From Pocillopora verrucosa (Eukaryota; Cnidaria; Anthozoa; Scleractinia; Pocilloporidae): a stretch of DNA of 64,000 bases. A model generated the notes under the pieces. That model ran no database searches. It saw only the letters and a list, made by a program, of their open reading frames with translations, and was not told where the DNA came from. The position numbers were made by a program, and so were the translations under genes. Shown one piece after another: positions 1-64,000 of this stretch (position 1 is the stretch's first letter; the number at the start of each line of letters is the position of its first letter). The stretch covers positions 2,355,129 to 2,419,128 of the forward strand of contig NC_089320.1 of assembly GCF_036669915.1 (NCBI RefSeq), in the 5' to 3' direction.

Positions 1-390
1 TCCTAGCCGAACCTGTTTCTAGCAAGCACGCTTCAAAATCGTTCGTTCTATGAAACTTTCTTCTTATCTAAGAATAATTGAGACTTAAAAAATTAATTTC
101 CATAAAGTTTAACCATCACTTTCGTCTTGATATTATGATAATGGATGAACACTTGTTCAGAAAAAAATCTTTGTAGCAATGCAACAAGGTGAACGATAGA
201 AACTATGTTCTTAGCGATTTTGATAGATGGTTTTTAATCTAGCCAAATTAAATCGCAGAAGTTACCCTATTGAAGCCAGTACTAACGTGAGTGAGTATTA
301 AAAATAAATTGTTAAAGTGTTTGAAAAATTGATTTAACGAAATTTACGCCAATGAATATGGAAGTGATCTACACGGTTACACGGACTACT

Positions 391-526
391 TCCCGTACAG
401 GTCTGAATTTTTTTCAGGCCTTATTTTTCACAATTGCCTAAGAAGTTTTCATTACTACGAAGATCGCTTTCATATTCATTTTTTTATCCGCAGTTCACAT
501 AAATGACGTTCATATATTTACAGTCA
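391..526 (+). repeat. Truncated SINE tail
   Basis: This stretch matches the 3' part of the SINE copies at 9.3 and 9.5 kb: the CCCGTACRGG end of the tRNA-like head, the small GGCCTGAA/T-run/TTCAGG hairpin, an AAGATC block, and a tail with CCGCAGTTCACAT followed by CATATATTTACAG. The A and B box region is missing or too diverged to see. Confidence 0.6.
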
Positions 527-556
527 AAAGTTACGCCAGGTGGCTTTAATACTCAC

Positions 557-620
557 CTTTCTCTTTACCGCTGCAAATAGCAACCAGAATTGAAAAGAGT
601 AACAATCCTGACCATTTCAT
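557..620 (-). CDS. First coding exon of a secreted protein; gene runs off the left edge
   Basis: Reading the minus strand from the ATG at 620, the exon encodes 21 residues and one spare base, then meets a strong GTGAGT donor. The peptide starts MKWSGLLLFSILVAICSG, a textbook signal peptide: Lys near the start, a hydrophobic core and a small-residue cleavage zone. No following exon could be recognised in positions 1-556, which contain a SINE remnant, so the rest of the gene should lie outside the window. The product is unknown beyond entering the secretory pathway. The exon is short, so chance remains possible; the combination of signal peptide and consensus donor is the only support. Confidence 0.45.
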
Positions 621-2320
621 CGCTAACTTGTCTGTTTTCTTTGTTTCTTTACGAGCGAGATGGCGGATGAAAGAGTGACATCAACTTTCCGTTTAGAATA
701 CAGCTGTTTACCCCAGTGTGTTTTGCGACAAAATATTAAAGTTTAAATTTTTAATGGAGCAGTATTGGACAAACAGAAGGGGATGACACGGCGGTTATAT
801 TAAATTTGATACTGCAAAAACGTTAAAGCCGGATGAAAGAATTTACATATCGATTTACAGATTTTTTTCTATTTCTCGAAACTGCAGACCGTTTTCCTGG
901 TGGTCATTGTAGTGATGTTATCTTTATTAACCTCTGCAGATGAAATTATTTCCCTCAATTTTTTTTTAAGATAAAAAAAAAAACTATTAAGTGGTATTGG
1001 CTCTGAGTGCTTAGCGGGTTTCACATTGGTTACAATTTGAAAACAAGAAGCAACTTCAACTTCAAGTGTTATGTGAGGATTTCCGTTTGCAAAAGTTATA
1101 CAGGTTCTAAAGATTAGAGAAGAAAATTATGTACCTCCACTTTTCAGAATTTTTTTTTTTGGAAAAGGAATGGATTTAAGTACAGAGGAAGTTGCGCAAC
1201 TGAGGTATCAATAACACTGGAAAGAATTAATTACGTCAAACCGTTTGCAAAGAGAAGCTGATTATCATATTTTACGTGCTTCAGACCTTAATTGCTATTT
1301 TTGATCTAAAATTCAATGAACGTTGGTGCTTAATAAATGCATTGCGTGTTGATATTTTCATCACGTATACGCTACCTCTGAATTAAAAGGAAAACGTTGG
1401 AAACTAAACTCTAAGGAAATTAAATTTGGTTACCGGTTTCTGTTAACAGGGCTTCAGCACCTGTACTTGGACTAATTAAGACTAATTAGGACAAGACAAA
1501 TAAATAGATACAAGATAAAGATAAACAAACCCTCCCTACGCTGAAAAGGAGAAAATACGAATTACGAAGATATGTGTTGATACCCCTATTACAAACAGGT
1601 AATATCGTATTCCTGCTTAAGAAAGTCAAGACATCTGTCTTGTTGAAGTACAATATTGGAATTTCCCAGTTAAAGTTTACGTGTAATTATGTTGGTGACG
1701 AGATTAGGTAGAATATTTTATTTTAAACCGCACGCATCGATGCAGCGCCTCTTTAATGATTATAATAGATCGTATAACTCGCTGACAGGTTGATTACTGG
1801 TCGTCATTGTATGTAGGTTCTCTTTCATTTCGGCGATGCATCGTCATCGTTAACAGAATGCTTCACATCTGTTGGAGCTTGTGTTACAGCGATCGAAGAA
1901 AAACATCACGCAACACCTATCTTACCTTTTTCGTGAGAAACTGCGAGTTTGGCATTCTAGACCGACAAAAAAATTTGGTTAAATTTTTTATTTTGTTTCT
2001 GGTAATTTTCTCTAAAACAGAAAAAATCTTTGAAAAAAAAATTCTTGAACATGGTTATAATTCTGTTGTCTACAAAAATGTTTCTGTGCCAAATATATAA
2101 AGATACCTATATTTTATGATATCGGTCTGGCGGAGGTGATTTCTTTCGCAACATGAACAGTCCTTGTGGTTGTTTCCTCGCTAATTTCGTCGCTGGAAAA
2201 CTTTCATGTAGTGTTTGAGCCAAAAAATTGGCAGGCACTACATTGACTTTCAAATGAGTGACGTATTGAAATGCGTTTCCCATTGAAAAAAAAAAAAAGT
2301 AAAAAACAACTGTAATTTGA
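621..2320. other. Intergenic, nothing recognised
   Basis: This stretch is AT-rich with scattered A and T runs. The only longer open frame (near 1807-2100) has low-complexity Phe/Lys/Ile content and no recognisable domain or splice context. It should include the promoter of the minus-strand secreted-protein exon at 620, but no clear TATA box was found. Confidence 0.5.
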
Positions 2321-2326
2321 ACTCTA

Positions 2327-2795
2327 GAGGCTGATTTGTGATTTTGGACCCTAGTGGCCGATTTGTGATTTTGAACTTTAGTGGCCGATTTGTGATCTTG
2401 GACCCTGGTGGCCGATTTGTGATTTTGAACTTTAGTGGCCGATTTGTGATTTTGGACCCTAGTGGCCCATGTGCGATTTTGGACCCTAGCAGCCGATTTG
2501 TGATTTTGGCCCCTAATGGCCCATGTGCGATTTTGGACCCTGGCAGCCGATTTTTGATTTTGGACCGTAGTGGGCGATTTGTAATTTTGGTCTCTAATGG
2601 CTGATTTGTGATTTTGGATCCTAGTTCCCTTTTTTGGCTTAAAGTGGCGTATATTTCAACTTGGCCACCAGCGACCTCTTTTCTCAATTTTGACTCTAAT
2701 AGCCAATTTGTGATTTCGGACACTGGAGCCCGATTTTTGATAAAGGATCTTAGTGTCCAACTGTTGATTTTGGAGCTGAGGGTCCGCTTTTTATT
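2327..2795. repeat. Degenerate 27-bp minisatellite
   Basis: About 17 head-to-tail units, typified by GCCGATTTGTGATTTTGGAC plus CCTAGTG, with variants such as GAACTTTAGTG and GGCCCATGTGCG. Divergence increases toward the right end, where the period also loosens. Open frames on both strands here are products of the repeat (a period divisible by 3 and few stop codons), not genes. Confidence 0.9.
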
Positions 2796-3400
2796 TTATC
2801 TAAAAAAAAAGGAAGAGGGAAATGTCCTTGATACCTGTCAGCCATTTAATAGCAACAGTGGACTACAGTGGACACGGATAGCTTTATAAAGGGATGGAGG
2901 GAAGACCCAAACATCTTGATGACGAAATTGATGTGAAAATATTTGATAAATTTTACCTATACAGTTTTACTTTATGTTGTATCCTAAGCAACCGTTTTTC
3001 CACTTACCGTGGATGGGAGGGAGGAGGGTTGATGTCACACAACGTCGCTTGCCGTTAAAGAAGGAATAGCAGGTGAGTGCGTTACGTGACATGCCACGAA
3101 CTATCGACAGCCGACAACAAAGGCTTTATGAAGCTCGTACAGTGTATGCAGGAAATATTCCATTATGATTTCGCTGCTCTTTATTAAGATATTTGACCAC
3201 GCTGCCGGTGGCAAACGGTACCCACGAGAATCAAACAATTCGTCTCGATTTTTCATGTTGGAAAGAGATTATTTTGCCCGTACGTGAAATGTCAGCCTAA
3301 CCACTCGGAGCTGAAACATGAGACCTGACCCGGCAGTGTCAACAATACATTGAGTTTCAGCTGAGCAAGGAAGCCGAGATCTGGTTACCGAAATGGGGAA

Positions 3401-3494
3401 TATAAATTGCCTTGCGAAATGCTATTATTTCAGTTACCAGAAAAGCAGTCACACGAGCCAGTTGGAACACATTTTGGTGCTTTAATTTGATAAG
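3401..3494 (+). promoter_or_regulatory. TATA box and 5' UTR exon of the Hint-like gene
   Basis: TATAAAT at 3401-3407 is followed about 30 bp later by a likely start site and a short exon ending at a strong donor, AAG|GTAAGT, at 3494/3495. The matching acceptor is a pyrimidine tract ending in AG at 5161-5162, 18 bases before the chosen ATG of the Hint-like gene. The intron would be about 1.67 kb. The pairing is inferred from position and site strength only. Confidence 0.45.
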
Positions 3495-5180
3495 GTAAGT
3501 TTGGAGAGAATTATTTATGGAAGTCTGCTTGCGGTGGCAAGTTAGGATCGTACAAGTATATTGCTTTTATCGACCCTTTTTAAGAAAGAGATTTCAAGAG
3601 GTGCATTTTGAAACCTTTTTCAAGGTCCGTGCGCTAAGATCAGGTAAAAATTTAAGGCCAATAGTTTTCTGTCCTCACCATACCAATTAATTACAATTAA
3701 TGAAATTGCCCGAATGGTGAAAGAAGAATTTACATTCATTTATTTCAAATTGAAGCCCGATGCTCTTTTTCGTTGGACTACCTTTGTGACAACAACAGCA
3801 ACTAAAACAACAAAAAAATTAAATCATAGGCGAAAAATGATTGAAAAATGTTTAGTGCTGTAGTCAGCATAGGTAGAAATTCCCTCGGCAATGTCAGTCC
3901 CAGGTGGAGAAACTTGTAATTTGCTTTAAATATTTTTTTTTGCGATCGCTCGACAAATGTAACTGAGGGGAAGGAATGCTTGAATTTGGGAAGTGAGTTT
4001 TATTAGGATAAGTGCCACTTCCTTATCGCACTGCAGGGAAAATACACGAGTTGCCTTTTTGCTGAAGCGGAACTTAAAAGCTCATCGAATTGTCTGTAAA
4101 TTAATCTCCGTGATCCCAAAATCTTTCATTATGTCACGCTCTGTACAAGTAGTGATCATTCGAACTATCGTCTGTTTGATGCATCCTCACAACTTCTTTG
4201 ACATGAGAAGTTTACAATTTTATTTCGGACATAAGCTGTTATATAGCACTTTGAGCAATGAAACTCCGCTGTCCGTTCAACCAGTCTTTAGAGTGATGGA
4301 CAAACACTAATGGTACAAACATTCATGTCACATTTATGCAGCACGTACACTTATCATGCTATTGAAAACGTCACCCAACATCGTTCTTGTATCGTCCATC
4401 GATTCACTATTCAAGCGTCACATAGCATGGTTAGAATGAATGGGGATTAGACCATGTTCAGACAGGCGATAGTGCATTGGATTAAACCAGTGACGAAATT
4501 TTATTCAGTTGTTAAAGAACAGAAAAATGTGTAGGATACTGGTAAGCTCTTATTAGAAAATTTCTACGTCGAATGATCAAATTATTGTCAAGGAGGCCCT
4601 GTTATGCGACCACTTGGGTCAGAAGAATTATGCTGGAAAATTAAAGCATTATACCTTTGAGCATCACCCTGAAAATACTTCATTACACCAAAAAATATGG
4701 TGAAATTTAATCATTCAAAATAATAGCTTTTAAGAGCTCTTCAACCTCAAACCCCCTCCCCTCCCCACCCCCACCCCCATTTCTATTCCTATCACTAACA
4801 GGTAAAACTTGCTAAGAAAATAAAGGGTCTTATCGAAGTTCAGAACACAATATCTTATTGGCTTAAATTCTTAAAACGCAAGCCAGCAAAGCAGGCTCAC
4901 TATTGACAGCTCTTACGCAACAGGACTATCTCTTGTTGAACTGTAAAATCAAGGGGATTTTAAAGAAGTTTTGTCATTATAGCGTCATTATCCTCGATGC
5001 CTTAATTATAGCATTATACTCAGAATTATAGTAGCATGATTTAGCTGACCTAGCGACCAAACCGTGTTTTATTATGGCTATCAACCGAATTGTTAAAAAT
5101 CATTTCCTTCAGGTGGAAAACGTGACCACTTGCTGTTTCTCTCTAAAATATTTTCTTTTCAGTTCGGTGTTGACATCAGC

Positions 5181-6116
5181 ATGAAATATTTTGTCCTGTT
5201 CCTGGTCGTGATCCACCAAATGAAAAATGCCGAGGCCCTCAAAAAAGGTTATGATGAGACAGAGAACTTAACATCGCGTGCTAACGGAGTCTCTGGCCTG
5301 ATGCGCGTCGAGGAACAGACTAAACGCTTTATCCGTGTATCGCAGTTGGCTGTCGGTGACGTGATACGCGGCATCACCGGGATAGATAAGAACCCTGCGT
5401 GGTGCAAGGTATTGGCCGTATTTCCAGTGGCACATGGTCAGACACAGACTACGTATGACGGGTTCACTGCAGGTCAGATGGTCGTAGAGCGTACAGTCCA
5501 CCCGTATGGCGCATATGGAACGTTACGTACAGGTTCTGTGTTCACACTAGCGACGGAGTGTGATGCTATGGTAAACTCAGCCGGAAAAACGTTCACGCCC
5601 TTAAGTACAGCATTCTGTCCATTCCAGTTGAGTTGGAAACAGTATCTTCAGTTGATCAGTTCGATACGCCGCCTAATCAGCCTCACTGGAAATTTCTGGT
5701 TTAACCTGAATGTGTACCACGACAACGAGACAGCACCTGTACCGCACTGGATCGACCGGCTTCCTCAGTTATGCCAGGAGCTCCTGCAGTGCTCGCGACA
5801 GGACCTTTCGCAGTGCTTAAAACTTCGCAAGGTTATGGCAGAATTTGCGCAGACGTACCTTAGCAAGGAATACGCTGAGGTCGTGGAAAAAGCTCTTACG
5901 AAGATTTACGGCGATACAGAGCAAAATGACGAGGTTGAGAGCACAACAGTGGAACATTTTTCACAGGGAAGTAGGCGCGTGTTTCTGATGATGGTTGTAG
6001 GTGCCACTGTGCTGCTTGTAGCACTGATACTAGTTGTAGCTGTGTTCATTAATTTCTACCGCCAAAGAAAGGTCAGAAGGGTAACTCGTTATTCTCCGGT
6101 GAAGGTTCAGCTTTAA
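5181..6116 (+). CDS. Type I membrane protein with a degenerate Hint-like domain
   Basis: The single coding exon gives 311 aa. I start at the ATG at 5181 rather than 5130 because a splice acceptor (TTTTCTTTTCAG) ends at 5162 between them, and because the downstream Met opens a clean signal peptide (residues 1-19). Residues 48-147 resemble a cnidarian-expanded Hint module: KRFIRVSQLAVGDVIRG matches the hedgehog/intein 'eL.vGD' block, and FTAGQMVVE lies where T-x-x-H is expected. A Cys-containing region (146-212) follows, then one transmembrane helix near 267-291 and a short basic cytoplasmic tail. The catalytic hallmarks appear lost: there is no Cys before residue 75, and Gln99 sits where the block-B His would be. 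It is probably a surface protein without self-processing. The Hint assignment rests on recalled family similarity. A distant AATAAA at 6728 is a possible polyadenylation signal. Confidence 0.8.
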   Translation: MKYFVLFLVVIHQMKNAEALKKGYDETENLTSRANGVSGLMRVEEQTKRFIRVSQLAVGDVIRGITGIDKNPAWCKVLAVFPVAHGQTQTTYDGFTAGQMVVERTVHPYGAYGTLRTGSVFTLATECDAMVNSAGKTFTPLSTAFCPFQLSWKQYLQLISSIRRLISLTGNFWFNLNVYHDNETAPVPHWIDRLPQLCQELLQCSRQDLSQCLKLRKVMAEFAQTYLSKEYAEVVEKALTKIYGDTEQNDEVESTTVEHFSQGSRRVFLMMVVGATVLLVALILVVAVFINFYRQRKVRRVTRYSPVKVQL

Positions 6117-9100
6117 GATAGGATATAAGAGTGGGCCGGAAATAATTTAATAATACCACATATTCCAGAGACGCTGATTTTGGATAAATTATTCAGACAC
6201 TAAAAATCTTCTTGAAATAGATACTCTAACAGTCTACGATTCTCTGAAGATTTATCTCGTTTATAACATTTTGGCCGAATTTAACTTTCAGTATTCAGTA
6301 TATTTGATCATGAAAATTGAATTAATATTTCGCGGGCAAATTATTAGTTAGCTTAATCTAGTCGTAATGTCAGTTGCACTACTTTTTGATTACTTACAAA
6401 AGACGAATTTCATTTTTGTCATCAAGCAACGGCCGCGAAGGAGTCTGTCTCCTAATAGGCTGTAACAGTCGGTTGAGTCTGGCCAAAATAATGAGAGGAT
6501 CTTGGAACAATCGTGCACAAGATGATTTTACTGAGCTGAGATTCCTCATTTGACCACAAAACTATGCCTTACTTTTCAACTTTCGTGGTATCTATAACAG
6601 TGATACTGATAATTTCAAAATGTCTGTAAGCGTTAGGCTTGTTTGGTGTAAATTTCTACTAAGAAACTATTGCATAAAGTTTCATTATGTTCAGCCCGTT
6701 TGATCAAAATGAAGCCTACAATGACAAAATAAAACTTACAGTTTTCGAAAGCTAACATCGTTTAGTTTTGTAGTTAATGATGTTTAACAGTTTGACATTT
6801 CGCGGTTTTGAGTTATTTGTTTGCACACAGCTCGTTTCACAACAATTAATTGTGCTAAAATCGTATATGGCCAAGTAAATCACGGTCTTGACCGAAAATC
6901 AAAAGTCAGTTAAGAGACAGAAGAATGATTATAATCGTCTAAACATATACATAAGTTTCCTCCGTGATACTTTTGCTCTTTAGGTCATTCAGAATTCTAC
7001 AAAATAAACAAACAGTTTACACAGACACTGTTACCTCCACTCCCAACATATATTGCGCGACAAAGATTGCCTTCATTTTAAATTCTGAACAAGTTCTTGG
7101 CTGGATAGTTTTCCCATACTTTTCCAAAACATCCAAGAACGAACAGGTAGTCCGCAAACACTTCATCTTCCACCACCAACAACACTCTATTTTTCCAAAC
7201 ATTTAATCAGATAACAAAACATGTTTTTGCGCCAGAAAGTTATGCCCAATTGCGCCTTAAAAAAAAACAAGCCAACTGGTCGTTGTTCTCCAAGAAATTG
7301 TTCAATATTGCGAAGACCTTGCGGTTTTAGTTAAGTACTACGCCAGTCTTTGTCAGTCTTAAATATTATTCTTCAAAACGCATGGGCAACTTTGGTCTGG
7401 AAAAGGGAAATTTCTGTTTGAGTGAGCCCTAACATACGCAAAAAGCTCAAATATGCCGTCCTTCGTTCCAATATCATTTAGATTAGCATGAAGACTTTGA
7501 GGTTAATACGTCGTTGTCGGTCTATATGAGACTTGGCTGCGAGAGGTACGTGCCCCTGCGGTTTTTAGGCGGGAAATGTCTGCTGGGATGCTAACCGGAG
7601 AAACAGGAAAAAACAAACATGACTTTGTTCCAAAATGATGAAGATAACCGTAAAGACTTTGCGGTTTCAGCCAAGCGGTCAGTCGGCTCGTTGAAATTCG
7701 GTCAGGAAACGTAAGAGCAACTTGGGTCTTGAAACAGGAAACTTGCACTCATACTTACATTCTCGTAAACTTTTTTTTTTCCCTTTTACAATTAGTTTCG
7801 TTTGTTTTGCTTTCCTCTTTGCCACGCGCCCTGTGCGATCGATGCGACTGGAGGTATTTTCGATAGCTTGAATTCAGAAACTGAAAAATAAATAACGAAT
7901 CTCTTATCCACTACGTCTAACATATGGGAGAGCGGATTTTTTTCGGATTCGTCAAAACACGAGCAACTCGCTAAATAATATGCACTTGGCAAAAATATAA
8001 CAGCAAATTTTCAAGGAAAAGCCAAGCTGCCAGAGAGAAGTGAATGTTAAATTTCTAAAGAAAATATAGTGCTGCGACGGTGGGAGAGTATAACAGGGTA
8101 ATTAGTATTTTCAACTAAGTTGATAACCTAGATTGAGTTTCAAAGCTGACGCTTTTTAGTGTTAGCCCTTCGTCAGAGCGAATGAGTTTTGGTTGACGAT
8201 GGGTTAACGCTCGAAATGTCAGCTTTGAAACTCTTCCCAGTGGCCGATTTACTTTATCAACTCAAGTTATCCCGCCAGAGAGAAGAATGATAAAAATGCT
8301 CTCGGGAGTTCAAAGTTTAAAGTTTCAAAATTGTCTCGAAATAACCTCGGGTGATTACTCTATGGAAATGAAGTTTTTCTCCGAACCAAAACCTTGCTCG
8401 TCCCCAGTTTGTGTTTTACTTTATCGTAATCAAACATTATATGTCTGAAAAAACTTACTTCTAAATTAGAGGCATATTGCAGGTAGCTCTAATAAACCGC
8501 GGCATATTGCAGGTAGCTGCCTTCCCCAGTACAGCACTATGGCGCTGTCATTGTTGTGGTAGGCGCTCAGGTCAAACCAGAAGGCGTTTCTTGCGCGTAG
8601 TAGATGTTTCGAAAGTATCGTCAAACACGAGTAAATGAATGTTTACAAATAAAATGTGCTTCTGATCAAATAAATGTAGCTTCTCTATGACTAAATCGAG
8701 TTGGCCGACAATCAATCAAGAGCATGATCTTCGTATCTTAGCCATAACTCTTTCCGGGTTAGAAATCAGGTTTTTGTGAAACCATTTTGTTAACGATTAG
8801 TTGATACGATAATAGAGCCCCCACGCCATCTGAAAGCTCTTGAAATTAGACATGCAAACACTAGACATGACCACACGTTCAGAAGGTTTTGGCGGGACCA
8901 GTTTGACAGTGATTCGTTGTTACCAAATGAAAATCTTACAAATGCGGATTCTTTTGAAAATTCAGAAGCTAAACAACGCAGTTTATGCCCACAAGCGAAC
9001 CTGTGAAATTGCCTTTACCTTTCAGAGTCTACTTCAGCTCAGTCGTACAACGCCTCACACTTTTTAACCAGGCAGGAAGTGAATGACGACAAATGAACAA

Positions 9101-9237
9101 GGAAGGGGTTTTTATAAGCTCAATTCTAAAGCCCAGGTTCTACTCATGCGTGGAAGATGATAACCTCCTGGGCACGAGATATCCGTTGTAATGTCCAATC
9201 AAACTGTGTTCTTGACTGTCGATCCGTGAACAATAAT
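6117..9237. other. Intergenic, repeats but no gene recognised
   Basis: This region holds a dispersed element at 8092-8276 and otherwise unassigned AT-rich DNA. Short open frames around 7503-7992 lack start context, splice sites or recognisable domains. Positions 8475-8520 repeat the phrase GGCATATTGCAGGTAGCT twice, 32 bp apart. Confidence 0.5.
8092..8276. repeat. Dispersed element with an inverted-repeat centre
   Basis: Two imperfect arms of about 30 bp face each other: GCTGACGC...TAGCCCTTCGTC on the left and GACGATGGGTTAACGCTCG...GTCAGC on the right, about 20 bp apart. Outer ends read GTATAACAGGGTAATT and ACTTTATCAACTCAAGTTAT. A diverged relative is at 53320-53430. The phrase 'taacgctcgaaatgtcagct' is one I associate with widespread invertebrate retroelement ends; which class is uncertain. 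Confidence 0.6.
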
Positions 9238-9505
9238 TCCACCTGAATGAAGATTTTAGATATATGAAAATTCACATATTTGCACTGCGGTGGAGTTGGC
9301 TTGTTAGCTCAATTGGTAGAGCGCTGCACCGGTATCGCAGAGGTCATGGGTTCAAATCCCGTACGGGCCTGAATTTTTTTTTTCAGGTCCTATTTACAAC
9401 TACTCGTTTCAGTGGTGTTCTTAGCTGCGAGGATCTTCTAATTTCATCTCTCCACCGCAGTGCAAATATGTGAATTTTCATATATCGAAAATCTTCATTC
9501 ACTTG
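9238..9505 (+). mobile_element. tRNA-derived SINE inside a long palindrome
   Basis: The head at 9298-9370 folds as a tRNA: a 7-bp acceptor stem (GGCTTGT with ACGGGCC), A box TAGCTCAATTGGTAGAGC, and B box GGGTTCAAATCCC. The anticodon loop CCGGTAT has C instead of the universal U33 and would read GGT, which eukaryotic tRNA-Thr does not use. A tail follows with a CCTGAA/T-run/TTCAGG hairpin. The whole element is flanked by near-perfect inverted arms of roughly 50 bp (9238-9296 and 9450-9503), which share the CCGCAGTGCAAATATGTGAA tail segment of the SINE family. Confidence 0.8.
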
Positions 9506-9545
9506 GATGTTTATTTGTACCCAATTCACTGACCAGTTCCCAGTT

Positions 9546-9692
9546 GGCTTGTTAGCTCAATTGGTAGAGCGCTGCACCGGTATCGCAGAGGTCATGGGTT
9601 CAAATCCCGTACGGGCCTGAATTTTTTTCCAGGTCCTATTTACAACTACTCGTTTCAGTAGTGTTCTTAGCTGCGAGGATCTTCTAATTTCA
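9546..9692 (+). mobile_element. Second tRNA-derived SINE copy, truncated tail
   Basis: The tRNA-like head (9546-9618) is base-for-base the same as the copy 248 bp upstream, and the body continues to AGGATCTTCTAATTTCA with only a few differences. It then joins CAATAATTCCACCT, a phrase that also sits just before the first copy (near 9229), so the pair looks like a local duplication or nested insertion. Confidence 0.75.
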
Positions 9693-10408
9693 ATAATTCC
9701 ACCTATTGCTAACCTCTTTCTGGATTTCAGTGATCGTGGTTTGTCATCATTGCGATTTTTCGATGTTGTTTAAACAATAGACGCTTCGAAAATTCGCCTA
9801 AATTCAGCTAGTGTAACACCCCTACTGAGATATGAGGAATTTCCGCCGAAAACATCCGAAAAGTAATTAAATTCGCCTAAATCATCTTAGTACAGTTTCG
9901 TACTTTAAACGAGGAATATTCATTTAGGCAGTGAGATTGTTTTAAGTTTTGTGATCTATAACTCATCTTGAATACATGTAACTGATAAATCGCTGCAGTG
10001 TGAACTAGAAACAAGTACGAAAACAAGACTTTCTAAAACTTTGTACACATGGCTTGTTTCATTCTCTGTTTAGCTGACAATTTATTGAAACAGGGATCAA
10101 TGCAATTGGCAAATATGATAACCTTAGTTAACAGTCATCCTACTACCCATAGTTCTTTGACATATCAGCAGAGAAGTTTACTACGCATTTCCTCTCGTAC
10201 TTGACGACTGTCACCAAACAGTCCTGCGCAATGTGCCTTTTGTGCATTTACATAACGACCTAAAAAATTCTTGCATTACATAGCATTTTGTGATAAAGTA
10301 TTTACACTTTGACATTCGAGATGAGGAGACCATTGAATAACACACATAGGCCTTGTGGTTGCACAGCACGTTGTATAAATACACATTTCACTTTAAATAT
10401 CTTACAAT
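9693..10408. other. Intergenic and probable LIG3 3' UTR
   Basis: This interval lies downstream of the minus-strand LIG3 stop codon. No canonical AATAAA was found close to the stop on the minus strand. Nothing else is recognisable. Confidence 0.4.
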
Positions 10409-13400
10409 TTAGAGTGCAAATTTATTTTCGGGCACAAGGTGTCCTTTCTTGATGCATTTCCAGATCCAGGATGGTGAAACTAGTTTGACTGGTCGATCCA
10501 TCGTATGACCACCCTGCAGAATAAAACATAAAAAGAAACAAAAGTAAGTCCAACAGCGTCCTATTTTCAATTCCATCTAAAATTTTCACCATCTGTTTTC
10601 CAATTCTATACGCTAATTGCTCTAGTCTAACTGTTTTCTGATGACTACAACAGGAGTTATAAAAAACATTTCTTCATGCTGCTGAACATCTCGGTTGATA
10701 GTGTCTGTGCCATTTAAGATGTGAGTACCAATGCTGAGAATGAAATTCACATTGGTTTGTTTTTGAGACAAAAACATTGTGCGACAAATACTGGATGAGG
10801 CATGGAAATAAGCCGAGATTATGACAAGAATAAACGTCCGTTTCACCTTGGGGGAGAGGGTACGGCTACGCGTGAGGTGTAAAGGAAGAAATTTGAATAT
10901 TATCGTGAAGTGTTCAGTGTGAAATTTCAATTTAACGTAAAGGGATACAGTCACATACGAGTATTTGCATGTATTGAATAATGTGAATTTTGGAAAGCAC
11001 ACTCACCTTAGTGTTGCTCACAATATGGCTTGCAGTCGTCTTTTCGAACTCACCGACTACATCTCCGTCGTAACTACAATATATCACTTAATTAAGGGAT
11101 TCAACCATATACAAAAAAATCAAGAAAACATCTAAAAGCGTAATCAGGAAATGAGTTAACTTAGCTCGTGCGTGATGCTATTAGCTTTGGAAAGCCACGG
11201 AAGAAACCGAATATCATAGCTTGACATGGCTTTGTTTATTTGACTGTTTAAACGTGTAATTGAAGACTGTGGTTTGTTTAACATTTTCGCTGTTCGAAGG
11301 CATTAAAGGATACGCAATGATGTATCTTCTGAGTTTCGCAGAATCTTCAAGATCGTTTGCGAGAAATATGGTCAGTCCTTGAAAAATATCTTTTAGAGTC
11401 TAGAAAAATAAAACAACTACAAATCAGGAAAAAATTACGACCAAAAACTGCAAAATGAAAGAAAAAAGACAACGAGTGTCAGAAGAACTATTTTTAGTGT
11501 GGTGATGAAGGAAGCAAGTCCAACAATAAATGAAGCATGAAATAAGGCCACTCAACTTTACTAAACAACACAATAGTCTCTTTCTGAAGAAAAAAAAATG
11601 TAGATTTTCATCACAGCTGGACTTTCGTCTTAAGGAGTGAAAAATTTATTAAGCTGGGGGACCCTAAGTCACTGACCGCAACTTCTTACGATCGTTCTGG
11701 CAAAACATTAGGAGCAAAAAAAGCGAACAAATTGTTCAAGGTACCTTATTCTTGCTTGGACTAGATTCATCGCCATTGTCATTCTACACAACAGAAAAGG
11801 GTAAACAGCACATGAGAGAAATATCAGCGATAAAAAAAGTTCCCTTTGACCTGCCTTGAATCTCTCCGCAAATAAATTCTCCCCATTTTTTTTCTTCCTG
11901 AATACTTAGTAACCTTGAGGAGGTGGGAGATATCATCAGGTTTTCACATTCATCCTCAAAAACGAAGGTGTGGTTCAACGACGAATTTCTACGCTAAAAT
12001 TTTTTGTTTACAAACCTGCGGATGGCTGAATTTCTGCAAATGATCTTCACTCTTCTGATAACATTTCGATCCGTACTTGCAGGCTGACTTGGCCTAAGGA
12101 GGATACGAAAAAGGTCCTTATTAGGAATTGCAACCAAACCATCAAATTCAAAAGTGAAGAATTTGCAAATTCCACCACAAAATTGCTACGAACATCATCA
12201 ATTTTTCATTCTCTTACATGACCTTAAGTCTCTACGGTGATGAAAAAGTTATAGTAAGGTCTCTAAATGGCTAAGAGTTGTGCGCAAAAATTTCAAAACG
12301 GAAACACAACCAAACAGAAATGTTGTAAGCCCTTCTTCAAAGTTAAGTCCTAAGAGTGAGATTTTCTGAACCGCGTCTTAACGATAGACACATGCGCACA
12401 CTAACCCGTTTACTAGGAGAACTATTTTCTTGATAGTCAAGTGTTTTTCTCTTCCTTGTTATTTTTTCAGTCTCGTTTGATTCCTTGGAAGGGCTTTCGT
12501 TTTTCATCTCCTTGTCCTTAGATGGAGGATCGTGATCATCGTCAGTTGCATCATCATCATCAGCAGCAGCATTATCATCATCGTCATTGTCCACAAGGTC
12601 AGCCACATCTGTAAAAGATAGGTAAAAATTATCACTGTGTGAGCGAGTAACGATGTCTTTCTTTTCCCTAAAAAATAACTTACACCAACAACAACCATAC
12701 AGAGATGACATATAAACAAACAAAGAAATAAACGCAAACTTCTTTATTCCAAAATTGAAATGCACTTCAGAAGAGACACTGTCTTGAAAATAACTGCTTA
12801 AGGACCACTATTTTATTACTTACTGGTTGAAGCTCTCGAGTTCTTGAACAAAACCTGCGGGAGACAATGACTCCAAGTGAGACCTTGAAATCAAAAGGCA
12901 ACAACAAAAACACAAAGATCGAACAAACAAACAAACAAATCTTCAGATACCTTCAGATGAGGTAGATCGTTTGCAGTTTGCCAATCCTTGTCGTCTCTGA
13001 TCCGCGTTACTCGTGGAAATCTGATCGATATACCATCAGCAGTGTGCGTCGTTGATTTGCTGAATTCTGCCCCAGTTATCTCCCACACTGGGGATTTCTG
13101 AAGAAAACAGATACATCAATTGTGTGCTTAACTCGTTGAGTAAATGAGGTGAGAATGGCATTATATATAACTACAGCAAAAATCATTCTTACGCGGTTAA
13201 AGAATAAAACTTTACCTTTGGATCTTCGACGACAAAGTCAGGAACTAAAGTTCGGTGTATGTTCAACCATAGAGGAACTTTAGAAGGGTCCTGCATCAAA
13301 TCACATCACCTTATTAATTCACATAACTGTTTAAGATTTCCGTAGCTGCTAATATCAAAACAAATAAAGAAAAAACAAGATCAGAAACAAGAACCGAAAA

Positions 13401-16400
13401 AACAAAAAAAGGAAAAAAAATGAAAATACTTAACAAGCAAAAAAAAAGGGAAGATATTGAACATTTAAAGATTTCGACTATAATCTTTTGTATAAGGGAT
13501 CTCGGCATAGTCCTACTGTTTTGGTACCCCATAAGTATAAGCACTACTGAGGTATCTGTTGTTCCACGTCACAAACCTTGCTGATTTTCTTCATTTTCAG
13601 TTCCCTATTAAGCCGCTCTAAGGTTTTATCATCATGACCATTGCCACACCTAGCCACAGTACACCATTGCTTTGCGGCTGGATCCCAGACACCCATAAGA
13701 AAGATCGACATCAATCCACCTTTGTTGCCTGTTCCATAGTAGGCCCCTAGTACAACCAGGTCAGCAGTATCTGCCATGGCACCTTCCTCGAGATAATCCC
13801 TTTTCATCTTGTAAACAAACATCAGACGGAAAAAAATTAGTCACGACCTTAAGTCTAATACGTTTCCGTCAAGCCCTTTCACTCAGTAAATAAGTATAAA
13901 TTCTGCAAAATGAAGCAACCAGGAATATTACAATTCCTTCTGGGCGAGATGTTAGTGCATAGAAAGTTACCGCCCGCTTCGCTACTCACAGTGAAGCTTC
14001 GCTATCAGCTTTCCATTTTGGTAAGAACTGCTATGAAGAAACACGACTTTGTAGCCTAGCTGATAAGTAATGCTTTTTAGGTATGAAAAAAACTAATACT
14101 ATTGTAAAAGAAAATATATCTTGCAAGAACCGCAACTACAACAAATTTTAAATCTGGGTCTTTTGGCCTCATTTACCTTGAGCCAATGCCTTTTTCCTGG
14201 TTCATAAATACCCTGAAAAAAGGAAGACAAACATATGGTTGAATGTTTGGCGATCAAATGTTAGATCTTTAGCTTCCAGAGGCGCATGAAAAAGATTAAT
14301 GTTACTTTCTATGGAAGACTGCTTTTTAGAGGCAGCTATCTGCATAAAATAAACAAGAGGAATTGTATTTCTGAAATATTTGCGCAATTCATAGTCACCT
14401 CATCTCGTGTCCAACTTCGCTTAGCTCGCATTTACGCGACGTGTATTTTAGCGCGTACTTTTGCTCGACATATTCTTTATAGCATAGAGCGGTCATTTTA
14501 ACGGGGCGCGTAATTTGACATGGACTGTATTAGCTTCAAGCGCTCTGATGAACTCCAATTTATTACACAAATCAAACTTCATAATTATAATAACCAATAG
14601 CATTGCCGCCTTACATTGATATCCTTCAGTACCAGTCCCTCGAGGCCTTCTTTGATGGCACGCGTCATCAACTTTGAGAGTTCTTTTTCTGTCTAAAAAG
14701 GGTGACATTGCAGTTCAAGTCTCAATGAAAAGTTTACCTGATTAGTATGTAGTAACAGTATGTACTCATCTTGTACTTGAATCAAGACAGAATTCATATT
14801 GCCAAAAGGGCAACTAGTAAGCTGAAAATCTTATACCTACTTATATGTTGTAGATTAATATTTGAAAGTGTATAAACATCTACATGCACGTGCACAAGGA
14901 AACTATTTATAATAACATTACCTTTAGGAAATTCATTTCTGATAACATTATTTTGTTTGGGATGACCGTGACATTTTGTTCCAAGACTTTCCGTCTTTCT
15001 GTCATGCTCCTTAAAAACATGGAGTGTGTCAGGGAACAGTAATGTTAGCAAACCAAAACCAGAACAAACAAAAACAAAACAATAAAGCAAACATAAAAAC
15101 AAGGGAAAGGAAAGAAAACAATAAGCTGTCAAATGAACTTCAAGCTACATGTACAAATTACTCTGTGAAAGATACATTGTCGTTACAAGACACACGTGGT
15201 TCCATTAAGTGACTACAGAACTTACTTTTTCATCATGTTCTCATCATTAAACTGCAGGCAATCAAAGATAAACAAACAAACACTGGCATCTTTGAAAGCC
15301 GATTTCTGCAAACAAAAATACAAGAGAGAGAGAGAGAGAGAAGGCATTTTAATAGTTTCTCCCAGCGGAATTTTCTCGTATCACCAAACTCATCTACAAA
15401 CTGTGATTATCCATTTCATCATACCGTAGTATTAATTAATAAACGAGGAATGTACTTACACTAACACTTAGTCTGCAATTACCTTGTGAATGCCTAGAGT
15501 TCCAAAAGGGAGAGGTTTGCTTGTTTTGTTGTCAACAAGTAACACCTTAAAAGAGAAAAAAATTGAAAAAATGATCAGAGACTTATGTCAATAACTACAA
15601 GGAAAAACACAAATCTGAAGAAAAATTAACCCAAAATGCAAGAGCAAAATACCTCACTATCCAATATGAGACTGTTGCCATGAGGACAAGCTTTTGGAAG
15701 ATGATCTTTTATGGGTGCTACCTAGTGTGATAAAGACAAAAAAGTAATGGTGCTGCATGTTACGTGCATGTCAAAAAAGCAAAACATAGTTGTACCACAA
15801 GACAGTGAAGCTCTAAACAGCTTACCTTATGTGCAAGGACAGGTTTGAGGCTGCGGCTGAAAAACTGAAACTCATTACCACTCTTGTGAACCTTAAAAAG
15901 TAAATGTAAATATAAATTAATTGTCAATATTAATTGTAAAGCAACCACAGATTACTAGAGCATTTTTAATCTTTAGCATGATAACTTTCTTTGTTCTTTC
16001 AACCTTTTTTACTAAAATTTGTCGAGAACATTAAGAGAGATTCATTCTTTATCACTTCTGGGAGTTAAAGTATTAAATGCAAAGCAGATTACTTGGACCC
16101 TCTCTCCATCATATTTAATCTCCGCATACATTCCCTTGGGACATTTCTTCAATGCCTGTGAAAAACTCTTACAAGCTTCTGCCTGTGAAATACAAAAATT
16201 AAAGACAGTACCTGGTCACTAAGCCTATGAGTACTCCCTTGTTGTAAGATGCACATTTCTCCCCTGGAGGGAGGATTTGAGACGAGTCCAGGAGAAGTTT
16301 GCCTTGGGGAAGTGCGAGACCCCTTACAAACCTCTTAGGAGATCGCATTGCTCAAAACATAGTACTTAAGCATGGGCAAAGAAACACCTGTACTGATAAT

Positions 16401-19400
16401 GAAGGGGTCACTTTAACTTAGATATATGTACACTTTCTGTAGGTACTCACTGTGCTAACCAAGAACAAAGCAAAGGAAACAATTCAAAACAGCATTCATT
16501 CTACGTAAACAGTGTAAGTAACAAAGTAAACAAACTTCATACCAGCATAGGTTTGACAGGTGTCATCAAGGAAGCTTTAATACTCAGTTTTTTACTCATT
16601 CCTGGCAAAACACCTGCATTTGATTCCTTTTTCTGCAGGCATCGCTGTACAACATCTGTGAGGTTGTTTGATGCCTGAAATGCCTCATATGCATTTGGGT
16701 CAATTGCATCTAAGCTATGTGCAAAGAACAAATAAAGTTCCACATCATAAGCACGTAATTTTCCTCATGCTATCAGAAAAAAAAAACCTCATTAACTTTT
16801 TTACTGCCAGATGTGATTACCAAGTAATTTCTTCCTATAATATCCATATATTATCCAGCAAACAGGAAACAAGAATGCTAAAATGTATCAGGTACATGTA
16901 GCAGTTGTTAGCTTGATCTAACACCAAATTCTCGTGATTCATTTACAAGCAGCTAGAGGGGACAATTAACAATCAGATTTTGGGAGTGAAAAGGCTACAA
17001 GTGCCACCACAGTGAACAATCAACTCATTCTCTCTCAGCTCTATGTGGATGAGAACTGAATGTAATCTACTACTTTTAACATCCTAAAACATGAACATCT
17101 TGAGGTGCATAGAAAATAAACTGAGTTTACTCATTGAAAATATAAATTGGTAAGTTACAAGTAAATGATTTCACTTTCCCTCTTTATCCAGCATTCCCAA
17201 TGCAACACATTTAAAACATGACCAGTAATGGCAGATGGTTTAGCCATTTAACCCCTGGGGGAACTAGCATGTCTTTTCCCACCAAGGTATCACTAGGCTC
17301 ATAGGAATAAAGGAAATGATCCGAAACTTCAAAACCTCCTGAATTTTAATTATAGTAAGTGCAAGTTATAAAGAATATCACTTGCTGATGTTAGGGTGTT
17401 AAGGGTGATCAAAATAGTATATATAACATGCTATGAAAAACAGAACATTTTAAAATCAAGGTTTAATCATTTCCTTCACGTATTATGATATTGGTGTACA
17501 TCTTCAAGAAACACAGTTTAGCAATGTGTCATTTGTGTTATCATAATGGTAACACACCACTAATGATTGCATATTAAATACGCCAACATTAGTGGTGTGC
17601 ACCTTCAAGACACACACAGTTTAGCAATGCATGATTTGTGTTATCTTAATGGTACACTGATGTACCACACTACTAATGCTTGCACGCTCAATAAGCCAAG
17701 CCTTGTCACTGTGCATTTTTAAGACACACACAGGTTTATATGAAGCAAAACATGATTTGTGTTATCTTAATGGAGACACACCACTAATGCTTGCATATTA
17801 AATACGCCAAGCCCTATTGGTGTGCATCTTCAAGACACACACAGTTAAGCAATACCAATATAAAAAGATCACAATAATTGGAACCCTGTGGATGACAGAG
17901 TGTACAGCAACCTTACAATCACCAAGCCTTATTGGTGTGCACCTTTAAGACCCACACAGTTTGGCAATACATAGTTTGTACTATCTCAGTGGTAACACAC
18001 CATTAATGCTCTCATATTAAATACGCCAAGATTTAGTGTGCAACCTTTAGGACACACACAGTTCATCATATTATGCAGAGAGACTGCAATAATTGGTTTC
18101 TTTTGGATGACGCAGCAGACAGGGACCTTAAAATCGCCACCCTTTGAGGGGCATCTTGCCCCATTGCGGGTTCTCTCCAATTGGGCTGAGTATTTACATT
18201 CACAATGTATGTTGCAACAATTTATGAGGCCCTGTCCACACTGGCCAAATTTGACATTGAACATTGTCATCATGTGAATTGTTCACACTAGTCCTACCTG
18301 AAGACAGAGGTTTTAGGAATAATGAAGTTGTTGTTTTTGGTAATTTTTAGGCAGGATATCATGACCCAAGGAAGTTATCGGTGGAACAGTCAAAATAAAC
18401 CCTCTAACTCCTAAGAGTGATTGACATCTCATTTCTACTTGCTGTATCACAGCTAAATCACACATTAAGGTGATGAGAACAAAAGATTTGATCACCAGTA
18501 AAAGAACCCCTTGATTGCCACACAAATTCTCCTGGTCAGTACCATAGTAAATGTATGGAAAACAGTATGAAGAATATATGTATGTAAACAGATGCTGGGG
18601 TGTAAAGAGTCTATTATTCTTGAACAAACATGTAATACAGATTTACAATAAGTTTTTTTCAGTTGAAAAATTTGGTACTGGAAAACATGTTTTAATTAAT
18701 TCTTACACATGTTTTGCTCCTGTGTTCATTCGCAGGTCATGCTTGATAAGACGAATGATGAACTTCAAGTCATTTGCAGAGCATCTAAAACAAAATAAAG
18801 ACAAAAAAAATAAAAAGAATTTACATTTGTATATGCTAAAGACTAGAGAAGCACAGCTGTTGCATCAGCTTAAAAAAAAGTTAGGTAATTTTAACAAAGA
18901 TGTCAAAATCAATTTGGCAAAGTATTAAAAATTAAGGTGGCACTGTACCTTCTTGTCATCTTAGTGAGTTCCCTCTGTTGATCATCTTCCTTTGTTAGAG
19001 TTTTCAATTTGTCAAGAAACGCATCAACCTTGTATCAAAAGAACTAGTTAATTTGTAACAATTTAATTTCACTCATGAGATTTAACCAAAAGGTACCTAC
19101 ATGTGTTACCCAGCAAAGTAACTTACCTCTTGTAATGAAATCAAACTCTTCTTTAGAGGTTTTAGCAGTGAGCTGCTCTGAAAAAATGTGCTCAAAGTCT
19201 CTGATACATCACCCTGTGGAAGTGAAATAGGGTTTAATAAGACAAGTCTTATCTCTGAAAAAGAAAAACATCTTCACATTCTGTTGAAGTAACCCAAGTC
19301 TTCTGAAGAACTCTCCTATCAGAGGAATTAACACAAGCCCAGGTTCTAGGCACAGCAAAGCTTGAAAGAATAGATATGCTATTCTTTAAATATTATTTGA

Positions 19401-21703
19401 ACAAGACAATTAGTGAAGTCAGTTTCCTTACTCAAAATATTACTGTACCTGCTCTAAGTCTGTTATCATGTCATCTTGGCTAGATCCAAAAATCTAAAAA
19501 AAGTTCAAAGAGGCATAATAGCTATTAATCATTACAATGCATTTAAAAATATTTTACATCTATCAGAGATTTCTTGGTGTGACAAAACCTGGGATTCAAT
19601 ATAACATACATAATTAAGCAATTGTAAAGAATGGACAACTTTAGTCTTGTACTTATAGGGGTTATACTAGGTACAGAATCATAGAGCTGTTTCAAGAAAG
19701 GTTGTCAGAAACAAAAAGACAACAGTACATGCAACAAATTCTCAAAAGGTAAGCTGAGTATCCAGTAATCAATGAATTTTGACAAGTCATATAAACAAAT
19801 AAATTAATCAAACCCACTATGCCTTATTATCCTCTCTGATTTCCTTGAAATCCTGAGGTCAAAGAACAATGATCTGAAAATTACCAACAATACCTTTTGG
19901 AGTTGATGCATGCACTTTTAAGCTTTATTTAACACAACCTTTCTTAAAACAGCTGTATACAAGACAGGGCATGAAATTAAATTTTTTTTCTGATAGCCAC
20001 TTGGCTCCTAATTCAAAAGAAGTTGGTCACCATTTTCAAAGACAAAAAAAACCTTTTTTTATGCTGCAGCGTTGCAGATAAAGATCTTTAACTGCAAAGT
20101 GGACACTAGGATGGATGATATACAACGTTCAAGCTCACCTAACTCCAAGATGGCATCTAGTTATCAATTATTGAGATGCATGTGCTGTGTTTTGGAAACA
20201 AACTTAAGGAGGAAGTTTGCCGCGGATTTATCTTTGCAACTCTTTTTAATTCACTTTATCTCTTGGTAAGGTTATGATGAAACATTCTAGTTGCCAATTT
20301 GGTGACTAATTTTCAGGATTTGGTCACCAAAGTGAAAAATTTAGTCACATTGGCGCCTGTATCAGGTGCAATTTCATGCGTTGCAAGATTGTTCATGAAC
20401 TGTAATATTGTCACAGCTACCTGACTGTATAATTTAACAAGTTGTTTGCTTTGCAAGTTGTACACTCTCTTGTTGACTGCAGGCAGTAGTGTTTTCACCC
20501 ACAGTGTCAAGTCTCCTGTAAATCCATCTGGGGGAAAATAAAGCTGATCTTAGCAAACACAAAAGCAGTAAACAACAGTTTACTACAAGTAGCTGTTTCT
20601 TGTAATAACTGATTCTGATGTACCTCCAGAGCTCCCCTTTGCAAAGAATTCAGACAAGATCTTGCTCTTGTTATTATAGCTTGGTTCTTCAGCCAGATTT
20701 ATGCAGATTCTCCGGAATTCTCGGAAACTGTTGTCTTTACTGTGTTCATCAGTGTCCCCCTTGAGAGGTGATGAGCTATGACTTCCACTGCCAGAGCTTG
20801 AAGACTTTTTACCATCTGCTGGACCAACCTTTGATGGAGTTGAGGGTTTTGGTTTTCCATATGGAAGAGTTGACTGTACAGCTTTCTTTTTAGGTGAAGA
20901 CATTTTGGCAGCTAGATCTTTTAAAAAAAATGAGACCATGTTAAGGAGAATTATTTCAAATATTAGCCAAGCAGAAATATGCTTTCATTCGTGCCCATCC
21001 TTAACCCTTTACTCCCTAACATTAATATGCATATTCTCCATACTGTTCTCTACACATTTCCTGAGGTGCTGACTAAGGAGAATTTGTATACAATCACAAG
21101 CTTCTTTAATATTAGTTGGTGATCATTTTCTTTATTCTCATAACCTTAATGTTAGACTCAGTGATGCTACTGTAAGGAGAATTACTGTCACTTTCCGGGA
21201 TTAAGCTTAATTAAGGTGGCATGAAAGAACGCCCAAGAAATTTTAACTATTACAGTAACTAAAGCGTTTGGATCCACGTTGAAACGGGATTGAAACCCTC
21301 TTAGAAGACATTGCAAACCTTTAATGAGGCTTAAAATTTTCGCCTGATCATCATCCTTGAGGTTCTCAAATCCGCCCAAATCATCAGTGCTGTCAATTTT
21401 CTTCGTTGTGGCACGGGCCCGCGACAGAGTATCGAAAATGCAAGGAACGTGGTACCATTGTTTCATCATCCCACCGTCCTCGCCGAATGGATTCGAAACC
21501 AGCTTTCCTATTCGAGTCACACTCTTCTCTATCTGTTGCTTGCAAGTTTTGCATTTAGCTCTTCCCTGTGCAGCATACTCTACCAAAAATGGCTTGTCTT
21601 CCGCGCCGTCCGCCATGATGTTCAGAGCTAAGACAATCCGTCGATGGTACAGGGTTGAGTTTTCCTTGACAAGCTGTACGCTACGTCTTGAAATCCCAAA
21701 CAT
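10409..21703 (-). CDS. LIG3: DNA ligase III, 26 coding exons, with added PBZ finger
   Basis: ATP-dependent ligase of base-excision and single-strand break repair, and the mitochondrial ligase in vertebrates. All junctions are GT/AG and the exons sum to 960 codons (959 aa; human about 1009). Exons (minus): 21319-21703, 20624-20917, 20421-20527, 19449-19493, 19127-19213, 18949-19028, 18707-18784, 16543-16714, 16093-16182, 15826-15891, 15653-15721, 15483-15545, 15226-15305, 14922-15009, 14615-14692, 14177-14212, 13577-13807, 13216-13290, 12951-13097, 12824-12854, 12406-12608, 12016-12093, 11745-11783, 11314-11399, 11007-11073, 10409-10513. Domains: PARP-type zinc finger (ligands C51, C54, H85, C88), DNA-binding domain, nucleotidyltransferase with catalytic Lys439 in EIKYDGER, OB fold to about residue 755, an acidic/basic linker, PBZ finger (836-861) and BRCT (about 875-950), the XRCC1-partner domain. 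Met1 gives a basic leader; Met30 (21616) gives the nuclear form. Confidence 0.95.
17239..17406 (+). repeat. Degenerate copy of dispersed repeat family A
   Basis: In LIG3 intron 7. It keeps the family phrases TTTAACCCCTGGGGGAACTAG, AATAAAGGAAATGATC and TGATGTTAGGGTGTTAAGGG, but the middle is poorly conserved. Confidence 0.5.
17488..18066. repeat. Tandem repeat of about 100-115 bp in LIG3 intron 7
   Basis: Six anchors of the type CTTCAAGACACACACAGTTT recur at about 17501, 17603, 17715, 17827, 17942 and 18045. Each unit also carries ATTTGTGTTATCTTAATGG, CACCACTAATGCTTGCATAT and TAAATACGCCAA. CACCACTAATG and CATTAGTGGTG form an 11-bp perfect stem inside one unit (near 17557-17600). Confidence 0.85.
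18399..18592 (+). repeat. Dispersed repeat family A copy
   Basis: About 190 bp, beginning CCTCTAACTCCTAAGAGTGA and ending CAGTATGAAGAATATATGT. The core features ACACATTAAGG, GATCACCAG and CAAATTCTCC. It lies in LIG3 intron 7. Confidence 0.7.
21001..21196 (-). repeat. Dispersed repeat family A copy, reversed
   Basis: Reverse-oriented copy in LIG3 intron 1 (between 20917 and 21319), reading TTAACCCTTTACTCCCTAAC, GCATATTCTCCATACTG, TTGGTGATCATTTTCTTTAT and GTAAGGAGAATT. Confidence 0.75.
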
Positions 21704-21915
21704 TTAAAATGAGTGGTAAAGGCATAATCATGACTTATTTATCGCTACTAAAGTTTGCTGACTTGCAAAACAAGAAGGCAAGTTCGTACTTGCATCTTTA
21801 ATTCCTCCACATGTAACCCACAGACTCGCCCCCTACCTCCATTCATATTTTCTCTTATATGAAGGGAAAGCTCATTCTCTTGATCACCGCTGGTAATTGG
21901 CTTTGGCGATTCAAA
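21704..21915. promoter_or_regulatory. Shared LIG3/ILKAP bidirectional promoter region
   Basis: Only 212 bp separate the outermost LIG3 ATG (minus) from the ILKAP ATG (plus), so both 5' UTRs and the promoter must fit here or the transcripts must overlap. No clear TATA box is positioned for either gene. A local C-rich patch (CTCGCCCCCTACC) is present. Co-regulation is inferred from geometry only. Confidence 0.6.
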
Positions 21916-24900
21916 ATGGACGACTTATTTGGCGATCTCCCTCCACCTTGTAATACTTAGAAAACTTTTCTGTTTGTCTTGATTTGTATTTATTTGTGTA
22001 ATAGAGTGTGGAATTTTTTATTTTATTTCAGCAAGGGGAAATAACGAGTCGAGCTCAGCTGGAAATTTGCATGATGACCTTCCTTCATCGGAGAAAATTG
22101 AAGACAAGAAAAGGAAACTCGAAGCTACGGAAGAAGATGCTTGTACCCCAGCGAAAAGACCACTAAAACGTGAGGTTTTTGAGATAAGAACTGAGACGGT
22201 GTTACTTTAAGGGTAGAACACATGGCTTTTACGGTACACACCCTCTCGTGTCCTCCATTTAAGTCGATGATAATGAAAATGACAAAATTACACAATGTGC
22301 CACTATAAAACTATGCAATTTCCTCTAACTATATTTAACTTTTCGACACGACTGATATAGGTCTTAAAACCATTTAATGTTTAAGAACCTCCTCGCTTTA
22401 ATGTCACAAGTAGTTACATGCAACTGTTGAAAGACACACTTCGAATTCTTTGTGATGCAACTATTGGAGACAATAAACTCAAACAAGTTTCTGCATCTTT
22501 CTTTATTAGAATCTAAATACAAACTAAGGGGCTTTGTTGCTGAGAGGAAAGGAGAAAGAAATGACATGCAAGATGCTCACGTTATTAACAATGATTTCCT
22601 GGATGAGTTTGGTGCAGACAAACCTCTTGGATTGTAAGTCTAAATAAGCAGGGTTTCTTTCAAATAAGTCATGGCAGGAGAAAACTGTAAAATTACAGGA
22701 CAACTCTCTCCTCCCCATCAAAATGTGACCATAGAATTCTGCGTATTAGCCAAAGGAGTAGCCTCATTATAAGGGCTGCAAGAAGTGTGTTTCTCTACCT
22801 GCGGGAAGATTTGAGATGAGTCGTTAAGGAGTGTGAGGGAGGTCTGCTACTAAAAGTTGTTCTCAATGCCAGACCACTGGTAGAATTTTCATCTACTTGC
22901 ATAGCTCAAGGCCTCATAAGGTTATAAGAGATTCTGCCTCTTATCTAATGAATTCTGAAATTGCAATTCTTGTCATAGGATCTGCTATTTAAACATTCTT
23001 TCCAGAAGAACCTTTTACTTCTTTGCCTACCAGAAAGAATCCTCATTCCTACAAAAAAGAATTCCAGATTCTTGAGGCAAGAGTCTCTGAAATTGCGATT
23101 CTGTTCATAAGATTTGTGACTAAATATTCTTTCCAGAAAAACTCTCTGCTTCATTGCCTGCTGAAAAGAATTCTCATTCTTGAGAAAAGAATTCCTGATT
23201 CTTGCAGCAAGAGTTTCTGAAATTGCAATTCTATCCATGAGATTTGCAATTAAACATTCTTTCCAAAAGAACTCTCTTCTTCATTACCTGCTGAAAAGAA
23301 TTCTCGTTCTTGAGAAAAGAATTCCCAGTTCTTGGAGGAAGAGTTTCTAAAATAGAGATTCTTCTCAAGATACTCAGATGTAATGCATTCTTACCACAAG
23401 AATTCTCTTCTATAGTCAATCTTGTTTCAAGAACCTTGATTCTCCATGAAAGAATCACCATTAAAATGATTATTCTGATAAGAATTTTAGTTCTTAAGAG
23501 GAGAATATGCTATTTGGGGAATTTAGAGTGAATGAGGACCCGGTCCTACTAATAAGTAACCAGTATGGAGAATATGCATACTGATGTGAGGTTGTAAAGG
23601 CCTAACCTGCAGAGCAGGCACAATTTTTGGTGAGCAAGTGCCCAGTATTTTCTTGGTGAAATTTCTAGCTGCCATCCTTGAACTTTACAATGGAGGAGGG
23701 CTGGAGAGAGGGAAAAAAATGTAAGAAGGGGGTGAATGACAGTCAAAAGGCAGGAGAGGGGAGGGAATGAAGTAAGTTAACTGGCTCTAATAAGACAGTG
23801 GCACTGCAGGCTAAAAAAGGGTCAAACAAGCTTGAGTTAATGTTTCTTTATTGTTTGTCTTGTGCTTGTAGCTCTCGAATGTGTTACTATGGAGTGTTTG
23901 ATGGACATGCTGGCCCCAAAGCTGCTCAGTTTGCAGCTGAACACCTGCACAAGAACATTGTGCTCAAGTTTCCAAAAGGTTGATGGTAAATTGATGGCAA
24001 ACTTTAGTTTACTTATCGACTTACTGTTAGTAATTTTTGACTTCCTGTGAGTTTTATGTTGACTTCCTCTTTGACACTTTTCTTTCCATGTACAGGAGAA
24101 GCTGCTAACAAAGACAAAGAGATAAAAAGATGTGTAACAGATGCATATAAAAAGACTGATGAGGAGTTTCTGCTAGAAGCATCGAAGGCGTAAGTCTCTA
24201 GTTATCACTGGTAATTGCAGTTGATTTCTCATTGATGGGGAAGTCAACACTCAGTTTTGATAAAAAACAATTAAAGGGTGCAGTCTGTACAAAAGCCTAG
24301 CTGCTCATTCAGCCAGAGCTCATTTCAGTTTCTGTGGCGTGAAACTATTCAGATTATTGCTACTCCTCCTCTCAACTCCTGGATGAGATGCCAGTCCATG
24401 GGAGGTTAAACCCAGCATTTTGTCTGACTTCTAGATCAGTTCACAAGTATCCATTTATACTCCTGGGCCCAGTTGTTTGAAGATGAAATTTTAACTTGGG
24501 TTTCTATATTCCTCTGATCAAAATCTTTTTTGGGGTGATTTTCTGTAATAATCATATTTCAGACAAAAAGAATTCAACTGAATTTTCTTTTAAATCATTC
24601 AGATCTGAAATCAGATTTCACACTAACCCTGGGTTATCTTGACCCAGCTTTGTACAATGCTACACTGGATGAAGTAAGGCACTGTGAGTCAGGGTAAAAT
24701 ATTTTGCCCTAATTTCTCCATACTTAAAAATGATTAACAAGGTTCACTTTTAACATTGCATAGGTCACCAGTTTGGAAAGATGGATCAACTGCTGTCACT
24801 GCCCTTGTTATGGATGATGTTTTGTATGTTGCAAACCTTGGTGATAGCAGGGTACTGTTGAATTATCACATACATTTACCTTTGATTTATTTTTAAATAA

Positions 24901-27839
24901 ATGATCAGCTGAATTATACCTGCATTTTGATTGGCTATTACTTTTTGTATGTTTTATGGGAGGAAAGATGCATATTGAAATAAAAGAAAGAAAGTTATGC
25001 TTTTTTATCATATAATACAATACTTTATTTCAAAATAACAAGTACTTTTTACAACAAGCCCTGTTAATGAGAAAAAGGAAATCCAGAGATTAACCCTATA
25101 TTAAGGGTCTCCAAAAAAAGGAAAAATATATATAAAAAAAAATGAATAAAAAGTTTACATCATAAAAAAGCATGTCAATAAAAATATATGAGAATCACAA
25201 AAATGTCATAGAAAAGTATAGAATGTCCGTTACATGGAAGATCGTTCCAAAACAAATAGGTTCCATGTTGCTGTGTGTCCATTCAGTTATAGATCACAGA
25301 GGACATCAAAATGTGGTAAGAGAATCAGTGACACACTCAGTTGTACCTCCTGTGCCACTTTTTTGTTCTTACCACATTTTGACCTCATCTGTGATCTATT
25401 ACTGGACACAGACACATGGCAACATGGAATCTATTTGTTGAGTTTACCACTTTTTCTGAAGAATTTTTTTTAAGGTGGCTATGATGAAAGTGGTCAATGC
25501 ATTAAACAATTTCTTAAAAGGATTCTTAAAGTAAATGACTAATAACAGAGTATGAATGTTTGCTCGTGACCTACAGGCACTTCTTTGTCGTTGTGGTGAA
25601 AATGGAGAGACATCAGTGGTTTCTCTTTCCAAGGATCATTCTCCATCTCAGGTAAGGGTTATGTACATGTACACGTACTTTTTGACTGAGCTTGGTCGGG
25701 TTGGACGGGGAAATATTTGGCTCGAGGTCCTGACGTACGGACCAAGCGCTACGCGGTTTGATCTTCACGGCTGAGAGAAAAATATTTTCTTATCCGACCA
25801 AACTCAGTCAATAGGCATTTTATCATGTGACCGCTTCGAAAAATTTTGTGTCAACTTAATAAAGACGCGATGGACGGGCGCACGCGGGACAACCACTAAA
25901 AAGATTTTACAAAAAATGACTTTTCCATTGTTTTTTTCGAGTCAGAACAAGAAAATCACAATTCATCAAAAAACTTTTTTTTTTTGCTATTTTCGTTTTT
26001 CCTTGGAGTTTTTACAAAAAAGCCATGTTCGTACAGGGCTGGACAGCTCTTTATGGACCGGCTCTCGTCAACCCGTGCGGCCCTGCGCATGTCAGCTTTC
26101 AGTATGGTTTTCCATGGGACTACGCGCACGGTGCCGCATGGGTCATTTGATAAATGTGCTGGATGATGACATAACCACTTATTTTTATCACCTAAAAAAA
26201 ACTTCAGTTGATCACTTGGATGTTATTTCTTTGCAGTATGAGGAAAGGATGAGGATTCAAAAGGCTGGAGGAACTGTCAGGTAGAAAGCAAAAATTGGCC
26301 TCCTTACTAAAAATGATAAACGACTTAAGGAAAATAAAAAGAATAGGAAAAATGATCCTGAAGGAAGATAACTTCGGCAGAAGTTATCGAAACCTTAGTC
26401 ATTCTCACCGACCGCAGTTTTATTTATTTAGACAATCTGCTAACGAGATCGTCAATATCTTCCTTGTCAAATTGTCAAAAAAGAAGACGGCTCGGCAACG
26501 TGAAGAAACCAGTAAAAACGAACTTTGTTTTTACCAGACTTTGTTCTTATGTTTTTCAGGGAAGGTCGAGTTCTTGGTGTCTTAGAAGTGTCGCGTTCAA
26601 TCGGAGATGGTAGATTTAAGAGATGTGGAGTCAGCTGTATCCCGGACGTCATGAGGTGCACTCTAACAGACAACGACAGGTATGTTTCTGGTCAGAGCAG
26701 GGCCTGGAGACGAATTTATAATTGCCCAGTGATCCTCGCCTGAATCAAAACCTTGGCGAGAGTTGTTACCCCATGTTTATTTCTCTGTGAAGTTTCAAGT
26801 TTACTGAAGCAGATTTTGTGATCATTACATTTTTACCCGTAGATATTTACTTCTAGCTTGCGATGGTCTATGGAAGGGATTTTCAGTAGATTCTGCCTTA
26901 AAGTTCATTAACAACATTTTGGAGGTAAGTTGTACTGTTAAGGTAGTCCTCGAGTTGTTTTAAACCCTGATCATACGATTAGACACCACAGCTTATTTCA
27001 AAATGTTTTTTAAATCACCGACTAAAGTTACTTTTAATCGTTCAGATATACGTGATATAGAAAATTGTGGAAAGTGCGAGGACCTCGCTGTTTTGCATAA
27101 ATGAAATCGTGACGATTACCGCCAAATTGTACCGCATATGCCCTTTTTTCACTTATAATCTTAGCTTAAATGCTGCATGATTTCTCTGGTGTAAAGTTTA
27201 TCCGAGGCCGGCGCTTATTCGAAAGTAATACGGGATTTCATTGGTTCTGTTTTGCAGCGCTCAATTGTTGGTATAGAAAACTGGCGCCATCTTTCCAAGC
27301 AATCGGTTGCAAAACTGAAGCCTCTCTCCTCACCCTCACTCTCGTTTTCCCACGCCTATAGCTGATGACGTGTGGCTTTTTTGTAATTTAGCAGTTTGTT
27401 CTGATCGGACTTTAGGGTGATTTTTGGGTTTTTATGACATAAAATTGAAAAAGTTCTCTCGCTAAAATGATATCTTTGCTCACCTTTTTTATTTCCACAG
27501 ACAGAAAATAGCGAAGAAACTTCCCAAAAGACCGAGAACAACACAGGTGTGTAATTTATCCGTTGCGTACCATTCGTTTGCTTTTTAATTTGGCAACACT
27601 GCCAAGCTCGTTCCCTAATGTCTCTCAAGAGCGAAAACAAGAGAGAGCCTGGCTACAAGTAAGGCATAGTGAAAGTTGTAAAGGCCCACCCTGAAACTTT
27701 TGCAGGTCTGGAAGATATACAACTCGACCCAGTTTCCGCGCGCTTCCAGGACGCGTGTAACAAAATCGCTAGTGAAGCCATCAGGAATGGAAGTTCTGAT
27801 AACGTCACTGTGATGCTGGTATCAATTACAAAGCAGTAG
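21916..27839 (+). CDS. ILKAP: ILKAP-type PP2C serine/threonine phosphatase
   Basis: Mg/Mn-dependent phosphatase orthologous to human integrin-linked kinase-associated phosphatase (392 aa; here 361). Exons: 21916-21949, 22032-22169, 22510-22633, 23872-23978, 24096-24189, 24764-24851, 25577-25651, 26237-26280, 26560-26679, 26843-26924, 27501-27546, 27706-27839; 362 codons including stop. The first exon encodes MDDLFGDLPPP, matching the human MDLFGDLPEP start. A Lys-rich linker follows, then the PP2C fold: ERKGERNDMQDA (Asp79), FDGHAG (Asp109-Gly110), KDGSTA, LYVANLGDSR, QYEERMRIQKAGG, LEVSRSIGDG, ACDG (Asp282) and SDN (Asp349). All metal-binding positions are intact, so it should be catalytically active. 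The donor after exon 4 (AAAAG|GTTGAT) is weak, but the alternative reads into a stop. Introns hold tandem repeats and foldback elements. Confidence 0.95.
22945..23470. repeat. Tandem repeat of about 130 bp in ILKAP intron 3
   Basis: At least three units anchored by TCTGAAATTGCAATTCT near 22953, 23085 and 23215, with a decayed fourth near 23345. Each carries ATTCTTTCCAGAA, AACTCTCTTCTTCATTGCCT and AAGAATTCTCATTCTTGAG. Units are rich in GAATTC and AGAATTCT, giving many short self-complementary segments. Confidence 0.85.
23543..23606 (+). repeat. Fragment of dispersed repeat family A
   Basis: Right end of the family only: CCAGTATGGAGAATATGCAT, then ACTGATGTGAGGTTGTAAAGG. It lies in ILKAP intron 3. 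Confidence 0.6.
24461..24656. repeat. Dispersed repeat family B copy
   Basis: Starts CTGGGCCCAGTTGTTTGAAG and ends CTGGGTTATCTTGACCCAGCT, with CAGATCTGAAATCAGATTTC inside. The same element in the opposite orientation lies at 36095-36332. It is in ILKAP intron 5. Confidence 0.75.
25251..25439. mobile_element. Foldback/MITE-like palindrome with 70-bp arms
   Basis: The left arm 25251-25320 (AACAAATAGGTTCCATGTTG ... ATGTGGTAAG) is the inverted complement of the right arm 25368-25439 with about 10 differences; the spacer is 47 bp. It lies in ILKAP intron 6. The arm resembles a foldback element I recall as abundant in anthozoan genomes. No transposase is present. Confidence 0.85.
25681..25811. mobile_element. 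MITE-like element with about 40-bp inverted ends
   Basis: Ends TTTGACTGAGCTTGGTCGG and CCGACCAAACTCAGTCAA are inverted complements with few changes, and the complementarity continues inward through AAATATTT. The interior is GC-rich (GACGTACGGACCAAGCGCTA). It sits 30 bp after ILKAP exon 7. Confidence 0.8.
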
Positions 27840-28547
27840 AGGGTTTTGCCACCTGCCTCCCCACCCCCTCCGTCGTAGGATCTGTATTTCGCCAATGAGA
27901 GTTACCTTTATCAAGATAAATTGGTAATTAGCAGCATGCCATGATAGTACGAAACTGTCAATATTTGCGTGGTATGTGTTGTGCAAGTAAGAAGTCAGAA
28001 GTCCATTTTACTTTATACGTAACGTATGGAGATTTTCCATGAATATCAAGTAGAACGATTTGTAACTATGATCAAAACAAACTGGCAAACTGATGGAAAG
28101 TCAAGAGGCTCCTTGGTTGTACATTCTGGACTGACGAGTAACTTTATTTCCAACTTGGAAATCAACACTTTACATCTGTAAGATACATGTAATGTGTCTT
28201 TAAATAGATAGTTCAAAGTTGAATCCAAATTCCAATGTACTCTGCCCGTAGATTATTTTGCATTGTTTCGTTCGCCTTCCATTGTCCGTCTGCAAAATTC
28301 CCTTTTATTTTACTAAAGACCTAGCGACTTTATAACAGACCAATTACAAGACGGTTCGAGTTCTCAGAAATCTTCACTTACAACTGGCGTCACGTTGCCT
28401 GGAAACCTTTTTGAACGCTTCAAACCGCAGGTTATTAAGTATATGGTGTGCTGGCGCTACGATAGGAAACTCAACGTGATCATAACAGAAAGGAAAAAAT
28501 AACTTGAATGCTTTCCTGCCCTCGCTCTTCTTCGCCGCTTTCTAATT
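27840..28547. other. Convergent intergenic space
   Basis: This separates the stop codons of ILKAP (plus) and the ABC-class ATPase (minus). It should contain both 3' UTRs. No further gene or structured element was recognised. Confidence 0.6.
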
Positions 28548-31500
28548 TCATTTCATGGTCAGTGCTCTCAACCTATTGATGGCAGCGGCGATCTCGTGAA
28601 GTCTGGGGCGAGAAAAGCAGCCAAGAGGAAGTCTGGGACTGAGTACGTCTAGACCTTTGGTGTTAAAGTCTTGCTCCACCCTTAACAAATAGAAACAAGT
28701 TTTATAGCTATATAAGTTGAGAACAAGAAAGAGAGAGGGACTTATTTCCTAACATAACTTGAATAAATTGCGGTGTTTTACAATTGCTATTTACAATTAG
28801 CTGTAACTGCACACGTGTCACATTACAATCGACATTCCTTTTTTTAACTGTCAGCTGCTGACACGTCACTCGCCTTTCGCCCCAGTTCAAAGCGTTCACC
28901 ATTCTCGTTAATTAATAAAGACGACGTTTTTTTGTCAGTAGAGCCCTTTGGTGTTTGTATAATAAAGGAAATAAAGATCAATATTAGTATCTGGGCAACT
29001 GCCCACCTACCCCTCCCCAACCAGTTGTTGGGTTAGGGGAGGGGTAGGTGGGCAGTTGCCCAGATACTGATACTGATCCGAAAATAATATATGATTGCCT
29101 GTAGATATGGAATTTCTCTTCTAGTGTTCGACTAAATATTTTATGAGTGATGGCGCAGAAAATGAGTGAGACATCGAGTTGAACACGAGAGGAGCAGTTC
29201 TATATATACTCGCGTCCACGTATTACTCTCTACAGAAAGAAGATTTGCACGAAAGACGTTGGTAAATTATCTTAAAAGATGTATCATACCAAGGTGTACT
29301 TACCTCTGCAACACTTTCAGAAGCGATGTCTTTCCGTCCATATAATTATTCCTTGCGTACAGAATAGTATCTCCTATGGCCCTTGATCAGACAGTGGGAA
29401 AAAAAGATGTAAATCTACGCTTAAATGGTTTATTATCCACCTACATTTAATAATCTTACGTGAAAGTAAAGAAAAGCATCACGTCCACAGAAGCCTGGTT
29501 CAACGGAAGCGAGAAGAAGAGGTTATACCTCGTTTGACTGAACTCTCCCAGCTGCTCAATAAACGAGAGATCGATTTCTTCGTTACCAAACTGAACCTGG
29601 AAACCAAACTGTGTCTTTCCCCTCACTTTGACCTGAAAGTCAAACGATTACAACAATTCCCTCAAAAAAAGCTAGGATGGGCAGAGAAAAGAATAACAGC
29701 TTAAGCTACTTTTCTTACCCGTTGATACCAGGAAGCCAATATGAACTATTAATTCAGGGTTGGTACACACAATCAAGAAAAAAACTTCAAGACTGATTTA
29801 AAACCACTAAATCCATTTTTCAGCCTCAAGATTAGGACTCGCACTACAAGCCCAGAGCATGATAGCGGTTGTATTAGGTGTGACCCGACACAGAAAAAAA
29901 ATTCTAAAAAATAGGAAGACTTTCGCTAATAAACTCGCGGGAATTCTGCTTCATTGAAAATACTCCTCTCAGCAATTCAACACTTCTTTTAAAAAATTCA
30001 CAACTATACGAACTAAGATATTGTTAACATCGGATACATTAATTTTAACCAAACCTTCTCTCTGTCTCCGATTGTAGCGTCAAAACTTTCAGCTATGGGA
30101 ATCCGAGGCGCAGGCATAACAAACGGACTGCGAGACTGAGGACTGATCTCCTTATGCTCCATAGCAATGGCCTAAACAACGGCAAGGAACAACAACGGGA
30201 AAGAGTTTTGTTAGTTGAAACATCATGTACCTGGTAAAATACGGGAAAAAGTAGAAAGGGTGGGAAAAAAATCCGCAACAGGCAAAATAGCGCGGGAAAA
30301 TGTGACATTCGCGAAAAGGCGCGGGAAAGTGACTTCAGAGAAAAAGCGCTGAAAACGTGACCTTGGTGAAAAGTGCGGCAAAAGGTGACTGCTACGCTTC
30401 CATAAGTGCACACATATCGGGCATGTCTCTTCCAACGTTTCCTGCAGATTCAATGTTTCCCTCGCGCTTAAACTTGTTGCATTCCTCGCTCTCACGTTCA
30501 CTTCAGATTGTTTTGTTCAGCTCTTTCTTCTATCAACATCGAATCTGCGCACTAACCTTTGCTTGATCTGTGACGTCACGCGAAGAGTAACAGTCCATCA
30601 TGATCACGTGATCAGCAACCTTTGAGACAAAAGGGGTACAAAGAAAGAGAAACAGAGAGCTCATATTTTGCTTTGAGTTAAATCTATGTTAAGCGAGATT
30701 CAAAGAAGTACCCCTGTCATATGAGGTTTGTCAAGCCAAGAAATTTGGTCTTTGTACTGTGATGTTCAAATTATCGAAGTTGTAAACTAAGACAATGGAA
30801 AATCGTAGGACCTTGCTCCTTCACTGCATAAGGTACTTTTTAATTGAGTGTTGAATAACCAAACCAAAAGTAATCAAAGAACAGAAGTTTACATTATGTT
30901 ATCTTTAGCCAACGACATGTTAAGTTCATTTTATTTTTGCATCTGATTGGTTGAGAAGATAGTGTGAACAAAAGTTAGAGAAAATCAAAGTAATTCCCGG
31001 GTTGCTTTCGACCCCTAGTTGAAAATCATTCTATCATAAATACTGTTTACCTGAAAATAATCTCCTGAGCCTCCTATAACGAGGATCGACGAGACCCCAA
31101 AGTCGTCGAACAAGCTACGAACCTGAGAGCACAAACAAGATCATAGAGGTGTTGAACGTTTAAGTTTTAGATGTAATTTTTACACAATTAAGTGCGTTCT
31201 CCTTGAAACAAGCTTGTATCTCCTAGTCCCAATCTCCTTGGCTTGCATACAGACGTCAAGTATGCCATTCTTCTTTGTCTTCGCTGTCATCAAAAATCAA
31301 CGTGAGCCCTGTTGGTTCTTGAACATCACTTCTTGCCCTTTATCCCCGCGCGTACGTTCGCGTTTCCACTTAACAAAAATCAAGAACTCACCTTCGATAT
31401 AAAAGGAGTGATTGGTTCCTTTTCAGCAGCAACCAGCTTCTGCATGCGGGCATCTCGAATCATAAAATTCGTTGCGCTTGTATCCTGAGTAAGGAGAAGC

Positions 31501-34500
31501 GGAAGTTCAGATTGCATTTCATCTGATTGTCGAAAAACCAAAACCCAAGTAATCACAAAGGCGTTGAGTTGAAAATTTTGCAAGTTGTCAGATTCAGAAC
31601 AAAATTTTTTGTTGCACAATACTTCAAGGACATATCAACATTTAAAAATTAACTTTAGCGGGTCAAAAAATTGTCCCAAAACGGCAAAGCCCTCCTGAAA
31701 TCAGAAGTTTTCATTTTCCTGCCATAATTCGAATCGCGTTTGGGAATCGTATTATTGTTCACTTGAAATCCCTATTTTTTTTCCCTTTTAAGGCATAAGT
31801 GTCCACTTCTTTCCAAATCCAGTATCCTTCCGCAAATTTGCTCTTTGTTTTGAGCAACTTAAGGTCTATCTGAATCGATATGAAACGGAAAAACCATCTT
31901 GAAAGTCTCGAAACTCGCAGCCACACCAGACGAGAACTTTACTGTCAATCATTTCTTTGCTGACGTCAAAGGCGTGCACAATAAAACTATGAGGCACGCT
32001 CGCGCAGTTGAATTTTATTACACAAATGTTGCTACCTTTGTTTTATAATCACTTTGCGGTGAACTTAAGATTTTATCGATAACTTTTACCCTACAACCCG
32101 CTAATGCAACCAACTACTCGTTAATATTAACTAGCAAAATAATCACCTCATCAATTAGCAAGCACTTGCTCCCAGTTTCCAAAGCCTCGACAATATTTGC
32201 AGCTTGTGTAGTCGAGCCGCTGCCGTCCTGGGTACAAAACTTGCTCGTGTCTCGACCAAAAGGTAAGTTGTTTATGAATGGCCGTATGTCTACCTTCTCT
32301 ATACTTCTACCTAAACGCAGTAAACATAAAAGTGAAAACGTTCATAGATTCACAGTACAGTGTCCTAAAAAACAAGGCACAGAGCTAACAACCAGAGGTG
32401 CGCACACGTTCTGTGCGCCGAACGAGCAAAGAGATTACGAAAGACGGAGCGAACGAGCGCACAAGCGTACGGGCGAGCCAGGCAACAGTTCATGAATACA
32501 CGAGCAGGCGAGCGCACGAGCAGGCGAGCGCACGAGCAGGCGAGCGCACGAGCAGGCGAGCGCACGAGCAGGCGAGCGCACGAGCAGGCGAGCGCACGAG
32601 CAGGCGAGCGCACGAGCAGGCGAGCGCACGAGCAGGCGAGCGCACGAGCAGGCGAGCGCACGAGCAGGCGAGCGCACGAGCAGGCGAGCGCACGAGCAGG
32701 CAAACAAGGAAGCAGACAAGGAAGAGAACGAGAAAAGGGATGAACAAATGAGGAAACGAGTGTTAGAATGAACAAGCGAGCCTGTGACGTAACGAACACA
32801 CAAACCAACGGGTAAATATAAAGCATGATATGCGAAACATTTTCGCAGCAAGGAGGCACAATGACAAGGATTAAAACACTTTATAAAAAAAATCATTTCT
32901 TACCATCTTCAGCCCGTATTGAAACCGCTGTCGGATCGGTGCAGACAAACTCCCGTCCGTCCCCAGGGATGTGGTTATACACTCCAAACTGGATGGCATT
33001 TAGCAGCGTGGACTTGCCGTGAAAACCACCGCCCACAATAAGAGATACCCCTTTAGGAATACCCATGCCTGTCACCCTAACAAATGAAGAATTACATCTT
33101 ACTTTTTTTTCTCTCACTCCGCTTAGTGATGACAGTGATGGCTTTTAAGGCTAACGGTTAATATTTTCGCCAATTAACGGCTAACAGTTAATATTTCCAC
33201 TGTCGTCACAAAAATTTTTTTACGGTTAACTTTGTTAACGACTGAGTTGAAATTTTTCAATCCTTTTAACACCTAACGGCTAAACTTTTTGGTCATTTTA
33301 CGGGCGGACGGTTAATTGAGACCCTCTGTGATAGATCCAGAGAAAAAAATCGCTTATTTAAGCAATCTTAGTCAATCATGTTGTTGTTGTTGTTTTGTTG
33401 TTGGTTTCATGTGATATTTTCCTTTCCCCTGATGCCTGTTGTGATTACTTTTGTTTTATGACATTCAGTCGAGATGCGCCCAACAGGAATTTCTCTTTTC
33501 AGAGACTCCAATTATCGTGCAGAGCTCCTTCAACATACAGCGCATCACGAAATTTGTTCTTACTTTCCAGCGTGTGGCATATTAAACTCCACTCTCAAAC
33601 TGTCCGGACTTTTGAACAAAGTGACACCAGACCTTTCCATTGGCCTGTCATCTGCTCCACTTGCACGCGGTAGAACAGCTTCATCTCTGACAAATGCCAC
33701 AAGGTTGGCTGCAGAGAGCTGAGAACGAATGTACTCCTGGTCTTCAACACACTCCACGTGTTTCTTAAGCGCTGCTTGATCCTGACTTTTGTATGGAAGA
33801 GCCTGGAAAAAAAAAGTAACACACGAGGAAGATAACATGAAGACGAGCTTGACCAGACATCATTCTTGGAAACATTAGTTTCAGAAGTTGGCGAAATTCT
33901 CAAGTTTCACCTTATTAATAATTTGCGGAAGGTTCTCGGTGAGAATTCTCTTGCAGGCATGTCCTTCGATGGTTCGGCCTCTTGCTGGAAGGGATACTGT
34001 GAACCTCAACTAAAAAAAAATGATATGGTTATTGAGCTTGATGCTTTCTCTTCGGTCGTTTCGCAAACACGTAAGTAGGCTAACAACCATTTTGTCGACG
34101 TGTATAAAGTTATTTTCGTTTTGGGTTGATTCCCTGCAGTCTTGCTTTTTTAGTTCTTCGAGAGCTCATATCAGTCAAACCTTTCAAATAATTGAGATGT
34201 CTAGAAGGTAAAGTTCTGTAAAAAGTTTACAGGTAAATGTTTGTACCTCAACAGTTTCAGGTGTCACAATACAAGAAGTCCTCTCAAGAACATGTTGACA
34301 TGGTCTGCAAAAAACCAAAACTAAATTAAACTTTAAAAAAAATATGAGAAACAATACTGAACAACATTTAGTGAAAAGCAAATAACTTTCTTTTTTTCTC
34401 TAAACTTTTCAGGCTCCTACAAGTGACTAGAATCTAATTTCTCCTTACAATATAACCCATAAATTGCACATTTAGGTCATGAAATTAGAGGAAATGACAC

Positions 34501-37500
34501 CAACAATAGAAGTTCTTGATTGTCAAACAAATTCTCCTTGTGAGCATCTTAGAAAATGTATAAGAAACAGTATGGAGAATATGCATGCTGATGTTATGAT
34601 ATATAAATAATGGCTGATGTCACTTCATTCATACATTTCAGGGTGGTTTTAAGGTTAGTCCAGAGCAATTCAGACAGTTCTCAATTGAATATAGTTCCTT
34701 CACATTTTTTCTTTAGACAAGAGAGAAAGTAGAAGATATAAAAACTCCCTAAATTGCAGTGAAACGACTTCAAAACCACACGTTGAACATTTGAACCTTA
34801 AGAGTGACCAGCATTAAATTTCTCCTCACAATAATAGGGCTGAATCATTCATTGATGTCCTGAGAATCAAGGAAATGATCACCAACCTAAGAAGCTTTGA
34901 TTGTTAAACATATTCTCCTTGCTAGTACCAAAGGGAATGTACAGAGAAGAGTGAGGAGAATATTGATGTTGATTTTAGGGTGTAGTGGGTCAAAACCAAC
35001 CAATTTCAGAGCACATAATAACTGAGAGAAACTTTAAAAATGATAAACAAGGTAATTTATGATCGTGAGTTAGCTTCACAGTATTTTAAACATCCCAGCC
35101 CAATAGAATAAAATATCCCAGAATTGTACAGTTACATACGTTTCAATATTCATGCTCCCTCCTTTCTTTCCATGCCATCCTTCGCCGCCACCACTCAGCT
35201 GTCTATCATGGCCTCCAAACCGCACAAGATTGGAAAATATTCTTGTCAGGTAGTCACCTGTTGCTATTTGCTGAAGACGAGTGCTGTGAAAATAAACAAA
35301 CATTATCGTCAGTTTTATAAATCAGAGACCAAAAGTTAAATCTTCAGCTCTTTAGTTTGGTTGCCAAAAACACAAAAACATCTGATTTGTAACATCTTTA
35401 CCCATCTGCATAATTTGAAAACAAAGTTTTAAAAACATTTCTTTGCTTAACCCTTAAAAACCCCTGAAGGAGACTAGTATCTAATTTCCACTTGGGCATC
35501 AAACGACAGAATAACAATAATGATTACAAACTTGAAAAGCTCTTGATTTTAGCCCTTTTACCCTAACATCAGCATGCATATTCTCCATACTGTTCTCTAT
35601 ACATTTCCTTGGGTGCTGATAAGGAGAATTTGTTTAATAATCAAGAGCTTCTTCCGTAAGCAATCATTGTTTTTATTCTTGTGACCTCAATGTTTGATTC
35701 AGGGATGATATTGTAAGGAGAAATTAGATCCTAATCATTCTAAGGGATCAAAAGGTTGGCAAAATTCCCCACAGGAAATGTTTAGAGTGCAGTGTGGAGA
35801 ATATACATGAATATAAAATGTTTTCTTTCTTTTGAATGATCATCAGTTGAGTGTCTAAAGAGAGCAACCACAAAAAATGGCAAATGTATTGTTTACTGGG
35901 CACTGGTCTACATGAAGAACAACACAGACAAGACTAGATTGCTTACTAGTGAATGGGTCTTAAATTCTGGTAATCAAGAATCAATTTTTCTATCAAATCC
36001 TATTATGATAAGACCTGATTATCTGTAATTCAAGGTATGGCTTAATTGACCAGGGGCGTACTCCTAGGGAGGAGCTAAAATACCAGATCTTGGTCAGGTT
36101 GTTCAAAGCTGGGTTAAGATAACCCATGATTAGTGTGAGATCTGATTTCAGATCTGAAAGCTTTAAAAGAAAATTCAGTCAAATTTCTTTCATCTAGAAT
36201 ATGACTATTTGACGCTCTAAAAAGAACACAGAAAATTATCCCAAAAAGGCTTTTGAATGAAGGAATAAAGAAACCCAGATTAAAATTGAACCTTGGGTTA
36301 GTGCTAAACAGCTTTCAAACAACTGGGCCTTTATGTTAAGCCATATGCATGATTTTATTGGTTGTTTTGAAACTAAAAAACCTTTGCTTATCTGTATCTA
36401 CCACACAAATGAAACAAATCCCACACAAATGTTTTGGTTATTTCAAGATGCAAAGCATTACCTGCTGGTAAATGCTGGGTATCCTGCAACATCTTGATCC
36501 ATGATAACTCTGAACAGTGATGCAGGAGCAAAAGGGTCGCTCTGTATTTTGTCAGCATAAAGTTTAAAGTTTGGAAAAATCCAGCATCCTAAAGTACAAC
36601 AGAAAGAACAAAAAAGCAATGAAAATAACAATCCTGAAGCATTACCACTGTTGTAAGCTTCTGTAAAGCAAGTAAATATGATCATTAATGCAAGCTACAA
36701 ATCCCTAAAAAGAGGGAATTGAAATTACAGGGTTTTACAGTATAATTTACCTTCTCAATAAAATAATATAAATATCAATTCTCTGCACTATTTACCATAT
36801 ATCCTCAAGTTAATATTTTTTCCTGCTTAAGAATCTTCATATAAAATCAATTCATTTTGAAGTCACAAGGGAAATAAGCAGAACAAATTCGAAAGCTGAT
36901 GGTTTGAATGTTAGCTCTTTGTCAAGGTGCAGGGCTAACTCTCTGACATACAGCTGACAAGCTTACGCTCACCTGTAATGCCAGGGATAGGATGGTTGCA
37001 CGAACATATGATCAAACAAGAGAACTTTACCTGATATATCATGGTAAGCTTTGTAGCTTTTCCCCTCTAAGTCTGCCAGAGTATGAGCCAGATCCTATCA
37101 AAGAATACATGACAAATAAATCACTTTACATTCATTCTACCAAAAGAGAGCATTTTGACTTGGAAACACACAAAGTGAGTAATTTTTCAAAAAATTCAAT
37201 TTAACCTTTGACCCCTAGTGGGAACTTAGACATAAAATTTTTTCCCATAATATCCATCCTTAATCAAATATGAAGGTCACAAGGATAAAGGAAATGATCA
37301 CCAACTAAAACAGCTTTTGATTGCAAAACAAGTTCTCCTTTCCAGCATCTCAAGAAAAGCATGGAGGACAGTATGGATAATATGCATACTGCTGTTAGAT
37401 AGAGAATGGTCTATCCATTGAGTAATGGTTCATAAAATTTCCACATATTTTACAGCCTCAGGTTCTGTAGTGTCTTTTTTTCTCAGACTTTTTTTTTCAT

Positions 37501-38195
37501 CTCAAATCTTTTTTCTATACTTACAACTGATGCTTTGAACATAAGCCACTGTTCACTCTGCTGAATGGCTTTTCCCAAGAAAGCACTTTAACTCAGATTA
37601 AAATAAGACATTTGATGTCAAAGCCTTGTTGTTTAATATGTTTCTAGAGAGAATAGGGAGACTCAGACTGCCCAGAAATGAAATGATCACTCCCACAATT
37701 TTTATTCCTACCTCCCAGTTTCTTGAGCCTCCATAGCTGGACCCCCTGCCATCGTTTGAGGCAGAATCTGGTCTTTGCTGACCGTAACTGTTTGGGTTTT
37801 GATAATTACCTCTCCATCCACCTCTAGATCCCCTAAAAATATATGACCAAAAAAAATTCAGTCTGGATCGATGACGTATATCTTGATCTTTGGAAACAGA
37901 ACAGGGAGATAACATTCATTTCGAAATATAAACAGAGCAAACACACAGTTAAATCTCACAACTTAACATGTCGAGAAAAAAGTGACTTTCTACCCTTAGT
38001 AATGCACACGTGTAAATCTACAATTGATTATCAACCAACTCATTAACATATTTCATGTTCCTTTATCGCATTTCTACACTTTGATCGAATTCTCCTTGTG
38101 TCATATTTCCTCATCAATAGCATTTCAATACAAATCAAAGTCCCTTACCGTCTTCCTCCATATCGATTCTTGTAGTAAGCTCCTCGATTCGACAT
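28548..38195 (-). CDS. ABC-class ATPase (COG3044, MRB1590-like) with RGG-type N-terminus
   Basis: Seventeen exons give 632 codons (631 aa): 38149-38195, 37712-37832, 37031-37094, 36462-36588, 35140-35283, 34247-34304, 33911-34009, 33564-33802, 32904-33076, 32147-32310, 31392-31484, 31051-31122, 30557-30619, 30055-30171, 29529-29632, 29304-29381, 28548-28680. Residues 1-56 are rich in Arg, Gly, Tyr and Asn (YGGRRGSRGGWRGNY), typical of RNA-binding tails. Then comes the family core: DLEGKSYKAYHDI, W.FP..KLYADKIQSDPFAP, LPARGR, the P-loop GGGFHGKST (315-323), the signature-like GSGSTTQAAN, and Walker B LLIDEDTSATNFMIRDARM (about 409-425), then IGGSGDYF and a C-terminal EIAAAINRLR. The family includes trypanosome MRB1590, associated with mitochondrial RNA editing; the animal role is unknown to me. 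All ATPase motifs look intact. Confidence 0.93.
28986..29068. repeat. Near-perfect hairpin of 37-38 bp arms
   Basis: Arms AGTATCTGGGCAACTGCCCA...CTCCCCAACC and its inverted complement differ by a single inserted base, with an 8-base loop AGTTGTTG. It lies in the last intron of the ABC-class ATPase. The arm is a phrase I recall as widely dispersed in cnidarian DNA. Confidence 0.9.
32502..32701. repeat. Homogeneous 16-bp minisatellite in an intron
   Basis: Twelve and a half copies of GAGCAGGCGAGCGCAC without a visible mismatch, GC-rich against an AT-rich background. It sits in the ABC-class ATPase intron between 32310 and 32904. Because the unit lacks stop codons in several frames, long open frames appear on both strands with Arg/Ala/Glu or Leu/Val/Arg/Ser periodicity; they are not genes. 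Flanks carry degraded related motifs (GAACGAGCGCACAAGCG at left). Confidence 0.95.
34414..34603 (+). repeat. Dispersed repeat family A copy
   Basis: Well-preserved copy: CTACAAGTGACTAGAATCTA, TTTCTCCTTACAATATAACC, CAAACAAATTCTCCTTGTGA, CAGTATGGAGAATATGCATG, TGATGTTA. It is in the ATPase intron between 34304 and 35140. Confidence 0.8.
34793..34988 (+). repeat. Dispersed repeat family A copy
   Basis: Same orientation and same intron as the preceding copy, about 190 bp away. Begins CTTAAGAGTGACCAGCATTA and ends GAGGAGAATATTGATGTTGA. Confidence 0.75.
35555..35745 (-). repeat. Dispersed repeat family A copy, reversed
   Basis: Reads GCCCTTTTACCCTAACATCA, GCATATTCTCCATACTGTTC, TGATAAGGAGAATTTG and GTAAGGAGAAATTAGATCCT. 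A short further fragment may lie at 35763-35815. Confidence 0.8.
36095..36332. repeat. Dispersed repeat family B copy
   Basis: Inverted relative to the copy in ILKAP. Ends GTTGTTCAAAGCTGGGTTAA and CAGCTTTCAAACAACTGGGC; interior AGATCTGATTTCAGATCTGA is itself a palindrome. It lies in the ATPase intron between exons 4 and 5. Confidence 0.75.
37204..37404 (+). repeat. Dispersed repeat family A copy
   Basis: Begins CCTTTGACCCCTAGTGGGAA; contains AGGATAAAGGAAATGATCAC, AACAAGTTCTCCTTTCCAGC and GGATAATATGCATACTGCTG. It is in the ATPase intron between exons 2 and 3. Confidence 0.8.
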
Positions 38196-39886
38196 TTTAC
38201 GACAGGCGGGCTTAGGCTGTGACGATGGCTTCTTTGGGACACTGGTGACTAATAATGAGTCCGCTGACTAGAGAAGAGCATAGCCATATGGGCTCGTGTT
38301 TTGTCCAGAATGTTTTCTGTTTGTTTTTAGAGACACGATTTTTCAGTCTGTGCAAATGTTTGGTTGATCCAGTGGTGAATTGGTTTTTAGAAAGTTGCAA
38401 AATTTTTTTTTCTTTTATTATTATTATTTCCCTGCAATTTGATTGGTTTCTTTAAATAAGCAATTGGCTGTTGCATTTCAGTAAAGCTATCGCAATGGCT
38501 GGGAAAAATATGCGATTTAGAGCAAAAAAAAAAGGGTGCGATTTGTGAATTAATTGCACCAATGAGATCCAATCAGATTACAGGGATCACCCGCAATGAT
38601 TCCAACGTGGATGTAATATATATTGTAGATAGATGTTCGACTAAATAGCTGTATAATCTGTTTAACCTGACTCGTTGGTCTGATTTAATCTGACTCATGG
38701 TCTAGACCATAATATACAAAGCTCACACAGTGACGCGCGTGTAGGGTAAAACCAAATATTCACAGAAATTTCAATTTCATGGGACAATTTCTTTATTTTC
38801 ACGTTTCTACTTCCCGTCCCTGAATAAATTTCTGTGACGTGTTTCAACTCACGCTTAGAAATAAACCTTTATATGCGCCAAGTTCAATTAAGCAATGTTG
38901 ATCACGGGATCTGTAATAACTGACGAGCCAGACTGTCCTGACTGGTCAGACAGTGTTCAGTCAATTCTAAAAATGAGAAACCATTCTCAGGCTTGGTCTG
39001 ATAGTCTAGATACAACAGTCACGAATTCTGGGGGGATTTTTAGATGGCTCTGATCATCCTAGCTTATTCGTCCTTACCTGGTGCAGCCCCAACTCCACCC
39101 ATCTCGGCTGGTAACTGTCACTTTGGTAGAAACCATTACTCAAACTCACCATTCGTTCCCGGTATTCATTTTTCATTTAAGTCTATTAGGTAAGAGTTTT
39201 CGTCGTTCTCCAACCGCAAAATTTTTAAGGTTTAAATAGGTAAGAAACAAATAAGGGAAAAAAGACTGCTGTAAGTCTCCAGGTATGTGGTTTAAAACAC
39301 TTTACTAACCCAAAGGGAAATCAACCAACTACCGTTTACAAAACCGGTGTCTTACATGACTCAGTTGGTGAGCTTATTTCTTGATTGACAAAAAGCTTTG
39401 GCGTTAAAACTTTTTTCATATTAGACTCGAAATCATTGTAGTAGAGTGTAAAAGTGATGCTCTAGCGAATCTCAGAATAAACTTCCGAAATCTGCATGGT
39501 TAATTTTGAAAATTTAAGTTTCATATAAAGTCACGTTTTGTGCGACAAAATATTACTTGACAGGCTGGGCCCAGCCAAAAAGACGGCAAGGGTTGGTTTA
39601 ATTTTGGAAAGAAAATGTTCCTTTAGTGAATTTTAGACAGCTTGATATCTGCTTGTAGCACGATCAACATTGTTTAAGAACATAGGCCAAATCAATCATC
39701 CGAAAAATGACAATAAAAACTTAAATTGTTTTGAAGACCTTAATAATTAACATGTCAACAGGAATTGCTATCCATAAAATCTCTTCATAAATTCTCCTCC
39801 ATTATTTGCTGATCCAGTGCTGCAGGTCCTCCGAATCCCTTATTTATTTTTATTTATTTCTCTTTTTCGGACAGACCTGAAGCACT
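38196..39886. other. Intergenic: promoter of the ATPase and upstream of a secreted-protein gene
   Basis: Contains the ATPase 5' region on the minus strand. An acceptor (TTTTTCGGACAG, ending at 39876) lies 10 bases before the plus-strand ATG at 39887, so that gene probably has a non-coding first exon somewhere in here. No confident TATA box was assigned. Confidence 0.45.
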
Positions 39887-41872
39887 ATGAGAGTAGTTAT
39901 GCTTCTGTTGTTTCAACTCTCCATTTTCTGTTTCCCATCATCCCTCGCGGAGGAATACAAGTTCTGTGATGCCAAACCACTTGGCAAATACTGCTTGGCT
40001 GACTACACAGGATGGCGGGAGTGTTTGATTGATGCTTTGGATGAGCCCGCTGAAGAGCTACATCATTGTCCAGCTGGCTCCAAGTAATGTTTGGTCTCTC
40101 TTACTACTGTAGCTGCCGTCGATAGGCAGACATATTGAGAGAAGAATCCTACTTCTTCTTTTCGTCCAATAAGTATAAATAAGGCTAAAACTGCTTATTA
40201 TATTTGAAAAATTCTGTTTTAAAGATGTGTATGCTATGGCAAGCGGGAACAAGGCTCCTGTGTGACGCATGCGCGAAACCCATGCGTCCGTTCTGCGGAC
40301 GAACGCGTTCGGCCTGAGTTTCCCCAGTCGTACTTTGGCGTGATATTTGTAACAGACGCGTTCTGTGACAAGGATGGCTGCGAAGGACGCATTGTTGTGA
40401 GTGAAAAATACCGGGACAACAAGAAAGGTGGCAGATCACGTGAAGATCTCGTGATGGGGCTGACACAGCACATGACAGTGATAATTGTGCCCGAAGGAGA
40501 CGGGTGGTCTCAGGTGAATAATACATTGTAGTCTTCAGACTCCGAGGATTACGGATTCAAAAAATCAAGTGTCCATTCCGGCCCACTGGGTATGGATAAT
40601 ATCGATAATGGTGTGCTCTGGGGAGACGATTGACCCAAAATGTTATTCTCGTCAACAGGATTTTTCTCACCTCCATAATAGCAGCATAGAAGCAGAAAAC
40701 TAAACATTCTGGAAAGTACTTTGGAAACATTTCAACTACAAAGACAAACAAAGTACAAAAAAATTGAATAAAAAGGAAGAAACAGCTAGATAGTCAAAAT
40801 TTTTCGTCGATTCTGAGAGTTTTTGTGAAGCTCTGCTGACCATGAGCAGTGTGAAGGCCAAGAAGAGGAAACATTTATTAGTTCCAACTCATCAAACATT
40901 AGTTCTTGATCCTTTAATTCCCACGAGTGATCAAGATAGAATTTCTCCTTAAAATATGACAAGTGATGAGAATAAAGAAAAATATCAACAAGGAGAATTT
41001 TAGCTAATCCAATACCAAATTCTCAGTAGCTAACATCATAAGAATTAATAATAATTAATTAACTAATTAATCTTGGGAGTGAAAGGGTTAAACATTCTCT
41101 TCCACAATTAGTAACATCTTTCACAATGCCATCCTCATAAGTAGCAATTCCTCTAATTTTTTGCTTGTTCTCTTCCTAGTACGCCATAGACTTGAGGGAG
41201 GGCACACCTTTGTGTAACAAGACCATGCTTCCGGAATTCCAAGGCCTCATGAAGGTTCCCGACAATTTCCAATACAACGGCACAGTGGAAATTCTGGGCG
41301 TCGAATGTGAAGATTGGATTTACGAAGCCAACAGTCAGGGAAACTTTAGTGCCGTGAAGGATAAAGCCGAAAACGTTGGATTCAGCCAAACAGTTCGCAA
41401 CAAAATTCTCACTCGCCTTACAGATAATTTAGAGACGAATACTCTCGGTGGTGGAGGTCAAATTGTTGAAGTGCATCACATCTATGTGGCTAAAATCAAT
41501 GGTACTAATGTACCCCTGAAGGTAGAATTCGCCATTGCTATTCCTAAACAAAAAATTTTCACTCACTATAAGGAATTCATGGTCGCTTATTACCCAAATA
41601 AGTCCATCAGCATCAGCAGCGAGTCTCGGATGTTTGATCTCCCGGATGTATGCACGAGTAAGGATGAGGGGGAGGGTGGGGCGATTGATGACGTACCACT
41701 GGATATTCAAACTGTCAAACGCCATCATCGAAAGGAGGGGATGAATGCTGGAGACGATGAGTTTCCAACAACGAAGCGATTTGTAATGCCTTCGGTCACG
41801 CACGAAATGGGTGACGCCTCCGACATTTTGGAGCACTATAGAGTGGCAGATCAAGTAATGCATGCAATATAG
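39887..41872 (+). CDS. Secreted cysteine-rich protein, paralogue 1
   Basis: Exons 39887-40083, 40225-40513 and 41180-41872 give 392 aa. A signal peptide (MRVVMLLLFQLSIFCFPSSLA) leads to a cysteine module FCDAKPLGKYCLADYTGW..C...CPAGSKCVCYG, spaced like a CBM14/peritrophin-type fold. Exon 2 has more cysteines (GSC, NPC, FC..GC). Exon 3 has the family pattern P.NFQYNGTVEILGVEC..W and closes with FDLPDVC, then an extra Asp/Glu/Lys-rich tail of about 60 residues with dibasic sites (VKRHHRK, TTKRF) not seen in paralogues 2 and 3. Several N-x-T/S glycosylation sites are present. The last exon recalls ependymin-related proteins (YxIDL, C, VP, G, W, LPxxC), but weakly. Function unknown; extracellular location is the only firm claim. 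Confidence 0.85.
40908..41092 (+). repeat. Rearranged dispersed repeat family A copy
   Basis: Lies in intron 2 of paralogue 1. Keeps TTTAATTCCCACGAGTGATC, ATTTCTCCTTAAAATATGAC and the closing GGGAGTGAAAGGGTTAA. The middle is replaced by an AACAAGGAGAATTTTAG segment and an AATTAATTAACTAATTAATC palindromic stretch. Confidence 0.55.
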
Positions 41873-42027
41873 GAAAAAAGAAAATGAGTGTTTTAACTTT
41901 CAACTTTAATTTTAATGCTCAACAATCAAACTTTCTCGGAAATTGAAAACAAACCGCCTGATACTCCATATCGTCCAGCAAAAGATTACTTTTGGCTCAA
42001 AGCTTTGAAATTCAGGTATATTTGTGT

Positions 42028-42033
42028 AATAAA
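42028..42033 (+). terminator. Polyadenylation signal of paralogue 1
   Basis: AATAAA, 156 bases after the stop codon, followed by a T-rich stretch. The match is canonical and the spacing reasonable. Confidence 0.5.
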
Positions 42034-42760
42034 TGATAAATGAATGACTTACGATCAATATCAATGTTGTTGTCTAATTAAAAAGCAAAGACACAATTAA
42101 AGCAAGCCAATTTTCGCAGATATTAAAATCGTTATTTTATGCATGTCCGACTTGGTTCAAATGATCTCTAAACATTATGAAGCCGTATCAATTTTTAAGA
42201 TTAATGATTTTCTTAAAGATGTTTGTTATGCCAATCAACCGATAAAAACAGAAACTATTAAATTTACTCATCGTAACAGAGTCAAGATGCATCTACGTCG
42301 TTAACTGATCGCGTCAAAATATTACTTTTCTAACTTTCTGCCAGAAACTACCGTCAAACATGAAAATTTTACGTGTTCATCTGATTTTGGCGAGTTTTCG
42401 GGGTTGTTTTCAATCCGTAATGTAAGCTCCCGACGAAAACAAACCAACCAAAAGCGCAATTTATATGCCTGAAAAATTTTCTTGAGCTTTCGTCAAATAT
42501 TATAATGCCCTTGTACGAAGTCAACTGACGGTTTCGAGCTTGGATTCACACGGAAGATCCACTGAGACAAAACTCAGCAGGTTAGCAACAATGCAATTTG
42601 AAAATGTTTAGTTCCTTTCCCTTTCAAAGTGTTCTGTTACTTGAAACAGAATTGAAACTCGCCAATATTTCATTCCCGTAAACGAAAGACAGACAAAAGA
42701 ACGCAAATCTACAAACAGAACACTCCCGCAAAAATTTCATGTTTAACGGTAGATTTCAGT

Positions 42761-44462
42761 TTATACCACAGCTATTGATGGACGATTCAAACAAAAAGTG
42801 GGAAGTTCAAAAGAGTCTTCATCGACACTTATCGCGAAGGAAGTTACATTTAGCACCATATGGGAACTTGTTTTTCCCAAAGGCCCCGAATTGTAGGTAG
42901 ACTCTATCATGACTGGCGCAATCGAGGATTTGTCGAGATCGCTCGCTGCATTCGTTTGGTTCGTTATGTAATAAGCTTGAAAGGATGTTGGCTGCCCTGG
43001 ATTGTGGCCCCCAGTCTTCCATATCCACTTATCACAGAGTAGGTAGCCAACTTTGACTGTGCCGTTGAAACTGAAGAAGGGAGGGACTTGCGATACAGGA
43101 AAAGTTTTTATTTCCTGCGTTACGCACTGCTCCTTATCCCATCGAAACTCAGTCTGTGAATAATATAGCGATATATAAGACAATGTGATGGAAACAATGG
43201 GTATATCTCTTTCTGATGCATCATTGTGAATCCGTCGGTACTCATGCCCAGCGGAAGAAGATGTGACACCACCCAACCCCCCCCCCACCCCCATAAAAAA
43301 ATGTAAAAATTGCTCAAATATGCTCAAGTAAAATTCGAAGTGGAAGAAGGTCTTTTAAGTTACCCGACATATATAACATAATAAGCCCTTTCCAAAATGG
43401 AGTGGCGCTGGAAAGCCTCACGGGCATCAATTATTTAGAAGCCATGATGCTGATGGAGTATAAAAAAAAGCTCCACTCCCAACGTTCCTTGTGACCTGTG
43501 AAGCTTTCTCTGAGTGAGAACAAAGACCTTCTTACCTGATTAAAACCACCGCCAGGTCTTGGTAAAACGAACGTAGACGACCAGTATATTGATCCATAAT
43601 CGTCTCTCTTTTTAAGATCAGTCAGAGACTGCAATTCCCTCCCAGAACTGTAAGTGGTCTTGCATCCCATGGGCGAGCACACTGTTAGTTTGGAGTTGTA
43701 GTACATGGTGAATTTATCAGGAGTCGGCGGTGGAGGTATGAAAGTCTGGCAAGGATCTTCGATGTAGTCTGGACATGGAGGGCCATCAAAACAAACACAT
43801 CTAATCGAAAAAAAATTCATGACAATAATGATGAGACTTAAATACAAATAACATCAACTAAAAAAAATACTTTTTCATAACGAGCGCGGGACAAAAATCT
43901 GATTTTCTCGCCTTTGGAAATGAAGACAAACCAAAAACTGAGCGAGTTAAAATATTTTGAACCATTCACTTTGGTAATGTCCCCCCCCCCCCCCCCGATG
44001 CTCTGTAGTATTCTACTGCTCTCCTTATCGGCGGGCAATTTTTTACGGTTCCCCCTTTATATTCTGTTGACGACGACTGTTGCCCCCCCCCACCTCAATT
44101 CCCCCCGATAACCATGTGACCTTCCCCCAAAAATCCTCTGAACCCCTACCTCCCCACCCCCACCCCCCCCCCCCGCTCCCCCCGTTAGATAAACGACGAC
44201 CGGTCCTTCATGATCCTTGACATTTCGACTCGGTAAATCAGAAGGTGACACACCTTGTGTTTGGAGGACATGTAGTGATTTTGTCCACCATCTGGCCAGT
44301 CTTTCGGTCAACATAACAGTTATGCCAGCCTGTGAGATCCGGGAGACAATAATTTCCTGGGGGACCCTCATCACAAAACTCGTCTGGTCCATCAGCCACT
44401 TTCGCAAAGGAACAATGGTACACGAAGTACACGAACAAAGTTACGAACAATTGCAGTTTCAT
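42761..44462 (-). CDS. Secreted cysteine-rich protein, paralogue 2
   Basis: Minus-strand exons 44254-44462, 43536-43800 and 42761-43153 give 288 aa in frame. Intron phases match paralogues 1 and 3 (phase 2 after exon 1, phase 0 after exon 2). A signal peptide (MKLQLFVTLFVYFVYHCSFA) precedes FCDEGPPGNYCLPDLTGWHN and C...CPPNTRCVCFDGPPC. Exon 2 has a proline-rich run (FIPPPPTPDKF) and paired cysteines. Exon 3 carries PFFSFNGTVKVGYLLCDKW and ends ...FELPTFC before a short tail. Glycosylation sites include FNGT and NQTN. No transmembrane helix follows the signal. Function unknown. An acceptor-like TCTCGTAG lies about 20 bases before the ATG, suggesting a non-coding first exon. Confidence 0.85.
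43975..44180. repeat. Poly-C low-complexity tracts
   Basis: Intron 1 of paralogue 2 contains C runs of about 17 (43981-43996), 9 (44084-44092) and 12 or more (44160-44175), with CCCCA interruptions between. A related C run lies at 43279-43293 in intron 2. On the coding strand these are G runs. Confidence 0.9.
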
Positions 44463-47336
44463 TTTGAAGAAAGCGATTCTCTACGAGACAATGAAATAAG
44501 GTATTTAAATAAAGAAACTTTAAGTTAATACACATAAAAATAGAATAAAGCATGAAACAGAGCAGTTTCGTGTCTTGTATTCATTCAAATCACTCAATTC
44601 GAAGAACGGATCGAGAGTGCTGCATGACAATGTGACGTTATGAAATGCGTAGTCATATTTCGCGAATAAGTAATGAATTGACGACCAATTCATGCGAGAG
44701 ACCTATATTCGGGCATTTCATTGAAAAACGGCAACATTGAGGTCTGAATCGCTCTCCTGAAAAGGGACAAGCGAACTTCACTTCCGCAACATAAGTCAAC
44801 ATGCATGGTCAAAGATTGCAAGTTTGTTTCGTGGAAAATTAGCTTGTGAAGTACTCTCTTTTCGAAACCATGACAGCTAGTTGCAAACAGGACACCTCTT
44901 AGCAGAAGGAAATCGATTCTATCCAAAAAAAACATTAATTTGCTCACCTCAGAACGATCTTTACTTCGATGATTCCAATGTCGTGAATGTTCAAGCTGTG
45001 CAATATCACTTTCGAAACGCCCACCAATCAGCTGATCTTTGTTGCGAATCACATTTCATTGCGCAATTATTTGTTCAATAATCAAGTCACACAATCGCTG
45101 GGTTAGATAAACGCTAAGTGCTCCCTCTTATTCTTACTAGTTGATTTTGGAAATTGTCGAATCACGACAGTTTACACGAATCTTTCCTCAATCTTTCAGT
45201 AATTAATTTACGGTGGTTTAACTGTCATGCAATCTTTCGAAAGCTAAAGAAAGAAAACACCCTTCAGCGGCGACGACGAACTTTCAATCGAGCAAAAAGT
45301 GTGTGACACTAAAGTTATTCTGAGGCATTAAATTACCTGATACAAACAAAGAAATAAAAGTAGGAAACAAGCCCTTGATAATTCAACAAGGAGAAAGCTA
45401 ATAACGACAAATCCGCTTTTAAATAAAGGTCATTTCGGAGGAAAACATAACTTGAACGAGATGACTTATGTCCAAAACTGGGAGTTTCGAAAGTCTGTCG
45501 TAAGCATCCAAAATCAAATTAAAACCTCTCCTGAGTGTTTGATATTTCTGTCGTTATTGTTCATGATATAATTTTTTTCCGTCAGGAAAAAGAATAATTT
45601 AGATAATTTGTTGTAAAACATTTCCAAATTTTCTTAACACTTACCACCATGACGGTTTCAGTTTTGAACGTTTGAATAGCTCACTGCTTCTGATTAAAGC
45701 GCTTTTCAGTGTAGAGGAAAATTCCTGCTGATCACCTGTTATACGTATTCCTTATTTGTTTACTTGTGTTGGATCTTGCGACGAGATTAACATCAAAGAC
45801 CCTCTAGTTTATCCCACGAATTCAATTTATTAAGTTATTATACGAAAAATCCTTGGTCCCCATAATAAATTTTTTTTTGTATGGCTAACTCAGCGACTGG
45901 GCAATATAAAGCGAGTCCAAAATAGAATAAAAAAGTGATAGTAGCTAGTATACATTCGTATTTTTTGGGAATCTTCTTACTGTTACAAAACCTTTGTTTT
46001 GCTTGTAACAGTAAGCTGCTTTGGCAACCAGAAAATCACCGACAAGTTCTTAGACAATCAAGACGAAGTTGACAACTCTCTAGTATGATCTTGTAATAAT
46101 TCACAGATCCTTTGCTATCAGTGATCAGAATCAAGCTTTGCATGGAAACAGTACTAGAGATGGTCTTTTTTCTGTTCACTCCTTCTTATTAGACTTACTT
46201 TTCGTCAATGCCATCCTCACTCTCATTTTATAAAAATTGTTCGCAAGAGGCTGACAATTTCAGGGAACAATCTATCTTCTTGTGGGACATCTTGAGGTTT
46301 TCGTAAAAAAAAAAAAACAATTGACGGGTCACGAAAATTTCAGGAGGCAACTCATGCCTTACACTGATTCATAAATTCGTGAACACGCTCGCCTTTCTAT
46401 AAATTCACATGTCGATCTTGGTCTTAATTATGCGTCGCGAATTAACTCTTGGCCACCCTAGTGAGAGCCTACTCGAGTGTCCCGCGAAATTTTACTTTTA
46501 AAGAGGTAATATCTGAACAGACCTTCTTTTTCCTCAGATTTTAACCTCTTAATTCACTTGAAGGCTTCCACCATTGAGTGTACAACAGAAAGGGGGAAAA
46601 AGTATTTGAAAACCCAAGAAAGAGGGGGGAGGAAGAAGACAAAATTTGAACATGGGGGAGGGGATACCAAATTCATACTTGTGTGTCGTATAAGGCCTAA
46701 GCACAAGACTACGGAAAGGCTGTGCATGACATATCTACCCTTTTCACTGAGCGGGTTTAAAATTCGTTCTACTTCTCGCAAAAGCTCACATGCGGGCGAA
46801 CCTTAACAAGTAGAGGAAAAATTTTAAAAACCTCAAGCTGAAATTTTATTGTCAAAGTGAGAAGCAAATTAACCCCTATTTACTTCAAAAAACTCAAGAT
46901 AGTATAATTTTGTATTATGTGATAAATTTTGTTAGCGACTTTTTATCAAAGAAGATTTGTGTTTTTAAATCTTCGTCAAAAGTCAATAAGGAATCCCTCA
47001 ATAATTCTTACAGTCTACATCATGAACAGATCTCTTGTTTTTACCTGCTAATAACTATCGAATCTCTTTTGCCAAAAGTCTTCACAGACACGAGCGTGCA
47101 AAAAAGTAGAGCACTTTTCAAGTAAGTGTCGAAAAAAAAAACTCAAAGCAAGAACATGAGCCAATAAAAAAAAAACCGTTTGCTTTTCAGTTTGGATCTG
47201 ATTCGATGCGAAGGAGCACGGGATTTTTAAACCAATCACCGAATGGAATATAACAAATAAAATGCAATTTCAAATTAGTTTCAACACTCAATTGATAAAT
47301 GCCCTGTCAGCACTTCTGGCTATGTGTCTCTTGATC
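44463..47336. other. Intergenic between two secreted-protein genes
   Basis: Should hold the promoter and any non-coding first exon of paralogue 2, and the 3' UTR of paralogue 3. No coding exon, tRNA or recognisable mobile element was found. Short open frames (44690-45052 and 46554-46806) lack splice or domain support. Confidence 0.5.
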
Positions 47337-48992
47337 TTAAACCTCGGTTTTGTAGAAAGCCGCGACCCCCTGAGCGCAGAACGTAGGCATCGTCAGCTGG
47401 CTTGGATCCAAGAAATCCGTGAAAAACGAGTAGTACATGGTATCAGTGTATTCAGTGTTATTGCTGCTGGGAGTCGGCCGTGATATGGACTGGTACATAT
47501 ACGGCTTGTATCGACCATCAGGGAGGCTCTCCAGGAACCATCTCTCTAAGGAAACCATCTCGGTCTTACTGCGGCCCCCAGACTCCCAGGAACACATTTT
47601 CAATGTAGCGTTGTACTTTTCAATGAACTTCTCCGACAGATCACAGGTGAAATAATATGGAACTCCAAAGCGCGGGAAAATGGAGCGGGTTTTAAGGATG
47701 CAGCTCTTCTTAAACCAAGCTGTGTCGAACTAAAATATGTAAAATGATCAGGAAAAAATATTGACAGTGTTGAGAGTTCTTAGATTGCAGGGAGGGGAAA
47801 AGGATGCATTCGCAAAATGAAACTTATCAGAAACATACTCCTTGAACGCGTTCACTTCGTTGCTACTTCTAGCAATAAGTGACTTTTGGGTGACATTTAT
47901 CCCCTCTCTGAACTTTTCTTGGTGCCTTAGAGGAAGTATAGCTGTGATCATGTGTGTAAAAAAAACATGACAATCTCGCGCATGAAAAAGCTACCACCTG
48001 CGCTTGAAAAAGAAAGCTTGTCCACCAAAGAACAGATTGTGTCATCCGGTGCAAATTAGTGCGCGCTTCGTTCATTGGATAAAAGCACGGGCTTAAAAAA
48101 AACTCCATATTAATTGCAAAAGTTAAAGAGCTTTCCTAGATTTGAATTTAGGAACCAGAGTGTGTACCTGGATGTAGTCGTCGTTTTCGATGTATTGGAA
48201 AGGAAAAATAAACCGCGTGGTCCAGCTTATTCCAATTTCATCTATTCGCTGCTCTCCAGCGGTGGCGTTCTGCAGCATTTCGCCGATGTTCGTCACAGTA
48301 GTGCAGGCTTTGTTCTTACAATTTGTGACTGTTGTGGTGTAAAACGTGGAAAACACCTTTGGCAGGGGAGGGGGAAGTTGATATGTTGCGCAAGGATCTG
48401 TTATGTTCGCTGAACAGCTAGGACCGTAGAAACACTGACACCTAGATGGAATCACACAATAAAATAATTGTGAGTTATTTGTGTAAAAAAATGGTTTTCA
48501 GCCGACATGACGCGGCGTTCCGATTCGGCCAAAAGACTTATAGAGATACCTCTCAGAACTTTAACTCTTTACACCTGATAATCAGTATGTACATTCTCCA
48601 TACTGTTCTCTATACGTTTACTAAGGTGCCGATAAGGAGAATTTGTTAAGCAATCAACAGCTTCTTTTAGTTGGTGATCATTTTCTTCAAAGTGTGATTG
48701 ACGAGTGATATTGAAGGCGGGAAAAATTAGATGCTAGGCACCCTTAAGGGTCAAAAGGTTACTTCCCCCCCCCAACATATCTGAAATCTCCTCACCTTTT
48801 GTTGGGTGGACAATTGTGTTTCGTCTCTGTCATCTTTTGGGTCTTAGCATCAATTTTGCAATCATACCAGCCGGTAAGGTCCTTGTAACAATAGCGTCCC
48901 GGGGGGCCCTGATCGCAGAAGTTCCCAGACGAGAAGTCCACTACGAGAAGCAATAGCAGATGAACGGCCACAATTACGAGCTTCAGGGACAT
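47337..48992 (-). CDS. Secreted cysteine-rich protein, paralogue 3
   Basis: Minus-strand exons 48796-48992, 48168-48441 and 47337-47729 give 287 aa. The last exon is 393 bp, the same length as in paralogue 2. A signal peptide (MSLKLVIVAVHLLLLLVVDFSSG) is followed by FCDQGPPGRYCYKDLTGWYD and C...CPPNKRCQCFYGPSC. Exon 2 shares the proline run (YQLPPPLPKVF) and a K/GC..C pair. Exon 3 has SCILKTRSIFPRFGVPYYF, YNATLKMCSW and ends LTMPTFC. It lies in tandem with paralogue 2, so the two likely arose by local duplication. The acceptor CTCCTTTAG lies 4 bases before the ATG and pairs with a TATA-driven non-coding exon at 50331. Confidence 0.87.
48560..48768 (-). repeat. Dispersed repeat family A copy, reversed
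   Basis: In intron 1 of paralogue 3: TACACCTGATAATCAGTATG, TTCTCCATACTGTTCTCTAT, GATAAGGAGAATTTG, TAGTTGGTGATCATTTTCTT, closing AAGGGTCAAAAGG. Confidence 0.8.
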
Positions 48993-50330
48993 TTTTCTAA
49001 AGGAGAAATTTATAGAATGATGAAGTAAATTTTACGAAATATCTGTGTCAATGTTTGGTTGAAAAACTGAAAAGTGTTTGAATATATAGAGAAGCTCTAA
49101 AACAATTAAGCGCAACAATTCATGAGCGATCGAGCGGACGAAAAGCGAACTAAAATATGTTATTTCGTGTAGTTGTGAATTAGCCATTTTATCAGTGATT
49201 TCTCGGGTTATGTTAAGTGAGTTTTCCTTAACACAACACTCCTATGTATCAAAATGCCTTGGCTTTTCGCTCAAAGGAAGATGATGGGTAGGGCAATAAA
49301 TTAAATTGTTTACTTTGAGTCTATAGTTGAGATGAAATGACAGCGCTATTGTTGCTAATGGAGAGACTAATGTAACTTTGTTTATTTGTTTGCGATAACT
49401 GTTTATTTTTCTATAAAAGCAAGGTAGATGAACAGTTCCGAAGCTTTTCGCTTAACTAATTGAGGAATTTCTCTTTATACGAGTTTCGTCTGACGAAAAT
49501 CTCAAGGGTTTTCTTTTGTTTTTCCTTGGTACACCAGAAACCTCCTCATCGAGAGACAAGTTTATCTTCATTACGAAAACAACGTAGTTACGATTCTTAG
49601 GAAAGGTGACGTGAAAAAGCTTGTAGACGGATTAAAGTTTAATTTCGTTATGGAAGACAGGCAATGGTAAGGTTTACTGGTTGAGTTGAACAAGGAAAAA
49701 AACTGAGCGGGAGAACTACAGTATGTTTCAAAAGTGATGTTTACGGAGAACCATATGAACATTTTGTCACAATTTAATTCTTACGTGCTACGCCCACAAA
49801 AAAAAAAAGCAACGAAAAATAGCAAGTAGTAAATTGTTGAAGATTCCAGGTAAATCCAATCGTAGTGACAAAAGAAGTTATTTCCAATTGCGAACTCTTC
49901 CGATCGCTCGAGAGAGCATCATGGAAGAATGTGACATTACCCCCTGTGGAGGACGTTCCACCCCGACTTCATCTTTAATTTGCAGCTATAGCTCACACGT
50001 GGTTTGCATCGCGTTCAGTGCCTACAAAGCTTTTTGATCACTCAAAAAGAACACATTTAAAGATTCGAATCGGTAAAAACAGTTTCTCCGCATGTTTACA
50101 ATAAGTAACAATTTACAGGCATTTTCTTTATCAAAGGCGGTGGACTATCACCAATTTGCTGAAGTCCAGTTCTTGGTTCATAAATACATAAGGTCCTAAT
50201 TTGAAGAACGAGAATTAGTTGTTCGATATATGTCAAGTCGAACTCTGCCAAAATCGCACTCTAATTAATTTTTAAGGAGAGATAAAACTATGAAAGGAAC
50301 CAAGAAATTAATATAAAGTGGATCACTTAC

Positions 50331-50411
50331 ATTTGCTTTGTCTCCTCTCCTAGTGCAATTTTACAAGAGTTGCGTTTGATTCCTGGTACAAAGGGAACAC
50401 CTTTTTATACC
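50331..50411 (-). promoter_or_regulatory. TATA box and non-coding first exon of paralogue 3
   Basis: On the minus strand a GTATAAAAAG box (50402-50411) precedes an exon of about 45 bases that ends CAAAT|GTAAGTGATC at 50331/50330. The donor is near consensus and the next strong acceptor downstream is the one 4 bases before the paralogue 3 ATG, giving a 1.3-kb 5' UTR intron. The start site, near 50376, is inferred. Confidence 0.6.
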
Positions 50412-51590
50412 GACAGTTACGCCATAGAGTGGCTAATAATAGATCTAACATTAAAACCCATGGGAAAATTACGGAACCGTTTGTTTGAAATATTCAACTG
50501 ATTAGGCACAAAGAAAAATACACTTAAGCCGCTGATCAAAGAGATGTTATTGGGAAAGCGACAATGAATGCAAACTGGCTTTCGAGATAGTTTGACAGAA
50601 ACAGGAAATTTTTGCCAAAAACGGTTTAATTCAATGAATGACACCCTTTCCTGGTTGAAATAAGAAGGAAATATTATGGTTATGTTTGATAGAATAAAGC
50701 TGAACTTCGTCTTTCACATGAAACATTGTCAGCTAAAGCTGAGCGCAGATCGGCGCAAGATTATAACTTGGCTTTGATGCTCAAACAGCTTTGTGCAAAT
50801 AAGTTCACAGTTTACCTAGCAAAGAACTGATGACATCTCCACTACTAAATATGCTGGGTTTTATTCAAAGTCAATTATTTAGTTTTTTAAACAGTTCTGG
50901 CAAAGTTTTTCATCTAAACGAATACAAAGTGACGAGTACTAGCATTGCCAAACATGGAAATCCAAACGACTTTCAAAGACAATCGTGGATTCGTTCACAG
51001 CGTACAATTTTGTCACATTGTTAAAAAATTTCTGTCAACTCTCGGCATATTTTAATAAGTTTTTGTACTTGAACGATACGTAATGCAAAATGAATGTCTC
51101 CCTCTTTATTGCTCTCAAACACTCGTCCAAGGTCGTTTGTTTGACAGTTTTTATTTGTATCATGCAGTACCGTTTTCAATTTACACCCGAAATGATTAAG
51201 GAAATTAGTTAGAAAAACAGTTCCACTAATCAGAAAACAAACTGAAATTAATTGATTCGACCTCCCGGATGAAAGAAAACTATTCACTAAATGACCGGTA
51301 GATTCCACCAGAAACCAGACCCTAAAACTTCTGAACAAATGAAGTGCTAATTGTCTAACATAGGCTAAATGAATTAACCCATTTACAGGCGGAAGACTTA
51401 CGAAATCTTTCGTTAATTAAGCTAGGTCTGGGGTGAAAAAGAAGAAGTTACATATTGGACTTTTACGAACCGTTTCTGTCTGATACACTCGTTTTTAATT
51501 TTAGAGCTAAGGTCGAAAGTTTTCTTTTTTTACGATTTGAGCCTGAAAACGTTCTAAACTTATTCTTAAAGTTGCGTGGTATAGTATTTC
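50412..51590. other. Intergenic, nothing recognised
   Basis: AT-rich DNA upstream of the paralogue 3 promoter. Open frames (e.g. 51021-51338 minus) have no domain or splice support. Confidence 0.5.
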
Positions 51591-51596
51591 AATGAA

Positions 51597-51660
51597 GAAA
51601 TGTAAAATGGTTTCCGTGTTTACATCAGGCTATGTAAACACGGAAACCATTTTACATTTC
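51597..51660. repeat. Perfect 29-bp inverted repeat with 6-base loop
   Basis: GAAATGTAAAATGGTTTCCG plus TGTTTACAT and its exact inverted complement flank CAGGCT. Related half-motifs (CCGTGTTTACAT, CATGTAAAATGGTTTTATGG) follow to about 51732, so the hairpin is probably part of a longer decayed foldback element. Confidence 0.9.
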
Positions 51661-51794
51661 TTTTATAAAATAACTAATGAAAGAGGAACGAAAACCGTGT
51701 TTACATACGCTCATGTAAAATGGTTTTATGGCCAATCAGAGCTATTTGAATTATTTTATAATAAATCATTTTGGACGTGACCAGTGTATCAATA

Positions 51795-52162
51795 GAGACC
51801 TTAAGCAGTCAGGACGGCAACGCCAAGGAAGACATCGATTAAAAAAAGAATTTCTGCCTTTAATCAGAATTTCAAAAATGGCTGCGTGAGTTTACCGTCT
51901 CATACGGCGCCACACCTCAACTTCAGCATAACGTATAAAAAAAGCGTTGAGTTCCAAATGGAAATTAAAATAATTTGCCGTCGCGGTTTCGGTTCGTAGC
52001 CGACGCAAATTGTGGTGATTTCACGCTGTTGTTTTGAATAGGACGGCTAAGAAATGTACAAAGTTTTAAAACGCACGTGCTGAGCTATTGTTCTGCCAAT
52101 TAGATCTCATGATTTTCCATGTCCTCGTTGCCGTCGCTGTCATGGTTTGCTTAAGGTCCCTA
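51795..52162. mobile_element. MITE-like element with inverted ends
   Basis: Left end GAGACCTTAAGCAGTCAGGA continues to CGGCAACG; the right end reads CGTTGCCGTCGCTGTCATGG, then TTTGCTTAAGGTCCCTA. The two are inverted complements over about 30 bp with gaps. Length about 370 bp, with no coding capacity. A segment resembling the element at 59165-59480 (CGGCAACG, CGCACGTGC) is shared. Confidence 0.65.
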
Positions 52163-55100
52163 ATGCAACAAGAAAACCGCATTGCTAATGTTGAAAATAT
52201 CTCTAGATATTTCAGTTTATTGTCCTGTTAGACCATAGTTTTACATTTCTTTTACTTTGATTTTTACTTCTCACAAAAAAGAGGGTGAGTCACTTATTCC
52301 GCTTTTAGTTGCCTCATTTAAATTCCATCCCCATAATTGAGTGAATTTCCGATGTTATTATCAATTGTACGTGTTTCGAGACTAATTAATTTAGTGTTGA
52401 GACTTTTGACTTCGTTTCAGACACTGTAATATTCACAAATGAGGGCAAAGTCGTTGCAAGTGTCCATACCATTATGCTAGAATAATGCAGACCACCCGCA
52501 TGTGGAAAAACTTTCCGGCTATGAAAGATCCCTGTGAATTTTATGGATCTGACTGGGACTACAACTAGTTAGGGTGAGGGGGAGGGTTGGAGTTCTAGGA
52601 AGGGGCATGTCGCGCCTTGTCCATATCCTGACCCTAGTTCAGACCAAACCAGGCCATTTTCTATACGCGTTTTCAAAGCTTTTATACAAAGTGCATACCC
52701 CATAAAAATACTCATGCATTCAGTTGTAGTCTCGCTGGATTCCCCATTCAAAACGAAAACCGAAAAAAAACTTTATAACAATACTCTTTGGGATGACACC
52801 TACTCTAAGAAATAGCTTATGCAGGTGAGTATCATCCCGACCCCTCCCCCTCACCGCCCAAACCCTTTTTCACTAAGATACGTACGCTCACGGGAAAGGT
52901 TTGTAAATGGAAGTTCCTTGAAATGATCTTTATAATCAACGGTGTCATTTTAGACTCTCTAAATAACAAGCAGAAGTTCCCTGCTTAGTCGTTTTTCTCA
53001 ATTTTTCAACAAAATAGCCAAGGACATTCCTTTCGGGACGTGTTATGTTTGTGCGAAGGCGTCTCCAGTAAAGCTTTACACTACCTGTTCCTGTTTTGGA
53101 CCATTTGCAGTTGGTTTATTTGTAAGAGTTTCTCATTTCAAAGTGCGTCAGTTCCGGTCACAAGCATTGTGCACGCAGACATTGGTTATTCAATAACCCG
53201 TTAGCAGGCCCCCTTTGCTTACGTTTCTTTGCCCGCGAGTAAGTTTGAGGCGAGCGAGGAATGGGTCGGCCGGTGATCTGGCAAACGTCTCATGCAAAAT
53301 CCCTTGTTGAAGTTGACTTTTCGAAGGTTTAGGGGCTAACGCACGAAATGTCAGATTGAGAAACCCTCTGCTGTGGCAAAATTATATTATCCACTCAGTT
53401 GATACAACCAAATTATCCTGTATAACCCCCCACTGACGCAACATGCACCACAGTGTCACAAGAAAATTACCCCATCCTAGTTATTCAATGGTTAACAACT
53501 GCAGTCAATAAATGGTGCGCAACTTGGCCAATTAAGACTCCCATCTGAACCGGAAGCCTTTTTACAACTTGTAAACTCCCGATATACTGGAGTAAGGCAC
53601 CGAGATACGTTTGACGTACTACCCACCACTGAGTGTTTACCCTTAACTATAAAAATTGAGTTTGCGCAATTTGTGGGAGTAACTTTCAAGGTGAAGCGTC
53701 AGTCAAATTCAAGCGTTTCCTGGGGACGTCAATAAAAGTTATCTAAAAATGTATTGACCTACCTTTTTCCTGCTTTGAATTCAAAGTGAAGCAATGCATA
53801 CCACTGTTGTCGGTGTGAAAAAACCGGAAAACGAACTTGTCTCATGTTTCACGGTCGGGGTTATTCATTAACTCTCGTGTTTTTTAGCCTACGTGTAGCA
53901 GTATCCTCCCCTTACGTTACTCCTTGGGGGGAGGGTGCGCTTACTCATCAAGCGACGTGTTGCGTTCTCAAAAATGAATAACGAACAAGAAAAGTTAAAA
54001 TTAAGTGAGGCAAAACTGACTTACTCTGATGCGCATAAGGATCCAATTTGATTGGTGTTAAAATGCCGAGAAGTCATTTTCCAGACTGTTAAGGTGAAGT
54101 GACAAAGGCACTCTGCTGGACAAGGTTACCCACAAGTCTACGTACAGCATATTGAATTACAAAATAGCGCAGTATCTCCTTTAACAGAAGGATTGGAAAA
54201 ATGATTTATTTCATTTCTTTGCGAGAACGAATGAAGTCTCATAACAGCTGCTGATTAATCCTGTCACACAACGTCTCTCTGCGTGACCAGAGGCGTTGCA
54301 CGGATGACTTTGAAAAAATCAATCCCGATGCAGTTCAAGCTTTTTGGTGATCAAAAAATATTACGCAAAGGTGGGAAACATTAAAGGTACGTGGTTTTCT
54401 GACTGTGTGTGTCAAAAGTCCTCGCATTTTCAACTTTTTTACCATAATCATTATTATCACGACACTCGTTTATTACTTTCACAAAGCTTTCGGTAACAGG
54501 AAGGAAGCTTTTATTTAGAAGAGAGCGCGTCAACTGCTTTGTCTTTCAATTTCAATAAGGAACTTCGATATCACTTTCCTCTCTCTTTTCCGAAGCTTTT
54601 ATATGTATGTTGTTCTATACGAGCTCAGACGTGAAGGAAATATTGAATACAGTATAAAATACATGTAAACCGATCACGCTGAGGTAGTTGAAAATTGGGT
54701 TTTCGCGCGCGCAGTTGATATCAACTCTTTGGTGCAGATTTCTCACCGTTTTACAAGAAAAACGTATCGACCTCTGTCCAAGTACTAACCTCAGTTTTAA
54801 AATTACCAAGATCTTTTGAGGCAACTGAGAACAACTAAACATTAATGTAGTTTGAAAGGATCGTAAACAATCGAGGAATTCGTTCTATATTCGCATGTTT
54901 TTTATCAAGCAGGCAGCTGGTCTGATCAACGATTTCTTTCCAGTTAGCGTAACAAAAAGGCTGTTATTCTAAATTTTTTGACCTGAGAGGTGTACATCAG
55001 CTTAAGATAAAGATTTTCTCCAGTTAGTTGTAGTTTTAGAGCTTCAATCTGACATTTTCACTCGCAAACTAAATAAATTAATATCAGGAAGGTGATTTGA

Positions 55101-55990
55101 AAGGTTGCTAAATGGGTCGTGCAGATGTTCGAGTTCACTGCCCCTGCCTGGGAAAATTGTTTGAACAAGCACTGTTGTAATTAAAATGATATATGGTAAT
55201 TTCTTTCGTTACATTTGAAAGGAACGTCATTGAAAAAATAATGTCACCAAATAAAAAGAACGTACCAACAAATACGAACATACGAAGATCTAGAAAAACG
55301 AACTTGCAGGGTCTTTCCGACAAGGGACCTTCCATAATACAATCTTATCGTAGGTGACTAAAATATTTTTCAACAATGAACATTGCAAAAAAAATTCTCA
55401 GTAAGAGGTGGCGCGTATTTACTAAGTTTAGCTACGAATAGAACTCTTGATGATAGTTTTTGTACTTTTTCATTTTTCCTCTAAACCAAGAAATACCAGA
55501 AGGGTTATAACACAAGCAACAGTGCAGTAAAAAAGCATGGCACGGATCTCATTACGGTCCACCTCGGACTCAGATAGATATTTTGTTTATTCTTTATATA
55601 CCTGCTTTTATTCTTTCTATCATCTGTCACAAAATACAAACACTATAATTCACCTCTCTAAAATATTTCAATCATTAGTTATCGCAGCTTTTGAGCGACC
55701 CGACTCGTATCAATTTTTGGGTCAATCATTTGAAGAAAGATTTCCAAGAGTTTTGTCACCAGAATCAGCCAATGCTCGACGAATAGTCACCGCTTTGGCG
55801 TGGAGATTGACAACACGCTCAAATTTGGACTAATGCAAAAGACTTTAGATATTCACAAGGTCTAGTTTTTCGATGTTTGCATTGTTCTATCGGACTAGTT
55901 AGTGCTGTGCGTGGAAAGTTAGATCTTTTAGGGCCATATAAAACTTGTTTGATTTTTAAATCAACCCCTTAAAGGAAAACATCCCATTTG
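52163..55990. other. Intergenic, one repeat fragment
   Basis: Contains a relative of the 8.1-kb dispersed element at 53320-53430 (GGGGCTAACGCACGAAATGT...CACTCAGTTGATAC). A G/C-rich inverted pair (GGTGAGGGGGAGGG near 52572 and CCCCTCCCCCTCACC near 52841) may bound a 280-bp element. No gene recognised. Confidence 0.5.
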
Positions 55991-56031
55991 CAGACGTCAG
56001 CTGATAGAGAGCTTTGGTAACCCGAGAACTG

Positions 56032-57018
56032 ATGAAAATGACGGTGAATTCGTTTAACAAAACGGCGAACGAAACACAACCAGCGAACTGCATCAACTTG
56101 AGCAGCCTCACACTAAGAAACCTTGGAATGACCATTGCTTACGGCCTACTTCTTGTCACTTCGTTTAGTGGAAATTTCCTAATTGTAAGTGTTATCTACA
56201 AGATAAAAACCATGCGAACAACAATTAACTTCTTTATTGTCAATATGGCCATGTCAGATCTACTGTTCCCAGTTTTTGTGTTTCCGTTGCTTCTCACAGA
56301 GATTTATGTCAGCGGCTTCGGTCCACCAGGAAGAACCATTTGCCTGGTACTCTTTCAGTTACAGTATATTTCCAGTTGGGTATCCATCCAAAGCCTTATT
56401 TTGATCGCTCTGGATCGATTTGTGGCTGTGGTTTTTCCACTTCACTCCCCAATCATCAGCTCAAAACTATGTCTATTTGTCATCCTGACAACGTGGATAG
56501 TTGCGACTGCTTCCTCATTTCCAATGTTGGTCTTTTATAACTCCATGGAATTCAGCGAGAAACTGACCTGCGGTCGTATATGGTTTCAAAAATATTTTAG
56601 AGAAAAATATTATGCTCACGTTATGCCTTTGAATGTAGTCTTCAAGACAATTCCTTTCGTCGTATTAACTATTCTATACTCTGTCATTGTTTTCAAGCTG
56701 AAAATCCACACAATTCCAGGCGAACGATCGATTAACGCTGAAGAAAAACGTTTACAAAGAAACAGAAAAGTTCTCAAGATGGCTATCGCTATCTTACTGG
56801 GATTTGCCATATGCTGGATGCCTTTGAGTATCATAGGCTTTTTAGGTGTCTCTTTGGGAGACAGTGAAGTTTGTATCATTCCGCTATTTGCGCTTGTTGC
56901 TATCTTTCTGAATTTTGCCAATTGTGCTGTTAATCCTTGCATATGTTTTACGTTCTGTAGAAATTTTCGTCAAGCTCTGAAGGCCCTCCTTCATCAAAAT
57001 GCTCCATGGCAGGTGTAA
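56032..57018 (+). CDS. Orphan class A (rhodopsin-like) GPCR
   Basis: Intronless, 328 aa from the ATG at 56032 (a second Met at 56038 is equally possible). The N-terminus has N-glycosylation sites (NKT, NET, NLS). Seven helices carry the class hallmarks: GNFLIV (Asn48) in TM1, NMAMSD (Asp76) in TM2, Cys104 before TM3, LDRF at 127-130 (the E/DRY site with Phe), FAICWMP in TM6 and NCAVNPCICF in TM7, where Phe replaces the usual NPxxY Tyr. The third intracellular loop is short and basic (EEKRLQRNRKVLK). The type resembles the expanded peptide/amine-like orphan receptors of cnidarians; the ligand cannot be told. Two decayed relatives follow downstream, so this is the surviving member of a local cluster. 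Confidence 0.92.
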   Translation: MKMTVNSFNKTANETQPANCINLSSLTLRNLGMTIAYGLLLVTSFSGNFLIVSVIYKIKTMRTTINFFIVNMAMSDLLFPVFVFPLLLTEIYVSGFGPPGRTICLVLFQLQYISSWVSIQSLILIALDRFVAVVFPLHSPIISSKLCLFVILTTWIVATASSFPMLVFYNSMEFSEKLTCGRIWFQKYFREKYYAHVMPLNVVFKTIPFVVLTILYSVIVFKLKIHTIPGERSINAEEKRLQRNRKVLKMAIAILLGFAICWMPLSIIGFLGVSLGDSEVCIIPLFALVAIFLNFANCAVNPCICFTFCRNFRQALKALLHQNAPWQV

Positions 57019-57104
57019 ATCGCATCTTGTCTGTATAATTGTTTGCATTGATGCTACTTCAGACCATGGGTGCCAACGGGCAAGTCAAAGAACCTATGTT
57101 TGCT

Positions 57105-58043
57105 GCTCTCTTCACCTCGTTTTATTTACTAGGAATTCCTTGACCGTAGTCATTATCAGAAAATGAAAGCCGCATAAAGATTATTGACTCTTAACCGGGC
57201 AGATCCGTCTTCCTATATTTTTGACTCCCAATGATCTTTCAAAGAGATGAATGCAGTTGGCTTCATTTTCAGGATGTAGCTTGTTGATCGCAGCCTCAAA
57301 GAAGGTCATCGAAAAAATATAATTTAGCTAAAAGAGATGGATTCTGTCGCTCTGTTTTTTCATAATTGACCGTGAGCCTGAATTAGAGAAATTGGCGAAG
57401 GTAAAAAATCTGCAATTACAGCAACTTTTCTCCTCTAATCTCACAGTGCATTACTAATTTGATGGGCTCCTGTAACTCGGATTGTCATTGCGGTTTCCTT
57501 TATTGCACAAAGAGGCCATGAACAAAATAAATGGATATTTTTCTCTCCACCCCCAAAACCGCAGACCGCTAGCAACGCAGGCTATTCTTTACCTCCTCCA
57601 TCTCTGTACAATTTAGCGAAACGCAGGGATAGGACTGCCTGCAAATATGGTATAAACATTTTTATATGAAACAGTATCATTCGATCGTGAGGAAGGAAAC
57701 TGCAAATAATTTTAAGCACAATGCCTTTCTCCACGCTGGGAGAACGATTGATGAACAATGAGGTCCAAAGCGTAAAAAGGCAGAAAAAAATTTTGGAAAT
57801 GGCCATCGCCATTGTATTAGGATTTGCAGTTTGCTGGCTACCCCTCAAAATTCTGGGCTGTTTCGGTAAAGATCTCGGTTCAGAGCAGTTTGTGGTATTC
57901 CAGTCCTCACTCATATAACCATCTTTCTACTTTTGGAAATTGTGCCATTAATCCCTGTGTCTGTTTTTACATTCCGTGAAAATTTTCGTCAAGGTCTGGA
58001 AAATATTCTTAAACGAGGTCAGGTTGGAATACAGTCGTTATAA
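57105..58043 (+). pseudogene. Decayed GPCR paralogue 1
   Basis: Recognisable remnants of the neighbouring receptor in order: a TM1 segment at about 57112-57185 with stops, a TM2-like GCAGATCCGTCTTCCTATAT patch near 57200, then a large gap where TM3-TM4 should be. An extracellular-loop segment follows (WYKHFYMKQYHSIVRK, near 57650), then an open stretch with KRQKKILEMAIAIVLGFAVC and WLP (TM6). A frameshift comes before TM7, and the tail FRENFRQGLENILK ends at a TAA at 58041-58043. Deletion of most of TM5 is also visible. It cannot encode a seven-helix receptor. Confidence 0.8.
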
Positions 58044-58184
58044 AGTTGCAGCAATTTTGCCTGAGAAGAAAACAGTATGCGTAAATAATAAAAATATCTG
58101 ATACCAGCAAAGCGCATTTTTTTAAAGGGCTGAGTAATCCATCTTCTTTTTGAAATCTCATAGAGCGAGACGACATCGGGGGCC

Positions 58185-58335
58185 ATAAAATGGAAAAAAA
58201 ATAAAAATAACGTGTCTAATATTTAATTATCTTGACCGAGAAAGTTTAATCAGCACAAGATTTGTAAATTTCAAGCATTCTCGGTCAAGATAATTAAATA
58301 TTAGACACGTTATTTTTATTCTTTTTCCATTTTAT
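58185..58335. repeat. Foldback with 58-bp arms
   Basis: Left arm 58185-58242 (ATAAAATGGAAAA ... TTATCTTGACCGAGAA) and right arm 58278-58335 are inverted complements with one mismatch, separated by 35 bp. It lies just downstream of the decayed GPCR. No coding capacity. Confidence 0.92.
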
Positions 58336-59661
58336 AAGGTCTAAGGAATTGCAAAATAAAACACGTCACAAAACTTGTCATTGTGCGTGTGTTTTAATTC
58401 TCTAAGAACGTGTTCGTAGTTTTCTGGCAGCCAAAAAGGCCTGGTAATCTTTTTTGCTTGAAACATTAGGAAAACTTCCACAAAATACGAATTTCAATTA
58501 ATCACTTATTTGTTTCAATTTGCGAGTCACTGAGAAGCGCCAGTCAGAACACGTAGCATTCGCCCTATCTTGCTTACGTTATCCATATGATAAACATTTT
58601 TGGAGCCGAGGATTTCTCACATAATAGTCTAATTTTTGGATTTCATGGTATAAATTAAAGCTCTTTGATGTTAATTTTGACGCAAAATCCAACACAAGTA
58701 AACAAATTAGAAACAGATTTATGTGGTGATCATAAGCACTTTGATCAGAAGCAGTGTGCTGATCAAAATTCATCTGAAACAACAGAACCGAATTCGGCAT
58801 GGTGGCAAGTTAAGTGTTCAGAAAGTTTGGGAATATTTGACATCAAACTTAATTACATGCTACTGTCAGAAATCATGAAAACCAATTACGACATATATAA
58901 ACACTCAGGAGCGATTTTAATTTAATTTTGGGTGCAACTAACAGCCTGCTGAATCTTCTTAGTTTGACTGAAGTTAGCTCGTTTGATGTGTCATTATTAT
59001 TATTATTATTATCATCACTATTATTAATTTATTTTAGAACATTTTTCGTCGTCATCGGCAGACACTACTTAAAAAATAGATCAATAAAATAAAAAAAAGT
59101 TATGTTCAGATACAGCACAGATTTAACGCAGATAATTCAGTCGTTTCTAAGAAAATAATGGGGAGTTTAAGAAAACCACTAAGGCAACGGCAATGAGAAC
59201 GTCATTAAACAACACGTTTTCAAAGCAGAACAATGAATGTGTACGTGCGCTATAAACCTTTGTAAATTTCTTTGCGTCCTCGGCAAAACAACAACGTAAT
59301 ATGACCAAACTTTACGTTGTCTAGAGAACGTGAACGACGACGGCTAATTTTTTAACGCTGTGTTCCATATTTAATTTCGAGATAGTTTTGACGGTGAAAA
59401 ACACACCAATTGACTTTAGAGTATTGAAAGATTCGTCGGTAAAACATTAACGTTGTCCTCGGTGTTGCCATATTCGTTTCTTAACTCCCCAATATCCTCC
59501 ATTTTGCAAACTTCCAACCCCTTTCTGATATCCCTCTTTGATATAGCCTGACAGACACCTCCGCTGTTCTAAAGAAACAAATAATTTGAGCTAACGTCAG
59601 GTATATCACTTAGTAAAAGCTAGGAGACCAAAGCTGTCTTAAGCAAACGAATGCAGACTGA
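58336..59661. other. Intergenic with one dispersed repeat
   Basis: A TTATTATTATTATTATTATC microsatellite-like run lies at 58990-59025. Positions 59165-59480 (GGCAACGGCAATGAGAACGT, AAACAACAACGTAATATGAC, GAACGTGAACGACGACGG) look like a dispersed cnidarian repeat that I recall but cannot name. Confidence 0.45.
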
Positions 59662-60345
59662 ATGGCCAGTGAAATCTTCAACGAAGCTACGAATGGAACT
59701 CCGCTATCAAACTGCACCAACCGAAGAGACCACACAGCAGAAATCTTAGCTTTCTGTTGGATTCTAGTCGTTTCGCTGACTGGGAATGTCTTAATCGGAA
59801 TGATTGTCTTCGAGACGAAGGCATGGTGAACGGCAACCAATTGTTTGATTGTAAACATGTCGGTGTCCGACCTGTTGTACCCAATTTTTGTTTCCATCAC
59901 TTCTTGCAGTGATATGCGCCGGTGGCTTCGGTCAACGGGGACAGAACATCTGCATGGTCCTTCTTCTATTGCGGTTCGTCTCCACTTTTGTTTCCACCAA
60001 GAGCCTTGTTTAATTTGACAGCTGTTGATCGATTTGTTGCTGTGGTTTTTCCTCTCCATTCCCCGTTCTTCAGTACAAATATGTGTGTAATGGTTATCTT
60101 CTTCATCTAGATAATGGCAACAGTCTCGTCCTTCCCAATATTATTGCCCACCTTCGACACCGTGAAATTCAGTGAGAAGCAAAACAATATTGATTCTCTC
60201 CTTAGACACCTGCAAATAGTTACCATTACAATTCCTTTTAAGATTTTGAGCATTCTTTATTTTGGCAGACTTTTTTAAGTCAAACTCCAAAAGATTCATG
60301 ACAAACGATCACTTAACACTATAAGGCAACCCGAAAGAAACTCTC
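59662..60345 (+). pseudogene. Decayed GPCR paralogue 2
   Basis: Starts with a plausible ATG and N-terminus (MASEIFNEATNGTPLSNCTN) and a TM1 with TGNVLIG, then an in-frame TGA where the intact receptor continues (ETKAW*). TM2 (VNMSVSDLLYPIFVS) follows, then a frameshift. TM3's end survives in another frame as AVDRFVAVVFPLHSPFF, followed by a TAG. A TM4-like VSSFPILLP block and the third-loop analogue (KDS/RSLNT area near 60290-60330) are recognisable. The homology stops where a family A repeat is inserted at about 60342. Confidence 0.85.
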
Positions 60346-60442
60346 CATTGTTGGACAAATTCTCCTTGTCAGCATCTTAGGAAATGTACAGAGAACAGTA
60401 CAGAGAATATGATTATTGATGTTAGGGGGTAAATGGTTAAAG
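60342..60442 (+). repeat. Partial dispersed repeat family A inserted in a GPCR pseudogene
   Basis: Right half only: TTGTTGGACAAATTCTCCTT, GTCAGCATCTTAGGAAATGT, AGAGAACAGTACAGAGAATA, TGATGTTAGGGGGTAAATGG. The receptor homology ends at its left border. Confidence 0.7.
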
Positions 60443-60867
60443 TAATTCAGTAACCATCTTGTATTGTCCATCGTTTTTGGCGAATTACATTAAGATTCAC
60501 CTCCATCTTGACTTTGATCGTCTTTATTAATCTGTGATCATTTTTTGGCCACGGGCACACAGGATTGCATTTGTGACTGCATGAAAATGTTTGCCTTCAA
60601 TTGCTATAACATGCCCAGTGAATATATATATATATATAGCCCACACCAATCAATAAAACATACAATAGGAAAGAGGGGGTTTTTTACGTTCGCTGAGAGA
60701 GGCTCGCCATTTCCCAAATAGTAAACTCCCTACGGGAAGATATAGAATAAGGTATTCAAAAAAGAGGAATGACTTCTGTAAAACGAAGTCTTCATATTCT
60801 AGCTTCCACTGAAATTGCTTTGTTTTTTATTCCAACCAAACATGACCGCCATTAGTGTTCAAAATCA

Positions 60868-61336
60868 GATTTCGTTGTAGTATTTCAAATCGGACAGAAG
60901 TGTCCGAATATCAGACACTAGTGTCAAAAATCGGACACTTCCACCAAATATAGAATAGTAATGTCCGAAATCAGATAGTGCCTAAAAATGGGACACCAGT
61001 GTCTCAAAGCAGACACTATCGTCGAAGTTCAAACACGAGAACCTAAAGTATAAAAACAGCGTCCGAAATCAAACGCTAGCTGATATTAACCTGACGGACA
61101 GTAGAGCCAAATTTGGACACTGGAGATTCAAATCGGACACTATCGTCTAAAATCGAACACTAGTATTTGAAATTGGACGCTAGTATTTATAACCGGACGC
61201 TAGTGTCCAAAGTCGAACAATTGTACCTAAAATCGGATACTTGGGTCCAAAATCAAATACTTCTGTCCAAAATCGGACACTATTGTCCAAAATTGGTTCG
61301 CAGAGTCTAAAATCGGACAATGGTGTCAAAAAATGC
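60868..61336. repeat. 20-bp palindromic minisatellite
   Basis: About 23 degenerate units of the type AATCGGACACTAGTGTCCAA. The core GGACACTAGTGTCC is its own inverted complement, so single units and adjacent units can pair. GGGTCCAAAATCA inside it also occurs in the inverted complement of the 27-bp repeat at 2.3 kb. The open frame here (61180-61470 minus) is a by-product. Confidence 0.85.
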
Positions 61337-63545
61337 TGATACTGTTGATCCACTTCAAGAAGCTCAAATCTGTGTTTTTCTCGACTAACGAAACCATATT
61401 TCATATTCATATTTCTGCCATTGCATAACTTTGAGCAAATCTTAGAACAGATTTTTTCACACAAAAACATTATCCGTTTTCAGAAAATTTTGTATTGATA
61501 GTATCAAAGATTCTAAACATATCTAGTATCTATTTATGAACACGATTTCCATGTTGTATCGTAAGATTTTCTATATTTTAGAGTGAAAAAATTCATAATT
61601 CGATTACTTTCCAGCGAAAATAAAATTAACATTTCCACGATAAGCGGATTTTAAACAATTTATGACAACCTCAAGTTGTGGCTGCGCCTGAAGTGCTGAT
61701 AACAATTTTTTTTTCTTCCTTGCTTTTTATATCAATAATAAGCCGATTTACCGAAAACAAATTGATGTTCGACCATTGTGTAGGGCAGTGTCCAAGCCCT
61801 CGTCAGAAAATGATGTTTGTCACTTTGGTTAATTTGCAACTCTGCACTCTTGTCAGAGAAGACAAAAATAACGTCAGTCTGACGAATCTCAATTTTTTTT
61901 AAAAGAAATTTATAGGAAACTCGAATAGTGCACTTTATTCCTGCCAGCTTAATTTGCTACTTATCTTTTTCTCTTCCAAAATATTTTTGCCTCGAGGCGT
62001 TGAAACTATCAAAAGTAAAGTGATAATTACCATAATCTTAGCGCTGTTCTCAAACTGCAGTAAATGTTTCCGGCTAATCCAGTGAAAAGCGTATCTTTTC
62101 ATTGTCGCCTCAAATACGCAATTATTGGACAATGGTGCATGATAGTGTCGTCAACCTTTGTTTGCATTTTGCGCACTCTTTGCATTCAATTGACGTTCGC
62201 TCTAACGGAGGGCCAAAGCTCGAAAACTTCGGTTATAGAAACTCTCTACGGCGGCTAACTTACATTATCAACTCTATTAACAATGCCAAATAAGCCTGAT
62301 GTTCGGATGGTTTTGTATGGAGCTCATTTAACATTTTTCTCTGTGTTTAACCATTTTCGAGACTGTGCTGGAAAATAACCATATGTGTTTATGTCGCAAA
62401 TATACATAACATCAGTAAATATCATTACGCAAATCATATTTCTTGTACGTTATCAGTCTACTTTCGTCTAAATGTAGTTCGTTTCACAAATCACGGAAAA
62501 TTTACAAATCCTGCCGCGATTACATGATTTCTGAAGAGGGAAGTGACAGATTCTCTTGAGTTTGATCGTAGGAGAGATCATTCTCGAAAGACGAGCTTTT
62601 TCATATTTTTTTTCTGTATGGTTTTCCATTACGAATTGCAACCATAGACCATATTTACATAAAAAAATATCAGTTTGAAAGAAGAGGACATGCGTACAAA
62701 AATACCGAGATAAATGTACTTGTCATAAATTTTAATTCAAATTTGTACTGCTTTCATGTGTTTTTGTATATATGATGCATCTTTATGAAAGAGGATTCGG
62801 TAACCTAGAGTTCTCGTCAATATTCTAAGCTTAGAAATTTATTTAAAATATTCCCTTATAACGATTAGTTGAAAAAATCACAGTAACTGAACGGAATGTA
62901 TTCAGAATTGGTTCTTTGTCTGCCAGATTGGTTCAATGTGATTATTTCACTCGACAACACTGAACAATCATTTTGCTATGAGAAACTTGAATATTTAAGT
63001 ATGCCAAAAAAATTTTGAAATATTTAGAGGCTACTGGACAATTAAGAGATTTTTTTCAAGCAATGCTTTTTAACCTCTCCATCTGTAGAATTTTTTTACA
63101 GCAGAAAACTTTTATAACAGAAGATAAGCCATGATTACTAAAATGCACAAAATGGTTTTCTGTACTTTAGATCGACTGCAAATATTAAAGATTCATAGAA
63201 CACAGAAATAACTATTTAAAACCCAGCTTGAATTCTTGATTTTATCATTCTGACGATTGCCGAAGGTGAATTCATATTGTTTGGCATGTTATTAAGATTT
63301 TAGACTCAGACAGCGCTCTAAGATTAAAATTCATTTTCGCTACAAGACGCCGATTTTGCGTGACCCAGTTGAGAACTATTGGTAATTAGTAAAACCCCAT
63401 GTGAATCATTATAGCATTTTAAGTGTCCATGAGAGCTTATCGTTTGTCGATCTATGATGGAAAAGCCACAATTTCGGCTTTTTAGAATCTATTGAATCAT
63501 CAAGGGAGTCGTGATATGTAAATTATCACGCCTCACGGGGATACT
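61337..63545. other. Intergenic, nothing recognised
   Basis: Very AT-rich. Short open frames at 61678-61902 and 62064-62293 have no domain, signal peptide or splice context. Confidence 0.5.
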
Positions 63546-63793
63546 TATAAATAGATATTATTTACCAGAAGTTCAAGAATAAGTGGGATTGATTTGAGGA
63601 CTTACACAACGTATAGGCTATCTCAAAGGCTGGACGACAGACTACGTTGATGTTGATGAACGATCGTGAGGGAAAATGATAAATCTTATGCTTTCGGCAA
63701 ACTGATCTCAGTTCTCTGCTCGATTAATAAGATGGATTACAGTCCCAGAAGAGCATTGTGTCCGAATCAAACACAGCTATTTCCCTGTATCGG
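63546..63793 (+). promoter_or_regulatory. TATA promoter and possible first exon at the right edge
   Basis: TATAAATA at 63546-63553, with a likely start near 63577. The first exon would end at a good donor, CGG|GTAAGAA, at 63793/63794. Three ATGs occur before it: two open very short reading frames (near 63651 and 63679) and one at 63732 opens MDYSPRRALCPNQTQLFPCI into the donor. Whether the exon is coding or a leader with upstream ORFs cannot be decided without the rest of the gene. Confidence 0.4.
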
Positions 63794-64000
63794 GTAAGAA
63801 ATTCAATTTAGCTGTCATCTTAGCGTCTAATTTTAATTTTCTTTCGTAACTGTTTTTCACTGGAATAGAACGTTGTTCTAAGTGTTGTATCAATTTTTAA
63901 AATTTCAACATCTAAAGGCTGGAGAAAGAGGACTCTTCCAGCGCAATCAGTCTCGTATCTTGGCCAGTTCATATTTTTTGCGATAGAAAAATAGTTTTAC

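Follow-up and report, generated by a model that had tools for sequence, protein, structure and literature searches.

In Pocillopora verrucosa, exon 22 of a DNA ligase III (LIG3) gene encodes a zinc finger of the PBZ (poly(ADP-ribose)-binding) type, in frame, within the linker between the ligase core and the BRCT domain. As the sequence-only reading had proposed, a PARP-type finger, a PBZ-family finger, and a BRCT domain are thus matched by Pfam in one LIG3 chain. On the strength of its sequence, this single, probably poly(ADP-ribose) (PAR)-binding finger is likely to add to the recruitment of LIG3 by XRCC1, without replacing XRCC1. LIG3, which seals single-strand breaks in DNA, may therefore be able to locate lesions on its own in addition to being guided by its usual partner XRCC1.

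LIG3 gene model and the PBZ-type finger of exon 22

The window (i.e. the whole stretch of 64,000 nucleotides that was analyzed) contains 26 coding exons on the minus strand (21616..10409), from which a protein of 930 amino acids was rebuilt, running from MADGAEDK to the stop codon. The model has no internal stops and consistent phases, and all 25 introns are GT-AG. Searched as a whole, the protein showed the architecture of DNA ligase III, with an N-terminal PARP-type finger (zf-PARP, residues 13-97), an ATP-dependent ligase core (ligase N, 163-334; ligase M, 385-579; ligase C, 607-716), the PBZ finger (808-832), and a LIG3-type BRCT domain (LIG3_BRCT, 846-919). The E-values were 2.7e-24 for the PARP-type finger (PF00645), 6.7e-62 (PF01068), 4e-36 (PF04675), and 8e-14 (PF04679) for the core, and 3.2e-22 for the BRCT domain (PF16759). 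Among solved ligases, the core was nearest to LIG3 (3l2p, 862.6 bits), far above the best LIG1 chain (168.4 bits) and the best LIG4 chain (157 bits). Together with the set of Pfam domains, this similarity identifies the gene as LIG3.

According to Pfam and the gene model, the PARP-type finger is encoded by exon 1 (21319..21616, minus strand, as are all features of the gene). Exons 8-19 (12951..16714) encode the nucleotidyltransferase and OB-fold domains of the core (residues 385-716). They are followed by an acidic, Asp-rich linker with a basic end (RKRK ... SPSKR) just ahead of the PBZ finger (exon 21, 12406..12608), the finger itself (exon 22, 12016..12093, residues 807-832), a short linker from the finger to the BRCT domain (exon 23, 11745..11783), and the BRCT domain (exons 24-26, 10409..11399). 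The open frame also extends upstream of MADGAEDK by 29 in-frame, Arg-rich codons (21617..21703), starting from an ATG at 21703. This ATG explains why the finger had earlier been numbered 836-861: the exon was correctly delimited, but its residues are 807-832 when counted from MADGAEDK, an offset of 29. Mammalian LIG3 has a dual-start arrangement for mitochondrial and nuclear forms, which the upstream in-frame ATG resembles. The Arg-rich extension is a possible mitochondrial leader.

Exon 22 is translated as AKSACKYGSKCYQKSEDHLQKFSHPQ. The exon alone matched PF10283 with 48.4 bits (E = 8.9e-13), well beyond the cut-off of 22.7 bits. This is the profile search by which the sequence-only reading had proposed to check the finger and, together with the intact 26-exon model, it confirmed a PBZ finger encoded in frame. 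The match was retained in the context of the whole protein (40.4 bits, E = 2.8e-10) and when all 353 Mb of the genome were searched in six frames (E = 3.2e-9). Matches to CCCH-finger profiles also appeared, all of them under their cut-offs, while NCBIfam, a prokaryote-oriented library, gave no match to the finger. The only solved proteins matching exon 22 at E < 0.01 were two APLF sequences, both ungapped. In the alignment with APLF PBZ1 (E = 5.7e-9), the presumed zinc ligands C811, C817, H824, and H830 have the APLF spacing (C-x5-C-x6-H-x5-H), and Y813 and Y818 align with the adenine-stacking aromatics Y381 and Y386. Exon 22 thereby keeps the Gly, both Cys, both His, the Phe, and both tyrosines of PBZ. 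Q819 stands at the position of APLF R387 and is followed by the basic residue Lys820. According to the cited passages of PMC6264785, all three of these APLF residues (Y381, Y386, and R387) contact PAR. AlphaFold2, run with no alignment on a 34-residue open frame (exon 22 plus eight intron-derived residues), gave no usable support: the top model of five reached a mean pLDDT of 73.8 (43.7-58.1 for the others) and a pTM of 0.34.

The consensus printed in PMC4030884 is [K/R]xxCx[F/Y]GxxCxbbxxxxHxxx[F/Y]xH, where b is a basic residue. At its two basic positions, exon 22 has Gln819, which is not basic, and Lys820, which is. The earlier statement that every fixed position of the consensus is matched therefore holds for the ligands and the tyrosines but is too strong overall; the consensus used for it did not include the basic positions. 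As printed in the cited part of PMC4030884, the consensus has one residue more ahead of the first His than either APLF or exon 22.

XRCC1 and the predicted role of the finger

Elsewhere in the genome, XRCC1 is located at C6:24.03 Mb, with XRCC1_N exons and a first BRCT domain (PF12738, E = 3.8e-6). Its C-terminal BRCT domain was assembled from hand-joined pieces, which matched the solved XRCC1 BRCT2 with an E-value of 8.3e-39. The claim of a BRCT2 depends on this joining, since Pfam did not recognize the raw frames that hold the pieces: of ten open frames, four were left unmatched at E = 0.01, namely these two (both in L017) and two near TDP1. LIG3 in turn has kept its BRCT domain, which in mammals pairs with that of XRCC1 (the solved complexes 3qvg and 6wh1 contain both). 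A second zf-PARP gene is represented by three further matches at C7:4.27 Mb, one of which lies above the cut-off; these matches would fit a PARP1 gene. Separate from XRCC1, an XRCC1_N domain also occurs in another gene at C2:17788974-17790897 (L012), and CPIC zinc-finger-like repeats were seen by eye in a nearby open frame.

We suggest the following mechanism. Exon 22 would place a single PBZ finger on the flexible, partly acidic linker between the core and the BRCT domain of nuclear LIG3. Once poly(ADP-ribose) has been synthesized at a nick by PARP1-type enzymes, neighboring ADP-ribose units would be bound by the finger, probably weakly. Combined with the nick-binding PARP-type finger and the contact of the BRCT domain with XRCC1, such binding could provide avidity, and LIG3 might arrive faster or dwell longer at the break. 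We infer zinc binding, PAR binding, the inclusion of exon 22, and the effect on recruitment.

The sequence-only reading had gone further, proposing that the finger brings LIG3 to breaks without XRCC1. A predicted PAR reader inside the ligase chain would be suited to such a route, and the arrival of LIG3 at replication sites without XRCC1 is called an unresolved, open question in the cited passages of PMC8136790. However, an XRCC1 with both BRCT1 and BRCT2 and the BRCT domain of LIG3 are all retained. Since neither side of the contact between XRCC1 and LIG3 has been lost, an additive role fits better, and we regard a bypass of XRCC1 as improbable. A LIG3 that naturally contains a PAR reader, confined to one exon of 26 residues, would offer a direct test of recruitment with and without XRCC1.

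Two features count against an additive PAR-binding role, namely Gln819 where APLF has the phosphate-contacting Arg387, and the presence of just one finger in LIG3; for the APLF tandem, the cited passages of PMC4030884 give a more than 1000-fold advantage in binding over a single finger. The finger might accordingly fold and bind zinc but no longer usefully bind PAR, being either a relic or a module for another ligand (RNA or protein). Besides Gln819, such a reading could draw on the divergence of the LIG3 finger, which, in an alignment of three PBZs of this genome, is the most divergent, with 35 and 36% identity to the other two, and on the resemblance of PBZ to RNA-binding CCCH fingers described in the cited part of PMC4030884, of which the CCCH matches below cut-off are reminiscent. 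Against it stand the conserved tyrosines, Gly, Cys, His, and Phe, and a score more than twice the cut-off. Furthermore, for the single PBZ of human SNM1A, which has fewer of the contacts, the cited passages of PMC11199599 report PAR binding in vitro (slot blot) and a requirement in early recruitment, although the SNM1A peptide printed there lacks both tyrosines and both basic residues when aligned by eye. Gln819 may lower the affinity for PAR but does not exclude binding, and loss of PAR binding seems unlikely to us. That LIG3 can have an affinity for PAR is known from the human enzyme, whose zinc finger (ZnF) is described as PAR-binding in the cited part of PMC11624282; the apparent novelty is a dedicated module.

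Splicing of exon 22

Exon 22 comprises 78 bp with phase 0 on entry and exit and joins its neighbors in one frame. It is flanked by tatcctccttag/GCC and CAG/gtttgtaa, with GT-AG at both introns. Scored with a profile built from the other introns of the gene, its donor ranked 12th and its acceptor 15th among the 25 sites of each kind in LIG3. As decoys, 4 of 673 GT and 20 of 664 AG dinucleotides in the gene scored as well as the exon 22 sites. The splice sites, earlier described as good, are thus of ordinary strength for this gene, and the size and phase of the exon were as stated. Frame and splice sites indirectly suggest that exon 22 is included in LIG3 mRNA. No processed LIG3 copy was found in the genome itself; all four matches were exons of this gene.

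With 78 bp and phase 0 on both sides, skipping of exon 22 would keep the frame, and alternative splicing is thus possible. The exon could even be an optional cassette that most LIG3 mRNA skips, with a minor isoform carrying the finger; for that isoform, an additive role through PAR binding would still apply. Survival of the frame upon skipping is what speaks for such a cassette, but the symmetry says little, since 13 of 24 internal exons (exon 22 counted in) have phase 0 on both sides, and splice sites of ordinary strength do not suggest weak inclusion. We therefore give the cassette only a small chance. That exon 22 is a chance intronic open frame resembling PBZ is very improbable, given the E-value across the whole genome, the exact phase match, and the ordinary splice sites.

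Other PBZ genes, known systems, and neighborhood

Among 27 candidates scored in the six-frame search with PF10283, three places reached E ≤ 0.001, and all three lie above the cut-off. As the search proceeds exon by exon, it can miss fingers that are interrupted by an intron; the numbers are therefore lower bounds and do not show that PBZ is absent from other genes. Besides LIG3, the strong places belong to an APLF-like gene and, unexpectedly, to a TDP1-like gene. The APLF-like gene (L015 and L002, C7:10894274), named by its architecture and by eye, has a tandem of PBZ fingers. The first of them is interrupted by an intron, whereas the LIG3 finger is contained in one exon. In the TDP1-like gene, the finger (54 bits; C7:2377097-2377174) is located in the first coding exon (L014:1038-1193, plus strand, PBZ from 1095). 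Two of four downstream frames tested matched Tyr-DNA phosphodiesterase (E = 7.3e-14 and 3.6e-7), for which reason an assignment of this locus (C7:2.377 Mb) to HPF1 was rejected. The first coding exon can be spliced in phase to the next TDP1-like exon, from the donor CACCCAG/GTAAGT to the acceptor ctcatag/GTTATGAC; of five AG listed, this acceptor and one other are compatible in phase. In the alignment of the three PBZs, the APLF-like and TDP1-like fingers share 13 of 24 residues. A profile of all three, compared with solved structures, found no CHFR chain.

The closest known fingers are those of the APLF tandem (2kqb, 2kuo), which share with exon 22 the CCHH spacing, the equivalents of Y381 and Y386, and an ungapped alignment. 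APLF differs in having two fingers with Arg387 and in being an accessory repair factor, not a ligase, whereas LIG3 here has one finger with Gln819. Three further systems, as described in the cited passages, resemble the LIG3 of Pocillopora in part. These are (i) ligase K / ligase E of bdelloid rotifers (PMC6264785, PMC10665377), which likewise carry PBZ on a DNA ligase, joined by a flexible region and C-terminal to the core, but are horizontally acquired bacterial-type ligases, not LIG3, with one or two PBZs among Pro-Ser-Thr repeats and, in those passages, no mention of a PARP-type finger or BRCT domain; (ii) DNA ligase III of Dictyostelium (PMC5087659, PMC8529158), which has an added module of ADP-ribose-binding type where vertebrate LIG3 has none, but a macrodomain, a fold unrelated to PBZ; and (iii) Ku70 of Dictyostelium (PMC8529158), a core repair factor with a PBZ missing from its vertebrate orthologue and required for enrichment on chromatin, which binds double-strand-break ends and does not act in nick ligation. 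Human LIG3 shares the PARP-type finger, the core, and the BRCT domain. The cited parts of two reviews (PMC4030884, PMC4245714) list APLF, CHFR, and SNM1A as the only mammalian PBZ proteins; the earlier statement that human LIG3 has no PBZ agrees with these lists. TDP1 is likewise absent from the list in PMC4030884.

Possibly, though we hold this only tentatively, several single-strand-break enzymes of this animal lineage read PAR themselves, with LIG3 and TDP1 each having a PBZ finger, besides XRCC1 and APLF. If so, end cleaning and sealing could be drawn to PAR in parallel, XRCC1 would be one of several routes, and in vertebrates the reading of PAR would have become restricted to a smaller set of proteins. 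The two fingers would also suggest that PAR readers on the core enzymes of single-strand-break repair were lost in vertebrates or had never been present there.

Among the matches listed for open-licence literature, in the portions of text returned, no description of PBZ in LIG3 or TDP1 was found. In PMC4245714, a survey of PBZ among repair proteins outside the vertebrates, the word 'ligase' is nowhere in the main text. Both the domain and the enzyme are known, and their pairing is apparently undescribed. Automated domain databases are suspected to list PBZ in some invertebrate LIG3 entries already. Scanning exon 17 (77 amino acids) against two contig collections revealed no animal LIG3 orthologue: in viral_contigs, one of 12 stretches with the pattern was confirmed (query residues 19-65, 34%), and in genome_contigs one of 220 (residues 49-65, 65%, in a bacterial metagenome-assembled genome).

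Several other elements were noted in the window. About 2 kb past the start of LIG3, on the opposite strand, an open frame (23771-23980, plus strand) matched PP2C with 18.4 bits, just below the cut-off of 20.3. An uninterrupted frame of 339 codons (5097-6116, plus strand) begins, by eye, like a signal peptide and has a stretch resembling a transmembrane segment at its C-terminus; compared with Pfam, it gave nothing above cut-off. Finally, two tRNA-Thr(GGT) genes were predicted 3′ of LIG3 (9298-9370 and 9546-9618, plus strand). Their flanks appear similar by eye, and the pair is probably a local duplication.
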